A stretch of 64,000 nucleotides of DNA from contig NZ_BDEL01000001.1 of the NCBI RefSeq assembly GCF_001685485.1, positions 2,911,501-2,975,500 of the forward strand. Reading direction: 5' to 3'. A model generated the notes under the pieces. It worked only from the letters and a program-made list of their open reading frames with translations, was not told the DNA's origin and searched no databases. Position 1 is the first letter of the stretch. Every line of letters starts with the position of its first letter. The DNA is from Formosa haliotis (GTDB lineage: Bacteria > Bacteroidota > Bacteroidia > Flavobacteriales > Flavobacteriaceae). Below, in pieces: positions 1-64,000 of this stretch. A program made the position numbers and the translations under genes.

Positions 1-278
1 AAAGCCTCATAGAACTGTACGAAATCTGGGTAGTAAAAGAGAGGGGATTTTCAATGTTGACGAGATCTCTAGTCTCTCCGTATATAATAACCTTATTCCT
101 CTCTTTTGTTCTTTCTAATTTATAGATCTTAATTTAGTGTTTTTATTAAAATGCTAACTTAAGACGTATATAAAAAATAGCGGTTTAATCGCTTAAACAA
201 AAGTAAATGAATAAATTAAAGGTCATTGTCAAGCTGAAAAATTAGTGCTTAAAATCCGCTACTTTTCATATACAAACC
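1..278. other. Non-coding left flank of the IS element
   Basis: No credible gene is visible. Two hairpin-forming arms, AAAAGAGAGG at 35-44 and its complement at 98-107, could make a stem. Further right, the sequence at 166-183 (GTATATAAAAAATAGCGG) recurs inverted at 256-273 with 16 of 18 positions matching. Similar A-rich strings followed by AGC occur after the helicase gene (about 4790-4815) and after the DUF1398 gene (about 5886-5905), so this flank belongs to the same repeat-rich accessory patch. Confidence 0.5.
166..273. repeat. Inverted pair of an A-rich AGCGG repeat
   Basis: The left arm 166-183 and the right arm 256-273 (read on the minus strand) match at 16 of 18 positions, and both continue into T-rich sequence. 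About 70 bp separate the arms. The motif resembles the segments found just after the stop codons of neighbouring accessory genes, which suggests a dispersed boundary element and not a simple terminator. The function is unknown. Confidence 0.45.
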
Positions 279-1945
279 CGTCAGACTGTCTAATAACTAT
301 TGCTTTTTTAGTTACATTTTTTAGAAGTTCTCAAGTAATTTCCAGGTGATTTTTGTATCTTTTAGTTATGAAATTCATACCTGGAAAAGACCGAAAACAG
401 ACCTGCCTTTTTCCTGTTTCTCTTGATGATTCTATAGAATATGAGAACAGCGTAAGGTCTATAGATCAATTTGTAGATTCACTTAACCTTGCAGAACTAG
501 GATTCCGTTCAAACTTTACCGAAAATGGTCCTCCGACCTATAACCCAGCTGTTCTTCTCAAACTTTACATCTATGGATACATGAACCGTATTCGTTCTTC
601 AAGACAATTAGAAAAAGAATGCAGGCGTAACATTGAAGTCATGTGGCTGCTTGAATCGCTAGCTCCAGATCACAACACCATCAGCAATTTCAGAAAAGAT
701 AATGCAAAGGCTATTAAAAAAGTGTTCTTTGCTACCGTGCAAATGGCACGTAATTTTGGGCTTATAGGCGCTACACTTATTGCTGGAGACAGTACTAAGT
801 TTAGAGCTCAGAATAGTAAGAAAAACAATTTTAATAAGAAGAAAATACAGCGTCACATAGATTATATTGACAATAAATTAGAACAATACAACAAAGCTCT
901 TGAACAAAGTGATAGTGAAAATGAAAAAGAGGAAATTAAGAAAGATATTGATAAGCATCAAGGTCGCAGAAAAGAATACGAAAAACTAAATGCACAGTTG
1001 AAGGCTTCGGGAGAACCACAAATTTCTACCTCTGATCCCGATAGCAAACATTTAATTGTGCGTAACAATATTACTGAAGTTGCTTACTGTGTACAATCTA
1101 CTGTAGACGCAGATCACAATATTCCGTTCGACTACTTGGTTACCAATAAAAACGACTCCAAGGCTATGGGACAGATGTTACAGAGAGCTAAAACTATTTT
1201 AGGAACGAACACCTTTACGGCGCTCTATGACAAAGGATATCATACGGGAAGTGAATTTAAAACTGCTAATAAACTAGGTATTAAAACCCTTGTTGCTATC
1301 CCTGGAATAGGAAGAGCATCGCAAGCTCCAGATCCTAACTATAACTCAGAACATTTTAAATATAATAAAGAACACGACACCTATACTTGCCCACAAGGAA
1401 ACATACTTAAAAGTAATGGCAGCACTTATAAAGGGCGTAATTATCGTTTCAAACAATACAAAACAAACAAATGTAAAGCTTGCCCCGCAAGAGCATTATG
1501 CACAACGTCTAAAGCAAATGGAAAAGTAGTACAACGCAGTGAATTCCATAAATATATTGAAGCCAACGCAAAGAGTGTATTGCAAAATCCTGATGCTTAT
1601 AAAAAACGCCAAGCCATTGTAGAGCATCCTTACGGAACCATAAAACGTCAGTGGAGTTTTGATCATATCATGACTAAAAAAACGATGCAACGCGCTAGTG
1701 CAGATGTAGGGTTTATGTTTATTGCCTATAACTTAAAAAGAATTTGGAATATCATTAGAAATACGAATACACTTCTTGTTCAAGCTCGCTGGTCTTTAAT
1801 TAGGCTTATTAAAGCTATTCTAACAGGTTTAGAAGAAGCTTACAAACAAAATTCAAAATATAGAATCTTAGCTGCCAACTAATAGAAAAAACTGTATTTT
1901 AGTAGAAATATATAAAATTGCAGTCGGTTATTAGACGGACTGACG
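279..1945 (+). mobile_element. IS1182-family insertion sequence, complete
   Basis: A single transposase gene lies between imperfect terminal inverted repeats. The left end at 279-297 (CGTCAGACTGTCTAATAAC) matches the complement of the right end at 1927-1945 (CGTCAGTCCGTCTAATAAC) at 17 of 19 positions. The element is about 1.67 kb, normal for the family, and the reading frame is intact, so it may still be active. No clear target duplication is seen in the flanks; duplications in this family vary in length. The right end stops 27 bp before the next gene. Confidence 0.8.
368..1882 (+). CDS. IS1182-family transposase
   Basis: This is a DDE transposase of 504 residues. The N-terminal half carries the InsH-like domain (DUF772 type) with the run LYIYGYMNRIRSSRQLE. 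The catalytic acidic residues fit D141 (AGDST), D288 (YDKGYH) and E419 (VEHPYG). A charged, probably coiled segment lies near residues 155-220, and a Cys-rich patch (CKACPARALC) lies before the last catalytic motif. The ATG at 368 is preferred over an in-frame TTG at 353 because family proteins begin close to the MKFIPG run. The frame is complete and flanked by matching terminal repeats. It has no link to the genes that follow. Confidence 0.92.
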   Translation: MKFIPGKDRKQTCLFPVSLDDSIEYENSVRSIDQFVDSLNLAELGFRSNFTENGPPTYNPAVLLKLYIYGYMNRIRSSRQLEKECRRNIEVMWLLESLAPDHNTISNFRKDNAKAIKKVFFATVQMARNFGLIGATLIAGDSTKFRAQNSKKNNFNKKKIQRHIDYIDNKLEQYNKALEQSDSENEKEEIKKDIDKHQGRRKEYEKLNAQLKASGEPQISTSDPDSKHLIVRNNITEVAYCVQSTVDADHNIPFDYLVTNKNDSKAMGQMLQRAKTILGTNTFTALYDKGYHTGSEFKTANKLGIKTLVAIPGIGRASQAPDPNYNSEHFKYNKEHDTYTCPQGNILKSNGSTYKGRNYRFKQYKTNKCKACPARALCTTSKANGKVVQRSEFHKYIEANAKSVLQNPDAYKKRQAIVEHPYGTIKRQWSFDHIMTKKTMQRASADVGFMFIAYNLKRIWNIIRNTNTLLVQARWSLIRLIKAILTGLEEAYKQNSKYRILAAN

Positions 1946-1972
1946 TTGGCAGCAAGTTGACCCCAAAATAAC

Positions 1973-2611
1973 GTGAGTAAGAAAAAGAAAAAATATTATG
2001 TAGTATGGAAAGGTTTTAAAACAGGAATTTTAGAATCTTGGGAAGAGTGTAAAAACTCAATTCACGGATTTAAAGGAGCGGAATACAAATCGTTTAAAAC
2101 ACTTGAACTTGCTAAAAAAGCATATTCTGAAAACTATGACGAATACAAAGGTAAAACGATATTTGAAAGCACACTATCAAAAGAACAGCTTGCATTAATT
2201 GGAGAACCAAATTTGGAGACTGTTTCAGTAGATGCAGCTTGTAGTGGAAGTCCAGGAATTGTAGAGTATCAATGTGTTGACACTAAAACAAAAGAGAAAA
2301 TATTTCATTATGGACCACTTTATGAATCGACAAATAATATTGGGGAATTTTTAGGTTTGGTACACACGCTTGCTCATATGAAAAAAACAAATGACAAAAG
2401 ACCAATTTATACCGATAGTAAAATTGCTATGGGTTGGGTAAGAGACAAAACACATAGAACTAATCTTGAAAAATGTGAGCAAAATGAAAAATCATTTGAA
2501 TTACTTGAAAGAGCTGTAAAATGGTTAGAAACAAATGATATAGAAAACAAAATTCTAAAATGGGAAACTCAAGCTTGGGGAGAAATTCCAGCTGATTTCG
2601 GAAGAAAATAA
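1973..2611 (+). CDS. Viroplasmin-domain ribonuclease H family protein
   Basis: The 212-residue protein has two parts. Residues 1-60 match the viroplasmin / RNase H N-terminal domain (YYVVWKGFKTGI, then KGAEYKSF), which binds RNA:DNA hybrids or double-stranded RNA. Residues about 83-212 form an RNase HI fold with the four acidic active-site residues D87 (VSVDAAC), E125 (NIGEFLG), D148 (YTDSK) and D208 (IPADF). It should cut RNA in RNA:DNA hybrids in the cytoplasm. The start is GTG; an in-frame TGA at 1958-1960 and the lack of an early ATG make it the only sensible choice. The helicase gene follows after 3 bases, so the two are surely co-transcribed. Linkage to a mobile element suggests an accessory rather than housekeeping RNase H. 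Confidence 0.85.
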   Translation: MSKKKKKYYVVWKGFKTGILESWEECKNSIHGFKGAEYKSFKTLELAKKAYSENYDEYKGKTIFESTLSKEQLALIGEPNLETVSVDAACSGSPGIVEYQCVDTKTKEKIFHYGPLYESTNNIGEFLGLVHTLAHMKKTNDKRPIYTDSKIAMGWVRDKTHRTNLEKCEQNEKSFELLERAVKWLETNDIENKILKWETQAWGEIPADFGRK

Positions 2612-2614
2612 AAT

Positions 2615-4768
2615 ATGCAAACAACCAAAACCGATTTAAGCGGACTTAATGAAAAACAGAGACAAGCAGTAGTTTCAGAATGTAAAAGACTTCTAGTTTT
2701 AGCAGGTGCAGGTTCGGGAAAAACAAAAACATTACTTCAAAAATTAATTTACTTAATTGAAGAAAAAGGCGTTAACCCAAGTAATATTTTGGCAATTACA
2801 TTTACAAAAAACGCTGCCAATGAAATGCTCGATAGGTTAATCATCTCAGCAGACGACACAGAGGAATATGCTGAAATTCTTGCCGACAAAAATCGAACAA
2901 CAAAAGAAAAAGACACAGAACGTTACTTTTTTACAAAAAAACATAAGTGGATTGACAACTTAACATTACGAACTTTTCACAGCCTTTGTTATAGCATTAT
3001 CCGAAACTTTGGCGTGAATGAGTTTGATAACAAATTCAAAATTATTGGAGATACCAAAGCAAAAGATGATGAATTTGCAAAATACTCGGCAACAGAAACT
3101 ATTTTTGAAGTCATCCATAAAATCTTAATCGAAAACTGTGAATCAAATAAGTATCTATTCGATTTGAAAAGATACATATTGGATTATATGATTGACAAAA
3201 TCCACATTGAAAAAGACAAACGTATTTCTCTACCAAAAGATGGAAAATATTACACAACATTAAATGGTACAAAAGTTCGGTCAAAATCCGAACAATATAT
3301 AGCGGATTGGCTTTATCGACACAGCATTAAATTTGAATATGAACCAAACGTAAACTTTAGAGATTTTGATTTTCGACCAGACTTTTATATTCCAGAAGCT
3401 AATCTTTATTTAGAACACGTAAGTCAAAAAAGCTATCCAACAAAAGGAAAAGAACAGCAGTTTAACAAAGCCAATAAGCTACTTGTTAAAACATTTGAGC
3501 ACCAAACAAAAGATACTGCACTATTCAATTTAGCTTTAGAACGAATTGTAAAAAATAGATTGCCTTCAAATTATCATTTTTCAACTGCTTTATCATTCGA
3601 AGAAGAATTTAAATCATATCACAAAGAAGTTAAGGACTTCCTTCGACAAACTATGCGAGTAATTGATATGGTAAAAGTGGAGAACTTACCAACTAAAACA
3701 GTTTTAGAACAATCGAAAAAAGACCAACACGAAAGAGTAAGAGATTTTTATAAACTTGCAATTCCAGTTATTGAGCAATATCAATTGTATTGCACCAACA
3801 AATCATATTTAGACTTTAATGATATGATTACAAGAACTATTTCTTTATTTAAAAATCATAAGGAAATAGCAGAAAAATTTAGAGGAAAATATGAGTACAT
3901 TCTTGTAGATGAGTTTCAAGACGTGAATAACTTACAAGTTGAATTAATAAAACTTTTGCTAACAGACAGTAACCAACTTTTCTGTGTTGGAGACGATTGG
4001 CAAAGTATTTATGGTTTTAGAGGTTCAAACGTAGATTATATAGTCAACTTTAAAGACCATTTTAAAGAATCTGAAACTATAAAATTGAGTATGAATTACA
4101 GAAGCACAGAACATATAGTTGGTGCAAGTAATGAAGTAATCAAACACAACAAATTCAAGGTTGACAAAGATGTACGCTCAAATAAAAAGTCAAGTAGTAA
4201 AATTCACGTTTATGCAGGTAAAAATCTTGCTGAGAACCTTGAGTACGTTCTTGACCAAGTAAATAAACTAAAAGACAAAGGTTATACAAAAGAAGACATC
4301 CTATTTCTTTATCGAAGAAGTAAAATGTATAGTGCATATTTTGAAAGATTTAAACAGGAACGAGTGTTTGTCTCAGGTAAAACAATTCACGCCTCTAAAG
4401 GGCTTGAAGCAAAAGCTGTTTTTATCATTGGATTGACAGAAGGAGGCGGTGGATTTCCAGATATTTGGATGGAAGACAGAATTTATCAAGTAATCAAAAA
4501 ATCAAATCACAATTTACTACTTGAAGAAGAAAGGCGACTATTTTATGTGGCAATTACAAGAGCAAAAGACGACTTATTTTTAATCACGGAAAAAGGAAAT
4601 GAATCGAGTTTTATAAAAGAAATCCCAGATGACTTTACATTTAAAACAAGTATTCCTTTTAAATCAGTAATTGAGGAAATAACCTTATGCTCGAATTGCA
4701 GCAACAGATTGGACGAAGGATTTGCATATTGTCCTTATTGCGGAGAAGAACAAAAAATAGATGAATAA
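2615..4768 (+). CDS. UvrD/Rep-like superfamily 1 helicase with embedded nuclease-like domain and zinc ribbon
   Basis: The 717-residue protein is an ATP-dependent 3'-5' DNA helicase by its motifs: Walker A GAGSGKT (31-37), motif Ia TFTKNAANEM, Ib RTFHSLCY, motif II DEFQD (432-436), motif III GDDWQSIYGFRG, motif IV NYRS, motif V HASKGLEAK and motif VI VAITRAKD. Residues about 220-300 interrupt the helicase with a PD-(D/E)xK-like segment: SKSEQYIADWLY, then RPDF with D256, then LYLEH with E267 and a later Lys-rich helix. The C terminus holds a CxxC...CxxC zinc ribbon. It is coupled to the RNase H gene 3 bp upstream. Together they could unwind and trim hybrids or foreign DNA, but this is inference. 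Confidence 0.88.
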   Translation: MQTTKTDLSGLNEKQRQAVVSECKRLLVLAGAGSGKTKTLLQKLIYLIEEKGVNPSNILAITFTKNAANEMLDRLIISADDTEEYAEILADKNRTTKEKDTERYFFTKKHKWIDNLTLRTFHSLCYSIIRNFGVNEFDNKFKIIGDTKAKDDEFAKYSATETIFEVIHKILIENCESNKYLFDLKRYILDYMIDKIHIEKDKRISLPKDGKYYTTLNGTKVRSKSEQYIADWLYRHSIKFEYEPNVNFRDFDFRPDFYIPEANLYLEHVSQKSYPTKGKEQQFNKANKLLVKTFEHQTKDTALFNLALERIVKNRLPSNYHFSTALSFEEEFKSYHKEVKDFLRQTMRVIDMVKVENLPTKTVLEQSKKDQHERVRDFYKLAIPVIEQYQLYCTNKSYLDFNDMITRTISLFKNHKEIAEKFRGKYEYILVDEFQDVNNLQVELIKLLLTDSNQLFCVGDDWQSIYGFRGSNVDYIVNFKDHFKESETIKLSMNYRSTEHIVGASNEVIKHNKFKVDKDVRSNKKSSSKIHVYAGKNLAENLEYVLDQVNKLKDKGYTKEDILFLYRRSKMYSAYFERFKQERVFVSGKTIHASKGLEAKAVFIIGLTEGGGGFPDIWMEDRIYQVIKKSNHNLLLEEERRLFYVAITRAKDDLFLITEKGNESSFIKEIPDDFTFKTSIPFKSVIEEITLCSNCSNRLDEGFAYCPYCGEEQKIDE

Positions 4769-4859
4769 AAACCAGCTGCCAACAAAGTACTGTGGTAAAA
4801 AACAAGTAAAAAAGCATTAACTTTTCACTAAAGTACTTTTGTAAGAATCATCATATATT

Positions 4860-5282
4860 AAATCTGATTCTACTCTTAACTTAAGTGTTCACGACACTTA
4901 CTTTGTTATTTCCAATTTTCATTTTCTCCTATTACTTGGAGTTTTAGTGTTTTTTGGAATTTACCTTGTCCGAACATTACGCGGGAATTTTAAAAACCTG
5001 ACTGCAAATCTGATATTAATAATTTCGACAATTTTACTAATAGTAATCCTGAACGGAATAAGTGCAATTGTAGAGAACTTTGTCCAACAAACTTCTGGTT
5101 GGACTATTTATCCGCCTTTGAGTGATGGAGATGGAATAGAACAAATGGAACAAGAAGTTGAACCGAAAGAAAGTAGTTTTGTAATTTTATCAAGTGCTCT
5201 TTTTTATATACAAATAATATTGCTAATTTTCTTAGCGTATTGCGGATTTAAAACTGGACTGAATTATAAACGAACTGAATAA
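4860..5282 (+). pseudogene. Small membrane protein, apparently missing its 5' end
   Basis: Two hydrophobic segments surround a loop with an acidic stretch. The longest frame with a usual start begins at a GTG at 4947 and gives 111 residues. In-frame coding-like sequence continues upstream to a TAA at 4842 without any ATG, and includes LSVHDTYFVISNFHF, so the GTG start would cut into a probably conserved part. The missing piece would be a first membrane helix. The runs HDTYFVISNFHF and GWTIYPPLS resemble short motifs of cytochrome c oxidase subunit I, but in swapped order and without the rest of that protein. The gene is either truncated by cassette recombination or started at a rare codon. 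Confidence 0.5.
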
Positions 5283-5311
5283 AACACTATGCACAATAAT
5301 GACAATAAGTA

Positions 5312-5349
5312 ATTGCTTGTGCTCGCCTATATTAGAAAATTCGTCAGGG
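5312..5349 (+). repeat. Accessory-region boundary repeat, copy 1
   Basis: This 38-bp segment, starting ATTGCTTGTGCTCGCC and ending GTCAGGG, lies about 30 bp after the stop of the membrane-protein frame. It matches a segment at 5989-6026 at about 28 of 38 positions without gaps. Each copy follows a gene of the accessory patch and precedes the next unit. No terminator-like T-run follows it. Confidence 0.55.
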
Positions 5350-5474
5350 TTTTTAGTTTTGTGTGTACTTGACAAATTAACGGTTAAACGGCGTAACTAC
5401 TCACAAACGGAGACTGTTGTCGGTCGTAAAAATCAATGATAAGGAAGAAAACAACATTTAAGAATAGGACAATA

Positions 5475-5867
5475 ATGTTTACAGTAGAACAAATTGAATT
5501 AGCCCATAGTAAGATTAAATCAGGGGCGGAATTTCCAAAGTACATCGAGGAAATTAAACAAATCGGAGTTGTGGCATTTGAAACTTGGGTATCGGATAGT
5601 CATACTGAATATTTTGGAAAGGACAATTTTCGGACGAAATCTAAACCGAAATATGAAGAATTGCTTATAGCGGATTATACTGATAAGCAAAAATTTGAAG
5701 AATATTTGAAAATCCACCAAAAAGGAGAAACAGACTATTTTACATTTTGTAAACATTGTGCTGAAACAGGAATTGAGAAATGGATAGTAAATCTTGAAAA
5801 AATGACCTGTATTTATTTTGACAAAGTTGGAAATGAAGTTACACTTGAAAAGGTACCAACTGTATAA
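5475..5867 (+). CDS. DUF1398 family protein
   Basis: The 130-residue soluble protein resembles the DUF1398 family (E. coli YbcV and phage-related homologues). Typical features are the opening MFTVEQIELAHSKIKSGAEF, the run GVVAFETWVSDSHTEYFG and the later segment TDYFTFCKHCAETGIEKW. The molecular function of the family is not known. An ATG at 5436 in the same frame adds 13 residues that do not fit the family, so 5475 is preferred. The gene stands alone, flanked on both sides by related non-coding repeats, which fits a transferred cassette. Members occur in phages and in diverse bacteria, which also fits transfer. Confidence 0.8.
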   Translation: MFTVEQIELAHSKIKSGAEFPKYIEEIKQIGVVAFETWVSDSHTEYFGKDNFRTKSKPKYEELLIADYTDKQKFEEYLKIHQKGETDYFTFCKHCAETGIEKWIVNLEKMTCIYFDKVGNEVTLEKVPTV

Positions 5868-6308
5868 AACAACGAACTGCCAATATTGTATAAAAAACAA
5901 TAGCTAAGTTCTAGGCGGCTCACGAAAATTATCTTGGATTTTCTATTTGGTTTTTAAAAACAGAGTCTAATAATGGCTCCTATAATAAATTACTTGTGCT
6001 GGCTAACTTCTGAAAATCCATCAGGGGGTTTCCGTAGGAAATTGTATTGTAGTTTATGATGCATAAGGCTATAAATCTTCTAAAATAGAAGGCGCACTTT
6101 GCAGAAGTTTATGAGTATTTTGGTGGACAGTGAATACTGTTAATCATTTGATTTAAAGATGTCTTTAACTGCTCTAAGTAAGTGCAGTATTTGATACGAT
6201 TCCTCAAAAAAAATATTTTCAATACATCAAAAGTTAGTATAAAATTAAAAAGTGATTTTTAATTCCTATTTTTAGACCACAAAATTAATAACTAAACACC
6301 TTATACTC
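5868..6308. other. 441-bp non-coding stretch with boundary repeats
   Basis: After the DUF1398 stop come CTGCCAA and GTATAAAAAACAATAGC (about 5878-5905), reminiscent of the sequence that follows the helicase gene. The second copy of the 38-bp boundary repeat is at 5989-6026. From there to 6308 no gene is visible; short frames with stops could be remnants, but none is recognisable. Confidence 0.5.
5989..6026 (+). repeat. Accessory-region boundary repeat, copy 2
   Basis: This segment aligns without gaps to 5312-5349 with roughly 74 percent identity (start ATTACTTGTGCTGGC, end ATCAGGG). It lies about 120 bp after the DUF1398 stop. It marks the right edge of the accessory patch, after which conserved flavobacterial genes begin. 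Confidence 0.55.
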
Positions 6309-6728
6309 ATGAAATATTTGTTTTTACTAGTCGTTTTAATGTTAAGTCTTTCTGTTAATGCTCAAAGTATTCTTGGAACATGGGAAACTTACGATGATAA
6401 AACCAACGAAAAAAAGGCACTAATTGAAATCTATCAAACTGGCGATGCCTATTTTGCAAAAATAGTCGACAAATATATTGGCGATAAAAATTCTGTATGC
6501 GAAAAGTGTGAAGGCGATAAAAAAAATAAACCGATCATTGGTTTAGTTATTATAGAGAATCTTAAAAAAGACGGAAAAGAGTATAATGGTGGAAGCATTC
6601 TAGATCCTGAATCGGGAGATGAATATAGCTGTTATGTGAAGTTGGTAGATAACAATAAACTTAAAGTAAGAGGTTTTCTAGGGATGGCGCTTTTAGGAAG
6701 AACTCAGTACTGGCTTAGAAAAGAGTAG
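6309..6728 (+). CDS. DUF2147 family secreted protein
   Basis: The 139-residue protein has a signal peptide ending around VNAQ at residue 19, and a mature part of about 120 residues typical of DUF2147. Family hallmarks are ILGTWETYDD at the start of the mature protein, the central IIGLVIIENLKKDGKEYNGGSILDPESG, and a C-terminal lipocalin-like strand ending TQYWLRK. A central CEKCEGD pair of cysteines may bind a metal or form a disulfide. The family is exported and of unknown function. The gene stands alone between the accessory patch and the HupE/UreJ gene. Confidence 0.88.
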   Translation: MKYLFLLVVLMLSLSVNAQSILGTWETYDDKTNEKKALIEIYQTGDAYFAKIVDKYIGDKNSVCEKCEGDKKNKPIIGLVIIENLKKDGKEYNGGSILDPESGDEYSCYVKLVDNNKLKVRGFLGMALLGRTQYWLRKE

Positions 6729-6818
6729 CTTGACTTTTTAAATACTAACTAGGGGTAGACATTGTTTGTTTAAAATAATGCGTTAAGATATTATAGCTTA
6801 TTGTTGTAATCTTTTTAT

Positions 6819-6826
6819 TAATTTTG
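6819..6826 (+). promoter_or_regulatory. Candidate -7 box upstream of the HupE/UreJ gene
   Basis: TAATTTTG matches the Bacteroidota -7 consensus TAnnTTTG. A TTG at 6801-6803 lies 15 bp upstream, slightly closer than the usual 17-23 bp. The start codon is about 90 bp downstream. Confidence 0.35.
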
Positions 6827-6914
6827 CCGCTGAAAATTTTTATGTAGAGTGCTTTTTAATACGCTTTATTTTATATCATTTTCAATTCAAACATAAAGCT
6901 CCAAACCCCAAGTT

Positions 6915-7502
6915 ATGCTAGACGATTTTCTTTTTTACGTACAATACGGTGTAAATCATGTGTTAGATATTAATGGTTACGACCATGTATTATTTTTATT
7001 GGTGCTTACCGTGTCTTATGTTTTTAAAGATTGGAAACGCGTTCTGGTACTCGTATCTCTATTTACGCTAGGCCATACTATTTCTTTGGTTTTAGCGGCT
7101 TATAATGTGGTTAAAATCAATGGTGTTTTGGTCGAATTTTTAATTCCCATAACCATTCTTATAATGGCACTTTATAATGTGTTTACAGCTGGTAAGACCA
7201 TCCAAAAAGGTGCCGGGGTGTTGTTTTTTTCAGCGTTGTTTTTCGGAATTATTCACGGTTTAGGTTTTGCTAGAGAGTTTCATTTATTAGTGGGTGGTAA
7301 ACGAGATAAGTTGCTCCCATTGTTGGAGTTCGGATTAGGCATAGAGGTGGCGCAAATTATAATCGTGTTTGTTGTATTGTGTCTCAGTGTTGTTATGCAA
7401 TCGGTATTTAGATTTTCTAAACGCGACTGGGTCTTAGTCATGTCGTCTATAGTAATTGGTTTGGTTATTCCTATGATTTTAGAAAATGAATTAATCTCCT
7501 AA
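6915..7502 (+). CDS. HupE/UreJ-2 family membrane protein
   Basis: This integral membrane protein has 195 residues and about six hydrophobic helices. The family signature is visible: GVNHVLDINGYDHVLFLL near the N terminus, TLGHTISL around residue 55, and GIIHGLGFA near residue 115, with conserved histidines that could face a metal ion. HupE and UreJ relatives are linked to nickel or other metal uptake in other bacteria; this subgroup occurs without urease or hydrogenase genes, so the substrate here is unknown. It is followed by the dCMP deaminase-protease pair, separated by a promoter. Confidence 0.85.
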   Translation: MLDDFLFYVQYGVNHVLDINGYDHVLFLLVLTVSYVFKDWKRVLVLVSLFTLGHTISLVLAAYNVVKINGVLVEFLIPITILIMALYNVFTAGKTIQKGAGVLFFSALFFGIIHGLGFAREFHLLVGGKRDKLLPLLEFGLGIEVAQIIIVFVVLCLSVVMQSVFRFSKRDWVLVMSSIVIGLVIPMILENELIS

Positions 7503-7539
7503 CTCTCAAAAGTTTTCTCAAAATTTTAACGATTTCACA

Positions 7540-7570
7540 TTGTAATTAAACCCTTAACCGAGTATCTTCG
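7540..7570 (+). promoter_or_regulatory. Promoter of the dCMP deaminase-protease operon
   Basis: TTG at 7540-7542, a 20-bp spacer and TATCTTCG at 7563-7570 match the Bacteroidota consensus TTG-N17-23-TAnnTTTG with one deviation. It implies a leader of about 95 nucleotides. Confidence 0.6.
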
Positions 7571-7671
7571 TTATGGAGTTCTTCAATATAAAAGGAAAAT
7601 GGCATTGTAAATTTTAATTTATTTTTATTTTCTTTATTCTGAAAGAATTTACTTAAAATCAATACTTGTTA

Positions 7672-8103
7672 ATGCCGAAAAAAAAGCAGCTTAAATACGA
7701 TAAAGCTTATTTACGAATAGCTAGAGAGTGGGGAAAATTATCCTTTTGTGAACGCAAACAAGTAGGGGCCGTTATTGTAAAAGATCGCATGATAATTTCA
7801 GACGGTTTTAATGGTACACCTACAGGCTTTGAAAATTTCTGCGAAGATGAGGAAGGCTATACCAAATGGTATGTTTTACATGCCGAAGCTAATGCCATTT
7901 TAAAGGTTGCAGCCTCTACGCAATCCTGTAAAGGAGCTACATTGTATATCACGCTATCGCCTTGTAAAGAATGTAGTAAGTTAATTCATCAAGCGGGAAT
8001 TGTACGCGTGGTGTACTGCCAAAAATACAAGGATAATTCGGGATTAGAATTTTTAGAAAAAGCAGGTATTATTATAGAATACATCGAAGATTTATCGGCA
8101 TAA
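7672..8103 (+). CDS. Deoxycytidylate (dCMP) deaminase
   Basis: The 143-residue cytosolic zinc enzyme should convert dCMP to dUMP, supplying the thymidylate pathway. The zinc-site motifs are the HAEAN run (His ligand and catalytic Glu) and SPCKEC (two Cys ligands). The dCMP-type insert with GFNGTPTGFENFCED lies before them, which separates it from cytidine and tRNA deaminases. The ATG at 7672 is used; a TTG two codons earlier is possible but unnecessary. The stop codon overlaps the next ATG by one base, so it is translationally coupled to the protease gene, a pairing of no obvious functional logic. Confidence 0.92.
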   Translation: MPKKKQLKYDKAYLRIAREWGKLSFCERKQVGAVIVKDRMIISDGFNGTPTGFENFCEDEEGYTKWYVLHAEANAILKVAASTQSCKGATLYITLSPCKECSKLIHQAGIVRVVYCQKYKDNSGLEFLEKAGIIIEYIEDLSA

Positions 8104-9698
8104 TGGCGTTTAAAAAAAAATATTTACCCTTGGTTATCGGAGCTGCTGTAGCGGCCGGGATATTTATTGGGGGTAAATTAAATTTTTCAGATCGCTCAGA
8201 TAGATTGTTTACTTCTAATAGTAATAAAGAGAAATTAAATCGGCTTATAGATTATATTAATTACGAATATGTAGATAATGTAAATACCGATAGTATTGTA
8301 GATGTTACCGTAAACGGAATCCTAGAAAATTTAGATCCGCATTCTGTGTATATTCCTAAAGAAGATATGGAGCGTGTGGCCGAAAATATGAAAGGCGATT
8401 TTGTTGGTATCGGTATTCATTTTTACACCTATAAAGATACTGTTACGGTTATAAGAACTGTTGAAGATGGCCCTAGCGATAAGGTTGGTATTTTAGGAGG
8501 CGACCGTATTATTTATGCCAATGGCGATTCTTTATTTGGAAAACATCTTGTAGATGGCGATATCGTACACAGACTAAAAGGCCCGGTAGACTCGAAAGTA
8601 CAGTTAAAAGTGTTTAGAAAAGACACGAATGAAATTTTAGATTTTGAAGTGGCTCGCGATCTCATTCCTATTAAAAGTGTAGATGCTAGCTATATGCTTA
8701 CCAATACCCTGGGTTACATAAAAGTGAACCGTTTTGCAGAATCGACCTTTAAAGAGTTTAAAAAAGCACTATTAGATTTAAAGGCGCAAGGTGCCAAAGA
8801 AATGACCATAGATTTGCGAGACAATCCTGGTGGTTTTTTAAGCGTTGCAGAGCAGATTGTTGACGAATTTTTAGAAGATGAAAAACTGATACTATTCACT
8901 AAAAATAAAAGTGGAAATATCGATAAAGACTATGCGACGGCAAAAGGCGATTTCGAGCAAGGTGAAGTTTATGTGTTAATAAACGAGAATTCGGCATCGG
9001 CCAGCGAAATTGTGGCAGGGGCTTTACAAGATAACGACAAAGGAACCATAGTGGGGCGACGGTCTTACGGAAAAGGTTTAGTGCAACGAGAAATGGAGTT
9101 AGGCGATGGTAGTGCTGTGCGTTTAACGGTGTCTCGCTATTACACGCCTACAGGGCGCTCAATTCAGCGATCTTATAGTCATGGAAATAAAGATTATTAC
9201 GACGAATATTTTGAGCGTTTAGAAAGTGGTGAACTAATAGACCCTACAAAAATTAAAGTTTCCGACTCTTTAAAATTCACAACACCAAAAGGTAAAATTG
9301 TATATGGTGGCGGCGGAATTATTCCTGATGTTTTCGTACCGCTAGATACCAATATGCAAAACGAAACCTTATTGTTTTTGGAGCAACGCGGATTTATAAG
9401 TTATTTTATTTTCGAAGAGCTAGAAAAAGACAGGCATATGTTTGATGGCTATACCCGTCGTAATTTTATAGATGATTTTATTGTGAGCGACGACTTAGTG
9501 ATTAAGTTTCAAGATTATTTAAATATGCGTACCGCTTCAAATATTACGTTTGTAGCTTTTCATGAAGAGGTTAAACAATATTTAAAAGCAACTATAGCCG
9601 ATCAATTATTTGGAAAAGGCGCCTATACAGAAGTCTTTAATGCCAACGACGATATGATTAATGAAGTTCTTAAATTAAGTGAACAACATCAAGACTAG
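8103..9698 (+). CDS. S41 family C-terminal processing peptidase
   Basis: The 531-residue protein has an N-terminal membrane anchor (about residues 6-22), a linker, a PDZ domain around residues 95-185 (VGIGIHFYTYKDTVTVIRTVEDGPS) and a tail-specific protease domain. The Ser-Lys dyad fits S299 (middle Ser of SASASE) and K324 (SYGKGLVQ). It should cleave periplasmic proteins at their C termini. A further 150-200 residues follow the protease core, as in flavobacterial homologues. It is translated from an ATG overlapping the deaminase stop. Confidence 0.92.
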   Translation: MAFKKKYLPLVIGAAVAAGIFIGGKLNFSDRSDRLFTSNSNKEKLNRLIDYINYEYVDNVNTDSIVDVTVNGILENLDPHSVYIPKEDMERVAENMKGDFVGIGIHFYTYKDTVTVIRTVEDGPSDKVGILGGDRIIYANGDSLFGKHLVDGDIVHRLKGPVDSKVQLKVFRKDTNEILDFEVARDLIPIKSVDASYMLTNTLGYIKVNRFAESTFKEFKKALLDLKAQGAKEMTIDLRDNPGGFLSVAEQIVDEFLEDEKLILFTKNKSGNIDKDYATAKGDFEQGEVYVLINENSASASEIVAGALQDNDKGTIVGRRSYGKGLVQREMELGDGSAVRLTVSRYYTPTGRSIQRSYSHGNKDYYDEYFERLESGELIDPTKIKVSDSLKFTTPKGKIVYGGGGIIPDVFVPLDTNMQNETLLFLEQRGFISYFIFEELEKDRHMFDGYTRRNFIDDFIVSDDLVIKFQDYLNMRTASNITFVAFHEEVKQYLKATIADQLFGKGAYTEVFNANDDMINEVLKLSEQHQD

Positions 9699-9724
9699 TT
9701 AGCATTTTCCTGTTAAAACAGAAT

Positions 9725-9928
9725 TTACTTCTTGTTTTTAAATTTTTCTTCTATCCGTTTAGATGTATTCAAAATAAGTAATAATACAATCGCGCATAAA
9801 AGTGCCATTATAGTAATTAACGTTACAATGCTTTCATCTCCAAAAGGCGCATCAAAATTAATTTGAGAGGCGTTAAAAACAATAAGTGCAATGGCTATAA
9901 CCCCGAGTATAATTGAGAATATTTTCAT
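9725..9928 (-). CDS. Small two-helix membrane protein
   Basis: The 67-residue protein has hydrophobic segments at about residues 2-18 and 33-53 and a Lys/Glu-rich cytoplasmic-type tail (RIEEKFKNKK). The frame can be extended 11 residues upstream, but that start lies inside the marC gene, whereas the ATG at 9928 sits one base after the marC stop; the shorter form is therefore chosen. The function is unknown. Tight coupling to marC suggests joint expression. Confidence 0.65.
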   Translation of the reverse strand: MKIFSIILGVIAIALIVFNASQINFDAPFGDESIVTLITIMALLCAIVLLLILNTSKRIEEKFKNKK

Positions 9929-9929
9929 A

Positions 9930-10511
9930 TTAAATAAATAAGGCTTTAATGTTGTGTGCAAATAATTTTACTGCAATGGCTAGTAATATAACGCCAAAAA
10001 CTTTACGAATTATATTAATTCCGTTTTGTCCTATTAAACGTTCTATTGTAGACGATGTTTTAAGGACTACATAGATTAAAATTACGTTTAATAATACGGC
10101 TACAATAATATTTTCAGTTCTAAATTCTGCTCGTAACGATAATAGGGTGGTTAAACTTCCAGGGCCAGCAATTAGCGGAAACGCTAAAGGGAACACTGTT
10201 GCGGTAACCGCAGATTGTTCTTCTTGTTTGTATAACGTAATACCTAAAATCATTTCTAAGGCAATAAAAAACAGGATAAAAGAACCTGCAACGGCAAAAG
10301 AATTTACGTCTATCCCAATTAAATTTAAGATACTTTTTCCTAAAAATAAAAATACAATTAAAATAGCTCCGGCTATAACGGACGCTTTTTCGCTCTGAAT
10401 TTGTCCCATTTTTTTTCGCAAATCGATTACGATAGGGATGTTTCCAATAATATCTATTACAGCAAATAGAATCATAAAGGCTGTAAATATTTCTTTAAAA
10501 TTGAACTGCAT
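9930..10511 (-). CDS. MarC family membrane protein
   Basis: The 193-residue protein has six predicted membrane helices and matches the MarC (UPF0056) family. Hallmarks are AFMILFAVIDIIGNIPI near the N terminus, a central SFAVAGSFILFFIALEMILG, and FPLAFPLIAGPGSLTTLL. The family's biochemical role is unsettled despite the multiple-antibiotic-resistance name. An upstream ATG would add nine residues (MRKILATKA); MQFNFKEIF is the usual family opening, so 10511 is used. The small membrane protein gene follows at once. Confidence 0.88.
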   Translation of the reverse strand: MQFNFKEIFTAFMILFAVIDIIGNIPIVIDLRKKMGQIQSEKASVIAGAILIVFLFLGKSILNLIGIDVNSFAVAGSFILFFIALEMILGITLYKQEEQSAVTATVFPLAFPLIAGPGSLTTLLSLRAEFRTENIIVAVLLNVILIYVVLKTSSTIERLIGQNGINIIRKVFGVILLAIAVKLFAHNIKALFI

Positions 10512-10589
10512 TGCTTTTGTGGCTAAAATTTTGCGCAAAAGTAGTGGATTATAACAGACTATCTATAATAATTAAATAGAAAGTTTACC

Positions 10590-10597
10590 TATTTTTG
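10590..10597 (+). promoter_or_regulatory. -7 box abutting the DUF3109 start codon
   Basis: TATTTTTG matches TAnnTTTG and ends only four bases before the ATG at 10602. No TTG is seen at the expected -33 distance. If used, the transcript would be leaderless or nearly so. Confidence 0.45.
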
Positions 10598-10601
10598 CAT
10601 C

Positions 10602-11168
10602 ATGTTTCAATTAGGAAAAACCATAGTTTCAGAAGATATTATAGAGAAAGATTTTCTTTGTAATCTATCGGCGTGTAAAGGTGCATGTTGTATTGATGGC
10701 GACGCCGGAGCGCCTTTAGATAAGGAAGAAATAAAAATATTAGAGGATATTTACCCGAAAGTAAAACCGTTTTTAAGACAAAAAGGGATAGACGCTATCG
10801 AGGCTCAAGGTACTTATGTAACTACAGATTTTGGAGATTTAGAAACCCCGCTTATTGATGGAGCAGACTGTGCTTATGTTATTTTTGATAAAAAAGGCAC
10901 GGCACTTTGCGCTATCGAGGAAGCTTATAATCAGGGTGAAATAAGCTGGAAAAAACCAGTGTCATGCCACTTATATCCGATTCGAGTGAAAGATTTTACC
11001 GAGTTTTCGGCGGTAAATTATGACCGTTGGGACATTTGCGACGATGCATGTACTTTGGGTAAAGAGCTACAAGTGCCCATTTACAAATTTGTAAAAGAAG
11101 CTTTAATTAGAAAATTTGGCGAAGACTGGTATATGGAGTTAGAGAAAGTGGCCGAATCTTATAAGTAA
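10602..11168 (+). CDS. DUF3109 family cysteine-rich protein
   Basis: The 188-residue cytoplasmic protein matches DUF3109, conserved in Bacteroidota. It has a cysteine-rich N terminus (CNLSACKGACC), a further Cys at DGADCAYVIF, another in ALCAIEEAY, then SCHLYPIRV and WDICDDAC. This spacing resembles zinc- or iron-sulfur-binding YkgJ-like proteins and suggests a metal cluster; the function is not known. It converges with the histidine kinase gene, whose stop lies one base away, so no room exists for a separate terminator between them. Confidence 0.85.
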   Translation: MFQLGKTIVSEDIIEKDFLCNLSACKGACCIDGDAGAPLDKEEIKILEDIYPKVKPFLRQKGIDAIEAQGTYVTTDFGDLETPLIDGADCAYVIFDKKGTALCAIEEAYNQGEISWKKPVSCHLYPIRVKDFTEFSAVNYDRWDICDDACTLGKELQVPIYKFVKEALIRKFGEDWYMELEKVAESYK

Positions 11169-11169
11169 A

Positions 11170-13158
11170 TTAAGCGTCTTTATAGTTAGGTATCGGGATT
11201 TGTAATATAATTCGTGTTCCTTTTGGTCGGTTTTTGTCGTTGTATAAATCTTCAATATTAAATTTATAATCGTTAGGAAAACGTTTAGAGAAATTGGCTA
11301 AACGTGCCTTTGTAATAGCGATACCCACAGATTTTCGTTTTAAAACTTTTAGGCTGTTTATTTTTTCCGATTCAACACGGCCAATACCATTATCTTCAAT
11401 GCTTATTGTTATATAATTTGGCGTGTCTTTATAAACGTGTAGGTTTATGCGTTTATCATGTTTTTTAGACGATAAACCATGCCAGAGTGCGTTCTCTAAA
11501 AAAGGTTGCAGGATAAGAGACGGTACCTTTAAATTGGCAGTATTTATACCTTCATCTACCTGAACATTAAATTGAATTTCGTTCTGGAATCTAATATTTT
11601 CAATATTAATATACAGTTGCATAGTGTCTAATTCTTCTTCTAAAGTCATTTCTTTTTCGGTAGAAGCAATTAGAATTTTACGGATTAATTTTGAAAATTT
11701 ATTTAGGTAATAAACGGCTTTTTCTTTGTCGTTATTAATAATATAAAGTTTGATAGAGTTTAACGAATTGAAGATGAAATGCGGATTCATCTGATTTCGT
11801 AACATGTCTTGCTCTAGCGTAATAATTTGTTTTTCTTGTTTTACTTGACGGTGTCTAATAATAATAACAATCATGGTGGTAAACAACGAAATTAAAATCG
11901 CCGTATACCAGAATAATTTTTTGTTACGCTCTAATTTGTGTTTAACAGCTTCGTTTTCGTCGGCAAGTTTTTGTATTTGATTGTTTTTAGTTTCGTGTTC
12001 GTATTCTATAATTAAATCGTTAACATAGTTTAAATTGCGATCGTTAGTAATGCTTTCTTCAATGGTTTTACTTTCTTTAAAACTGTTTAAAGCCTCCTTG
12101 TATTTTTCTTGCTTGGTTTGTAAATCTGATAAGTGATTCAGGCCTTCGGCAGTAAATGTTTTAAGCTCATAGGCTTTAGAAATTTGTAAACCTGTCTTTA
12201 GGTTTTTTTCGGCTTCTGCGTCTTGGTTTAGTTTTTCGTTAGTCCATCCTAAATTAATATAGGTTTGTGCCAAATAATATTGGTCGCCCAAATCCATAGC
12301 CTTGTCTAGAGATTTGTGCAAAATGGCTAGAGCTTCGTTAAAGCGTTCTTGTTTTATGTAAACTTGTGCAATAGAGTTGTAGCAGATAACGCGCCCAATG
12401 TCTGAGTCCATTTCTTCGTTATACCCTAGCGATGTTTGGTAGTTTTCTAGTGCTTTGTCTAAATCGCCTTTGGCTTCGTGAGCATACCCAATGTTTTGAT
12501 GGTTTATAGCAAGTCCTAAAATATTGTTTTCTTTCTTTTCAATAATAATAGAGCGCTCGAATTGTTTTAGAGCAAGATCGTTTTGTTTTAACGCCAGATA
12601 AATATTTCCCATGCTATTTCTAGACACGGCGATACTGTGCTCTAGTTCTGGGTCTGGGTTTGTTTTGTAGGCTTTGGTAGCTAAATCGTAAGCCTCTTTA
12701 TGGTAGTCTAATGCCGGTTTTACTAAATCCATACGGCGATAAACCACCCCCATTAAATTTAGAGAAATAACATGTAAAGCGTCGTTTTTACCATCTATTG
12801 CCGCATATATAGCTTCTTTGTGGGCTTCTATCGCGCGTTCGTAAAGCGACATGTTTCTATAAATTCTTCCAAGCGCGTTTAAAGCGTAACTTCTACCTTC
12901 AGAATAATTATTGATGGTCGATTGCTTTTCTAAATATTTCATCTTTAGGCTATCGCCTTTGGCCGACCGAAATAGGTTTTCTAAAGTTCTATAATCTTTT
13001 GTTTTTTCTTTTAATGTGGTTTTTACATTGCTAATAAACAGCGTGTCTAGGGCCTGATTTTGACCAATAGAGCTATTGAAAACTAAAAAGAAGAGGAATG
13101 TACAGTACAGACTGCTTCTTAGGTTAAAGTTAAATATATTTAAAAAAGATGTTGGCAT
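11170..13158 (-). CDS. TPR-containing sensor histidine kinase (LytS/YehU type)
   Basis: The 662-residue protein has a signal-like N terminus, then tetratricopeptide repeats over about residues 60-390 (runs such as ALNALGRIYRNMSLYERAIEAHKEA). One transmembrane helix near 418-440 follows a short coiled region. The C-terminal His_kinase domain has the phosphoacceptor H460 in NQMNPHFIFNSLNS, and a HATPase region with SLILQPFLENALWHG and DNGIGR. It likely senses an envelope state through the periplasmic repeats and phosphorylates the regulator encoded one base upstream. This pairing is common in flavobacteria, but the signal is unknown. Confidence 0.92.
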   Translation of the reverse strand: MPTSFLNIFNFNLRSSLYCTFLFFLVFNSSIGQNQALDTLFISNVKTTLKEKTKDYRTLENLFRSAKGDSLKMKYLEKQSTINNYSEGRSYALNALGRIYRNMSLYERAIEAHKEAIYAAIDGKNDALHVISLNLMGVVYRRMDLVKPALDYHKEAYDLATKAYKTNPDPELEHSIAVSRNSMGNIYLALKQNDLALKQFERSIIIEKKENNILGLAINHQNIGYAHEAKGDLDKALENYQTSLGYNEEMDSDIGRVICYNSIAQVYIKQERFNEALAILHKSLDKAMDLGDQYYLAQTYINLGWTNEKLNQDAEAEKNLKTGLQISKAYELKTFTAEGLNHLSDLQTKQEKYKEALNSFKESKTIEESITNDRNLNYVNDLIIEYEHETKNNQIQKLADENEAVKHKLERNKKLFWYTAILISLFTTMIVIIIRHRQVKQEKQIITLEQDMLRNQMNPHFIFNSLNSIKLYIINNDKEKAVYYLNKFSKLIRKILIASTEKEMTLEEELDTMQLYINIENIRFQNEIQFNVQVDEGINTANLKVPSLILQPFLENALWHGLSSKKHDKRINLHVYKDTPNYITISIEDNGIGRVESEKINSLKVLKRKSVGIAITKARLANFSKRFPNDYKFNIEDLYNDKNRPKGTRIILQIPIPNYKDA

Positions 13159-13159
13159 G

Positions 13160-13894
13160 TTATAGTTTCTCTAAGAAATCAGATTTACGTTGTCGTGCAA
13201 CAGGAATCTTATGGTTGGATTGCATAACAACATAGCCATCATTTTTAATGTATTCTTTTATTTTATTCAGGTTAACAATATATGAGTTGTGTATTCTGAA
13301 GAAAAAATGTTCAGGTAAAATGGTGTTTACGTCTTTCAATTTTTTGGTGATGACAATTTTTTGATTTTCATTTAAATAGATTGTGCTGTAATTTCCATCC
13401 GACTCGACAAACAAAATATCATCGGCATCTACAAAAATTAATTTGCCATCGGTATTTATGGTAATACGTTGCGAATTAAATTTTTCGTTAAACTCTGTTA
13501 TGACGTTTTCAATCTGAATCGACTTGGTAAATTTAGAGTTAAATTTTTTAACTTTATATAAGGTCTCTTTTAAATCGTCTGAATCTATTGGTTTTAATAA
13601 ATAATCTATAGCCTCTTGTTTTAGCGCTTTAATACCGTACTCGTTATAAGCTGTGGTTATAACTACAGCGAAATCTCTGTTTTTTAGTTTGTCCAGAAAC
13701 TGAAAACCATCCATAGTTGGCATTTGTATATCTAAAAATAAGCAGTCGGGTGGTGTGCTATTTAGGTAAAAAATAGCATCTTCTGGAGTGGTAAACGTTT
13801 TAATAACTTCAATTTGGTCGCTAAAGTTGCTTAACTCCCAAGTGAGGCTTTGTATGGCTTTTGGTTCATCATCAACTATAACGGCTTTTATCAT
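13160..13894 (-). CDS. LytTR family response regulator
   Basis: The 244-residue regulator has an N-terminal receiver domain with acidic pocket DDE (9-11 in VIVDDEPK), phosphoacceptor D55 (LFLDIQMP), the T/S switch region VVITTAY and the Lys of YLLKPID. A linker precedes the C-terminal LytTR DNA-binding domain (about 140-244), with RIHNSYIVNLNKIKEY typical of the family. It is first in a two-gene operon with the TPR kinase. LytTR proteins bind pairs of short direct repeats; no obvious autoregulatory site was found in the 600-bp upstream region. Confidence 0.92.
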   Translation of the reverse strand: MIKAVIVDDEPKAIQSLTWELSNFSDQIEVIKTFTTPEDAIFYLNSTPPDCLFLDIQMPTMDGFQFLDKLKNRDFAVVITTAYNEYGIKALKQEAIDYLLKPIDSDDLKETLYKVKKFNSKFTKSIQIENVITEFNEKFNSQRITINTDGKLIFVDADDILFVESDGNYSTIYLNENQKIVITKKLKDVNTILPEHFFFRIHNSYIVNLNKIKEYIKNDGYVVMQSNHKIPVARQRKSDFLEKL

Positions 13895-14171
13895 AATGGT
13901 ATAAATCTTAGCATAAATATAAAGGATTAATATAATTACTTAAACGTAATTTCTATTAATTTATTTTTTGAGCAATATCATCGCTAAATACACATAATTT
14001 TATACCAACCATACAAAAACGAGTCGATGGTTTCTAGTAATTGTTGATATTTGGTTTATGTTTTCATTTTAAATTAGGAAGTCAAGGTATCGTGATTTTT
14101 ATGGGGTAATCTTAAAAGCTGATTTAATAATGTATAAAAATTTAAAATAAGAATAAAAATATAGAATTTTT
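13895..14171. other. Intergenic region upstream of the LytTR regulator
   Basis: This AT-rich stretch has no open frame worth reporting. It should hold the minus-strand promoter of the regulator and any plus-strand promoter for the hairpin-ended element that follows, but no convincing consensus boxes were found. Confidence 0.4.
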
Positions 14172-14229
14172 TTTTAGTTAGTTTAGTTAATTATTGGGGG
14201 AGAAGAGAGCTTATAACAGCTCTCTTTTT
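14172..14229 (+). ncRNA. Hairpin-ended element upstream of nrdB: small RNA end or attenuator
   Basis: A perfect 8-bp stem (AGAGAGCT at 14204-14211 with AGCTCTCT at 14218-14225, loop of six) is followed by a T-run, the form of a plus-strand intrinsic terminator. No plus-strand gene precedes it for 3 kb. GGGAGAA at 14198-14204 follows an A/T-rich TTAGTTAATTATT stretch, an arrangement similar to the three units at 63258-63673. It may end a small RNA or attenuate nrdB transcription. Confidence 0.5.
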
Positions 14230-14391
14230 GTTTGTGTTAAGTTTAGGTTTTTTGTGCTCTTTTATAGTGAGGTAAAGGGTTTTAGCGTAATTTTTTTTGA
14301 AACTTTTTAAGTAGGTGTATTTTGTAAACTTCTGAAATACAGTGTTATAAAATATTTTTATGAAAACTTATGAGTTTTGTTGTTGAAAAGT

Positions 14392-14414
14392 GTTGTTAAA
14401 AACTTGTTAACAAC
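14392..14414 (+). promoter_or_regulatory. Inverted repeat upstream of the nrdB promoter
   Basis: GTTGTTAA at 14392-14399 and TTAACAAC at 14407-14414 form a perfect 8-bp inverted repeat with a 7-bp spacer. It ends 10 bp before the -33 TTG of the nrdB promoter, a position suited to a regulator. It is not a recognisable NrdR box. Confidence 0.45.
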
Positions 14415-14424
14415 GTTTATCCAA

Positions 14425-14452
14425 TTGCCTTTCTTTTTAGATGTTAATTTTG
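14425..14452 (+). promoter_or_regulatory. Promoter of nrdB
   Basis: TTG at 14425-14427, a 17-bp spacer and TAATTTTG at 14445-14452 match the Bacteroidota consensus exactly. The ATG is about 64 bp downstream. Confidence 0.65.
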
Positions 14453-14516
14453 AATATTTGTTACTCACTGAAAGTAATACTTTTTATCAACCCATAAAAC
14501 TTAAAAAACTAAAATA

Positions 14517-15497
14517 ATGTCTCAAGCGATAGAACCTATTCTGCAAGAAAACAAAGATCGATTTGTAATTTTCCCCATTCAGCACCACGATATTTGGGAA
14601 TGGTATAAAAAATCTGAAGCCAGTTTCTGGACGGCCGAAGAAATTGATTTGCATCAAGATCTTTCTGATTGGAAAGATAAATTAAACGACGACGAGCGTT
14701 ATTTTATAAAACACATTTTGGCTTTTTTCGCGGCGAGCGATGGTATTGTAAACGAAAATTTAGCTGAAAACTTCGTGAGCGAAGTGCAATACAGCGAAGC
14801 CAAATTCTTCTATGGGTTTCAAATAATGATGGAGAATATTCATAGCGAAACCTATTCTTTACTTATAGATACTTATGTAAAAGATGAAAAAGAAAAAAAT
14901 ATGCTGTTTAATGCTATTGAAACTTTTCCGGCTATTAAGAAAAAAGCAGATTGGGCACTTAAATGGATAGAGTCTCCTAGTTTTGCAGAACGATTAATAG
15001 CCTTTGCTGCAGTAGAAGGTATTTTCTTTTCGGGGGCATTTTGTTCTTTGTTTTGGCTTAAAAAACGAGGCATTATGCCAGGATTAACATTCTCTAACGA
15101 GTTAATCTCGAGAGACGAAGGCGTGCATTGCGATTTTGCTGTGCATTTACATAATCATCATTTAATTAATAAAGTGCCAAAAGCTAGAATTACAGAAATT
15201 TTAGTTGATGCCTTAAATATTGAACGCGAATTTATTACGGAGTCGCTTCCTGCAAGTTTAATTGGGATGAATGCTACTTTAATGACACAGTATTTAGAAT
15301 TCGTAACCGATAGATTACTAAGCGAGTTAGATTGCGAGAAAGTGTATAATACTTCAAACCCATTCGATTTTATGGATATGATTTCTTTGCAAGGAAAAAC
15401 CAATTTCTTCGAAAAACGAGTGTCAGAATACCAAAAGGCAGGGGTTTTAAATAAGGAGGAAGAGGAAGATAAATTTAATTTCGATGCCGATTTTTAA
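14517..15497 (+). CDS. nrdB: Ribonucleoside-diphosphate reductase, beta subunit (class Ia)
   Basis: The 326-residue subunit carries the di-iron tyrosyl radical centre that starts reduction of ribonucleotides to deoxyribonucleotides. By alignment to mouse R2 the metal ligands are D44 (WTAEEID), E106 and H109 (MENIHSE), E167 (AVEGIFF), and E201 and H204 (RDEGVHC). The radical tyrosine is Y113. The overall sequence is of the eukaryote-like type ([15 protein letters not shown]). It precedes nrdA by 159 bp, and both are probably expressed together. Its leader region contains a promoter, an inverted repeat and an upstream hairpin. Confidence 0.96.
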
Positions 15498-15656
15498 CCC
15501 TATTTATCACATTTCAATTTTAAAATTATCAATTCATTTTAAAGGTTTCTATTTTAGATAGGCCTTATTTGAGTTGCAAGAATAAAAAACCAAAATAACT
15601 AACCGGTTTCCAATATTTGGTGTGTTGGAATCAAAACTAAAAACGTGTAAAAAACT

Positions 15657-18134
15657 ATGTATGTAATTAAAAGAGACGGAAAACGAGAACTTATCATGTT
15701 CGACAAGATTACCGCGAGAGTAAGAAAATTATGCTACGGTTTAAATGAACTAGTAGATCCTGTAAAGGTTGCCATGCGTGTAATTGAAGGCTTGTATGAC
15801 GGTGTAACAACCAGTGAGTTGGATAATTTGGCGGCAGAAATTGCTGCAACTATGACTACTGCTCACCCTGATTATGCGCGTTTAGCAGCAAGAATTTCTG
15901 TGTCTAACTTACATAAAAACACAAAAAAGACGTTTAGCGATGTCATGCACGATTTGTATACCTATGTTAACCCAAGAACGGGTAAAGCAGCAGGGCTTTT
16001 GGCAGACGACGTTTACCAAGTGATTATGGATAATAAGGAACGTTTAGATTCTACAATTATTTATAACCGTGATTTTGGTTATGATTATTTCGGATTTAAA
16101 ACCTTAGAGCGTTCTTACCTTTTAAAATTAGATGGTAAAATTGCCGAACGTCCGCAACACATGTTAATGCGTGTCTCAATAGGGATACATTTAAACGATT
16201 TAGATGCAGCTATAGAAACTTACGAGCTGATGTCTAAAAAATATTTTACACACGCTACACCAACCTTGTTTAACGCAGGGACACCAAAGCCACAAATGTC
16301 GTCTTGTTTTTTATTAACTATGAAGGACGATAGTATCGATGGTATTTACGATACGTTAAAGCAAACTGCAAAAATATCGCAATCTGCTGGAGGTATCGGT
16401 TTAGCTATTCATAATGTCAGAGCCACAGGGAGTTATATTTCTGGAACAAATGGAACGTCTAACGGAATTGTGCCTATGCTACGTGTTTTTAACGATACGG
16501 CACGTTATGTAGATCAAGGAGGAGGAAAACGTAAAGGAAGTTTTGCCATGTATATTGAAACTTGGCATGCCGATATTATGGATTTCTTAGACTTAAAGAA
16601 AAATCATGGTAAAGAAGAAATGCGTGCTCGCGATTTATTTTATGCGATGTGGATTTCAGATTTATTTATGAAACGTGTGCAGGAAGATGGACCATGGACC
16701 TTAATGTGCCCGAACGAATGTCCAGGTCTAGACGAGGTACACAGCGACGCCTTCGAAGCGTTATATTTAAAATATGAAACAGAAGGTAAAGGTCGTAAAA
16801 CCATAAAAGCTCGCGAACTTTGGGAGAAAATATTAGAATCTCAAATAGAAACCGGAACGCCATACATGTTGTATAAAGATGCGGCAAACCGTAAATCTAA
16901 TCAGCAAAATTTAGGAACCATACGGTCGTCTAATTTATGTACAGAGATTTTAGAATATACTTCGCCAGACGAGGTTGCTGTTTGTAACTTAGCATCTATC
17001 GCGTTACCGATGTTTGTTAAAAACGGTGAATTCGATCATAAGGAATTATTCAAAATTACAAAGCGCGTAACCAAGAATTTAAATCGTGTTATCGACAGGA
17101 ATTATTATCCAGTAATAGAGGCCGAAAATTCAAATATGCGTCATAGACCTATTGGTTTAGGGGTGCAAGGTTTGGCAGATACTTTTATTAAGCTCCGTAT
17201 GCCGTTTACCAGCGATGAAGCTAAAAAATTAAATCAAGATATTTTTGAAACTTTGTATTTTGCTGCTGTAACGGCAAGTATGGAAGAAGCTAAAGCCGAT
17301 GGTCCATACCAGACTTACGAAGGGTCTCCAATAAGCAAAGGTGAATTCCAATATAATTTATGGGGATTAACAGAAACCGATTTAAGTGGACTTTGGGACT
17401 GGGATGCATTGCGTAAAAATGTGTTAAAACATGGCGTTCGTAATTCGCTTTTAGTGGCACCAATGCCAACAGCTTCTACGTCGCAAATTCTGGGTAACAA
17501 CGAATGTTTCGAGCCTTATACCTCTAACATTTATACGCGTCGTGTATTGTCGGGTGAATTTATTGTAGTTAACAAGCATCTATTAGAAGATTTAGTAGAA
17601 TTAGGACTTTGGAACGACGGCTTAAAACAAGATATTATGCGTGCTAATGGCTCAATTCAAAATATAGATAGTATTCCACAAGACATAAAAGAGCTGTATA
17701 AAACCGTTTGGGAATTAAGCATGAAAGATATTATAGATATGTCCCGCCAGCGTGGTTATTTTATAGATCAATCTCAGTCTTTAAATCTATTTTTAGAAGG
17801 TGCTACCATGGCCAAATTAACCTCTATGCACTTCTATGCATGGAAGAGTGGCTTAAAAACAGGAATGTATTATTTGCGAACTAAAAGTGCTGTAGATGCT
17901 ATTAAATTCACTTTAGACAAAGCTAAAAAACTAGAGCCTAATGCAGAGGTAGATGTTGAAACGCCAGTAGTGAATCATCAAAAGGAACAGGCGGTAAAAA
18001 CAGCGGTTAAGTTTGCTAAAGAAACCAATGAAAATGACATTAATGTAGAGCCTATGTCTCCAGAAGAGATGAAAGCGCTTATTGCACAAGCTAAAGCAGC
18101 AGAAGGCGACGACTGTTTAATGTGTGGATCTTAA
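15657..18134 (+). CDS. nrdA: Ribonucleoside-diphosphate reductase, alpha subunit (class Ia)
   Basis: The 825-residue catalytic subunit begins with an ATP-cone allosteric domain (about residues 1-90, [17 protein letters not shown]). The barrel core has the active-site Cys in MSSCFLL, the NLCTE motif with catalytic Asn, Cys and Glu, the partner Cys of AVCNLAS, and the double tyrosine region near the C terminus. The tail ends DDCLMCGS, the mobile CxxC pair reduced by thioredoxin. It works with NrdB. The ATP cone suggests dATP feedback control. A strong terminator follows. Confidence 0.96.
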
Positions 18135-18168
18135 AAAAAAACAGACCATTAAATAATTTCAATTTTAG

Positions 18169-18197
18169 AGCGAGGCTCATTATAGGCCTCGTTTTTT
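18169..18197 (+). terminator. Intrinsic terminator after nrdA
   Basis: CGAGGC at 18169-18174 pairs with GCCTCG at 18184-18189, followed by a run of eight T. It ends the nrdB-nrdA transcript. Confidence 0.8.
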
Positions 18198-18278
18198 TAT
18201 ATATTATTGGGTCTAATTATATTTAAATAGTGCATATTATAGTTGAAGTTAGTACTTTTACTTTAAAGGCATTCACTA

Positions 18279-19418
18279 ATGAAACACATTTCTTTCTTTA
18301 TTTTTTTTCTATGTCTATTTTTGGTATTACCCGTTCAGGGCCAAAAAGAACGAAAATATGTTTTTAAAGATTCTCTAGATCATAAGCTAGATTTTAGTGA
18401 TTTTTTATTGAATCCGAAGGGGTTTATTCCTTTTGCACAGCCAGTAACAGAACCTGCTTTAGGAAATATTGGTATTATGGGAGGGCCTGTATTTATTCAC
18501 CCCAACAAACATCCAGTTAAAGAATATACGCCACCAAATATAACTACCATTTTAGGAGGATATTCTGCTAATAAATCGTGGGCCGTGGGCGTGTATCATT
18601 TAGGATATAATACTAAGCATAAATTTAAATATTCGTTTGCTACAGGGTATGGTTCGGTAAATATGGATTATTATAGAGAAGTTTTAAATCAAGGTGAAAA
18701 GGACTTCGAATTTAATTTTAAATCGATACCCGTAGATCTTACTTTTATGAAACAAATAGGAGATTCTAAATTGTATTTGGGAGTAGAATACGACTATATG
18801 CACAGTGAGATAACTCCGAATTTTGATTTTGAACACCTTCCAGATTTTGTAAATGAAAAGGATATTTCTAGTACCCTAAGTAGTCCCGGTTTAATTGTAG
18901 AATACGATAGTAGAGACTCTATGTTTACACCCGATAAAGGAACCTTTTTTAATGCTACATATCATATAAATGAACAGTGGACAGGTAGCGATTATAATTT
19001 TCAAGATCTTAGAATTGAAGCGCTTCAGTTTTTACAATTCACACATAATTGGGTAAGTGGTTTTCGTTTACAATTAGAATTTCAGAGCGATAATGCACCA
19101 TTTTATTTAGAGCCTGCGGTAGAATTAAGAGGTGTGCCTAAATCTAGATACCAAGGGAAATCTACTTATCTAGTAGAAACAGAACAGCGTTACGATATAA
19201 CAATGCGATGGAGTGCTGTAGCATTTGCGGGTATGGCTAAAGCTGTTAGAGAAAAGGAAAATTTTGATGCAGCACGCTTAGTCTATAATTACGGGTCTGG
19301 ATTTCGCTACTTAATTGCACGTAAATTTAAGCTTAGAGTAGGTCTGGATTTCGCCTGGTCTAACAATGATTTCGGATATTATATCGTGTTTGGTTCGTCT
19401 TGGAACCAGAGAAACTAG
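18279..19418 (+). CDS. BamA/TamA-like outer membrane beta-barrel protein without POTRA domains
   Basis: The 379-residue protein has a signal peptide ending near VQGQ (residue 22). The rest resembles the Omp85 surface-antigen barrel: strands such as GLIVEYDSRDSMFTPDKGTF and the lid-loop motif ELRGVPKSRYQGK, a relative of the VRGY/F motif. The C terminus ends in an aromatic strand (YYIVFGSSWNQ). The region between the signal and the barrel is too short for POTRA domains, as in small patatin-associated or orphan Omp85 relatives. It sits in the outer membrane; its cargo, if any, is unknown. Confidence 0.82.
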   Translation: MKHISFFIFFLCLFLVLPVQGQKERKYVFKDSLDHKLDFSDFLLNPKGFIPFAQPVTEPALGNIGIMGGPVFIHPNKHPVKEYTPPNITTILGGYSANKSWAVGVYHLGYNTKHKFKYSFATGYGSVNMDYYREVLNQGEKDFEFNFKSIPVDLTFMKQIGDSKLYLGVEYDYMHSEITPNFDFEHLPDFVNEKDISSTLSSPGLIVEYDSRDSMFTPDKGTFFNATYHINEQWTGSDYNFQDLRIEALQFLQFTHNWVSGFRLQLEFQSDNAPFYLEPAVELRGVPKSRYQGKSTYLVETEQRYDITMRWSAVAFAGMAKAVREKENFDAARLVYNYGSGFRYLIARKFKLRVGLDFAWSNNDFGYYIVFGSSWNQRN

Positions 19419-19527
19419 ACGCTCTTTTTTGTTTTTCTTCATTATTAATTTTAATATATTTACTTCACCTTTTTTTGGTTTCAATACTATAGAGAGGGTA
19501 TGTTTTATGAATATAAAAACGTGTAAA

Positions 19528-20172
19528 ATGAAAACAAACAGTGTTAAAAAACAATGGCACCTTAGGGTGTTTTTACAATTAGCTTGTTTAGCGATGCTAC
19601 TTACAAGTTGCTATCCTGGTGGAGCAGAATACGTAGAGGACTACGATGCTGTTTACACAAATTATTCGTCAGATTTCAATTTTAATACAACCTATTCCTA
19701 TTCCTTACCAGATCGGGTGATTAAAGTTGGCAATAATAATGACGATGATGATACCGAATACATAAATGAAGCCTATAGCGACGCTATATTAAGTAACTTA
19801 AGAAGTAATTTGAATGCTTTGGGGTGGACAGAGGTTTCTGTAGATGCTAACCCGGAAGTTGTTGTTTTGGCTTCAGGTTTCGATCAGAGTTTTTATTACT
19901 ATTATAATCCGTGGTATTGGGACTGGTATTACCCATGGTATGGCCCAAATTGGGGCTGGTACTACCCATTTACTCCAGGTTATGTGAGTGGATATAAAAC
20001 AGGTTCTGTGCTTGTACAAATGACTGTGCCAGACGATGCCGAAGATAACAAAATCCCAGTAGTTTGGATGGCAGCCTTAAATGGTTTGTTACAAGGTGGT
20101 CAAGCGAATATCGTTAATAGAATCGATACCAATTTAGATCAAGCGTTCTCTCAATCTCCATTTAATAATTAA
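19528..20172 (+). CDS. DUF4136 lipoprotein with aromatic-rich stretch
   Basis: The 214-residue protein carries a lipoprotein signal with lipobox LLTSC (lipidated Cys at residue 28). The mature part matches DUF4136: an early YDAVYTNYSSDFNFNTTYSY segment, then IVNRIDTNLDQAFSQSPF at the end. The middle holds a striking run of Tyr, Trp and Pro (about 115-150). An in-frame start at 19366 would give an implausible 54-residue extension overlapping the preceding gene, and an ATG at 19507 would add seven residues; 19528 is chosen. It probably forms an operon with the barrel protein gene 12 bp downstream. Confidence 0.82.
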   Translation: MKTNSVKKQWHLRVFLQLACLAMLLTSCYPGGAEYVEDYDAVYTNYSSDFNFNTTYSYSLPDRVIKVGNNNDDDDTEYINEAYSDAILSNLRSNLNALGWTEVSVDANPEVVVLASGFDQSFYYYYNPWYWDWYYPWYGPNWGWYYPFTPGYVSGYKTGSVLVQMTVPDDAEDNKIPVVWMAALNGLLQGGQANIVNRIDTNLDQAFSQSPFNN

Positions 20173-20184
20173 ATAAGAAACAAG

Positions 20185-20772
20185 ATGAAAAGTAAATATA
20201 TTTGGTTTTTCGCCATGATGGTTTTATCATTTTCGGCGATGTCTCAAGAAAAGTATAGTGTTAATTATAGTGTGGGTATTCCAACAGGAGATACAGCCGA
20301 TTTTACAGAATCTGTAAGTTGGAGAGGTGTAGGGTTTGATTATACTCATATGTTAAATCAGGAATGGGGAGTAGGTATTAGTGCTTCTTTACAGACATTT
20401 TACGACGATTTAGGATATGTAACGACAACCGAAGGCAAAGAAACAGTATCTGCTAACCGATATAATTATATTAACAGTTTACCTATTTATGCAACAGGAA
20501 GTTACTTTATTAATGAATCTGCCGATTTTACTCCGTTTGTGTCTTTAGGTGTTGGTGTAATGTATAACCAAAAGGAGCAGGATTTAGGGCTTCATGTTTT
20601 TGAAGAAGAAGCTTGGCAGTTTAGTTTAAGACCAGAAGTAGGTTTTGAATACGATGTAAGCTATGGGTTAGGATTACGTGCCGCAGCAAGATATAATGCA
20701 GCTTTTAAATCGGGAGATTTAGAAGGCTTATCTCATTTCTCTATAGCTGTAGGGGTAATCTGGACAAACTAG
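20185..20772 (+). CDS. Small outer membrane beta-barrel protein
   Basis: The 195-residue protein has a signal peptide ending near AMSQ (residue 21). The rest alternates hydrophobic and polar residues in strands typical of 8-stranded OmpW/OmpX-like barrels (RGVGFDYTHMLNQEWGVGISA, LRAAARYNAAF), and it closes with FSIAVGVIWTN. It follows the DUF4136 lipoprotein gene by 12 bp and precedes a terminator, so the two form a unit. The specific function is unknown. Confidence 0.8.
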   Translation: MKSKYIWFFAMMVLSFSAMSQEKYSVNYSVGIPTGDTADFTESVSWRGVGFDYTHMLNQEWGVGISASLQTFYDDLGYVTTTEGKETVSANRYNYINSLPIYATGSYFINESADFTPFVSLGVGVMYNQKEQDLGLHVFEEEAWQFSLRPEVGFEYDVSYGLGLRAAARYNAAFKSGDLEGLSHFSIAVGVIWTN

Positions 20773-20866
20773 CTTATTGAATTTTTTAGTTCTAATTTTA
20801 TAAAAACAATATTTATAAGTTGATTTAAAAACAGCTTATTTCTTTTTATATTAAGTGTTATATTTT

Positions 20867-20904
20867 AAACCCACTAGGTATGTAAGCTTGGTGGGTTTTG
20901 TTTT
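20867..20904 (+). terminator. Intrinsic terminator after the small barrel gene
   Basis: AAACCCAC at 20867-20874 pairs with GTGGGTTT at 20891-20898 around a 16-base loop, followed by a T-rich run to about 20904. It lies 95 bp after the stop codon. Confidence 0.7.
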
Positions 20905-21073
20905 ACATAGAAGTGTCTTTCAAATTGGTTTAATGCTATTCGTGAAATTTACTTAGTTAGAATTAAATTAATACAATTCAGTATTGAAATTTGTACCCCT
21001 GTTGAATAATTAGGTTGTTCATTTAATTAATTTTTTATTAACTTTATAATTCTATCAATCAAATCATTATAAT

Positions 21074-22870
21074 ATGAATAGTATTAGAATTGCACGAATA
21101 GCTCTGCTCACATTTCTTTTTTTATTTTGTTTTAATTGTGAAAAAAAAGAGGAGATTATGTCTTATAAAAAAGGAACATTATCTCCTATAAATTGGTCTG
21201 AAAGTTTATTTGATACCGTGGGACCTTTTAAACTAATTAATAAGGAAGTTTCTAAGTCGTATAACGAAAGTATGGTGGCGAGTTTAACTGGTGCAGCTGG
21301 TGCTTTTGCTGGGAACAAAGCACTTGAGGCAGGAGGAAGTGCAGTTGATGCTGTGCTAACGGGTGCTATGACAAATATTACTAAAGGCTTGGGTAGTGTG
21401 TATAGTTTTGCGGGAATTTCCACTTTAGTGTATTACGATGTAGAAAGTGGTAAGGTTTATTCTTTGGATGCAAGTTATGGTAAACCTGCTATCATTAAAA
21501 CTGTCGAGGAACACAGCTCAGATTCTACAGCTAGATATGTTGGAAAAGATGTTATGGTGCCAGGGTTTATGGCTGGCGTAGAGGCTGCTCATAAAAAATT
21601 CGGAAAATTACCATTTGATGCACTATTTGAGCCTGCAATTTATATCGCTGAACACGGACTACATGTGCCTCATGATATCATTCCTTTAATGCAACAGAAC
21701 GATGTAGGGAAAGGTTTCCTTTCTAAATTTAGTGAATCGGACTCACTTTTAAAACAACCAGAGCTAGCAAATACACTAAAAAATGTGGCTGATAAAGGCG
21801 CTCAATATATGTACACAGGCGCTTGGGGACAGGAATTGGTAAAGCAAGTTCAAGAGAATGGTGGAGATATGACGATAGAAGATTTAAGTAACTATCAAGC
21901 CATTTGGGAAGACCCATTTTCAACCGATTTTTCAGGGTATAAAGTGTACTCGGCAGGAATAAATTCCATTGGAGGTGTAAGGGTAATAGAAACACTTAAC
22001 CTGCTTAATGAAGCCCAATTGAGTAGTGAGAAACACTATGCCGAAACATCAAAAGGAACTGAAAAAATATTAAAAGTTCTTCAGTATAATAGTATCGTAC
22101 GGGATGATAGTTTGGTAAGCAAATATTTATCAGAATTTAATATGAACCCTAGTTCTAGAGTTACTAAAGCACATGCTGAACAATTATGGCGTTTTATGGG
22201 GACCGAAGCATGGAATAAAGTTTTCAATGCAATCGCACAAAATGAAAATGAGGGACACGGAGGACATACCGACGGTATGATTGCTGTAGATAAGCAAGGA
22301 AATGTGGCAGTATTAGTTTATAGTCATGCTATGCCAATACCTTGGGGCACTAGTGGTATTAAAGTTGGAGGAGTAGTTATACCTAACGCTGCAGATTCAC
22401 CTATTCGTAGTTTTTATGAAACTGCCAAACCAGGAAATCATGTCGCTCTTGAAATGAATCCTACCATTGTATTAAAAGATGGTAAGTTTAGTATGGCTTC
22501 CGCTACCATTGGAAATGATTTAAATACTATTTTAATTCAACATATAATAAACGCTACTGTATATGATATGACCCCAGAAGCCTCTCAAAAAGCTCCAAAA
22601 ATATTAATTGATGCATGGCCAGGACTCAGAAATTTCGGAATAGACCTGCCGGAAGTATCTGAGTATACACGCTTGGTTGGAAGTAGTTTTAATGATTCCG
22701 TTATACACTCAGTTAATCAAAATAATATTCAATTAGTGAAAACTGAAAACCCAATGATAGAATCAATAACTGCAGGAACTACGATAATTAAACGGGATTC
22801 TAATAGTAATCAATTAAATGGTGCAAATTATCCCATGTTTCCTGGTGATATTTTTGGGTCTAATAAATAA
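21074..22870 (+). CDS. Gamma-glutamyltranspeptidase family lipoprotein
   Basis: The 598-residue protein starts with a lipoprotein signal (lipobox FCFNC, Cys at residue 22). It has the Ntn-hydrolase layout of gamma-glutamyltranspeptidases: N-terminal ATGAA-like region (SLTGAAGAFAGNKALEAGGSAVDA), then the self-processing site. The likely nucleophile is T399 in GGHTDGMIAVDKQGNVAV, where the classical TTH motif is replaced by HTD. A WGTSGI run follows. Such proteins belong to a divergent clade, so glutathione hydrolysis is not assured. It would sit in the periplasm, membrane-anchored. It is a single-gene unit ending at a two-way terminator. Confidence 0.8.
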   Translation: MNSIRIARIALLTFLFLFCFNCEKKEEIMSYKKGTLSPINWSESLFDTVGPFKLINKEVSKSYNESMVASLTGAAGAFAGNKALEAGGSAVDAVLTGAMTNITKGLGSVYSFAGISTLVYYDVESGKVYSLDASYGKPAIIKTVEEHSSDSTARYVGKDVMVPGFMAGVEAAHKKFGKLPFDALFEPAIYIAEHGLHVPHDIIPLMQQNDVGKGFLSKFSESDSLLKQPELANTLKNVADKGAQYMYTGAWGQELVKQVQENGGDMTIEDLSNYQAIWEDPFSTDFSGYKVYSAGINSIGGVRVIETLNLLNEAQLSSEKHYAETSKGTEKILKVLQYNSIVRDDSLVSKYLSEFNMNPSSRVTKAHAEQLWRFMGTEAWNKVFNAIAQNENEGHGGHTDGMIAVDKQGNVAVLVYSHAMPIPWGTSGIKVGGVVIPNAADSPIRSFYETAKPGNHVALEMNPTIVLKDGKFSMASATIGNDLNTILIQHIINATVYDMTPEASQKAPKILIDAWPGLRNFGIDLPEVSEYTRLVGSSFNDSVIHSVNQNNIQLVKTENPMIESITAGTTIIKRDSNSNQLNGANYPMFPGDIFGSNK

Positions 22871-22934
22871 TATTTTAAATCTAGTTTAAAAGGAGGCTTC
22901 CCGTTTTAATGGAGTATTGGCTCATATCTTAAAG

Positions 22935-22976
22935 AAAAACAAGGCCGTTTAAAATAAATTAAACGGCCTTGTTTTT
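22935..22976. terminator. Two-way terminator between convergent genes
   Basis: A perfect 16-bp stem, with arms 22935-22950 (AAAAACAAGGCCGTTT) and 22961-22976, has T-runs on both strands. It serves the plus-strand transpeptidase gene and the minus-strand Pit transporter gene. Confidence 0.9.
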
Positions 22977-22999
22977 GGATTTAAAAGTAGAGAATTGAT

Positions 23000-25306
23000 T
23001 TATTCTTCCTCTTCAGGTTTAAAGATTTTCGGCACATGGACAGAACCATCGTGAGCATTGTGGTACTCTTCTAGTAAATTCATAGTGGCTGTCAATAAAT
23101 CTTTTGTTTCTAACAATAAACTAAAGTAAAGTGTCGTGTTTTTAGGGCTTACCTCTTCGGTTCTTGTACGTTCTACTTGTCTTTGTATTCTTTCAGTAAT
23201 TTGATTAAACACTGCTTTTTTAGTGCTTAATATACTTCCAATTTCTTCAAAGGAACGATTTAAAAACGCTGTTTGTGTATCTGTAAATAACTCATCCAGA
23301 GTTTTATCTATTTGTTTTAATTCTTTTATCTGGTTGAATTTTAATTTTTTATGGTTGTTATTTACGTGTTTATGGCTCACTTTAGAAATGTATTCTAAAG
23401 ATTGTGACATGTCTTGTAAATAGCCTAAAATGTTAATGTAGAAGTTACTTGCCGCTACACTAGACTCGTCTAAGTTTTTAATGAAATAGAAAATATTATC
23501 TCTTAATTCATCAATTTCGTTTGTAAGTTTATCGACTTGCTTTTTATTCTTCTTTAAAGCTACTAAGTCTTGCTTGGATAAACCATCTATGGCTCCGGTG
23601 TAAATTTTATTAACACGTTTAATAGCATTCGCTATGTTTTGTGCACTTTCATGAATAACACCTTGAATAGAACTACTTTCGGCGCGAATAAGTTGACCTT
23701 CAGCTTTTAGTTCTTTGTTCTTCTTATTCATGGAAAGATAGTTTCTAACCAACAATAGTAATGCTATTAATAGTAATATAGCCACCATTGAAGGTACGTG
23801 TAAGTTTATTAAATATGCAATTGCTGCGGCAGATAAAAAAGCTATAAGCGCTGTAAAAAACCAACCTCCAATTACATTTAATACTCCAGCTACACGATAT
23901 ACAGCACTTTCTGCTCCCCAAGCTCTATCGGCTAAAGAGGTACCCATCGCTACCATAAAGGTTACATATGTAGTAGATAATGGTAATTTCATAGAAGTTG
24001 CTATAGATATAAGTACACTGGCAACCATAAGGTTTACAGCTGCACGAACCATATCGAACGCAGGTAATTCGTAAGTCTTATCACGATTTAGCGCAATGGT
24101 AGGCTTTTCGAATCGTCTATCTATTTTTGCTTGTGTAGCATTAGGCATTAAATAGTTTATAAGGTCTGAAATACCAACAGCTGTTCTTACAAATCCACGA
24201 GATAAAAAGTTAGGCTGAAAACGCTCTTTTGTGTCACTTTGGCTAGATAAATCGATAGATGTTTTTACTACCGCTTTTGCTTTACTAGAAAACCATAAGG
24301 TTGCAACCATAACCATACCTGCTATAAATAACATTAACGTAGGTGTTTTTACCGATTGTGCTAATACCTCCATGCTAAATTGATCGGCAGGAATTCCAGA
24401 TGTAGACCATTCTTGGTACGATTGCCATGCTGCAATAGGCACCCCGATAAAGTTTACCAAATCGTTTCCTGCAAAAGCTAGGGCCAATGCGAAGGTTCCG
24501 ATTAAAATGATTAGTTTATAGATGTTTAGTTTAAAAACGGCCGTGTATATATAAGAGACTAAACTCCAGAATACTAAGCTGATTGCTAAAATTAATAGTA
24601 CTTGAGTTTCTAAGTAATGTCCGATAGTTAATCCGCCTAAAATGTCATAACTTTCTTTTGCAAAGGCCGTACCACCAATACCTTTTATAAAAATGAAATA
24701 CGAAATAGCTGTAATGGCCATACCTCCAAAAAGGGCGCCAACCCATTTTGCTTTCTTTTCAAAATTATAAGATAACAGTAATCTTGCAACCCATTGAACC
24801 ATAGCACCAACAGAGAAGGCTATAACTACCGAGAGGAGGATACCAAATATAATTTGAGTGGCTTTAGAGGTGTTTATATAGTTTACCAAATCTGAAAAAG
24901 AACCGCCATCATGACCAATTTTAATTAATGCAATGGCTACCGATGCTCCTAATAATTCGAATACAATAGAAACCGTTGTCGATGTAGGCATTCCTATAGT
25001 ATTAAAGAAATCTAGTAGTAATATGTCGGTAATCATTACAGCCATGAAAATAATCATGATCTCACTAAACATGAATTCTCCGGGGTTAAAAATACCTTTT
25101 CTGGCAACTTCCATCATCCCACTCGAAAATATGGCCCCAACGGCAACTCCAACACTGGCAACGATCATAATTGTTCTAAATGATACAGCCTTCGATCCTA
25201 TAGCAGAGTTTAAAAAGTTAACCGCATCGTTACTAACTCCTACTACTAAATCGGCAATCGCTAAAACCGCCAAGGCAACAATCATTAATAAGTAAATATT
25301 CTCCAT
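23000..25306 (-). CDS. Pit-type inorganic phosphate transporter with C-terminal PhoU-like region
   Basis: The 768-residue protein belongs to the PiT family of low-affinity phosphate:cation symporters. Two family repeats are visible: GVSNDAVNFLNSAIGS near residue 25 and AGNDLVNFIGVPIAAW near residue 275, with about ten or more membrane helices. Residues after about 545 form a soluble, helical, Lys/Glu-rich tail resembling PhoU-like helical bundles. A large insertion compared with E. coli PitA lies between the repeats. It is transcribed after the porin gene (74 bp gap), giving an outer-plus-inner membrane phosphate route. Confidence 0.9.
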   Translation of the reverse strand: MENIYLLMIVALAVLAIADLVVGVSNDAVNFLNSAIGSKAVSFRTIMIVASVGVAVGAIFSSGMMEVARKGIFNPGEFMFSEIMIIFMAVMITDILLLDFFNTIGMPTSTTVSIVFELLGASVAIALIKIGHDGGSFSDLVNYINTSKATQIIFGILLSVVIAFSVGAMVQWVARLLLSYNFEKKAKWVGALFGGMAITAISYFIFIKGIGGTAFAKESYDILGGLTIGHYLETQVLLILAISLVFWSLVSYIYTAVFKLNIYKLIILIGTFALALAFAGNDLVNFIGVPIAAWQSYQEWSTSGIPADQFSMEVLAQSVKTPTLMLFIAGMVMVATLWFSSKAKAVVKTSIDLSSQSDTKERFQPNFLSRGFVRTAVGISDLINYLMPNATQAKIDRRFEKPTIALNRDKTYELPAFDMVRAAVNLMVASVLISIATSMKLPLSTTYVTFMVAMGTSLADRAWGAESAVYRVAGVLNVIGGWFFTALIAFLSAAAIAYLINLHVPSMVAILLLIALLLLVRNYLSMNKKNKELKAEGQLIRAESSSIQGVIHESAQNIANAIKRVNKIYTGAIDGLSKQDLVALKKNKKQVDKLTNEIDELRDNIFYFIKNLDESSVAASNFYINILGYLQDMSQSLEYISKVSHKHVNNNHKKLKFNQIKELKQIDKTLDELFTDTQTAFLNRSFEEIGSILSTKKAVFNQITERIQRQVERTRTEEVSPKNTTLYFSLLLETKDLLTATMNLLEEYHNAHDGSVHVPKIFKPEEEE

Positions 25307-25380
25307 AATTTAATCTAAAATTGTTTGCAAATATCTATAGTGTTTTTCACTGATATGTTACGTTAATGTTATGATTTTAA

Positions 25381-26586
25381 TTAAAAATGCATCTCAAATT
25401 GCAGTCTATATAATAGCATATCTTTGTTGCTAGCATTGGTTAAATAGCCTAAATCTGTTTGCACTTTTAATTTATGTTTTACTATATATTTAGATACACC
25501 TGCCGTGTACTCATTTTCGGTTCCACGACCGGTAATTTCTTTATCAAAATTTGTTGTGGCATACCGGCCAGCAATTTCCCAGTTAGATTTAAATAGATAG
25601 CCCATTTGTAAATTTAAGGCATTTCCTATTAATACAGTTTCTCCGGTTTCTGTGCCATCAGAATTTCTTGCAATTGGGTCGCTTGCTGTTCTGTCTGCAT
25701 ATTCAGTCATAAAAGATACGCCTTTATATTTAAACATCCCATCTATAAACACGGTACCAATGTTGGTTTTATGAAATCCTGAATCTGTAACCATATAGGT
25801 TCCCATATTACTACGTGTTCTTACGGCATTATTATTAAAATCGTAACCAGCAGCGAGCGATAATTTAGGATGATCTTCCCTGCTTAAGTCACTTCCAAAA
25901 TAATCCCCTTTATCTTTAAATTCACCAAAAGGTAAAAATTCTAGGCGTGTAGTATATTGTAAGCCACCTAAATTACCGGTAGTTACATTTCGGCCTTCCC
26001 CTTGGGAGACTGCTACTATTTGTCGCATAACAAAATGGTTTCCTATGGTGTTTTGATGATGTAATTGTAATCCAATATCTCTGTCTATATTAAATGCGGC
26101 ATTTAATATGGAACGATCTACAAGTTGAAGATTTGCCGATGAAATAACACGACCACGATTACCAGGAAGTTTTGTTTGTCCGAACCAGAATTGAAATCCT
26201 TTATGGAATTTCCATTTCATAACAGCATCCATAATAATTCGCGGTGTATTATGGGTGTAGATGGAGCTTCCCGACATGTCTCGGTTAGACACTCCTAATT
26301 CTATTTTATAAACTAAGTTTGGACTAAAAGCAAATCCATCGAACTTTAGCCTCGCTCTACGGATTAAAAAAGATGAGTTGGTTTCTTTTAAGACGTTATT
26401 ATCGTTATAAGTAAAAACGGATCCTAAAAATTGCATACGTGCCCCAAATTTCATAGACCAAGTACTGTCCTTATCAACAATATTAATTATGCCTTTACCA
26501 AATTTGGAAGGCTTAACTTCTTGAGCATGAATAAAATTTGAAAACGAAAAAGTCAATGCTAGAACTAGCAGTACTTTAAGTTTCAT
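25381..26586 (-). CDS. Phosphate-selective porin (OprO/OprP-like)
   Basis: The 401-residue protein has a signal peptide ending near FIHAQ (residue 22) and a mature barrel of the phosphate-selective porin O/P family: FGARMQFLGSVF, SSFLIRRARLKFDGFAFSPNLVYKIELGVS, and FWFGQTKLPGNRGR. It ends with a typical terminal strand LLYRLQFEMHF. It should form an anion channel in the outer membrane. It lies first in an operon with the Pit gene. The upstream region contains 11-bp-phased TTAAC repeats like those of two neighbouring promoters, consistent with induction by low phosphate. Confidence 0.9.
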   Translation of the reverse strand: MKLKVLLVLALTFSFSNFIHAQEVKPSKFGKGIINIVDKDSTWSMKFGARMQFLGSVFTYNDNNVLKETNSSFLIRRARLKFDGFAFSPNLVYKIELGVSNRDMSGSSIYTHNTPRIIMDAVMKWKFHKGFQFWFGQTKLPGNRGRVISSANLQLVDRSILNAAFNIDRDIGLQLHHQNTIGNHFVMRQIVAVSQGEGRNVTTGNLGGLQYTTRLEFLPFGEFKDKGDYFGSDLSREDHPKLSLAAGYDFNNNAVRTRSNMGTYMVTDSGFHKTNIGTVFIDGMFKYKGVSFMTEYADRTASDPIARNSDGTETGETVLIGNALNLQMGYLFKSNWEIAGRYATTNFDKEITGRGTENEYTAGVSKYIVKHKLKVQTDLGYLTNASNKDMLLYRLQFEMHF

Positions 26587-26607
26587 ATATGTTATAGTTT
26601 TTGTCGA

Positions 26608-26655
26608 GGCAAAGAACTAAAACCAATGTTAACTGAATGTTTCTTAAAAGTTAAC
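26608..26655 (-). promoter_or_regulatory. Pho-box-like repeats and -7 region of the porin-Pit operon
   Basis: Read on the minus strand, GTTAAC occurs at 26650-26655 and 26628-26633, exactly 22 bp apart, with a GAAACA-like element in phase between them. The downstream TTCTTTGCC at 26608-26616 is shared with the TonB receptor promoter at the same distance. This is the 11-bp direct-repeat design of PhoB/PhoP family sites. Confidence 0.6.
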
Positions 26656-26659
26656 AATG

Positions 26660-26688
26660 AAAAAAGAACTGCCTCCTGAGAGGCAGTT
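26660..26688 (-). terminator. Minus-strand hairpin with T-run ahead of the porin promoter repeats
   Basis: AACTGCCT at 26667-26674 pairs with AGGCAGTT at 26681-26688; on the minus strand the stem is followed by CTTTTTT. No minus-strand gene lies upstream of it, so it would terminate an unknown short transcript entering from 26690-26940. Confidence 0.5.
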
Positions 26689-26858
26689 ACTAAATTCATG
26701 ATAAAATAGTCGACAAAAACTAATAGTTTATATGAAGTTATAGCAAATATCAACTATAGACATTATATAAACGTGAAGCCATTATTATGTTAATATTAAT
26801 ACTTTAAGCTTTTTAAGCCTGTTGTATTGTGTTGAAAATTAATAAAATACACTCCAAT

Positions 26859-26912
26859 GTTAAATTAATGTTACGTAAACATTGCTTTAAAGTTAACTAT
26901 TTGCTATCTTTG
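26859..26912 (+). promoter_or_regulatory. Pho-box-like repeats and promoter of the MORN-like protein gene
   Basis: Elements GTTAAAT, GTTACGT, ATTGCTT and GTTAACT begin at 26859, 26870, 26881 and 26892, exactly 11 bp apart. The -7 box TATCTTTG follows at 26905-26912, and a TTG at 26882-26884 lies 20 bp before it. A phosphate-type response regulator is the likely reader. Confidence 0.62.
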
Positions 26913-26941
26913 TTATGTAGAATTAGATAAACACTTAGAAT

Positions 26942-27301
26942 ATGAAAACGAAAATATTATTTGTAATTGCATTATTAATGACTGCTGTGTCATTTGCACA
27001 AGATAAAAGAGACTTAAAAATTAATGAAGGAGCTGAGCTAATTGAAGTTACTTATTATCATGATAATGGTGTAGTAAGTCAGACTGGGTTTTATACTTTA
27101 GACGGAAAGTTGCAAGGAGAGTGGAAGCAATATGATGTTAATGGAAAAAAATTAGCCTCTGCAAATTATGATAAAGGTAACAAAGTTGGAAAGTGGTTCT
27201 TTTGGAATGATAAGACATTAAAAGAAGTAGACTATTCTAACAACGCTATTGCTAGTGTTAGCGAATGGAACAATAAAACCAAATTAGCTGGTAACAACTA
27301 G
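26942..27301 (+). CDS. Small secreted MORN/YwqK-like repeat protein
   Basis: The 119-residue protein has a signal peptide ending at SFAQ (residue 20). The mature part holds MORN_2-type repeats: YYHDNGVVSQTGFYTLDGKLQGEW, QYDVNGKKLASANYDKGNKVGKW and FFWNDKTLKEVDYSN. The family is sometimes annotated as antitoxin YwqK, but secreted flavobacterial versions have no known toxin and the name should not be taken literally. It shares the 11-bp-phased TTAAC repeats of the phosphate genes on either side, so it may be phosphate-regulated. Confidence 0.82.
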   Translation: MKTKILFVIALLMTAVSFAQDKRDLKINEGAELIEVTYYHDNGVVSQTGFYTLDGKLQGEWKQYDVNGKKLASANYDKGNKVGKWFFWNDKTLKEVDYSNNAIASVSEWNNKTKLAGNN

Positions 27302-27324
27302 TTTAATTTCAATTTTTATAAAAC

Positions 27325-27355
27325 AAAAAAGCATCCTTCTCAGGATGCTTTTTTT
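27325..27355. terminator. Two-way terminator between convergent genes
   Basis: AAAAAAGCATCCT at 27325-27337 pairs with AGGATGCTTTTTT at 27342-27354 around a 4-base loop. T-runs on both strands serve the MORN-like gene and the beta-helix gene. Confidence 0.88.
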
Positions 27356-27380
27356 ATTAGGTATGAATTTAAAAATTCAA

Positions 27381-29573
27381 TTACATTTTAGAGTAATTAG
27401 ACCAACCATCAAAAGCAGTAGCATCTGCTCCTGTAGCTTCGCTGTTTTCTGTAATGAAACTATCTGGTAAATCAGTTCCGTCTACATTATTAACATATAA
27501 GTTAGTGTAACCAGAGAAATTAGCATTTGTAAATACTAAAGTACCATCGTTAACTTCATTTAATTGGTTGTTTACAAACATGATAGTTTGAGCATTTGTT
27601 ACAACAATGTTATCGAAAGATCCAGCAGTACCTTGTTTAAGGTCGAAAGCAGCTTTTCCATCTCTGTTGCTAGCTCTAACAGTTACATCTTTTACAGCTG
27701 CGTTAGATCTTGGAGATGCATTGTTTTCTCCACTTCTGTTTGCTAATTCGAAAGCATAATCTCCAACATTGTCATATTGGTAAATTACAGCATTTGTAAT
27801 AGATCCTTGGAAACCTTCATCCCAGTCGATAGAATCATCTTCCATACCAACCATAGATAAGTTTTTAGCATTTACAGTACCACCGTAAAATTCGAATCCG
27901 TCATCTGCACCTTCGAAAGCCTCACAGTTTTCAACGATAGTTTCGCTACCACAAGCAAAGAATGAGAAAGCATTAAATTCGAATTCACCATCAGAAGATG
28001 CTTGACCAGCATATTCAACGATAACATATTTTAAAGATCCTGAGCTGTCTTCAGCATCAGTTCCACCGTAAGGTTGTTGTCCAGCTTCAGATAAAGATGT
28101 TCCACCAGATGCATTCATTGGCGCGTAACCGTGTAAAGTGATTCCTCCCCAGTCACCGTCTCCGCCTTCTGCGTTTTTGTTTTCAGAAGTAAATACGATT
28201 GGCTCGTCTGCAGTACCGTTAGCAACTAACTTACCACCTTGTAATACCATTAAAAGGTTGATTCCTGCTGCTTGATCTGCTGAAGTAACTGTAATTGTAC
28301 TTCCTTTTTCGATAGTTAAAGTGGCTCCAGATTGTACAGTTACAGCACCTTTAAGTGTATGGTTTCCTTTAGGGATAAATAAATCTTCTGTGATATTTCC
28401 GCTAATAACAATAGGATCTGCATTTTCATTTCCGATGTTAGCATAGTTAGACCAACCATCAAATACACTTTCGTCTGCACCTGTAGCTTCGCCGTTAGAA
28501 GTAATAAAACTATCTGGAAGTGTAGTTCCGTCTACGTTATTTACATATTCGTTTTCGCTATAAGTAAATTTAGCATTTGTAAATTTTAATGTCCCGTCGT
28601 TAATTTCGTTTAATTGGTTGTTTACAAACATTACAGTTTGTGTGTTAGACACAATGATGTTGTCGAAAGTACCAGCAGTACCTTGTTTAAGGTCGAAAGC
28701 AGCTTTTCCATCTCTGTTGCTAGCTCTAACAGTTACGTCTTTTACAGCAGCGTTAGATCTTGGAGATGCATTGTTTTCTCCACTTCTGTTTGCTAATTCG
28801 AAAGCATAGTCACCAATGTTATCGTATTGGTAAATTACAGCGTTAGTAATAGATCCTTGGAAACCTTCATCCCAGTCGATAGAATCATCTTCCATACCAA
28901 CCATAGATAAGTTTTTAGCATTTACAGTACCACCGTAAAATTCGAATCCGTCATCTGCTCCTTCAAAAGCCTCACAGTTTTCAACGATAGTTCCGCTACC
29001 ACAAGCAAAGAAAGAGAAAGCATTAAATTCGAATTCACCATCAGAAGATGCTTGACCAGCATATTCTACGATAACGTATTTTAAAGAACCAGAGCTGTCT
29101 GCAGCATCAGTTCCACCGTAAGGTTGTTGTCCAGCTTCAGATAAAGAAGTTCCACCTGTAGCATTCATTGGCGCGTAACCGTGTAAAGTGATTCCTCCCC
29201 AGTCACCGTCTCCGCCTTCTGCATTTTTGTTTTCAGAAGTAAATACGATTGGCTCGTCTGCAGTACCGTTAGCGATTAATTTACCACCTTGTAATACCAT
29301 TAAAAGGTTGATTCCTGCTGCTTGATCTGCCGAAGTAACTGTAATTGTACTTCCTTTTTCGATAGTTAATGTAGCTCCTGAGTGAACCTGAACATTTCCT
29401 TTAAGTGTGTAGTTTCCTTTTTCAAGGACCATGTCTTCAGTAATATCTCCAGTAATAACGTTTTCTGTTGGATCTACTGGATCTGTTCCTCCCATATCAT
29501 CATCATTGTTACAAGACATTACACCTAGTAGTAATGTTGCGATTAAAGAGATGTTTAAAAAATTTGTTTTCAT
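27381..29573 (-). CDS. Beta-helix surface lipoprotein made of two near-identical halves
   Basis: The 730-residue protein has a lipoprotein signal (lipobox VMSC, Cys 21) followed by an acidic Asp-rich tether. Two copies of about 345 residues follow, starting near residues 40 and 390. Each carries SGATLTIEKGSTITVTSADQ and right-handed beta-helix-like turns (AFEGADDGFEFYGG). The copies are offset by exactly 350 codons and are nearly identical. It is the second gene of an operon with a TonB receptor, so it is a plausible surface partner that binds the receptor's substrate. The nearby phosphate genes suggest a phosphorus compound; this is inference. Confidence 0.78.
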   Translation of the reverse strand: MKTNFLNISLIATLLLGVMSCNNDDDMGGTDPVDPTENVITGDITEDMVLEKGNYTLKGNVQVHSGATLTIEKGSTITVTSADQAAGINLLMVLQGGKLIANGTADEPIVFTSENKNAEGGDGDWGGITLHGYAPMNATGGTSLSEAGQQPYGGTDAADSSGSLKYVIVEYAGQASSDGEFEFNAFSFFACGSGTIVENCEAFEGADDGFEFYGGTVNAKNLSMVGMEDDSIDWDEGFQGSITNAVIYQYDNIGDYAFELANRSGENNASPRSNAAVKDVTVRASNRDGKAAFDLKQGTAGTFDNIIVSNTQTVMFVNNQLNEINDGTLKFTNAKFTYSENEYVNNVDGTTLPDSFITSNGEATGADESVFDGWSNYANIGNENADPIVISGNITEDLFIPKGNHTLKGAVTVQSGATLTIEKGSTITVTSADQAAGINLLMVLQGGKLVANGTADEPIVFTSENKNAEGGDGDWGGITLHGYAPMNASGGTSLSEAGQQPYGGTDAEDSSGSLKYVIVEYAGQASSDGEFEFNAFSFFACGSETIVENCEAFEGADDGFEFYGGTVNAKNLSMVGMEDDSIDWDEGFQGSITNAVIYQYDNVGDYAFELANRSGENNASPRSNAAVKDVTVRASNRDGKAAFDLKQGTAGSFDNIVVTNAQTIMFVNNQLNEVNDGTLVFTNANFSGYTNLYVNNVDGTDLPDSFITENSEATGADATAFDGWSNYSKM
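27390..29470. repeat. 1050-bp in-frame tandem duplication
   Basis: The two halves of the beta-helix lipoprotein gene are direct repeats with a period of 1050 bp. For example, matching positions are 28321 and 29371. Long stretches are identical at the DNA level, pointing to recent duplication or gene conversion. Confidence 0.85.
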
Positions 29574-29610
29574 TGTTTTAGTATTTTAATTGTGTTAAAT
29601 TAAATTAGGT

Positions 29611-32412
29611 TTATAATTGATAAGTTAAGTTCAAACTAAAGTTAACGCCCAGGTTAAAGTTTTCTATAACGTTACTATAATCGTCTGGAAATTGAATTTC
29701 TCTAGTTGCATCTTGAGTAAAAAGAGTTTCTTCGTTAAGAATGTTTCTTACGGTAAAACGCAAGCCAAATTTTTCATTAAATTGAGTGTTCCAAGATAAA
29801 TCTAATTGGTTAACAGGTTTTTCGTAAATTTCATCTGCACCTTCCACACCTACTGCGTAGATACGTTTTCCATAGGTGTTAAAGATTAAGTTTATAGACG
29901 ATGTTGTTTCTTCTCTGTCGATAAGATTGTAACCTAAATCGGCATTCACTCCCCAGTCTGATGCTCCTTGAAGTTTTCTTGTTTTATTTGTTACAGTTGC
30001 AAAATCTGGATTGTTAGGGTCTGCAGAAGCTTCAGAATCCATTAAGATTCCATTAAATCCGAAGGTAAATGGGTTTAAAGATTCAAGTTTTGTAATACTA
30101 CCAATATTTACCTTAGCTTCTAATTCTAGACCATAAATGTAAGCTTCATCGAAATTGTCGAAGAATGTTCTATACCCAATAGATGTAGATCGTGATAAAC
30201 GCTCGATAGGATTTTGAATGTACTTACCAAATACGGTTAAGGCTAAAACCTCAGATCTAGAAGGGAAGATTTCATATTTTAAATCGGCATTATAGTTTGT
30301 AGAGTTTTCTACCTCAGGATTACCAAGAACTTGGTTACCATCTCCATCTTGGAATGTGGTTGGTAAAATTTCTCTTAAACGTGGTCTTGTAACGGTTTTA
30401 GATCCTGCAAATCGGATATTCGATAAATCGTTTAAAGTATATTTAATGTTTAAAGATGGTGCAATATCAAACGGATTGTATTCTATGCTTTTGTAAGGAT
30501 CGTTAATAGAACTTAATTGCTCGCGATAAATAATTTCTCTAAAAGCAGCTTCTCCTCTAATTCCAACTTCTACTAATAATTTGTCCCACTCTTTTGTGAA
30601 ATCTATGTATGCAGCATTAATAGTTTGGTTGATTTTACTTTTTGCGGCAGGATCGGCAGTGTTGCTATAAAATAAGTAGCCCCCTGCAAATCCTTGTTCG
30701 AAAAAGTCTTGAGGATCGTTAGTGTTAATATAAGGTAATGGATCCTTACTGTTTTGTTCTGTAGAGATGGTTCTGTTAAAGAAATCGTATCTAATATCAT
30801 CAAAGTTGTATCCAACTTTTAAGATGCTTTTAAACTTATCTGAATCTTCGTCTCTTTGAAACCCAACTTGATATTCTACTTTAGCATTAATATTGTTATT
30901 ATTTAATTCTTGGTAGAATTTAAACGGGTCGATACCATTTGTTGTAATATACTCGGCTTCTTCTCCAGATCCAGCAGTTCTTAATACACGACGATCTGGA
31001 AGGTTGTTGTTTCCTATACCATAAGACCCAGCAAAAGTTAAGATGTGCTTGTCGTTATTCCAAGATTTATCTCCAAACAACTGGAAAGATAATAAGTCGT
31101 TTTCGGTGTATTTAATATCTCTAATGTAGAAATCTTTGTTGTTCAACTGAGTAAATCCGTCATTTAAACCTTGTGCTTCTCTAATAAAGTTAGATGAATT
31201 TTGTAGGTAAATGGTGTTGAAGTTTAAACTGAAATTATTTCCTCTAGAAAAATTTAAACCAAGTAATCCCGATTTTTGAGTAGAGAAATTAAAATTTGTT
31301 GTTGTAAAATCTTGTTGCGCTGTTCCTTCAGAGTTCAGTGCTCGTTCTACACCTTGTTGTGTTAGGTAAGAGTTTCTGTAGTCTAAACTAAAATAGAAAC
31401 CTACTTTACTTACGCCATTATCAAAAATTTCTTGTCCGTGAGACAAACCGAAACGAGTCGATAAAGGTGCCTTTGTGGTTGTTGGTGTCCAAGAGGTATC
31501 GAAAATAGTTGCCGATTCCGATGGCGATGCCGTATATCCTAACTGCGCATCTTGACCCCATTGCGATGGTAAGTGACGTCCGCCTCCTGTGTATCCAAAA
31601 AACTCAGAATCTCCACTGTCATCGGTCTTAAAACTTTTAAGAGATGTGTTAGTGTTTAATCCAAACCCAACACTAAATTTAGTTTGAGGTTTTGACGGGA
31701 TTTGTTTGGTGTTAATTTCAAATGTTGCCCCAGCAAAATCTTGATATATAGAACTATTAAATGTTTTTAAAACATCTACAGATCCTACAATACTGGTTGC
31801 AATATAGCCTAAAGGTATAATTTTATTATCTGGGTCTGATGAAGCTAAAGGAAGCCCGTTAACTAACAAGAAGTTATATCTATCATCTAAACCACGAACA
31901 AAGATTCCTCTATCTTGTACTGTAGTAATCCCAGAAATTTTTGTAAGTCCTTGTTCAACGTTAGTTACGGCTTTTCTAACTAATTCGTCTGTACCAATAC
32001 TTTGCTTTATTTCAACAGCCTTTTTTTGTTCTAATAATAAAGCTGTTTCACTTTCCTTGTTTGTAGTGGTAGTAATTACTACTTCGTCTAGGGCAGCTGC
32101 ACTAGCACCCATAATAATATCTACTTTGGTTTCTTTTCCTGCTGTAACTGTAACCGGTACTTCTTGGGTTTCATACCCAACAAAACTATATAAAAGCGAA
32201 TAAGATCCTGCCTCTAAATTTTCGAAACTATAATTACCATCCATATCAGATGTCGTTCCCTTTGTTGTGCCTTTAATTAAAATATTAGCAAATGCTAAAG
32301 GTTCATTGTTATACTCTTTGTCTGTTAATGTCCCTACTATAGAACCCGTTGTTTGTTGGGCGTAAGAAAACATAGTTGTTAAAAAAACTAATGCGATTAA
32401 AATTTGTTTCAT
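29611..32412 (-). CDS. TonB-dependent receptor with carboxypeptidase-regulatory domain
   Basis: Counting from the ATG at 32412, the protein has 933 residues. A signal peptide ends near SYAQ, followed by a CarboxypepD_reg-like domain (GSIVGTLTDKEYNNEPLAFANI, about 25-105). A plug domain follows, with VRGLDDRYNFLLVNGLPL, then a 22-strand barrel ending LGVNFSLNLTYQL. An upstream in-frame start at 32472 would add 20 residues before the signal peptide and is rejected. It imports an unidentified ligand using TonB energy. The gene precedes the beta-helix lipoprotein by 37 bp in one operon. Its promoter has six consecutive 11-bp repeats like the phosphate porin's. Confidence 0.9.
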   Translation of the reverse strand: MKQILIALVFLTTMFSYAQQTTGSIVGTLTDKEYNNEPLAFANILIKGTTKGTTSDMDGNYSFENLEAGSYSLLYSFVGYETQEVPVTVTAGKETKVDIIMGASAAALDEVVITTTTNKESETALLLEQKKAVEIKQSIGTDELVRKAVTNVEQGLTKISGITTVQDRGIFVRGLDDRYNFLLVNGLPLASSDPDNKIIPLGYIATSIVGSVDVLKTFNSSIYQDFAGATFEINTKQIPSKPQTKFSVGFGLNTNTSLKSFKTDDSGDSEFFGYTGGGRHLPSQWGQDAQLGYTASPSESATIFDTSWTPTTTKAPLSTRFGLSHGQEIFDNGVSKVGFYFSLDYRNSYLTQQGVERALNSEGTAQQDFTTTNFNFSTQKSGLLGLNFSRGNNFSLNFNTIYLQNSSNFIREAQGLNDGFTQLNNKDFYIRDIKYTENDLLSFQLFGDKSWNNDKHILTFAGSYGIGNNNLPDRRVLRTAGSGEEAEYITTNGIDPFKFYQELNNNNINAKVEYQVGFQRDEDSDKFKSILKVGYNFDDIRYDFFNRTISTEQNSKDPLPYINTNDPQDFFEQGFAGGYLFYSNTADPAAKSKINQTINAAYIDFTKEWDKLLVEVGIRGEAAFREIIYREQLSSINDPYKSIEYNPFDIAPSLNIKYTLNDLSNIRFAGSKTVTRPRLREILPTTFQDGDGNQVLGNPEVENSTNYNADLKYEIFPSRSEVLALTVFGKYIQNPIERLSRSTSIGYRTFFDNFDEAYIYGLELEAKVNIGSITKLESLNPFTFGFNGILMDSEASADPNNPDFATVTNKTRKLQGASDWGVNADLGYNLIDREETTSSINLIFNTYGKRIYAVGVEGADEIYEKPVNQLDLSWNTQFNEKFGLRFTVRNILNEETLFTQDATREIQFPDDYSNVIENFNLGVNFSLNLTYQL

Positions 32413-32432
32413 TTTGTCGTTTATTATCATGC

Positions 32433-32513
32433 GGCAAAGAAACTTGCACAATGTAAAGTCAAGGTTAATCACGGATTAAAGATTAATGATGAAAAGGTTA
32501 ACTAAAGGTTAGC
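32433..32513 (-). promoter_or_regulatory. Six 11-bp Pho-box-like repeats ahead of the TonB receptor operon
   Basis: On the minus strand six consecutive 11-mers between 32513 and 32448 start GCTAACC, GTTAACC, CATCATT, TTTAATC, ATTAACC and CTTTACA. Ten bases on comes TTTCTTTGCC, whose CTTTGCC core is shared with the porin promoter at the same distance. The start codon is at 32412. Confidence 0.6.
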
Positions 32514-32641
32514 CGATTTAATTTTTTCTCGATTTTCTAAACATTATGTTAACATTAAAGATTTTAATTTTGGTGTTCAATCACGCTTAAAGCATTGTGT
32601 TTATTAGAAAATGCTATATTGCGTTCACTTAAAATAGTATT

Positions 32642-33985
32642 ATGAATTGGGAACAATTATTATCTCTAAAACGTTTTGGAGATGTTAAAAAGCGTTTAAG
32701 AAAGGATCAAGATGAAACCCGTTTAGGGTTTGAAGTTGATTATGATCGTATTATATTCTCTTCAGAATTTAGAAGTTTACAAGATAAAACTCAAGTCATC
32801 CCTATGTCGCAAACCGATTTTGTGCATACACGGTTAACCCATAGTTTAGAGGTAAGTGTTGTAGCTAGGTCTTTAGGGCGTAAGGTTGGAGAGAAACTAC
32901 TTATAAAACATCCAGAACTTAAATTAGAACACGGCTATTTGCCAAACGATTTTGGAGCTATAGTAGCTTCGGCGGCTTTGGCCCACGATATCGGGAATCC
33001 GCCTTTTGGACATTCCGGCGAAAAAGCTATCGGAGAATATTTTAAAACCGGTTTTGGGCAAAAGTATAAAGCTGGATTAACGCCAAAGCAATATCAAGAT
33101 TTATGCGATTTTGAAGGAAATGCGAACGGATTCAAAATTTTAACGCAGAGCCGTGCCGGCCGTATTGGTGGGCTGCGTTTAAGTTACGCTACTTTAGGAG
33201 CTTTTATTAAATACCCAAAAGAATCGTTACCTAAAAAACCTACCCAACATGTATCTGATAAAAAATATGGTTTTTTTCAAAGTGAAAAGGAAGCCTTTCT
33301 AGATGTGGCCCAAGAACTTGGTTTAATTGAAACAGGAGCGTCTGGCGATATACGTTTTAAACGCTATCCATTAGCGTACTTGGTAGAGGCTGCAGACGAT
33401 ATTTGTTATACGATTATCGATTTTGAAGATGGGATTAACCTAGGGTTAATTGAAGAAGAATTTGCTTTAGAGTACCTTATTAAATTGGTGAAAGATGTTA
33501 TTGATATTAATAAATACAATCAATTAAATAATACCCAAGATCGTATTAGTTATTTAAGAGCTCTGGCCATAAATACCTTAATAAATGAAGCAATTTCTGT
33601 GTTTGAAGCTAATGAAGATGCTATTTTAAACGGAACCTTTGGCGTGTCTTTATTAGACAAAAGTAAATACGAAGCACAAATAAATGACATTATTAAACTT
33701 AGTGTAGAAAAAATCTATCAGTCGCGAGAAGTTTTAGATAAGGAGATTTCAGGCTACGAGGTCATTTCAAAATTATTAGACACCTATATTACTGCTGTTA
33801 ATAATAGTTTCGAGGGGAATGCTTCAAATTACGATAAGCTAATTTTAAAAATTCTACCAAAAACCATCAATTTTAACGAAGACGACTTATATATAAGGCT
33901 TTTAAATGTATGTCATTATGTGTCTTTGTTTTCTGACAGTCAAGCTATTTTAACGTATAGAAAATTTTTAGGTAAGCATTATTAG
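32642..33985 (+). CDS. dgt: Deoxyguanosinetriphosphate triphosphohydrolase (dGTPase)
   Basis: The 447-residue HD-domain enzyme should split dGTP or other dNTPs into nucleoside and triphosphate, helping balance nucleotide pools. The metal-binding motif is split as usual: H in RLTHSLEVSVVARSLG (about residue 60) and the HD pair in ALAHDIGNPPFGHSGE (about 117). Other dGTPase hallmarks are FRSLQDKTQVIP near residue 42 and EAADDICYTIIDFEDG near 250. A TAATTTTG box lies at 32565-32572. It may act with the reductase and dCMP deaminase genes of this window, though they are not linked. Confidence 0.93.
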   Translation: MNWEQLLSLKRFGDVKKRLRKDQDETRLGFEVDYDRIIFSSEFRSLQDKTQVIPMSQTDFVHTRLTHSLEVSVVARSLGRKVGEKLLIKHPELKLEHGYLPNDFGAIVASAALAHDIGNPPFGHSGEKAIGEYFKTGFGQKYKAGLTPKQYQDLCDFEGNANGFKILTQSRAGRIGGLRLSYATLGAFIKYPKESLPKKPTQHVSDKKYGFFQSEKEAFLDVAQELGLIETGASGDIRFKRYPLAYLVEAADDICYTIIDFEDGINLGLIEEEFALEYLIKLVKDVIDINKYNQLNNTQDRISYLRALAINTLINEAISVFEANEDAILNGTFGVSLLDKSKYEAQINDIIKLSVEKIYQSREVLDKEISGYEVISKLLDTYITAVNNSFEGNASNYDKLILKILPKTINFNEDDLYIRLLNVCHYVSLFSDSQAILTYRKFLGKHY

Positions 33986-34016
33986 TTCTATTTTTACGTA
34001 AAATCAATACTTTAAT

Positions 34017-37000
34017 ATGAAAAAAAAACTACCCATTGTATTAGGGCTTTTAGCTCTTACTTTAATTTTGGCTTTTAGTTATTATTACTCTAGCCAAAAG
34101 GCAGAAACAGAACCCAAAACTTCAATTTCAGAACTGAAGGCTGCTCATAAAAAATTCCTTGAGAACAGTCCGTTTAAAGGAACTCAGGATTTATCTAAAA
34201 AAGAACGTGTAAACATGGGCTTACCACCAAAGCGTTATATGGAACGTTTATGGGAATTAACCATGAATCCAGAACTCGGTCGTCCAACACCAGAGAATCT
34301 GGCTGTTATTCAAAAAGAACTTATTGCTAAGCGAAATTCAGATTTAGCTCAAGGGCGTGTTCCTGGAGACGCCTCGAATAACAACTGGGTAGAACGTGGA
34401 CCGAATAATATTGGCGGACGTACACGTGCTCTTATTTTCGATCCAAACGATGCTTCTAATGAAACCGTTTTTGCAGGAGGTGTAAGTGGCGGATTGTGGA
34501 GAAATACTAAAATATCCGATCCTAATTCGGTTTGGACGAGTGTAAATATTCCAGAAAACTTAAATATTACTTGTATTACTGTCGATCCTAATAACTCTAA
34601 AGTCATGTACTTGGGTACAGGTGAATCTTATGTCTCTGGCGATGTTAATGGGAATGGTGTTTGGAAATCTACAGATGGTGGTAATTCTTGGTCTCATATT
34701 TTTGGAGGTCCAGTTGGTGAAACCATTATTCAAACAAGTGCAAGTGTGGTAATTAATGCTCCGAATACTATAGCAGGAACCAATGTAGCCTCTAGTGCTA
34801 GTTTTGGCCCTAAACCTTTAGAAGACATAACTAGCAATTTGGTAATAGCTACAGACGGTACCGCTTTACCAAACGAGGGATGTAATGCTTTAACCAATGC
34901 AGCGGCTATAAAAGGTAAAATTGCCTTAGTTTATCGAGGAAGTTGCGATTTTGTTGTTAAGGTTAAAAATGCTCAAAATGCTGGAGCGATTGGTGTAATT
35001 GTTATAAATAATGTGGCTGGAAATCCGATTGGAATGGGAGGCGATGATCCTTTAGGAGATATAAAAATTCCTGCGGTTATGATTTCTAATACCAATGGAG
35101 CTAAAATAAAAGCTCAAATAGATGCTGGAAATACGGTTAACGGTACCATTAAAGGTGGTTATGGCGATTTTGTTGGACAATATGTTCTTAATGGAAATCA
35201 GCATGTAAACGATATCGCAGTACGAAATAATAATGGCGTATCCGAAGTGTATATTGCTGCAGGAGCAACAGGGTATTTTGTCTCGAATCCAACTACAGTC
35301 TTAGGACCAAATGATTATGGTTTATATAAATCTGTAGATGGCGGAGCTTCTTGGGCCGAATTAGGCTTGCCAACAACCGATTCAGGTTATAAATTCGAAC
35401 CAAACGATATTGAAATTGGCCCAGATAACACTGTGTGGGTGGCTACAAGACGTAGTGCATTATACGGAGATGGCGGCGGAACAATATTATCATCGAAAGA
35501 TGGTGGTATATTTACGGTAAAACACACGTTGGCTGCTAGACGTACGCAAATAGCAGTATCTTCTACAGATGCTAATAAAATTTATGTGTTAGCAGAAGGG
35601 ACTAATGTTCCTGTTATTATTGAAAAAACAACCAATGGGTTTGCAACAACGACATCTATGCCTTTACCAAACGATGCCGATGATGATATATCAGCCGATG
35701 ATTTTTGTAGAGGGCAAGCATATTACAATTTGGTAATAAAACTAGATCCTAAAAATGATGAAACGGTGTTTGTAGGGGGTATCGATTTATTTAAAAGTGT
35801 AAATGGAGGTAATGCCTGGACTCAATTATCGCACTGGCATGGGGGTTACGATTTACCTGAAATGCATGCCGATCAACATGCCATAGTATTTGGGCAAAAC
35901 GACACCTCTAAAATGTTATTTGGTAACGATGGTGGGGTATATTATTCTACTACATCTGGAACAAACCCAGAAGTAAGAAACGATGGTTATAATGTAACAC
36001 AATTTTATACCGTAGCGGTGTCTCCAACTTCGCCTTTTACCGAAGAGCTTATGGTCGCTGGGTCTCAAGATAATGGGAGTCAATTTTTTCAACAGGTAAG
36101 CGAAGGTATTAATTCTACATTTCCTGTGTACGGCGGCGATGGAGGAGCAACCTTTTTCGATCAAGATGGTACAGATACCTATTGTATCGTAAATTATGTG
36201 TATAATCTTGCCATTACTAAAATAGATTATGCTACAGGAGCTCGAACAACCATAAATGAAGAAGAGGAGCAGTATGGAGAATTTATAAACCCACAAGCCC
36301 TAGATTCTCGTTTAGATTATTTATTCTCAAATTACTCAAAAGGTAACGATTATGCCTATAGAACTTATCGTACCAAATTAGCAATTGGCCAACCTGGTTT
36401 CTTAGTAAATACCATTAAAAACGATGCTTTAGATGCCTCAGCAACAGCTATGGCAGTATCTCCACATCAAACAACCGGAGATCATAGTATATTGTATTTA
36501 GGTTTAGAAAACGGAAAATTATTAAAGGTGACGAATGCTAGTGCCCCTTTATTTCAAACGTGGACAGATATTTCTTCACCTCAGTTTCTAGGAAGTATTT
36601 CAGATATTGAATTCGGACAAACATCAAACGATATTTTTGTGACGTTCCATAATTATGGTGTAAATAATATTTGGTACACCACTGATGGAGGAACCACTTG
36701 GAGTCAGAAAGATGGAAATTTACCAGATTTACCTGTTAAAGCCATTCTTCAAAATCCATTAAAATTAGATGAAGTAGTCGTAGGAACAGAATTAGGTGTT
36801 TGGTATACGGCTAATTTCTCTAGCAATTCTCCAACTTGGAAATCGGCTTTTAATGGTATGAGTAATGTTAAAGTGTTAGACCTTGATATGAGAGATAATA
36901 ATACTATTTACGCAGCAACATACGGAAGAGGTGTTTTTTCGGGGAAATTTACAAGTGCCAGTTTAAGTGTAGAAGACAATGTATTGGCTTCTGGAATTTC

Positions 37001-37223
37001 GTTGTATCCAACAGTATCTAATGGTGAATTTAAAATTAATTCTAAATCGAATTTAGGAAAGGTAAATCTTCAAATCTTCAATTTAAACGGACAGTCGGTT
37101 TATGTTAAAGATCTAGAATTAAACGGTAATACTGCTCAAGATGTGCGCTTAAATGTGTCATCGGGTGTGTATTTAGCGAAGTTTACTGAAGGGGCAATAA
37201 CCACAACAAAAAGTTTATTGTAA
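34017..37223 (+). CDS. Large secreted beta-propeller protein with PA domain and type IX secretion tail
   Basis: The 1068-residue protein starts with a signal peptide or anchor (about 4-24). BNR/sortilin-type repeats follow (VWKSTDGGNSWSHIF, GLYKSVDGGASWAEL, SVNGGNAWTQL, WYTTDGGTTWSQKDG). A protease-associated domain is inserted near residues 245-380 (ALVYRGSCDFVVKVKNAQNAGAIGVIVIN). The last 80 residues form a type IX sorting domain (LYPTVSNGEFKIN ... KSLL). It is therefore exported by the T9SS and held at the surface or released. No catalytic residues of a sialidase are evident. It follows dgt by 31 bp. Confidence 0.85.
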   Translation: MKKKLPIVLGLLALTLILAFSYYYSSQKAETEPKTSISELKAAHKKFLENSPFKGTQDLSKKERVNMGLPPKRYMERLWELTMNPELGRPTPENLAVIQKELIAKRNSDLAQGRVPGDASNNNWVERGPNNIGGRTRALIFDPNDASNETVFAGGVSGGLWRNTKISDPNSVWTSVNIPENLNITCITVDPNNSKVMYLGTGESYVSGDVNGNGVWKSTDGGNSWSHIFGGPVGETIIQTSASVVINAPNTIAGTNVASSASFGPKPLEDITSNLVIATDGTALPNEGCNALTNAAAIKGKIALVYRGSCDFVVKVKNAQNAGAIGVIVINNVAGNPIGMGGDDPLGDIKIPAVMISNTNGAKIKAQIDAGNTVNGTIKGGYGDFVGQYVLNGNQHVNDIAVRNNNGVSEVYIAAGATGYFVSNPTTVLGPNDYGLYKSVDGGASWAELGLPTTDSGYKFEPNDIEIGPDNTVWVATRRSALYGDGGGTILSSKDGGIFTVKHTLAARRTQIAVSSTDANKIYVLAEGTNVPVIIEKTTNGFATTTSMPLPNDADDDISADDFCRGQAYYNLVIKLDPKNDETVFVGGIDLFKSVNGGNAWTQLSHWHGGYDLPEMHADQHAIVFGQNDTSKMLFGNDGGVYYSTTSGTNPEVRNDGYNVTQFYTVAVSPTSPFTEELMVAGSQDNGSQFFQQVSEGINSTFPVYGGDGGATFFDQDGTDTYCIVNYVYNLAITKIDYATGARTTINEEEEQYGEFINPQALDSRLDYLFSNYSKGNDYAYRTYRTKLAIGQPGFLVNTIKNDALDASATAMAVSPHQTTGDHSILYLGLENGKLLKVTNASAPLFQTWTDISSPQFLGSISDIEFGQTSNDIFVTFHNYGVNNIWYTTDGGTTWSQKDGNLPDLPVKAILQNPLKLDEVVVGTELGVWYTANFSSNSPTWKSAFNGMSNVKVLDLDMRDNNTIYAATYGRGVFSGKFTSASLSVEDNVLASGISLYPTVSNGEFKINSKSNLGKVNLQIFNLNGQSVYVKDLELNGNTAQDVRLNVSSGVYLAKFTEGAITTTKSLL

Positions 37224-37250
37224 AATAATATTCAAGCTTTTATAGTCTTT

Positions 37251-37320
37251 AAATAGGCTGTCTGAAAAAAAATCGGAATGACGGATTTTAATACTTTTTT
37301 AGACAGCCTATTTTTTTTTT
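37251..37320 (+). terminator. Long-stem terminator after the T9SS protein gene
   Basis: AAATAGGCTGTCT at 37251-37263 pairs perfectly with 37301-37313 across a 37-base loop. The right arm runs into a long T-tract (37311-37320). The large loop is unusual for a simple terminator. Confidence 0.75.
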
Positions 37321-37375
37321 GTGCCATAAATTCTGCAACAGTAGAGTTTAACAGCGTTAAGAGTTGATTTTCTAT

Positions 37376-37383
37376 TATATTTG
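37376..37383 (+). promoter_or_regulatory. -7 box of the esterase-like gene
   Basis: TATATTTG matches TAnnTTTG and lies 32 bp before the ATG at 37415. It supports that start over one at 37364, which would place the box inside the coding frame. Confidence 0.5.
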
Positions 37384-37414
37384 CTTTTATGATACATCTA
37401 AATTTAAACGACTA

Positions 37415-38290
37415 ATGAAAGCTTATTTTTTATTATTTGTACTCACTTTAGGAAGTTTTTTTAAGGTGTCCGCTCAAGAAACCTCGTATAAGCCTGTTGC
37501 CTTTCCAGCAGGTTATAAAGCTGAAATAGATGTGGTTTATACTACCGTTAAGGATTGGGAAGGCCGGATGGATATATATTCCAATCCTAGCGCAGAAGCA
37601 CCTACCCCTCTTGTTATTAATATTCACGGTGGCGGATGGAGTCATGGGGTTAAAGAATCTCAAACGGGTTTTGGTTCCTTTTTTAAGGAAGGATATGCCG
37701 TGGCCAATGTTGAATATCGCTTGGTAGACGTTTCGCCCGCTCCGGGATCGATCGAAGATGTGCGTTGCGCTCTAATTTATCTTGTTAAACATGCTAAAAC
37801 ATTAAATATAGATACCACTAAAATTGTGATTAAAGGTGGCTCTGCTGGAGGGCATTTAGCACTCATGACGGGTTTGTTGGCCAACAATACTAAATTCGAT
37901 ACAAACTGCGAACACGAGTCTAATATTAAAATCGCAGCGATTATAGATCAATACGGGCCTACAGATTTAACGCTAATTTTAAAGGGGTCTGTTAAGAGAT
38001 GGATGGGAAATCGGTATCAGGATATAGATTTTGTAAAGTCGGTTTCGCCGCTGTATTATGTCGATAAAAATAGTCCGCCCATATTTATTGTTCATGGCGA
38101 TGCAGATACCGTTATTCCTTATAATCAGTCTAAAATTCTTTATGATGCACTGAAAGCGCACCAGGTAAAAACCGCATTTTTAACCATAGAAGGGGGAGGC
38201 CATGGAAAGTTTTCAAAAGAAGATAAATCTAAATTAAATGAAAACATGTGGAAATTTTTATCTGAATTAGGTTTAACCAAACCAAAATAG
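37415..38290 (+). CDS. Secreted alpha/beta hydrolase (esterase/lipase-like)
   Basis: The 291-residue protein has a signal peptide ending near KVSAQ (residue 21). The mature enzyme is an alpha/beta hydrolase of the BD-FAE / hormone-sensitive-lipase group: oxyanion motif NIHGGGWSHG, nucleophile elbow GGSAGGH, acid in HGDADTVIP and catalytic His in GGGHGKF. It should cleave carboxylic esters outside the cytoplasmic membrane, for example acetyl groups on polysaccharides; the substrate is not known. The frame extends to 37364, but the chosen ATG fits the signal peptide and the promoter. Confidence 0.87.
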   Translation: MKAYFLLFVLTLGSFFKVSAQETSYKPVAFPAGYKAEIDVVYTTVKDWEGRMDIYSNPSAEAPTPLVINIHGGGWSHGVKESQTGFGSFFKEGYAVANVEYRLVDVSPAPGSIEDVRCALIYLVKHAKTLNIDTTKIVIKGGSAGGHLALMTGLLANNTKFDTNCEHESNIKIAAIIDQYGPTDLTLILKGSVKRWMGNRYQDIDFVKSVSPLYYVDKNSPPIFIVHGDADTVIPYNQSKILYDALKAHQVKTAFLTIEGGGHGKFSKEDKSKLNENMWKFLSELGLTKPK

Positions 38291-38308
38291 ACACTGTTCC
38301 ATAAAAAA

Positions 38309-40081
38309 TTATAATGTTTTTAAAAACGTTTCGGCTAAATGTTTTGCGTCGAGATGGAGTTCGGTTTGCAGTTCGGCTACCGATCCTTGTTCTATAAATG
38401 TATCCGGTATGCCTAGTACTTCAATAGTTGTTTTGTAATGGTGTTTTGCAGCAAATTCTATTACGGCGCTTCCAAATCCACCTAAAATAGTACCGTCTTC
38501 AATAGTAAAGACTTTGGTGTAGCTACTTAAAATATTATGAAGCAAGTCTTCGTCTAAAGGTTTTACAAATCGCATATTGTAAAAAGCAATCTCCTCTTGG
38601 TCTGTATGTTCTAATAGTTGTAGGGCATCTTCAACATTGTAAGCCATAGTGCCTATAGATAAAACAGCAATCGATTTTCCTGATTTTAATTTTTCAGCTT
38701 TACCAATTTCAAGTTTCGAAAAGGGCTGTTTCCACTCTAGTTCCCGGCCTCTTCCACGCGGATATCTAATCGCGATAGGATGTTTTAAACCTTGTTGAGC
38801 GGTATACATGATGTTTCGTAATTCGACTTCGTTTCTAGGTGCAAAAATGATGAGGTTTGGTATGCATCGTAAATACGCCAAATCGAAAACTCCTTGATGA
38901 GTTGCGCCATCTTCACCAACCAATCCGGCACGATCTAAACAAAATATTACCGGTAAATTTTGAAGCGCCACGTCGTGAATGATCTGATCGTATGCCCGTT
39001 GTAAGAAGGTAGAGTAAATATTGCAAAATGGTATAAAGCCTTGAGTTGCCAATCCTGCCGATAAGGTTACAGCATGTTGCTCGGCAATCCCGACATCGAA
39101 GGCGCGATCGGGATAGGCTTCCATCATATACTTTAACGAACTTCCTGTAGGCATGGCAGGCGTAATACCTATAATTTTTTCGTTGTCTTTTGCTAATTCT
39201 ACTATGGTTTTACCAAAAACATCTTGAAATTTTGGAGGCATCACCGTGGTCGATTTAGCAAATAAATCGCCAGTTTTAGCATCAAATTTACCAGGTGCGT
39301 GGTATTTTACTTGGTCTAATTCGGCTTGTTTTAACCCTTTTCCTTTGGTGGTAATAAGATGAAGAAATTTTGGTCCGGGAATGTGTTTTAAACGCTCCAA
39401 TTCCGAAATTACTTTAGGTAAATCATGTCCGTCTATAGGGCCAGAATAATTAAAATTTAGGGCTTCAAAAATATTGTCTTGTTTTTGCGTGCCTTTTTTA
39501 ACATTGGTTAAATACATTTTTAAGGCTCCTACACTTGGGTCTATTCCTATAGCGTTATCATTTAAAATAACGAGTAAATTGGTATCTGTAACTCCCACAT
39601 GATTAAGGCCTTCAAAAGCCATCCCGCTAGCAATTGAGGCGTCTCCAATAACAGCGATATGTTGCTTGTTAAAATCGCCTTTAAGTTTAGAGGCAATGGC
39701 CATACCTAAGGCAGCAGAAATGGAGGTAGAAGAGTGTCCGACCCCAAAAGCATCATAGGCACTTTCTTCCCGTTTTGGAAATCCGCTTAAACCACCAAGT
39801 TGTCTGTTGGTGTCGAATTGTGCTTTTCTGCCCGTTAATAATTTATGTACGTAAGCTTGGTGGCCAACATCCCAAATTAAAATATCGTCGGGCGTATTAA
39901 ATACATAATGCAAGGCTATTGTAAGTTCTACAACACCTAAACTAGCACCCAAATGCCCTTCTTTAGTAGCTACAATTTGAATTATAAATTCGCGTAATTC
40001 TTTAGCGAGTTTAGGTAATTCAGATTTCGATAACTTACGAAGTTCTAGGGGCGAATTTATATGTTGGAGTAAATGTGTCAT
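38309..40081 (-). CDS. dxs: 1-deoxy-D-xylulose-5-phosphate synthase
   Basis: The 590-residue thiamine-diphosphate enzyme condenses pyruvate and glyceraldehyde 3-phosphate, the first step of the MEP isoprenoid pathway. Visible motifs are the N-terminal VGHQAYVHKLLTGR, the cofactor- and magnesium-binding GDASIASGMAFEGLNH with NDNAIGI, the transketolase pyrimidine domain around FCLDRAGLVGEDGATHQGVFD, and the C-terminal transketolase domain. It is slightly shorter than E. coli Dxs (620). It is divergent from tadA, with only 40 bp between start codons. The isoprenoid link to the polyprenyl synthase gene at 53277 is functional, not positional. Confidence 0.95.
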   Translation of the reverse strand: MTHLLQHINSPLELRKLSKSELPKLAKELREFIIQIVATKEGHLGASLGVVELTIALHYVFNTPDDILIWDVGHQAYVHKLLTGRKAQFDTNRQLGGLSGFPKREESAYDAFGVGHSSTSISAALGMAIASKLKGDFNKQHIAVIGDASIASGMAFEGLNHVGVTDTNLLVILNDNAIGIDPSVGALKMYLTNVKKGTQKQDNIFEALNFNYSGPIDGHDLPKVISELERLKHIPGPKFLHLITTKGKGLKQAELDQVKYHAPGKFDAKTGDLFAKSTTVMPPKFQDVFGKTIVELAKDNEKIIGITPAMPTGSSLKYMMEAYPDRAFDVGIAEQHAVTLSAGLATQGFIPFCNIYSTFLQRAYDQIIHDVALQNLPVIFCLDRAGLVGEDGATHQGVFDLAYLRCIPNLIIFAPRNEVELRNIMYTAQQGLKHPIAIRYPRGRGRELEWKQPFSKLEIGKAEKLKSGKSIAVLSIGTMAYNVEDALQLLEHTDQEEIAFYNMRFVKPLDEDLLHNILSSYTKVFTIEDGTILGGFGSAVIEFAAKHHYKTTIEVLGIPDTFIEQGSVAELQTELHLDAKHLAETFLKTL

Positions 40082-40121
40082 GCAGGTACAAATGTACGTT
40101 TTGAAATTGTATTTTTACATT

Positions 40122-40571
40122 ATGGAAAATATTTTTGATGATACTTATTTTATGAAGAAAGCGCTTCAGGAAGCCGAAGCGGCATTCGATAAAGGTGAAA
40201 TTCCTGTTGGAGCGGTTATTGTTATTGATAATAAAGTGATTGCTCGAGCTCATAATTTAACAGAAACCCTAACCGATGTTACTGCACATGCAGAGATGCA
40301 AGCCATTACAGCTGCAGCGAATTATTTAGGCGGGAAATATTTAAAAAAATGCACCTTATATGTTACTCTAGAACCCTGCCAAATGTGTGGCGGTGCGTTA
40401 TATTGGAGCCAAATTGCAAATATAGTTTATGGTGCTAGAGATATAGACCGAGGATGTATCAATTTAAATACTAAGTTACATCCTAAAACAACTTTAAAGG
40501 GAGGCGTGTTAGCAGAAGAAGCGTCTGCATTAATGAAGCGTTTCTTTATTGAAAAACGAAATTTAAACTAG
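40122..40571 (+). CDS. tadA: tRNA-specific adenosine deaminase (TadA-like)
   Basis: The 149-residue zinc deaminase matches TadA, which makes inosine at the wobble position of tRNA-Arg(ACG). The motifs are TAHAEMQAI with the His ligand and catalytic Glu, and LEPCQMCGGAL with two Cys ligands. The C terminus (LMKRFFIEKRN) is also typical. An earlier in-frame start at 40080 would overlap dxs and add 14 unconserved residues; 40122 is chosen. A guanine deaminase of the same fold is less likely given the sequence around the zinc site. Its stop overlaps the convergent small membrane protein gene by four bases. Confidence 0.9.
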   Translation: MENIFDDTYFMKKALQEAEAAFDKGEIPVGAVIVIDNKVIARAHNLTETLTDVTAHAEMQAITAAANYLGGKYLKKCTLYVTLEPCQMCGGALYWSQIANIVYGARDIDRGCINLNTKLHPKTTLKGGVLAEEASALMKRFFIEKRNLN

Positions 40572-40807
40572 ATTTTTCTATCGTCGCCTTCGCGCTCTCG
40601 CATTTTAGCTAAATTTTCTTTAGTAAGCATGTAATCTTTTGGGTCTTTATCTTTCCATCGGTAATAAGAAAATAATGGGAATACGAGAATAAATAAACCT
40701 AGTACCCCAAAGCCTATTAGTTTTTGAGCATAGGGAACATCTAGAATTAATCCAGAAAATATACTTCCTAAAGCCAATAGAGTTAAAATGATAATGAGGT
40801 ATTTCAT
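40568..40807 (-). CDS. Small two-helix membrane protein
   Basis: The 79-residue protein has two hydrophobic segments (about 3-22 and 31-48) followed by a charged tail with YRWKDKDPKDYMLTKENLAKMRERE. No family was recognised with confidence; similar short proteins occur in other flavobacteria. It converges on tadA with a four-base overlap. The tail probably faces the cytoplasm. Confidence 0.65.
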   Translation of the reverse strand: MKYLIIILTLLALGSIFSGLILDVPYAQKLIGFGVLGLFILVFPLFSYYRWKDKDPKDYMLTKENLAKMREREGDDRKI

Positions 40808-40995
40808 ATTACTTTGTACTGTTTATTAAGTGGTATTTATAAGCCGTTAAAAGTACCAATTACTTATAAATATTTAGTGGTTTACGCTCTTATAATATTA
40901 AATGTTTTAATATTTAATAAGGTTTCGATACTAACCGATGTGGGGTGTATCTCTAACTTTTTCGTAATTATTTGGAATTTAAGGTACTCATAATT

Positions 40996-42783
40996 TTAAC
41001 TGGTAAATTCTATAAGTTGATGCCTATAGGCTGTTAAAAGCTTCGATTTAGAGATATAGCCATAGTATTTTTCATCTTTAATTACAGGTAAATTCCATGC
41101 ACCACTCGTTTTAAATTTATCCATAATAACGTTCATGGAATCTTTATTGTAATCAATAAGATTTGTAGGAACTTGCATCAGGTTTGAAACCGTAACAGTG
41201 TCGTACTTCTCTGTATCAAACATAATGTGTCTAATGTCGTCTAGCCTTAACGATCCTAGAAATTCATGATTGTCATTAACGACAGGAAAGTGATTTCGTG
41301 ACGATTTAGATACTGCATTCTTTAAAATATGCCCCAGTTTCATATCGGGTTTTAAAATGATAAAGTTTTTTTCAATAACCTTATCAATATCTAAAACCAT
41401 GAGTACATTTTTATCTTTATCGTGGGTCATAAGTTCGCCGCGCTCGGCCAATCTCATGGTATAAATAGAGTGTGATACGTAGTGTTTTGTTATGGCAAAC
41501 GAAATGGCAGAAACTATCATTAAAGGCACAAATAATTCGTAACCACTGGTAATTTCTGCAATAAGGAAAATAGCCGTAAGCGGTGCATGAAGTACGCCTG
41601 CCATGAGTCCGGTCATGCCAATGAGTGTAAAATTGGTTTCCGATACATGAAACCCAAATCCGATATTGTTTATTATTTTTGCGCAAGCATGTCCTAAAGT
41701 AGAGCCCATAACAAGGGTTGGAATAAAAATACCACCTACACCTCCGGCTCCAAAAGTCGTGGTCATGGCTATGGCTTTAAATGCTGAAATCCCTAAAAGT
41801 AGAACAATAACTATCCAAATGTTAGATAAGTCTATATTAAAAGGGGTGTGACCAATAGCAGTGATATGATCGCCTTTTAAAAGATTATTCATGAGGCCGT
41901 AACCTTCACCGTAAAGTTGAGGTATAAAATACAACATGGTCCCAATGGCAACACCTCCTATTAAAAGACGTAAAGCACGACTTTCAAATTGTTTAAAAAA
42001 CGCGGTAATCGTGAAAAACACTTTTGAAAAATAGATAGAAGCGAATGCAGTAACTAAACCTAATAGGATGTAAAACGGGATGTCTTCAACCATAAATTGT
42101 TCAATTAATTTAAAATTAAGTAGCACATCGGTTCCTAAAAACAAGTAGGAGGTAACTACTGCAGAAATGGATGCTAATAAAAGCGGAACTAAAGAAACAA
42201 AAGCAATATCTAAGCTAAAAATTTCTACAGCAAAAACGATTGCGGCTAATGGCGCTTTAAACATTGAAGCCATAGCACCAGCTGCAGCACAACCTATTAA
42301 CAGCATTCTTGTTTTTGTATTCATGTGAAACAATTGCGCGGTGTTAGAACCCAAAGCAGCACCAATACTAACGGCTGGACCTTGTAATCCTACCGATCCT
42401 CCAAATCCGGCTGTTAATGGCGCTGTAATTAAGGAGGCATAAATGTTGTATCTAGGGATGATACCATTAAGTTTAGAAATGGCATGTAGAGTAGATGAAA
42501 TACCGTGTCCGATATGTTTTGTTAGCCAAGTTTGTTTAATGATGTATACTAGTAATAGACCAATAATTGGAAGAATAAAGTATAAGGCACTTTCAGAGTC
42601 CTTGAATATCTCTAAGTCGAAAAGTGAGCGAATAAAATAGGTGAGGTTTTTAAGAATTACCGTACCCATTCCAGATAAAAAGCCAATAAGTATACTAAGG
42701 ATATAAACAAATTGCCGTTCGGAAATATGTTTGTATTTCCAAATTAAAAATTGACGAAGAAGGCTTTTTGTGCTAAATGGCAT
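40996..42783 (-). CDS. ClC family chloride channel with CBS domains, gating Glu replaced by Gln
   Basis: The 595-residue membrane protein has the ClC core (about 25-440) and two C-terminal CBS domains (about 460-590). Selectivity-filter elements are GHGISST near residue 92, GGSVGLQGPAVS at 128-139 and GGIFIPTLVMGS near 355. In place of the external gating glutamate (E148 of E. coli ClC-ec1) it has Q134, read from a CAA codon. A serine also replaces the Pro of the first filter motif. Such a change would be expected to favour open-channel behaviour. It lies 52 bp downstream of a second ClC gene on the same strand. Confidence 0.9.
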   Translation of the reverse strand: MPFSTKSLLRQFLIWKYKHISERQFVYILSILIGFLSGMGTVILKNLTYFIRSLFDLEIFKDSESALYFILPIIGLLLVYIIKQTWLTKHIGHGISSTLHAISKLNGIIPRYNIYASLITAPLTAGFGGSVGLQGPAVSIGAALGSNTAQLFHMNTKTRMLLIGCAAAGAMASMFKAPLAAIVFAVEIFSLDIAFVSLVPLLLASISAVVTSYLFLGTDVLLNFKLIEQFMVEDIPFYILLGLVTAFASIYFSKVFFTITAFFKQFESRALRLLIGGVAIGTMLYFIPQLYGEGYGLMNNLLKGDHITAIGHTPFNIDLSNIWIVIVLLLGISAFKAIAMTTTFGAGGVGGIFIPTLVMGSTLGHACAKIINNIGFGFHVSETNFTLIGMTGLMAGVLHAPLTAIFLIAEITSGYELFVPLMIVSAISFAITKHYVSHSIYTMRLAERGELMTHDKDKNVLMVLDIDKVIEKNFIILKPDMKLGHILKNAVSKSSRNHFPVVNDNHEFLGSLRLDDIRHIMFDTEKYDTVTVSNLMQVPTNLIDYNKDSMNVIMDKFKTSGAWNLPVIKDEKYYGYISKSKLLTAYRHQLIEFTS

Positions 42784-42835
42784 AGTATAAAAATACTAAA
42801 AATTAAAACGCGTCAAAAGATTTCGTTTTCTGGTA

Positions 42836-44629
42836 TTAACTCGTGAAATTAATAAGTTGACGACGGTAAGCCGTTAATAATTTAGATTTAGAAATAAAAC
42901 CTATGTATTTATCGTCGCGTACTACAGGAAGATTCCAAGCGCTAGTGTCCTGAAATTTTTTCATAATATCTTTCATTCTATCCACGTTCAAATCTATAAT
43001 TTCTGGTGGTGCTTGCATAACATCGCGAGCAACCACATCATCGTATAAAGTTTGATCGAACATGATAGGGCGTATGTCGTCTAACAAAATAATTCCTTCA
43101 ATTTTTTTCGTTTTAACACTTATAACAGGAAAAATATTTCGATTCGATTTTACAACTGCTTTATGAACAATATCCCCTAAGGTCATATCTGGACTAACCT
43201 TAACAAATTTGGTTTCAATTAGGTTTTCTATATTCATTAATGTTAAAACAGCCTGATCCTTATCGTGTGTAATTAAATCGCCTTTTCGTGCTAACTCCAT
43301 ACTGTATACAGAGAACGGTAAGAAGTATTTGGTTACGGCAAAACAAATGGCAACGGTAATCATTAAAGGGGTAAATAGTTTATAACCACCAGTTAATTCG
43401 GCAATTAAAAATATGGCCGTTAACGGAGCTTGTAGTACACCTCCTAAAACGCCAGCCATTCCAACTAGTGTAAAGTTACTTTCGGATAAATGAATTTTAA
43501 AAAAGTCTAAAGTGTTTATAAATTTTGCAAATCCGAAGCCTAATACAGAGCCCATAAATAAACTTGGAGAGAAAATACCTCCAATACCACCAGCACCAAA
43601 AGTTAAGGAACTAGCAATAACTTTAAATAGTACCAACCCAATAAGTAAAGCTATAATTGCCCAATTATTGGTAATATCGATATGCATAAAGTTGTTGGTA
43701 ACAACTTCGTTAAAGTTTCCGGTAACCATATTATTGATAACTTCGAAACCTTCACCATATAAAGGCGGAATGAAAAATACGATAATTCCCAGTCCGACTC
43801 CTCCAATTAATAATCGTTTTATAGGAGATTTAATATGGTCGAAAAAATCGTGAAAATACTCGTATACTTTTGTGAAGTAAATCGAAGTTAATGCTGCTAA
43901 TACACCAAATACGATAAAAAATGGGACTTGACTTAATTCAAAATTATCGACTAACTCAAATGGTAATATTGTATCCGATCCGTAAAAGAAATACGATAAC
44001 AATACGCCAGAAATAGACGAAATTAATAAAGGCAATAAGGAAATTAAGGTGAGGTCTAGGCTAAAGACTTCAATCGCAAACACAATCGCAGCAATAGGTG
44101 CTTTAAAGATACATGCAATGGCTCCAGCAGCAGCACAACCAATTAATAAGGTTCGAGTAGATTGGTTAGTATGAAATAATCTGGAGATATTAGAACTAAT
44201 AGCAGCAGCGGTAGACACGGTTGGTCCTTCTAGACCTACAGATCCACCAAACCCAACGGTTAAAGGCGCAGTTAATAAGGCCGAAAACATTTGAAACTGG
44301 CGCATAATCCCTTTTTTCTTGGCTATAGCTTGTAGCGTAGAGGGAATACCATGGCCAAAATCTTGTCTTATTACATATTTTTTAACCAAATAGGTTAGGG
44401 TTAAACCTATAATTGGAAACAAAAAGTAAAACGGATGATGGTAACTACTTACCACTTTATTCTCCATTAAATGCTGAATAAAGTGTGTGGAGTTTTTAAG
44501 TATAACCGCACCTAAACCAGCAATTAAACCTACTAACACACTTAAAAAGAAAACAAAGTTGGTATGCGAAACATGTTTCGTTTTCCAAAGTAAAAATCTT
44601 GTAAGTAATGATCTTTTCTGTGTCGGCAT
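42836..44629 (-). CDS. ClC family chloride channel or exchanger with CBS domains
   Basis: The 597-residue paralogue of the downstream gene has the same layout: ClC core, then two CBS domains. The filter motifs are GHGIPST, GGSVGLEGPTVS with the gating glutamate intact at E134, and GGIFSPSLFMGS. In both paralogues the position of the internal proton glutamate (E203 of ClC-ec1) appears to be Ile or Val by eye, so proton coupling is uncertain. The tandem pair likely arose by duplication; a mixed dimer is possible because ClC proteins are dimeric. Confidence 0.92.
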   Translation of the reverse strand: MPTQKRSLLTRFLLWKTKHVSHTNFVFFLSVLVGLIAGLGAVILKNSTHFIQHLMENKVVSSYHHPFYFLFPIIGLTLTYLVKKYVIRQDFGHGIPSTLQAIAKKKGIMRQFQMFSALLTAPLTVGFGGSVGLEGPTVSTAAAISSNISRLFHTNQSTRTLLIGCAAAGAIACIFKAPIAAIVFAIEVFSLDLTLISLLPLLISSISGVLLSYFFYGSDTILPFELVDNFELSQVPFFIVFGVLAALTSIYFTKVYEYFHDFFDHIKSPIKRLLIGGVGLGIIVFFIPPLYGEGFEVINNMVTGNFNEVVTNNFMHIDITNNWAIIALLIGLVLFKVIASSLTFGAGGIGGIFSPSLFMGSVLGFGFAKFINTLDFFKIHLSESNFTLVGMAGVLGGVLQAPLTAIFLIAELTGGYKLFTPLMITVAICFAVTKYFLPFSVYSMELARKGDLITHDKDQAVLTLMNIENLIETKFVKVSPDMTLGDIVHKAVVKSNRNIFPVISVKTKKIEGIILLDDIRPIMFDQTLYDDVVARDVMQAPPEIIDLNVDRMKDIMKKFQDTSAWNLPVVRDDKYIGFISKSKLLTAYRRQLINFTS

Positions 44630-44641
44630 AGTTAAAGGGTT

Positions 44642-44665
44642 AAAATCCCGCCGAGGCGGGATTTT
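44642..44665 (-). terminator. Intrinsic terminator after aspS
   Basis: AAAATCCCGCC and GGCGGGATTTT form an 11-bp GC-rich stem with a 2-base loop (AAAATCCCGCCGAGGCGGGA, 44642-44661, plus TTTT). On the minus strand it follows the aspS stop within five bases. Confidence 0.8.
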
Positions 44666-44669
44666 AAAT

Positions 44670-46424
44670 TTACGCTTTTATATTAAGTTTTAAGCTAAGC
44701 TCTTCAAGTTGATTATTATCTATTGGTGCGGGAGCATCAATCATAACATCGCGACCAGAGTTGTTTTTCGGGAAGGCAATAAAATCTCGAATTGTTTCTT
44801 GTCCACCTAAAATGGCTACCAATCTATCTAATCCGAAGGCTAATCCGCCGTGTGGTGGTGCGCCGTACTCAAAAGCATTCATTAAGAATCCGAATTGAGC
44901 TTTAGCCTCTTCTTCTGTAAATCCTAAATAATCGAACATTAAAGATTGTGTTTTCTTATCGTGAATTCTGATAGATCCTCCTCCGATTTCATTTCCATTT
45001 AAAACTAAATCGTAAGCATTAGCTTTTACCTCGCCAGGGTTGGTAGACAATAATTCTAATTGTCCTGGTTTTGGAGATGTAAACGGATGGTGCATCGCAT
45101 GGTAACGTTCTGTGTCTTCATCCCATTCTAAAAGTGGGAAATCCATTACCCATAATGGTGCAAATACTTTAGGGTCTCTTAAGCCTAAACGCTCTGCCAT
45201 TTCCATACGTAAGGCACTTAATTGAGTACGCACTTTATGGGTTGGCCCTGAAAGTACACAAACTAAATCGCCAGGTTTTGCGTTTGTAATTTCCGCCCAT
45301 TTTGCTAAATCGTCTTGATCGTAAAATTTATCTACCGAAGATTTAAATGTACCATCGTCGTTACAACGTGCGTACACCATGCCTAGAGCGCCAATTTGCG
45401 GACGTTTAACCCAGTCTATTAATTTATCAATGTCTTTACGGGTATAACTATTTCCGCCAGGGATGGCGATACCAACCACCAATTCGGCTTCGTTAAACAC
45501 TTTAAAGTCTTTGTGTTGTGTCACGGCATTTAGTTCTCCAAATTCCATCCCAAAACGGATGTCTGGTTTGTCGTTTCCGTATAAACGCATGGCATCATCG
45601 TAAAGCATTCTTGGGAAGGCTTCTACTTCTACGCCATTTACTTCTTTAAGTAAGTGTCTTGTTAAACCTTCAAAAACATTTAAAATATCTTCTTGCTCTA
45701 CAAACGCCATTTCACAGTCTATCTGTGTGAATTCTGGTTGTCTGTCTGCACGTAAATCTTCGTCTCGGAAACATTTTACAATCTGAAAATATTTATCCAT
45801 GCCTCCAACCATAAGTAATTGCTTAAAGGTTTGTGGCGATTGGGGTAGGGCATAAAATTCGCCTTCGTTCATTCTAGATGGAACCACAAAATCTCTTGCT
45901 CCTTCTGGAGTCGATTTTATTAAGTAAGGCGTTTCAACTTCTATAAAATCTTGGTTTGATAAATAGTTGCGAACTTCTTGCGTTACTTTATGACGGAATA
46001 TCAGACTGTTTTTTACCGGATTACGACGAATATCTAAATAACGATATTTCATACGTAATTCTTCGCCACCATCGGTTTCATCTTCAATGGTAAAAGGTGG
46101 TAGAAGCGCATTGTTTAAAATGGTTAATTTAGATACTAAAATTTCAATATCACCAGTAGCAATATTTGGATTTTTAGATGTACGTTCTATAACCGTTCCT
46201 TCTACTTGAATAACAAATTCACGTCCTAGTTTTTGAGCCTGTTCCATCATGGCCTTTGGCGTGCGTTCTTCATCAAAAATAAGTTGAGTAATTCCGTAGC
46301 GATCGCGTAAATCTACCCAAATCATAAATCCTTTATCACGTACTTTTTGAACCCAACCAGAAAGAGTTACTTCGTTATTTATATGTGAAGATCTAAGTTC
46401 TCCACAATTATGACTTCTATACAT
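44670..46424 (-). CDS. aspS: Aspartyl-tRNA synthetase, bacterial type
   Basis: The 584-residue class II synthetase charges tRNA with aspartate. It has an N-terminal OB-fold anticodon domain ([24 protein letters not shown]), class II motif 2 ([21 protein letters not shown]), a bacterial GAD-type insertion domain (about 280-420) and motif 3 ([13 protein letters not shown]). The ATG at 46424 ([11 protein letters not shown]) matches the usual family start; a frame opening at 46475 would add 17 residues. It should discriminate between tRNA-Asp and tRNA-Asn or not depending on details that cannot be judged here. Confidence 0.95.
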
Positions 46425-46474
46425 ATCTAAAATTTTGAAGTGCAAATTTAATGAAGTTAAATGACTAAAAAACA

Positions 46475-46503
46475 AAAATCCGAAGCATTATGCCTCGGAT
46501 TTT
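46475..46503 (-). terminator. Intrinsic terminator of the efflux operon
   Basis: Arms at 46475-46486 and 46492-46503 pair at 11 of 12 positions around a 5-base loop. On the minus strand a T-rich run follows. It separates the RND operon from aspS. Confidence 0.78.
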
Positions 46504-46529
46504 CACTTTATAACGTTATATCGTTTTTA

Positions 46530-49500
46530 TTATGCGGGAATTGATTTGGTAGTTTTTTTACGTAACCACATTTTAAAGCGGGTTATTAAGAAGAAAAATA
46601 CCGGTACAACTATTAAAGTTAAGAAGGTGGCAATGAATAAACCATAAATTACGGTCCATGCTAGAGGCCCCCAGAATACCACATTATCTCCACCCATGTA
46701 TATATTAGGATCGAAATCGCTAACCAGAGTAAAGAAGTTAATATTTAACCCAATGGCTAAAGGTATTAATCCTAGAATAGTTGTTATAGCCGTTAAAAGT
46801 ACTGGGCGTAAACGGGCTTTTCCGGCTTTTACTATACTTTCATATAAATCTTTACTAGATAGATATTTGTCTTCATCTAAACCTAAGGCATTCTTTTTTC
46901 TATCTATTAAGAGTTGTGCATAATCGAGCAATACCACACCGTTATTTACTACAATACCAGCAAGGGAAATAATTCCCATCATGGTCATCATAATCACGAA
47001 AGCGTCTCCCGTAATTACCAATCCGCCAAATACACCAATAAAACTTAAGAAAATAGCTAACATTATAATTCCTGGTTTTGAAACCGAGTTAAATTGGAAA
47101 ATTAGAATGAAAAAGATAAGTGCTAAACCTGTAAAGAATGCTCCAACTAAAAAGGACATTTGCTTGTTTTGCTCTTCGATTTGTCCTGTGTAATCAATTT
47201 TTACATTGGCAGGTAAATCTTTAAACGTTTTCATTTCACGTTGAATTTGACCTACAATTGCTGCCGCATCTGTAAACCCAGGAGATAAAGCTGAATACAC
47301 GGTCACTACACGCTTGGTATCTTTGTGTTTAATAGCATTAAACCCAGATGTGTTATTTTGCTTGGCAACAGCCGATACAGGAATTTCTTTAATTTGACCT
47401 GTATTGTCTCTAAAAGTCATTTTCTGGTTGAAAATAGCACTAGTATTGTATCTGTTAGCTTCGTTGAAACGGACATAGATATCGTAATCGTCGCCATTTT
47501 CTTTATAAACACCAGCTTTACTACCAAAAATAGAGTTTCGTAATTGTGTACCTACCTGACTTGCGCTTACACCAAGTTCACCAGCAGTCTTACGATCTAC
47601 TTCTACTTGCATGGCAGGTTTGTCTTTATTAACATCTATTTTTAATTCGTCGATTCCGGCAATATTCTTTTCGTTAATAAAATCGCGCATTTCTTGTGCG
47701 ATACCTATCAATTCAGAATAATCGTCTCCTTCAATTTCAATGTTTATAGGAGAACCTGCAGGTGGACCATTTTGATCTTTTTCAACAGATATTAATACCC
47801 CAGGGTAAATACCTACTAATGCTTTTTGTACTTTCTGACGTAATAATTCACTATCGGCACCTCTTCTGTATTTATACTCACGCATCGAGGCCGTAATTTT
47901 TGCTTTATGAGGCATTTCGGCAGAAGATCCACCATCGGTTTGAGGGTTACCAGCACCTTCTCCAACTTGAGATACTGCACTTTCTACCATGAAATTATAG
48001 TCGCCATCTTTATACTCGTCTTGATTAACAACACTGTATACGCGTTCTTCTATTTCTTTGGTTATGGCGTTTGTTTTTTCAATATCTGTACCTTCAGGAT
48101 ATTCGATGTAAACAATAATTTGGTTGGGTTTGTTGTCTGGGAAAAACTCAACCTTAGTACGTTGCGATGCTAAAGATGCTCCGAAAGAAATAAAAGAAAT
48201 AATTAATAAAACAAAAGTAGTGATGCTTACAAAAATAGGCCATTTTTTACTTAAGGCACGTCTTAACTCACGCTCGTAAAGGTTTTCAAGTTTTACTAGC
48301 GTATTTGTTTGGAAGTAGTTTGCAGCTTTACGTAAGAACAAACGGTAAATCCATAGCATTATGGCTGTAAAAAGCATAAGACCTCCAAAGCCTCGGTAAG
48401 CACCTCCAAAAATTAATATTAAAAGTCCGATTCCTCCAACAATACTCGTTATAAAAATAATATTACGTAGAGGCATATCTTTATCTTCTGTGGTCATGAA
48501 TTTTGAAACCAATACAGAGTTAAAGAAGATAGCTACAAATAACGAAGATCCTAATACAGTTGATAAGGTAATAGGTAAGAGAATCATAAATTTACCCATT
48601 ACACCTGGCCAAAGGCCTAGTGGAATAAATGCGGCTACTGTAGTCGCGGTAGAAATGATAATTGGAAAGGCAATTTCCCCGATACCCACTTTTGCTGCTT
48701 CCTTTCGGCTCATGCCTTCTTCGTCCATTAAACGGTAAACGTTTTCTACAACCACAATACCATTATCTACTAGCATTCCTAGTCCCATAATAAGTCCGAA
48801 AAGAATCATGGTATTTAAGGTATATCCTAGTAAGTTTAATATTACTAGCGACATAAACATGGACATAGGGATGGCAAAACCAACAAAAAGTGCATTTTTA
48901 AACCCTAAGAAAAACATAAGTACCACAACCACTAGTATGATACCAAATATGATATTGTTTACTAAATCGTCTACTTGACCAATAGTAACTGGCGATTGGT
49001 CGTTAGCAATAGTTACCGTTACATCTTGCGGGAAGACATTTTCTTTAGTGTCTTTTACAATTTCTTGAATTTGATTGGCGGCATCGACCATGTTTTTACC
49101 AGCACGTTTTTTAACGTCTAGCATAACCACACGATGGCCAAATTCTCTTGCGTAGGTTGTTCTATCTTTTTCTTTAAACGATACTTTAGCAACGTCCTTT
49201 AAATAGATAGGATTATTATGATCGGATTTTATTACGAAATTCTCTAACTCATGTGGGTTGTCTATTTCTCCTAAAATACGAATAGTACGGCGTTGCCCGC
49301 TAGAAATTAAGTTACCCGCAGACATGGTAACATTACCGCCTTTAATGGTGTTTATAACATCGTCGAAACTTACTTGTGCCGCCATCATTTTATAGATGTC
49401 TACAGCAACTTCTACCTCTTTTTCTTGGGCACCACGAATGTCTACTTGTTTAATTTCTTGTAAATCTTCAATTTCATCTTGAAGGTACTCACCAAATTCT

Positions 49501-50009
49501 TTTAACTTTTCTACCGGATAATCTCCAGAAATGTTAATGTTTAGAATTGGCATTTCTTCAGATAAATTTAAATCGAAAGCCGATGGTTCTACCTTTGCAC
49601 CATTAAATGTAGGCCAATCTTCGCTCGCGGTTTGCGAATCTATTTCGTCTTTAACTTTTTGTTTGGCGTCATCAACGGCGATGTTTTCATCGAATTCTAC
49701 AATAATCATAGAATAATCCTCTTGCGAAGTCGAAGTAATTTCAACCACATTACTTATGGTTTTTAACTTGTCTTCTAACGGATCTGTGATAAGCTTTTCT
49801 ATATCTTCGGCCGTGTTTCCAGGGTATAAAGAGCTTACATAAATTTTAGTTTCCTTAATTTCGGGAAAGTTTTCTCTAGGCATATTGTAATAGGCTTTTA
49901 CACCTAAAAACAATATAACAGCCATTAAAACGTAAATCGTAGTTTTGTTATTAATGGCCCACGACGACATTCCAAATTCCTTGTCTATTTGTTTTTTTTG
50001 TTTTGACAT
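46530..50009 (-). CDS. RND efflux transporter, AcrB/MdtB-like inner membrane pump
   Basis: The 1159-residue pump has 12 or more helices and two large periplasmic loops. It opens with SSWAINNKTTIYVLMAV and has the porter-domain signature. In helix 4 the region is GMLVDNGIVVVENV, giving one Asp where AcrB has D407-D408. In helix 10 it reads GIVVNNGVVLLDYA, with Asn where AcrB has K940. It is over 100 residues longer than AcrB, with additional hydrophobic segments near 520-560 and 1085-1130. Operon partners supply the adaptor and outer membrane channel. The substrate is not deducible. Confidence 0.92.
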   Translation of the reverse strand: MSKQKKQIDKEFGMSSWAINNKTTIYVLMAVILFLGVKAYYNMPRENFPEIKETKIYVSSLYPGNTAEDIEKLITDPLEDKLKTISNVVEITSTSQEDYSMIIVEFDENIAVDDAKQKVKDEIDSQTASEDWPTFNGAKVEPSAFDLNLSEEMPILNINISGDYPVEKLKEFGEYLQDEIEDLQEIKQVDIRGAQEKEVEVAVDIYKMMAAQVSFDDVINTIKGGNVTMSAGNLISSGQRRTIRILGEIDNPHELENFVIKSDHNNPIYLKDVAKVSFKEKDRTTYAREFGHRVVMLDVKKRAGKNMVDAANQIQEIVKDTKENVFPQDVTVTIANDQSPVTIGQVDDLVNNIIFGIILVVVVLMFFLGFKNALFVGFAIPMSMFMSLVILNLLGYTLNTMILFGLIMGLGMLVDNGIVVVENVYRLMDEEGMSRKEAAKVGIGEIAFPIIISTATTVAAFIPLGLWPGVMGKFMILLPITLSTVLGSSLFVAIFFNSVLVSKFMTTEDKDMPLRNIIFITSIVGGIGLLILIFGGAYRGFGGLMLFTAIMLWIYRLFLRKAANYFQTNTLVKLENLYERELRRALSKKWPIFVSITTFVLLIISFISFGASLASQRTKVEFFPDNKPNQIIVYIEYPEGTDIEKTNAITKEIEERVYSVVNQDEYKDGDYNFMVESAVSQVGEGAGNPQTDGGSSAEMPHKAKITASMREYKYRRGADSELLRQKVQKALVGIYPGVLISVEKDQNGPPAGSPINIEIEGDDYSELIGIAQEMRDFINEKNIAGIDELKIDVNKDKPAMQVEVDRKTAGELGVSASQVGTQLRNSIFGSKAGVYKENGDDYDIYVRFNEANRYNTSAIFNQKMTFRDNTGQIKEIPVSAVAKQNNTSGFNAIKHKDTKRVVTVYSALSPGFTDAAAIVGQIQREMKTFKDLPANVKIDYTGQIEEQNKQMSFLVGAFFTGLALIFFILIFQFNSVSKPGIIMLAIFLSFIGVFGGLVITGDAFVIMMTMMGIISLAGIVVNNGVVLLDYAQLLIDRKKNALGLDEDKYLSSKDLYESIVKAGKARLRPVLLTAITTILGLIPLAIGLNINFFTLVSDFDPNIYMGGDNVVFWGPLAWTVIYGLFIATFLTLIVVPVFFFLITRFKMWLRKKTTKSIPA

Positions 50010-50018
50010 GTCTTGGTC

Positions 50019-51185
50019 TTAATAGGTTATTACTTTTACGGTTTGGCCGTCTCTTACACTACGAGCACCTTCTTTAATAATTTCGGCACCATCCTCTATT
50101 CCGTCTAATATTTCAATGATATCGCCTTGTGTTTTTCCTGTTTTAATTATAACACGTTTAGCGGTAGCCTCATTATCTTTATTTTTGTTTTCAATAACAT
50201 AAATGTATTGCTCGCCGTTAGCATTTTCTGAAATAATACTTAACGGAATTAGCATAGCATTTTCGCTAGAATAATCGTTTATTTTAAGTTTAGCCGTTAA
50301 GTTTGGTTTAATGTTTTCTTCTTTATTAGGAACAGGAACTTCTACTTTAAACGTTCGGTTTGCTGGATTGATAAAGTTGCTAGCTTGGCGTACTTTAGTT
50401 TCTAAATTAGTGCCTAATACAGGGAATTCTACCAATACTTTTTTGTTTACTACAACATCTGTAATATAGTTTTCTGGAACTTCGGTTTCTATATACATGT
50501 TTTTAAGGTTTACAATACGCATAAGTTGCGATTGTCCTGGGCCAACAACACTTCCTTTTTCGGTAATAATATCGTCTATTACACCAGTAAAAGGCGCAGA
50601 AATATTAGTTTTTGCCAATTGAATTTTGGTTTGGTCTACCGCTTGTTGTTGTGCTTCGAAATTAGATTTTGCTTGTAAAAACTGAATTTCACTCCCGATT
50701 TTTTGATCCCATAAACGTTTTTGGCGTTCATAAGTTGTCTTAGCTAATGCCAATTGAATTTCCATTTGAGACACTTGCTGGCCCAAACCACCATCGTCTA
50801 TTTTAGCTAAAATTTGGCCTTTAGTAACATGTTGCCCTTCTGTAACGTAAATTTCTTCTAAAACTCCAGAAGTTTCTGGGTAAATAACAATGTTTTCTTT
50901 GGTTTGTACGCTACCTTGTAACTCTAAATAATGAACAAACTGCTGTTCTTCTGCTGTTACGGTAGTAACAAGTGGAAGTTTTTTGTTATCGTCTAATTCG
51001 GCAATTCTTTCGTCTATTTCTTTTAATTGCTCGCTTATAGCAATGTTTTGAGTTTCAATTTCTACACGTTTAGCACGAATAGCTTCTAGATTGCCTTCTG
51101 CTAAAATTTGATCTAAAGATTGTTCTTTTCCTCCGCATGAAATTAAAAGAAAAGTAAAAGCGGCGATTGTGTATATATGTTTCAT
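50019..51185 (-). CDS. RND efflux periplasmic adaptor (membrane fusion protein)
   Basis: The 388-residue lipoprotein (lipobox LISC, Cys 17) is an HlyD/AcrA-like adaptor. A coiled-coil hairpin covers about residues 30-65 and 125-185. Biotinyl-lipoyl halves are visible as GVLEEIYVTEGQHVTKGQILAKID and ISAPFTGVIDDIITEKGSVVGPGQ. A beta-barrel domain follows. It bridges the RND pump, encoded 9 bp downstream, and the TolC-like channel, encoded 14 bp upstream. The N-terminal extra coil is typical of Bacteroidota adaptors. Confidence 0.92.
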   Translation of the reverse strand: MKHIYTIAAFTFLLISCGGKEQSLDQILAEGNLEAIRAKRVEIETQNIAISEQLKEIDERIAELDDNKKLPLVTTVTAEEQQFVHYLELQGSVQTKENIVIYPETSGVLEEIYVTEGQHVTKGQILAKIDDGGLGQQVSQMEIQLALAKTTYERQKRLWDQKIGSEIQFLQAKSNFEAQQQAVDQTKIQLAKTNISAPFTGVIDDIITEKGSVVGPGQSQLMRIVNLKNMYIETEVPENYITDVVVNKKVLVEFPVLGTNLETKVRQASNFINPANRTFKVEVPVPNKEENIKPNLTAKLKINDYSSENAMLIPLSIISENANGEQYIYVIENKNKDNEATAKRVIIKTGKTQGDIIEILDGIEDGAEIIKEGARSVRDGQTVKVITY

Positions 51186-51199
51186 TAGTGTATGATTTA

Positions 51200-52540
51200 T
51201 TAATTAATTGTACTTAAAATAGAATCTAGTTCTGCCTTTTTGTTGATGATGTCTAACATGGCTTTCAAATATTCCTGTTGCGCGGTATATAATTGAGTTT
51301 GTGCCTGACGTAGGTCGAAACTTGAAGCGATTCCTTCAAAAAATTTGGTTTCATTTTTACGTTCTATACGTTCGGCTAATTCTAAGTTTTCTTTTTTATT
51401 GGCGAAATCTTCAATAGCATATTGGTATTCGCTTTTTGCGGTTGCAATTTGAAATTTAAGGTTTTGCTCGGTATCTATTAAAATTTCGTTGGCTTTGTCT
51501 AAATCTATTCGGGCTTGTTGAGTTGCCGCCGAACGTCCTAAAGAGCTAAAAATTGGAATATTTAAACTTACTCCAAACAAAGAGGAACCGTACCATTTTT
51601 GATCGCTATTAAAAAATCCGAAGGTTTGGCCAAAGGCGCTATAGCCACCATTTATAAATGCGCTAAGCGTTGGCATACCTTTACTCATTGCTAGTTTTAC
51701 CAGTAAATCTTTACTTTCTACGTCGTTTTCTGCAATAAGGTAGTCTATAGTTTGTTCTACATTTTCATCGGCAGTTAATGCTTCTAAAGAGGTATATTGC
51801 AGACTTAACATTTCTAAATCGTCGGTTAGAGTAATGTCTGTATTGTAATCTAGCCCTAAAGTAATGTTTAGCATTTTGTATGATAATACATTTAAACGGC
51901 TCACATTATTTAAATCGCTAATTAAGCTAGAAAGGGTAATTTTTATTTGTTCTACACTTTCTTCTTCTTCTAAACCATTTTCAAAAGTTTTCTGAATTTC
52001 ATTTAAATTCGATTCTAAAATGGCTTTGTTACTCTTTAAAATCTTTAAACTTTCTTCAGATAGTAATACATTTCCATAGGCATTTATCACGGCTTTTCTT
52101 ATTTCTAAATCGGTTTTTACTTTAGCATTTTCTGCTATTTCTAAATACACTTTAGCCGCTTGTAAACCCACTAAATAAGAGCCGTCAAATAATAACTGAC
52201 TTAAGGTTGCTGTAGCTCCTATATTTTGTTTCGGACTAAATTCTACAGGAATAAATGTCCCTGCTTCCCCACCAACAATTTCGGCAGGAAGTAAAGATAC
52301 TTGCTGCTTAATCCAGTTTTGATAGTCTACACCTGCATTTATTTGCGGTAAACCAATAGCTGTGGTTTCCCATTTCTTTTTCTCGGAAATTTCTATATCT
52401 CGAACTGCATTTTTTACAATTCTGTTATTTTGTAAAGCATAATCTATAGCTTCTTGTAAGCTAAAAGATACCGGGCCTTCTTGCGCAAAGACCGAGAAGC
52501 TTATACATAAACTAAATAATAGGATTAGTTTGTTTCTCAT
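51200..52540 (-). CDS. TolC family outer membrane efflux protein
   Basis: The 446-residue protein has a signal peptide ending near FAQ (residue 20) and two repeats of the outer membrane efflux family. LQEAIDYALQNNRIVKNAVRDIEISEKKKWETTAIGLPQINAGVDYQ opens the first, given here in part as its initial helix, and the later half holds FGVSLNIPIFSSLGR. It should trimerise into a channel across the outer membrane and periplasm. Its start codon overlaps the tetR stop by one base, so translation is coupled. Confidence 0.92.
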   Translation of the reverse strand: MRNKLILLFSLCISFSVFAQEGPVSFSLQEAIDYALQNNRIVKNAVRDIEISEKKKWETTAIGLPQINAGVDYQNWIKQQVSLLPAEIVGGEAGTFIPVEFSPKQNIGATATLSQLLFDGSYLVGLQAAKVYLEIAENAKVKTDLEIRKAVINAYGNVLLSEESLKILKSNKAILESNLNEIQKTFENGLEEEESVEQIKITLSSLISDLNNVSRLNVLSYKMLNITLGLDYNTDITLTDDLEMLSLQYTSLEALTADENVEQTIDYLIAENDVESKDLLVKLAMSKGMPTLSAFINGGYSAFGQTFGFFNSDQKWYGSSLFGVSLNIPIFSSLGRSAATQQARIDLDKANEILIDTEQNLKFQIATAKSEYQYAIEDFANKKENLELAERIERKNETKFFEGIASSFDLRQAQTQLYTAQQEYLKAMLDIINKKAELDSILSTIN

Positions 52541-53148
52541 TAGTTATTTTTAATTGTTTTGTGATTCGTTTTTAAATATTCTAAACCTTTTTCTGAACAG
52601 ATTCCCCTTAAATGATAGTCTAGAAAATTGTTTAATAAGTCTTGAGGAGTAAATAATTCTTGAGGAAAAAGTTCGTGATCCTTTATAGAGACCAAGAAAT
52701 TAAAATACATTCTAGAGATGAAATCGATATTAACACTGCTACGGTACAATCCTGCTTTAATACCACGATCTAAATTTCCAGAAATACACTCTTTCATGAC
52801 GTTGAATTGTTTCTGTTTTAAAACTGTAAATATTTTAGGATAATATTTTTTAAACTGATATTGAGCCGATGGCCTTTCATCATTAAGATGTGTTAGTATA
52901 AAATGTTTCATTTCAAAAATTTCATCAATCGGGTTAATGTCTTGTTTGAAAATGGAGTTTATCGATTTGTTAATACAGTTAAATTTAAATGAGGCCGTGG
53001 CTTCAACTAATTTTGTTTTTGTTTCGAAGTATTGGTAAATCGTTTTTTTAGATATTCCCAATTCACTGGCAATATCGTCCATAGTCACACTTTTAAAACC
53101 TAGATTGGTAAAAAGTTGTTCAGATTTCGCTATAATTTTATCTTTCAT
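52540..53148 (-). CDS. TetR/AcrR family transcriptional regulator
   Basis: The 202-residue regulator has an N-terminal helix-turn-helix domain (MDDIASELGISKKTIYQYFETK, residues about 23-44, quoted in part for its pattern). The C-terminal ligand domain is divergent, as usual. It is first in the operon that encodes TolC, adaptor and RND pump. A perfect 9-bp inverted repeat surrounds the -33 element of its own promoter, so it most likely represses the whole operon and is released by a pump substrate. Confidence 0.92.
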   Translation of the reverse strand: MKDKIIAKSEQLFTNLGFKSVTMDDIASELGISKKTIYQYFETKTKLVEATASFKFNCINKSINSIFKQDINPIDEIFEMKHFILTHLNDERPSAQYQFKKYYPKIFTVLKQKQFNVMKECISGNLDRGIKAGLYRSSVNIDFISRMYFNFLVSIKDHELFPQELFTPQDLLNNFLDYHLRGICSEKGLEYLKTNHKTIKNN

Positions 53149-53165
53149 CTTGCGTAAATTCGGTG

Positions 53166-53195
53166 CAAATATACACTAGGAAACTTATAAAACAA
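53166..53195 (-). promoter_or_regulatory. Promoter of the tetR-efflux operon
   Basis: On the minus strand TTG (53195-53193), a 19-bp spacer and TATATTTG (53173-53166) match the Bacteroidota consensus exactly. The tetR ATG is 17 bp further on, so the leader is very short. Confidence 0.75.
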
Positions 53196-53207
53196 AAAAA
53201 GTTTCCT
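53178..53207 (-). promoter_or_regulatory. Operator candidate for the TetR regulator
   Basis: AGGAAACTT at 53178-53186 and AAGTTTCCT at 53199-53207 form a perfect 9-bp inverted repeat with a 12-bp spacer. The -33 TTG lies between the arms, so a bound dimer would block RNA polymerase. Confidence 0.68.
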
Positions 53208-53264
53208 GAGTTTTACGGTTTCTTAACATTTACAATCTGTTTATGGTAATTACGTTTATTCTAC

Positions 53265-53272
53265 TATTTTTG
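53265..53272 (+). promoter_or_regulatory. -7 box abutting the polyprenyl synthase start codon
   Basis: TATTTTTG matches TAnnTTTG and ends four bases before the ATG at 53277, implying a leaderless or near-leaderless transcript. Confidence 0.45.
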
Positions 53273-53276
53273 CAAG

Positions 53277-54251
53277 ATGCAAAACATACTATTCTACCAA
53301 GAGGCTTTTGTGTCTTACTTGAAGCAATTTAAAACCGATAAAGAACCCCAATCTTTATACGAACCTATTGACTATATCTTAAATTTAGGAGGTAAGCGTT
53401 TACGTCCGGTGTTAACCTTAATGGCGGCAGAGATTTTTAATACCGATTATAAAACGGCTTTAAACGCAGCACTGAGTATTGAGGTGTTTCATAATTTTTC
53501 GCTGATTCATGACGATATCATGGATGATGCGCCTTTGCGAAGAGGCCATGAAACAGTTCATGAAAAATGGGATGTAAATACGGGAATTTTATCTGGTGAT
53601 GCTATGTTGATTATGGCATATCAGTTATTCGAAAATTACGAGCCAGAGATCTTTAGAGATTTAGCTAGGCTTTTTAGCAAAACAGCTTTAGAGGTGTGTG
53701 AAGGTCAGCAATACGATGTCGATTTTGAAAATAGAGACGACGTAACTATACCCGAATACTTAAAAATGATTGAGTATAAAACGGCAGTTTTAGTAGGTGC
53801 TGCTATGCAAATGGGGGCTATAGTGGCACGTGCCACTATAGAGGAGCAACAAGGGATTTATAATTTTGGTAGATATTTAGGAATTGCATTTCAGTTACAA
53901 GATGATTATTTAGATGCCTTTGGAGATCCAAAAACGTTTGGAAAACAGGTGGGAGGAGATATTATTGAAAATAAAAAAACCTTTTTATACCTAAAAACCT
54001 TAGAGTTTTCTGATAAAGGACAACAGCAGGAATTACAAGATTTGTTTAGTATCTCGCCAACCGAAAATGATGATAAAGTGCAGTCTGTAAAACAGTTGTT
54101 TTTAAGTAGTGGAGCTGCTGATGCGACTACAAAAGAAATTGAAAACTATACCAATAAGGCGTTTTCGGTGTTAGAAACTCTAGATATAAGTGAAGATAAA
54201 AAGAACTTACTTAAAACTTTTGGAGAGAATTTAATGACTAGAAAAGTATAA
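53277..54251 (+). CDS. Polyprenyl diphosphate synthase (isoprenyl transferase, trans type)
   Basis: The 324-residue enzyme elongates allylic diphosphates with isopentenyl diphosphate. The first Asp-rich motif is DDIMDD (79-84), with GGKRLRPVL before it. The second is QDDYLD (about 207-212), followed by DAFGDPKTFGKQVGGDI. Product length cannot be fixed from sequence; F74 five residues before the first motif would suit a short- to mid-chain product. The 115-residue gene follows after 14 bp. Together with dxs it serves isoprenoid supply, for example quinones and carotenoids. Confidence 0.9.
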   Translation: MQNILFYQEAFVSYLKQFKTDKEPQSLYEPIDYILNLGGKRLRPVLTLMAAEIFNTDYKTALNAALSIEVFHNFSLIHDDIMDDAPLRRGHETVHEKWDVNTGILSGDAMLIMAYQLFENYEPEIFRDLARLFSKTALEVCEGQQYDVDFENRDDVTIPEYLKMIEYKTAVLVGAAMQMGAIVARATIEEQQGIYNFGRYLGIAFQLQDDYLDAFGDPKTFGKQVGGDIIENKKTFLYLKTLEFSDKGQQQELQDLFSISPTENDDKVQSVKQLFLSSGAADATTKEIENYTNKAFSVLETLDISEDKKNLLKTFGENLMTRKV

Positions 54252-54265
54252 TTCGTCTATAAATA

Positions 54266-54613
54266 ATGGAGATAAAAACCATACAAGAGTTATTAAATAC
54301 ATCGTTGCAATACGAATTGTATGGAAATTTGGTATTTCAGCTTAATAAGGATTTTAGACTTGCAAATATCGATTTTGAAGTGGAGGCTTCTATTTTACCA
54401 GAAGATTTAAAACTCCAACTTCACGAAACGGTGTTTCGTTTAATTCAGGAAGCCTTTGCCGATTATTTGAATTTACTGTACATAATAGATGTGTCTGAAA
54501 AATCAATTAAACAATTAGATGGTAGCGATGCTTTAAAACTCTCTGAGCAAGTTGTTTTTTTAATTTTGAAACGCGAATGGCAGAAAGTGTGGTTTAAACA
54601 TCAGTATAAATAG
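54266..54613 (+). CDS. Conserved hypothetical protein next to polyprenyl synthase
   Basis: The 115-residue protein is predicted soluble and mostly helical, without signal peptide or membrane segment. No known motif was recognised. It contains LHETVFRLIQEAFADYLNLLYIIDVSEK and ends in a Trp- and Lys-rich tail (REWQKVWFKHQYK). It starts 14 bp after the synthase stop and must be co-transcribed. The pairing may mean a helper role, but this is inference only. Confidence 0.7.
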   Translation: MEIKTIQELLNTSLQYELYGNLVFQLNKDFRLANIDFEVEASILPEDLKLQLHETVFRLIQEAFADYLNLLYIIDVSEKSIKQLDGSDALKLSEQVVFLILKREWQKVWFKHQYK

Positions 54614-54708
54614 TTTCGGTGGTTGTTAGTAGATTAGATAATAATTAACAGTAAATGTTAGATCGCTCGAAATGCCCTTTCGACAAGAAGTGAATTTTAT
54701 TAAAACGA

Positions 54709-54770
54709 CGTTATTCTGAACGTGTTTCAAATCTCCATTAGTAAGACCCTGAAAGGAATTCAGGGTGACG
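54709..54770. repeat. Imperfect palindromic intergenic repeat (REP-like)
   Basis: The arm starting CGTTATTCTGAACGTGTTTC is an imperfect complement of the arm ending TTCAGGGTGACG, with a smaller perfect hairpin ACCCTGAA / TTCAGGGT at 54746-54766. Elements with TTCTGAA and TTCAGGGTGACG halves are frequent between flavobacterial genes. It lies between a plus-strand and a convergent minus-strand gene. Confidence 0.6.
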
Positions 54771-54856
54771 ATGAAGGGTAATTAAAGTATAACACCTATT
54801 CACTTCTTTAAATCACTACTTTTATCTTATTGCTACACTATTACATTAATCAATTT

Positions 54857-56866
54857 TTACCGAAATATATACGAAATGTTGGCATAAAAATTACGGCCTT
54901 GTCTTGGGATATTGTTCCAATCGGCATAAGTAGAGTAGTAGGCATCTAGTACATTTTCTACACCGTATTTTAAAATGAATGAATTCGATTTAAAATCTAT
55001 TACATTCCCAAAATTCAAGTTCAGGATGGCGTAATCTGCAGTTTCGCTTTCACCAAAATAGCTGCTATATCTGCTTTGGTTTCCATTTCCATCAACTTGT
55101 ACGGCAACATTAAATTTTTCGGTTTTGTAGTTGATTTCTCCTAGATATGAAAACGGTTTAATAAGTGGTAAGTTTTCGCCGGTATTACTACTTCCGTAAT
55201 TATACCCAATACTTGCATTTATAGATAAGCGCTCGGTAAACCTATACGATGTATTTAAATACGTATCGAAAATCGTGGCATAATCTAAAGCTGTGTAAAT
55301 GCGAACACCATCTGCCCCTATAGTCATGGGGCTTAAGTTTGGATCGGTTTCTCCTATAATGTAATCTAAAATATGAAAATAAGAAGCTTCAAGGCCGATA
55401 GTAAATTTAGTGAAGTTGAAATCTGCTTCAGCGTTTGCTTCAAGTGATTTTTCATTCTTCAGTAGAGGATTTCCAATATAATCGTAATTATCGAAACTAT
55501 TAAAAAGGAAAAATCCATAACCCTCGCTAACCGAAGGAGCGCGTTCGCCATAACCTAGGCTAAAATTGTAAATCGCGTTTTGTTTTTTTAACTGATAGTT
55601 AGAAGTAATACTGGTTAAAAACCGTTGTTTACTATCATCTAAATCTGGATAAAAAATCTGTAAACTTTCTAATCCAACTTGGCTTGCAATATGGTTGTTT
55701 TGAAATCCGAATCTTATCGATGAGGTTAAACTTGAGTTTTCATTTATTTGCACATGATCTTTAGCAAAAATACCAGTATATAACGTGCGAACATCTGGCC
55801 AAGTGTACATAAACATATCTGCCTCGTTAGGATTGTTAGGGTACATGGTCATCTCGGCAAGCGATCTATTGTAATAGCCGTTTATATTTAAATTTAGGTG
55901 ATGCTTATCGTTAAGCGTCGTTTTTGCTTTGGTATAAAAACCGTAGGTATCGCTCCAGCCAGGCATATCCATACGGATGGGAACATCGGGACGTTTGGAG
56001 TCGTCCATAACATGGGTAATTGTATTATAATATAATTTGGTTTCCCAGTGGTTAAAGGTTGCCTCAGAATTAGAATAAGTATGAGCAATAGAACCAATAG
56101 AAGCTTTAGCTAAAGACACATCCATTGGTAATGCAGGATATCCTACGTTGTTGGCTTGGTCGTAAATGAAATTTACATTAAGCGTATTGTTTTCATTTAG
56201 TTTATACCCGGTTTGTAGTGAAATATTATACTTCTCGAACTGAGAATACATAATTTCTGTATCATTCCCAGCCTTATAATTATCGGAATTCCTATAAATA
56301 CCATCTACATTAATATAGAAGGAATTTGTAGAATAATTTAAATCTAAACCAGCTGCCTTGTAGTTTCCGTTGGTTTCGTAACCGATATCTGCACTGCCTT
56401 GTAGGCCTTTATTGTAGAATGTAGATTTAGATAATTGTAAATCGATACCCCCGCCTATACTATGCCCGTTTTCTGTACCTTCTTGTCCAGATTGAATACT
56501 AACTTGGTCTAGGTTCGATACGTCTACATACGACGTTATCGGGTCCATTTTATCTGTACATGCTCCAAAAATTTGCATCCCGTCTATGGTCAGGTTTAAA
56601 CGCTCGCTAGTCATATTATTAAGGGTAGGTTCCCAAGCGTAGTTACCACGTTTTATCATGGTTGCTTTGTTAGATTTCTCTAAATAATCATCTATACTCG
56701 AAAGCGTTTTTTCTTGCCTGTAATTACTGAGTTTATATTGCCCAACGAGAATGACCTCTTTTAAAATAGTGGTGTCTTGTTGTACTTTAATATCGGTATG
56801 TTGTTCTTGCGCCAGACTATAGGTTGAAAAGATTAGCACACAAAAAAGCACGAGGGAGTTTTTCAT
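54857..56866 (-). CDS. OprC/NosA-like TonB-dependent receptor, probable copper transporter
   Basis: The 669-residue receptor has a signal peptide ending near SLAQ (residue 20), a plug domain (about 50-150) and a barrel ending FYANISYIFR. In the plug, GACTDKMDPITSYVD matches the copper receptors OprC and NosA, giving C103 and M107 (CxxxM). In the barrel, THVMDD supplies H285 and M287 (HxM). The separation of 182 residues is close to that of the OprC site (C143, M147, H323, M325). It is therefore likely an outer membrane copper importer. It is last in a minus-strand operon after a Met/His-rich lipoprotein. Confidence 0.85.
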   Translation of the reverse strand: MKNSLVLFCVLIFSTYSLAQEQHTDIKVQQDTTILKEVILVGQYKLSNYRQEKTLSSIDDYLEKSNKATMIKRGNYAWEPTLNNMTSERLNLTIDGMQIFGACTDKMDPITSYVDVSNLDQVSIQSGQEGTENGHSIGGGIDLQLSKSTFYNKGLQGSADIGYETNGNYKAAGLDLNYSTNSFYINVDGIYRNSDNYKAGNDTEIMYSQFEKYNISLQTGYKLNENNTLNVNFIYDQANNVGYPALPMDVSLAKASIGSIAHTYSNSEATFNHWETKLYYNTITHVMDDSKRPDVPIRMDMPGWSDTYGFYTKAKTTLNDKHHLNLNINGYYNRSLAEMTMYPNNPNEADMFMYTWPDVRTLYTGIFAKDHVQINENSSLTSSIRFGFQNNHIASQVGLESLQIFYPDLDDSKQRFLTSITSNYQLKKQNAIYNFSLGYGERAPSVSEGYGFFLFNSFDNYDYIGNPLLKNEKSLEANAEADFNFTKFTIGLEASYFHILDYIIGETDPNLSPMTIGADGVRIYTALDYATIFDTYLNTSYRFTERLSINASIGYNYGSSNTGENLPLIKPFSYLGEINYKTEKFNVAVQVDGNGNQSRYSSYFGESETADYAILNLNFGNVIDFKSNSFILKYGVENVLDAYYSTYADWNNIPRQGRNFYANISYIFR

Positions 56867-56956
56867 TTTAAAATGAATTTAAAGTTGAAAAAGTTCTATA
56901 CACCGCTTAAAGTTTATTGCGGTGTATAGAATGAAATTGTAAAAGCAGTGACTTGT

Positions 56957-57808
56957 TTAGAATTCTATTTCTAAGTTTAAGCTGCTTTCTTCGTGGTCAT
57001 CGGTAATAGTTTCACCTTTTAAAAGGTTACCAAATGTGTCGTAAAGTTGTAAGTTTAATACCCAGTACCCACTCATAGTTAAATTAAGTTTTCCTTGATA
57101 CATCATGTTGTCTGATGTATAGGTTAAATCTTCATTATTTGGCGAGCTATGATTTCCCATACTTGGCATACGCGGATCTAAAGTGATGGAGTAATCTTTG
57201 ACAATAGGAAAACTCATCATACTTTCCATTTTGTATAAACCTAAATTTAGGTCGTTGCTACCAATAATAGGATCTTGAGGTGCAATGTAGGCAAGGATAT
57301 ACTTTGTTTCATCTGCACCTGTAAACGTAGTCACATTTTTTAATTCAGATTGAGTAACTGTGATAGGCGAAGACAAATTATATGAGATATCGTTAATCAT
57401 AATGTCGAAATCTAGAGACCAACCAGAACCATCTTCAAAAGTCATCTGGTATATTACCATAGCATGCTTAAGGGTGTTGGTGTTTTCGGTGTTCTCGAAA
57501 TTTGAATGCGGACAAGCATGTTCCATGGTTCCCATATCCATTTTTGGCATCCAAGAGGTAATGGTGTAATTTTCTATATACATATCGGTAGATTCGTCTT
57601 TAATTCTAACCGTTACATCATTATAGCCTGTTTCAAATTTTCCGGCGGCGTTGTAGAGTTCTAAGGTGTAACCATCGGTTTCAATATCTTGTATTTTTTT
57701 TAAATCGCCTATTTCATCAATGATATCAGAAGTGTTATCATCGTCAGAGCTACACGATGTCATAAATAAAGCAAATACGATTACAGGAAGTATAAATTTT
57801 AATTTCAT
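56957..57808 (-). CDS. YtkA-like lipoprotein with Met/His-rich metal motifs
   Basis: The 283-residue lipoprotein (lipobox FMTSC, Cys 19) has an Asp-rich tether and two YtkA-like beta domains, about residues 45-150 and 165-280. The first contains SWMPKMDMGTMEHACPHS and the second DPRMPSMGNHSSPN, both rich in Met and His as in copper-binding periplasmic proteins. It precedes the OprC-like receptor gene by 90 bp on the same strand. It may hold copper for the receptor or pass it on; this is inference. Cys in MEHACPH adds another possible ligand. Confidence 0.8.
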   Translation of the reverse strand: MKLKFILPVIVFALFMTSCSSDDDNTSDIIDEIGDLKKIQDIETDGYTLELYNAAGKFETGYNDVTVRIKDESTDMYIENYTITSWMPKMDMGTMEHACPHSNFENTENTNTLKHAMVIYQMTFEDGSGWSLDFDIMINDISYNLSSPITVTQSELKNVTTFTGADETKYILAYIAPQDPIIGSNDLNLGLYKMESMMSFPIVKDYSITLDPRMPSMGNHSSPNNEDLTYTSDNMMYQGKLNLTMSGYWVLNLQLYDTFGNLLKGETITDDHEESSLNLEIEF

Positions 57809-57915
57809 TTTAGTGTTTTTTATGTGTTTTAATAGGGTACAACGAAGTATTCAGCACAAATCGTTGTGTGAGTTGAGGTTTCAATAGAGGGAATTGAAAT
57901 AAATGCTATAAAAAA

Positions 57916-58311
57916 TTAAATGAAATTGGGTGGAGGTGTATCGATATCTAAAACCAGACTCGAAACATTAAAGGTATACGTAATTATAATTTTTTTATTC
58001 TCTAGAGTTTGATTCCAAACGGGAGGAATGTGATTTATTGTAGGTAATTGGTAAATGTCTAAAGCTAATCGTTTTTCGGCCGAAATAGGGGTTTTAGTAG
58101 AGTCGTTTAATTCGTGTTTTCTTAACTCGTTTATTAAGTGACATTTACCATTACACCCTTGTTGATCGCTTTTTTGAACACACAAATTTTTAGCAATGTC
58201 GTCTTGGTTAACAATAAAGTTTGATATAATCAATAAATTTCCAACACTATGAGCGCTTAAAATAAGAGTCAGTGCAGAAGCTATGATGATATTAAAAAAA
58301 GTAGATTTCAG
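57916..58311 (-). CDS. Small Cys-rich exported protein, apparently starting at CTG
   Basis: The C-terminal part contains LCVQKSDQQGCNGKCHLIN and ends in a Pro-rich stretch, a pattern seen in small flavobacterial proteins that accompany metal-related TonB receptors. The frame has no ATG: a TTG at 58233 would lose a hydrophobic stretch. Starting at CTG 58311, it gives KSTFFNIIIASALTLILSAH, a plausible signal anchor, for 131 residues in total. A perfect -7 box lies 19 bp upstream of that CTG. Either translation begins at CTG, or an ATG was lost by mutation. It heads the copper-type operon. Confidence 0.6.
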   Translation of the reverse strand: MKSTFFNIIIASALTLILSAHSVGNLLIISNFIVNQDDIAKNLCVQKSDQQGCNGKCHLINELRKHELNDSTKTPISAEKRLALDIYQLPTINHIPPVWNQTLENKKIIITYTFNVSSLVLDIDTPPPNFI

Positions 58312-58329
58312 GGCGCAAAATTATACTTG

Positions 58330-58337
58330 CAAATATA
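58330..58337 (-). promoter_or_regulatory. -7 box of the copper-type operon
   Basis: On the minus strand TATATTTG matches the consensus exactly. A TTG (58355-58353) lies 15 bp upstream. It supports a start codon near 58311 for the first gene. Confidence 0.55.
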
Positions 58338-58407
58338 CTGTTTTTAATGATACAACGATCTAAAAAAGATAAATTTGTCCGATAATAATTATGCTACAGT
58401 TTCCTTT

Positions 58408-58934
58408 CTAAAAATAGACTCTAATAAAAGGCGCCCACGGCGATGCGTAAATACTTTTGTAGTCGTCGTAAAGCACATCGTAACGCACACCAACAGTAAC
58501 GTTTTTTGTTTGAAATCCAATACCAAACAACAAGGCAGGTGCCCAATACTTTTCGTCTTGATATAATACGCGGTCGTTATCATAATTTCTGTTTACGTGC
58601 AATTGTTGGTATTCTCCAGAAATTTGTAGGTACGAAATAGGATTGTAAAGCGCGGTAAGTGTACCTCCTAAAATGGTAGAATGATAAAAATCTTTTTGCG
58701 AGTTATAGGTAAAATTTATACCTGCACCCAAAGCAAATTGTGGGTTAAATTGATACAGTGCAGTTGGTTCTAAAGTCCCGCTAAAGAATTCGTTACCAAA
58801 ACTCAATCCGATACCACCTCCATATCTAACTTTTGAGAAAAATTTGAGTTTTGCGCAACAATTGTCTTAAAACACAATAAAAATAATAATATTAAGATTG
58901 TGTTATTGATAAAAATTCTGCTAGATTTTTTCAT
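58408..58934 (-). pseudogene. Outer membrane beta-barrel protein gene with a frameshift
   Basis: The ATG at 58934 opens a frame with a clear signal peptide (MKKSSRIF ... TIVAQNSNFSQK) that stops at 58803. One frame over, VRYGGGIGLSFGNEFF leads into 130 residues of barrel strands ending WAPFIRVYF. Restoring one base in the TTTT run at 58831-58834 (AAAA on the minus strand) joins the two into one protein of about 175 residues. The gene is therefore a fresh pseudogene, phase-variable, or affected by a sequencing error. It lies just upstream of the copper-type operon. Confidence 0.7.
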
Positions 58935-59005
58935 AGTTCGGAAAAATATTCTTTAAATAGAGCTTATAAATATAATAAAATCACAGCTAATTTTAGTAAA
59001 AGTTG

Positions 59006-59013
59006 TATTTTTG
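59006..59013 (+). promoter_or_regulatory. -7 box of sucA
   Basis: TATTTTTG matches TAnnTTTG and lies 39 bp before the ATG at 59053. The TTG that could open the frame at 59011 is part of this box. Confidence 0.5.
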
Positions 59014-59052
59014 ACAAAATTTAGTCTAAGCGAGAATGTCTCAAATAAAATA

Positions 59053-61812
59053 ATGGATAAGTATTCCTTTTTAAACACAGCACACACAGCATATTTTGCT
59101 GAATTATACGATCAATATTTACAAAACCCTGATTCTGTTGAAGCTAGTTGGAGAGCCTTTTTTCAAGGCTACGATTTTGGTAGTGAAAACAGCGAGGTGG
59201 ACGCAGAACAAATGGAAAATTTCTCCTGCGACCATGTCTCTGAAAATCTAACAAAAGAATTTCAAGTAGTTCAGCTTATCGACGGTTACCGTACCCGAGG
59301 GCATTTGTTTACAAAAACAAATCCTGTTCGCGATCGTAGAACCTACACACCAACATTAGCCATAGAAAATTTCGGATTATCTAAAAATGATTTAGATACC
59401 GTGTTTTCTGCCGGTGAAATTCTTGGTATTGGTTCCCAAACCTTAAGAGAAATTATTATTCACCTTGAAAAAATTTACTGTAGCTCTATTGGTATAGAGT
59501 ATATGTATATTAGAAATCCGGAACGTAGAACCTGGATTCAAAACAAGTTGAATGATAATGATAATCAGCCTAACTTCGACATAGAGCATAAGAAATACAT
59601 TCTTAAAAAGCTAAACGAAGCGGTTTCTTTTGAAAGCTTTTTACATACCAAATATGTAGGGCAAAAGCGTTTCTCTCTAGAAGGAGGGGAGTCTTTAATC
59701 CCTGCTCTTGATGCAATTATTGAAAAAGCTGCAGATTATGGTGTAAAAGAATTTGTAATGGGTATGGCTCACCGTGGTCGTTTAAGTACACTTACAAATA
59801 TTTTCGGAAAATCTGCTAAAGATATCTTTAGTGAATTTGATGGAAAAGATTACGCAGAAGAAATCTTTGATGGTGATGTTAAATACCACTTAGGGTGGAC
59901 GAGTAATCGTGAAACCGTTACAGGTAAAAAAATCAATCTAAATATTGCACCAAACCCTTCGCACCTAGAAACTGTTGGTGCGGTTGTAGAGGGTATTGTT
60001 CGTGCAAAGCAAGACGATAAGTATGCCGAAGATCCATCTCAAGTATTACCAATCGTAGTACACGGAGATGCTGCTATTGCAGGTCAAGGTTTGGTTTACG
60101 AAATTGTACAAATGGCACTTTTAGATGGTTATAAAACCAATGGAACCATACACATTGTAGTAAATAACCAAATTGGTTTTACAACAAACTATTTAGATGC
60201 GCGTTCAAGTACCTACTGTACAGACGTAGGTAAAGTAACTTTATCTCCGGTATTACACGTTAATGCAGACGATGTTGAAGCCGTAGTACATGCCGTACTT
60301 TTTGCATTAGATTTTAGAATGCAATTTCAACGTGATGTCTTTATCGATTTATTAGGATATAGAAAATACGGACATAACGAAGGTGATGAACCGCGTTTTA
60401 CACAACCTAAATTATATAAGGCAATTGCAAAGCATAAAAATCCGAGAGATATTTATGCCGAAAAGCTTTTAAAAGAAGGTGTTATAGATAAGGATTACGT
60501 TTCTGAATTAGAAGCGGCATATAAAGCGACTTTAGAAGAAGAATTAGTTGATTCTAGAAAAGAAGAAAAGACCGTAATTACACCGTTCATGCAAGATGAA
60601 TGGCAAGATTTTGTTCGTGTAACAGAACAAGATATGATGGAGCCTGTAGATACGACTTTTCCTAAGGAAAAATTAGCAGAAATTGCCGATGTTGTTTCGA
60701 CGCTTCCAGCAGATAAAAAGTTTATTCGTAAAATTGAACGCCTAGTACAATCGAGAAAAACGATGTTCGACGAGAATAAGTTAGATTGGGCTATGGCCGA
60801 ACATTTAGCATATGGAACCCTATTAGAAGAAGGATTCGATGTTAGAATGTCTGGACAAGATGTTGAGCGTGGTACCTTCTCTCACCGTCACGCTGTAATA
60901 AAGGTTGAAGATAGTGAAGAAGAAGTTGTATTATTAAACAACTTAAAAAATGCGCCAGGTAAATTCTTTATATTTAACTCACTATTATCAGAATACGGGG
61001 TTGTAGGTTTCGATTATGGTTATGCTATGGCAAGTCCTAAAACCTTAACCATTTGGGAAGCACAATTTGGAGATTTCAGTAACGGCGCTCAAATTATGTT
61101 AGACCAATATATTTCTGCAGCAGAAGATAAATGGAAACTTCAAAATGGTTTGGTAATGCTATTACCACACGGTTATGAAGGTCAGGGTGCAGAACACTCA
61201 TCGGCACGTATGGAGCGTTATTTACAATTGTGTGCAAAAGATAATATGTTTGTAGCCGATTGTACAACACCTGCTAATATTTATCATTTGTTACGTAAGC
61301 AAATGAAATCTAACTTTAGAAAACCTTTAATTGTTTTTACACCGAAGAGTTTATTACGTCATCCAAAAGTTGTATCTACTGTAGACGAATTTGCGAACGG
61401 TAGCTTCCAAATGGTTATCGATGATGAAACAGCTCAGGTAGATAAAGTAAAATCTCTTGTTTTTGTAACGGGTAAATTCTATTACGATTTATTAGAAGAA
61501 AAAGAAGAACAAGGAAGAGACGATGTTGCTTTAGTAAGAATAGAACAATTATTCCCATTACCAGCAACAGCCATTAGAGATGCAATTGCAAAATATAGCA
61601 ATGCCGAGGAAGTGGTTTGGGCCCAAGAAGAACCTAGAAACATGGGGGCTTATGCACATATGTTAATGCATTTAGATGAAGCAAAAACATTTAGATTTGC
61701 ATCTAGACGTCCTTATGGAGCACCTGCAGCGGGTAGTTCAACACGATCTAAACGCCGCCATAAAGAAGTGATTGACTTCGTTTTTGATAAAACAAAAAAC
61801 AACCAACGATAA
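59053..61812 (+). CDS. sucA: 2-oxoglutarate dehydrogenase E1 component
   Basis: The 919-residue thiamine-diphosphate enzyme decarboxylates 2-oxoglutarate in the citric acid cycle. It opens with the E1 N-terminal helix (MDKYSFLNTAHTAYFAELYD) that binds E2. MAHRGRLSTLTN and VHGDAAIAGQGLVYE with NNQIGFTT form the cofactor site, and the transketolase pyrimidine domain (GTFSHRHAVI) follows. A TTG 14 codons earlier belongs to the promoter, so ATG 59053 is chosen. It is followed by odhB after 33 bp. Confidence 0.96.
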   Translation: MDKYSFLNTAHTAYFAELYDQYLQNPDSVEASWRAFFQGYDFGSENSEVDAEQMENFSCDHVSENLTKEFQVVQLIDGYRTRGHLFTKTNPVRDRRTYTPTLAIENFGLSKNDLDTVFSAGEILGIGSQTLREIIIHLEKIYCSSIGIEYMYIRNPERRTWIQNKLNDNDNQPNFDIEHKKYILKKLNEAVSFESFLHTKYVGQKRFSLEGGESLIPALDAIIEKAADYGVKEFVMGMAHRGRLSTLTNIFGKSAKDIFSEFDGKDYAEEIFDGDVKYHLGWTSNRETVTGKKINLNIAPNPSHLETVGAVVEGIVRAKQDDKYAEDPSQVLPIVVHGDAAIAGQGLVYEIVQMALLDGYKTNGTIHIVVNNQIGFTTNYLDARSSTYCTDVGKVTLSPVLHVNADDVEAVVHAVLFALDFRMQFQRDVFIDLLGYRKYGHNEGDEPRFTQPKLYKAIAKHKNPRDIYAEKLLKEGVIDKDYVSELEAAYKATLEEELVDSRKEEKTVITPFMQDEWQDFVRVTEQDMMEPVDTTFPKEKLAEIADVVSTLPADKKFIRKIERLVQSRKTMFDENKLDWAMAEHLAYGTLLEEGFDVRMSGQDVERGTFSHRHAVIKVEDSEEEVVLLNNLKNAPGKFFIFNSLLSEYGVVGFDYGYAMASPKTLTIWEAQFGDFSNGAQIMLDQYISAAEDKWKLQNGLVMLLPHGYEGQGAEHSSARMERYLQLCAKDNMFVADCTTPANIYHLLRKQMKSNFRKPLIVFTPKSLLRHPKVVSTVDEFANGSFQMVIDDETAQVDKVKSLVFVTGKFYYDLLEEKEEQGRDDVALVRIEQLFPLPATAIRDAIAKYSNAEEVVWAQEEPRNMGAYAHMLMHLDEAKTFRFASRRPYGAPAAGSSTRSKRRHKEVIDFVFDKTKNNQR

Positions 61813-61845
61813 TTAATAAATAAGATTAAACTAAAATATTGAACG

Positions 61846-63063
61846 ATGATTTTAGAAATGAAAGTACCTTCTCCGGGAGAGTCTATAACAGAAGTTGAAA
61901 TAGCAACATGGTTAGTTCAAGATGGTGATTATGTAGAAAAAGATCAAGCCATTGCTGAAGTTGATAGTGATAAAGCAACATTAGAACTTCCTGCTGAAGA
62001 AAGCGGAATTATAACGCTTAAAGCAGAAGAAGGAGATGCTGTTGCCGTTGGTGAAGTTGTATGTTTAATAGATACAAGTGCAGCAAAACCTGAAGGTGAT
62101 GCTCCAGCGAAAGAAGAGAAAAAAGAAGAAGCACCTGCTCCTAAAGCAGAAGCACCAAAAGCTGCTCCTGCACCAGAAAAAACATATGCATCTGGAACAG
62201 CAAGTCCTGCTGCTAAAAAGATTTTAGCAGAAAAAGGGATGGATGCTGCTAGTGTTGTAGGTACTGGTAAAGCAGGTCGTGTAACTAAAGAAGATGCTGT
62301 ACAAGCTAAACCATCTATGGGTACGCCTACAGGTGGAAGCAGAGGAGAATCTCGCACTAAATTATCTATGTTACGTCGTAAAGTGGCAGAACGTTTGGTT
62401 ACTGTGAAAAACGAAACAGCCATGCTTACTACGTTTAATGAAGTAGATATGTCTCCTATCTTTGCATTAAGAAACGAGTATAAAGATGCGTTTAAAGCGA
62501 AACATGGCGTTGGTCTTGGTTTTATGAGTTTCTTTACTTTGGCAGTAGTTAGAGCATTAGAGTTGTATCCAGCTGTAAATTCTATGATGGATGGTAAAGA
62601 AATGATTTCTTACGATTTCTGTGATATTAGTATTGCTGTATCTGGTCCGAAAGGATTAATGGTACCTGTAATTCGTAATGCAGAAAACTTAACGTTTAGA
62701 GGTGTTGAAGCCGAAGTTAAACGTTTAGCACTTCGCGCAAGAGATGGTCAAATCACTGTCGATGAAATGACAGGAGGGACCTTTACAATAACAAACGGAG
62801 GGGTATTTGGTAGTATGTTATCTACACCAATTATTAACCCACCACAAAGTGGTATTTTAGGAATGCACAATATAGTAGAACGTCCTGTAGCTGTAGACGG
62901 TCAGGTTGTAATTAGACCTATAATGTATGTTGCCTTATCTTACGATCATAGAATTATTGATGGTAAAGAAAGTGTTGGTTTCTTAGTGGCTGTAAAAGAA
63001 GCTTTAGAGAATCCTCAAGAATTTTTAATGAATAACGATGTTAAGAGAGCGCTAGAACTATAG
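61846..63063 (+). CDS. odhB: 2-oxoglutarate dehydrogenase E2 component (dihydrolipoyl succinyltransferase)
   Basis: The 405-residue protein has one lipoyl domain with lipoylated K43 ([10 protein letters not shown]). An Ala/Pro/Lys-rich linker (about 85-115) and a peripheral subunit-binding domain ([19 protein letters not shown], about 120-155) follow. The C-terminal acyltransferase domain has the catalytic His and Asp in [11 protein letters not shown]. It forms the core of the complex and takes succinyl groups from E1. It is co-transcribed with sucA. E3 (lipoamide dehydrogenase) is not in the window. Confidence 0.96.
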
Positions 63064-63086
63064 TCTAATCTTAATATTAAATATAA

Positions 63087-63118
63087 AAAAAAGCAGAATC
63101 GTGAGATTCTGCTTTTTT
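63087..63118. terminator. Two-way terminator after odhB
   Basis: A perfect 14-bp stem, AAAAAAGCAGAATC (63087-63100) and its complement 63105-63118, has a GTGA loop and T-runs on both strands. It also sits directly after the stop of a minus-strand micro-protein gene. Confidence 0.9.
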
Positions 63119-63124
63119 TATGTC

Positions 63125-63232
63125 TTATCGTAAAAAATAAATAAAAAGGTTCAAGCCTATAACAGCTAAAGCTAAAAGGAATAGGCCTACAATAAGAAAT
63201 TGGTTTTCTGAATTGGTAGAGTTTTCCATCAT
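63125..63232 (-). CDS. 35-residue single-helix membrane micro-protein
   Basis: The frame begins MMENSTNSENQFLIVGLF and continues with a strongly hydrophobic helix (about residues 12-33), ending FLR. A polar Asn/Ser-rich N terminus and a C-terminal Arg suggest a single-pass membrane peptide. Either of two adjacent ATG codons could be the start. It ends within seven bases of a two-way terminator and follows the triple repeat array on the same strand. No homology can be judged; it could be a chance frame, but the composition and placement favour a real gene. Confidence 0.55.
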   Translation of the reverse strand: MMENSTNSENQFLIVGLFLLALAVIGLNLFIYFLR

Positions 63233-63257
63233 ACTTGAATTGACAGTTTTTAGATTG

Positions 63258-63385
63258 AATAAAATCAAAAACTCTGCACTGTTACCATGCAGAGCTTTCT
63301 TTTTAATAATTCTCCCTAAGAACTAATTAATAGCATTGTAAAGATAAAGGATTGGTTTGATGTATGAAATACGTATATATGTGTA
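63258..63385 (-). ncRNA. Tandem unit 1: operator, -7-like box, conserved core and terminator hairpin
   Basis: On the minus strand the order is palindrome TACACATATATACGTA (63385-63370), 23-bp gap, TATCTTTA (63346-63339), the 39-bp core (63343-63305) and a hairpin with stem CTCTGCA / TGCAGAG (63294-63272), followed by TTTTTGATTTT. The predicted RNA is about 70-80 nucleotides. The core contains AGTTCTTAGGGAGAA and a six-codon frame MLLISS. See units 2 and 3. Confidence 0.6.
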
Positions 63386-63403
63386 TTTTTTTCGAGTAAG
63401 GTT

Positions 63404-63528
63404 CTAAAAAACAAAACTCTACACCAGTTACGATGTAGAGTTCCTTAAATAATTCTCCCTAAGAACTAATTAATAGCATTGTAAAGGTAAAGGATTGATT
63501 TGTAGTATGAAATACGTATATATGTGTA
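63404..63528 (-). ncRNA. Tandem unit 2: operator, -7-like box, conserved core and terminator hairpin
   Basis: The palindrome is at 63528-63513, TACCTTTA at 63489-63482 and the core at 63486-63448, identical to unit 1. The hairpin AACTCTACA / TGTAGAGTT spans 63442-63415 and is followed on the minus strand by TTGTTTTTT. Relative to unit 1, one G-C stem pair is replaced by A-T in both arms, preserving pairing. Confidence 0.62.
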
Positions 63529-63547
63529 TTTTTTCTGAGAAGGTTTC

Positions 63548-63673
63548 TTAAAAAACAAAAACCCTACACCGGTTAAGATGTAGGATTTTCTGAATAATTC
63601 TCCCTAAGAACTAATTAATAGCATTGTAAAGGTATAAGATTAATATATAGTATGAAATACGTGGATATACGTA
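63548..63673 (-). ncRNA. Tandem unit 3: operator, -7-like box, conserved core and terminator hairpin
   Basis: The palindrome TACGTATATCCACGTA (63673-63658) differs from the others but keeps TAC...GTA ends. TACCTTTA is at 63634-63627 and the identical 39-bp core at 63631-63593. The hairpin CCTACA / TGTAGG (63584-63563) is followed on the minus strand by TTTTTGTTTTTT. The palindrome lies five bases after the stop of the regulator gene. Confidence 0.62.
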
Positions 63674-63678
63674 TTTTT

Positions 63679-64000
63679 TTAAAAGATTTCCTTGTTTTCA
63701 ACAGCCCACATGTATAGGGCATTGTGTTTCCCGTGAAGTTTTAGTTTGGTAACAATGTTGCTTCGGTGTTTTTCTACGGTTCTTGGTGATATTCCAATTT
63801 CTTCAGCAATTTCGTTGCTGGTTAAATTACTAGCAATAAACTTAAGAATTTTTATTTCAGTTTTTGTAAGCTTATTTAAGGCTATTAAATCGGAATGTTT
63901 ATATGTTTTTTCAAGGCTAGGAATAAGATCTCTGCTAAAATAAGGGGTGTTGTTTTTAACACATTCAATACAGTTTTCTAACTCTTCGACAGCAAATTCT
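63679..64000 (-). CDS. NarL/LuxR-type regulator, C-terminal part (cut by the window end)
   Basis: The visible 106 residues run from the end of a receiver-like region (FAVEELENCIECVKNNTPYF) into a LuxR/GerE helix-turn-helix domain: LTKTEIKILKFIASNLTSNEIAEEIG, then ISPRTVEKHRSNIVTKLKL. The N terminus lies beyond 64000. The spacing before the HTH fits a response regulator with a receiver domain, but the phospho-acceptor cannot be seen. It is followed after five bases by the first of three 7-2-7 palindromes that resemble sites of this protein class. Confidence 0.85.
   Translation of the reverse strand, partial: EFAVEELENCIECVKNNTPYFSRDLIPSLEKTYKHSDLIALNKLTKTEIKILKFIASNLTSNEIAEEIGISPRTVEKHRSNIVTKLKLHGKHNALYMWAVENKEIF

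Follow-up and report, generated by a model that had tools for sequence, protein, structure and literature searches.

Among the multi-copy small RNAs (sRNAs) described in the open-licence literature, those most similar in layout to the locus studied here are found in other phyla or under other kinds of promoters. LhrC1-5 of Listeria are controlled by LisRK, and four of the five copies are clustered; they are 111-114 nt long and bind ribosome-binding sites through CU-rich motifs (excerpts of PMC12101431). The GacA-controlled sRNAs RsmX/Y/Z combine a response regulator (RR) with an upstream activating sequence before redundant sRNA genes, including the tandem copies rsmX-1 and rsmX-2, and these RNAs of 110-124 nt carry 6-10 GGA motifs which bind RsmA/E (excerpts of PMC7911923). 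In the open-licence literature the nearest described multi-copy family of the Bacteroidota, as far as the excerpted account goes, is the FopS family/GibS of Bacteroides thetaiotaomicron with 14 paralogues of about 65-70 nt and a conserved 5' region functioning as seed; the FopS genes have canonical sigma-ABfr promoters and are perhaps also under a regulator yet to be identified (PMC11697453). For the Flavobacteriaceae few regulatory RNAs came to light in this literature, with one study of an sRNA deletion (PMC9723704) and the further entry PMC5395568. One of them is Rfp18 of Flavobacterium psychrophilum, a genus-conserved RNA with at least three stem–loops (excerpts of PMC9723704).

The locus analyzed here is located at the end of the window, by which we mean the whole 64,000-nt stretch of Formosa haliotis DNA under study. 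It contains near-identical hairpin genes, each with a putative promoter and terminator of its own, and on these sequence features it falls among the multi-copy sRNAs of the LhrC, Rsm and Qrr kind; as judged from sequence its layout matches that of multi-copy sRNAs under a response regulator. With LhrC it would share the control of a multi-copy sRNA by one two-component system, which is predicted here. It differs from LhrC in phylum and RNA length and by a purine-rich loop instead of CU-rich motifs, and it possesses an adjacent RR gene and a microprotein ORF, neither of which is mentioned in the excerpted text of PMC12101431. The RR, the site upstream of redundant sRNA genes and the tandem copies are reminiscent of Rsm, whereas the RNAs would be about 70 nt long with one GGA in the core and have no known protein partner. 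FopS is alike in phylum and size and unlike in its promoters; the covariance model R2 introduced below matched Flavobacteriaceae only in a draw from the phylum, whose listing does not say whether it included Bacteroides. Rfp18 is likewise a conserved sRNA of Flavobacteriaceae; going by its description, a third stem–loop is mentioned for it and two hairpins are predicted here, and tandem copies or a RR are not mentioned for Rfp18 in the excerpts. A search of Rfam 15 at the gathering cut-off gave no match in the 64-kb window and none in 12 loci with relatives of the array, in line with the preliminary description of this DNA, which knew of no matching family. The open-licence literature (subscription papers and supplements being outside its scope) contained no description of the array family, and the microprotein ORF behind the array, which had gone unlisted, is new here.

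The array consists of three units on the minus strand (63261-63387, 63406-63530 and 63551-63675; Table 1), each made up of a 20-bp palindrome, a TAnnTTTA box, a 39-bp core and a terminator hairpin. The preliminary description had reported three tandem units with identical cores, and the cores (63305-63343, 63448-63486 and 63593-63631) proved identical base for base. The near-palindrome that it noted is present at all three units but is 20 bp and not 16 bp wide; the box noted for each unit was found as well, 21 bp behind the 20-bp palindrome. The site of unit 3 reads exactly AATACGT-N6-ACGTATT and occurs once in its own genome (one 4.3-Mb contig). The palindromes of units 1 and 2 deviate from it by two mismatches each, and two palindromes with one mismatch are present elsewhere in the genome, neither of them ahead of a unit. 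Between 63050 and 63720 we find five terminator-like sites compared with a mean of 0.2 in shuffled sequences, and three of them are the hairpins which, each followed by a T-run on the minus strand, had been proposed to close the units. The predicted RNAs of the three units form two hairpins each with folding z-scores of -3.9, -4.9 and -4.3. This array pattern is far beyond chance. The preliminary description had mentioned neither the RR nor the operator in its full width, and it lacked both the microprotein ORF and the related loci where a microprotein follows the operator. The terminator-like hairpin behind the microprotein ORF could serve on both strands, so the convergent gene, which we take to be odhB, could use it too.

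Table 1. Features of the array and its surroundings (positions in the window)
Feature	Position	Strand	Remarks
Response regulator (RR) gene, 3' part, NarL/LuxR-type	63679..64000	-	Pfam Response_reg and GerE
Unit 3 operator AATACGT-N6-ACGTATT (putative)	63656..63675	-	fixed spacing in 119/121 copies
Unit 3 TAnnTTTA promoter box (putative)	63627..63634	-	
Unit 3 predicted sRNA	63551..63624	-	5' end approximate
Unit 3 stem–loop 1	63596..63612	-	loop AGGG
Unit 3 terminator hairpin	63557..63590	-	terminator scan
Unit 2 operator (putative)	63511..63530	-	
Unit 2 TAnnTTTA box	63482..63489	-	
Unit 2 predicted sRNA	63406..63479	-	5' end approximate
Unit 2 stem–loop 1	63451..63467	-	
Unit 2 terminator hairpin	63413..63444	-	terminator scan
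Unit 1 operator (putative)	63368..63387	-	
Unit 1 TAnnTTTA box	63339..63346	-	
Unit 1 predicted sRNA, possible microprotein mRNA leader	63261..63336	-	5' end approximate
Unit 1 stem–loop 1	63308..63324	-	
Unit 1 terminator hairpin	63267..63298	-	terminator scan
Microprotein ORF, 35 aa, single-transmembrane	63125..63232	-	MMENSTNSENQFLIVGLFLLALAVIGLNLFIYFLR
Terminator-like hairpin behind the microprotein ORF	63086..63119	-	terminator scan

Within the genus the core (up to three mismatches) together with the operator was detected in six of six genomes; the other five genomes have one close core copy each, and in all three genomes that were opened a core copy lies behind the RR gene. For the family we used two covariance models. 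R1, built from 8 sequences with no operator included, matched 125 of 397 genomes at E<=0.01; after two of 123 matches had been dropped as antisense self-matches, 121 copies remained and served for the analysis of operator spacing. R2, built from 97 sequences with the operator included, matched 121 of the 397 sampled genomes at E<=1e-4, so that the covariance-model search of the Flavobacteriaceae suggested in the preliminary description did return relatives. With 9 candidates per genome scored, R2 gave at least 295 matches; 94 of the 121 positive genomes have at least two, and the highest count per genome is at least nine. Among the matches listed, 56 of 63 pairs of neighbours within 500 bp are spaced 131-161 bp apart. 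Draws from the order and from the phylum yielded matches in 10 of 395 and, with R2, in 5 of 375 genomes, all of them Flavobacteriaceae (the share of either draw outside the family is not given; stricter filters were applied to draws over 40 genomes).

The array stands directly behind the gene of a 210-aa RR (L002:4679-5311) which runs past the window end and encodes a receiver (Response_reg) and a GerE domain according to Pfam; among the best 25 of 92 matched NCBIfam models none reached the cut-off. A retropepsin-like gene is located immediately upstream of it (L002:5354-5806, minus strand). We gathered 31 loci by RR protein similarity alone. A unit is found right behind the RR gene in all 25 loci whose RR is 54-62% identical and in none of the six with distant RRs (30-35% identity). 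The retropepsin-like gene precedes the RR in 25 of these 25 loci and likewise in the other sRNA loci with the RR and its upstream gene in view. At L089, a weak R1 match, the 3 kb contain neither RR nor retropepsin-like gene. Across the 397 genomes, 115 have both the RR (E<=1e-35) and the sRNA, six the sRNA only, 61 the RR only and 215 neither. With an RR match at E<1e-68 the sRNA is present in 67 of 68 genomes. Of the 176 RR-positive genomes, 12 of the 61 without recognised sRNA were opened around the RR and form the related set L092-L103.

That the units are a mobile or selfish repeat (REP/MITE-like) which resembles promoters and terminators by accident can hardly be credited. Tandem copies and some dispersed copies would be expected of such an element, but the presence of a unit behind the RR in all 25 loci, the rigid operator spacing and the low copy number (1-4 R2 matches in 115 of 121 positive genomes) are all at odds with it.

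An operator with up to three mismatches precedes the sequence GCTATTA by 33 bp (114 copies) or 34 bp (5 copies) in 119 of the 121 copies (112 distinct sequences), and this spacing was found even though R1 contained no operator. The two copies without it are L037 and L038:1913-1994. From the centre of the palindrome to the conserved GCTATTAAT the distance is 43 bp. Flavobacterial promoters usually have a -7 box of the TAnnTTTG type. TTT[AG] follows the operator at a distance of exactly 25 bp in 90 of 97 sRNA units and in 11 of the 12 related sRNA-less loci. Behind the operator of the 12 related loci GCTATTA is absent throughout; therefore this stretch is probably an RNA element and not part of the promoter. 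GCTATTAAT was also considered as a promoter element, a reading disfavoured by its lack in 12 of 12 related promoters and kept alive by L120. The latter (G000:C1:4246896-4246988) is matched weakly by R2 as a fourth site of the F. haliotis genome; it has an operator-like site, then 33 bp and GCTATTAATCA, with no terminator seen, and a long ORF whose start resembles a signal peptide lies downstream of it.

With the adjacent RR, the operator spacing and the co-occurrence across genomes, the earlier suggestion that each unit has its own promoter and makes its own RNA, all under a single RR, gains in weight, and the sRNA-array reading as a whole, in which transcripts and RR binding are predictions, is supported by the comparative evidence.

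For the structural analysis the alignment A6 was reduced by thinning from 112 distinct operator-bearing copies to 97. In these 97 units changes on both sides which preserve pairing occur at 12 of 12 pairs of the terminator helix, and the observed score was reached by none of 500 shuffles. When both hairpins are taken together, 93.4% of cells are paired compared with 83.9% in shuffles and 38-59% when the partners were slid. The covariation of stem–loop 1 is weaker with three of six pairs. Its loop falls into the classes A (UUAGGGAG), B (GAGAGAG) and C (UUUUGGGAG), and all three units of the window belong to class A. Thus the hairpins change in sequence and keep their pairing in homologous units as had been seen within the array, and the finding which the preliminary description named as refuting its proposal, namely stems which do not covary and a core which is not kept, was not obtained: the homologous loci retain the core and their terminator stem covaries.

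Two other readings of the units have to be weighed against these data. The units could encode a leaderless hexapeptide (nTG CTA TTA ATT AGT TCT TAG), which we regard as very improbable. ATG, GTG or TTG is present in 75 of 97 rows and LLISS follows the start in 47, but the remaining 22 have CTG, AAG, GAG and others before CTATTA or are unreadable, the frame varies in length, 42 different peptides result and conservation extends beyond the stop into the hairpin. The units appear to be noncoding on this evidence, and a leaderless micro-ORF is disfavoured. Alternatively, the RNAs might act as sponges for an RNA-binding protein which would read GCUAUUAAU and the purine loop, as Csr/Rsm RNAs do for CsrA/RsmA. 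The combination of a RR with redundant hairpin RNAs does resemble GacA and Rsm (excerpts of PMC7911923), and the loop sequence of the units is strongly conserved. Nevertheless we consider such a role unlikely: counted by eye, GGA occurs once in the shared core and is missing from the usual class B loop, compared with 6-10 in Rsm (excerpts of PMC7911923), and there is no known partner protein. With regard to multiple GGA motifs the array does not belong to the Csr/Rsm sponges.

Behind the array a microprotein-like ORF is present in 39 of 40 further loci, i.e., in 24 of the 25 RR-fetched loci (L061 excepted) and in 15 of 15 others, as counted by a scan without shuffled control. Pairs of microproteins with more than 60% amino-acid identity (n=34) yield a pooled pN of 0.15 and pS of 0.61, a comparison which this filter biases to low dN. 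All 27 microproteins of an alignment share one asparagine within the membrane span. Pfam and NCBIfam searches with two members matched no family. With permissive Rfam thresholds the best match was Ocean-V (RF01714), whose 25 bits fall well short of the cut-off of 75; it is off the unit cores at 63202-63275 (minus strand), where it covers parts of the unit 1 terminator and of the microprotein ORF, and is probably due to chance.

The position of this ORF raises the question whether the units are attenuated leaders, the RR promoter producing the microprotein mRNA, the hairpin stopping most of the transcription and the extra copies adding promoters. In 35 loci including the window the last unit is 8-194 bp upstream of the ORF, and L044, L045 and L046 alone have an extra operator between the two; in the other loci expression of the microprotein would therefore need read-through. 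In the 26 loci with at least two units the last unit is of class B in 15, class A in six and other in five, while 25 of the 33 upstream units are of class A, one of class B and seven other. The last unit is also less stable (mean -21.3 vs -23.3 kcal/mol upstream, p=0.007) and its U-runs are shorter (4.8 vs 5.6, p=0.036). However, last and upstream units show no difference in the most U per 8-nt stretch (p=0.40), the last unit of the window is of class A like the two others, copies are found away from the RR in six fetched loci (L104-L109), and the core looks in our judgement better conserved than attenuation alone requires. We therefore find it doubtful, though well worth considering, that the units are leaders and nothing else.

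Judging from these comparisons the RR probably has two outputs, the multi-copy sRNA and the membrane microprotein, and we consider it likely that the locus as a whole is the output of a NarL/LuxR-family RR in the following way. The RR would probably bind the 20-bp palindrome, whose centre precedes GCTATTAAT near the transcript start, and the bound RR would recruit RNA polymerase to the TAnnTTTA promoter. Each unit would then yield an sRNA of ~70 nt with the single-stranded 5' GCUAUUAAU, a hairpin with purine loop (AGGG) and a terminator, and the tandem copies would increase the dosage of the sRNA. Part of the transcription would pass the hairpin of the last unit and give rise to the 35-aa membrane microprotein. 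The sRNAs would most likely pair in trans through the invariant 5' GCUAUUAAU and/or the AGGG loop. Anatomy, conservation, covariation, synteny and operator geometry are read directly from the sequences, and from them we infer transcription, RR binding, read-through and base pairing. Since the operator is defined, a candidate regulator is encoded next to the array, most positive genomes have more than one copy and the microprotein is conserved as well, the stimulus and the targets are directly testable.

Outside the array a full-length complement of the sRNA with up to three mismatches was not found. The 10-mer TTCTCCCTAA is near a same-strand start codon in four of 23 non-self places (three gene families), and the reversed control 10-mer in one of the 30 places fetched out of 42; for starts on the antisense strand the counts are 0 of 23 and 1 of 30, respectively. 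The best site of TTCTCCCTAA, complementary to the sRNA loop, starts 13 nt ahead of the start codon in a secreted-protein gene (L132, L146, position 1501). It is present in the orthologues of two species, not kept in three other orthologues and not conserved across the genus. As a lead to candidate targets TTCTCCCTAA is weak and non-conserved.

In the 12 related loci the RR gene is situated between odhB and a histidine kinase gene (domains HisKA_3 and HATPase_c in the single one tested), while in the sRNA loci the retropepsin-like gene takes the place of the kinase gene. The palindrome is found behind the RR in 12 of 12 (up to one mismatch over ten fixed bases) and a membrane ORF of 34-47 aa behind the palindrome in 10 of 12. 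A profile comparison of the two sets of microproteins gives a match with 90% probability (E 1.5e-6), a score which membrane segments can inflate. In a tree of 56 RR rows the 12 related RRs make up one side of a branch with support 91/97; the tree is rooted at its midpoint, which falls on a single very long branch, and the bootstrap is unsettled. As they stand amid sRNA-bearing rows (beside L087, L090 and L091), this argues weakly against an ancestral state with the microprotein only. From the sequences the sRNA and the mRNA leader look related, and either may have come first. It is conceivable, and we hold this tentatively with somewhat less than even confidence, that one RNA element functions in such two-output RR loci both in cis as microprotein leader and in trans as tandem sRNA. 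Lineages would then vary between an sRNA array plus microprotein with the retropepsin-like gene and the microprotein alone with the histidine kinase, and the sRNA may have been born from the leader or the leader derived from the sRNA. The related loci thus offer a comparative view of the interconversion of sRNA and mRNA leader. A conserved stretch similar to AACTAACTAACC was found by script before the final terminator in eight of the 12 related loci. In L093 the small ORF comes first and is followed by the GCTATTAATCA stretch with a terminator-like hairpin, and L115 has sRNA-like units (about 1415-1754) and then a small membrane ORF.
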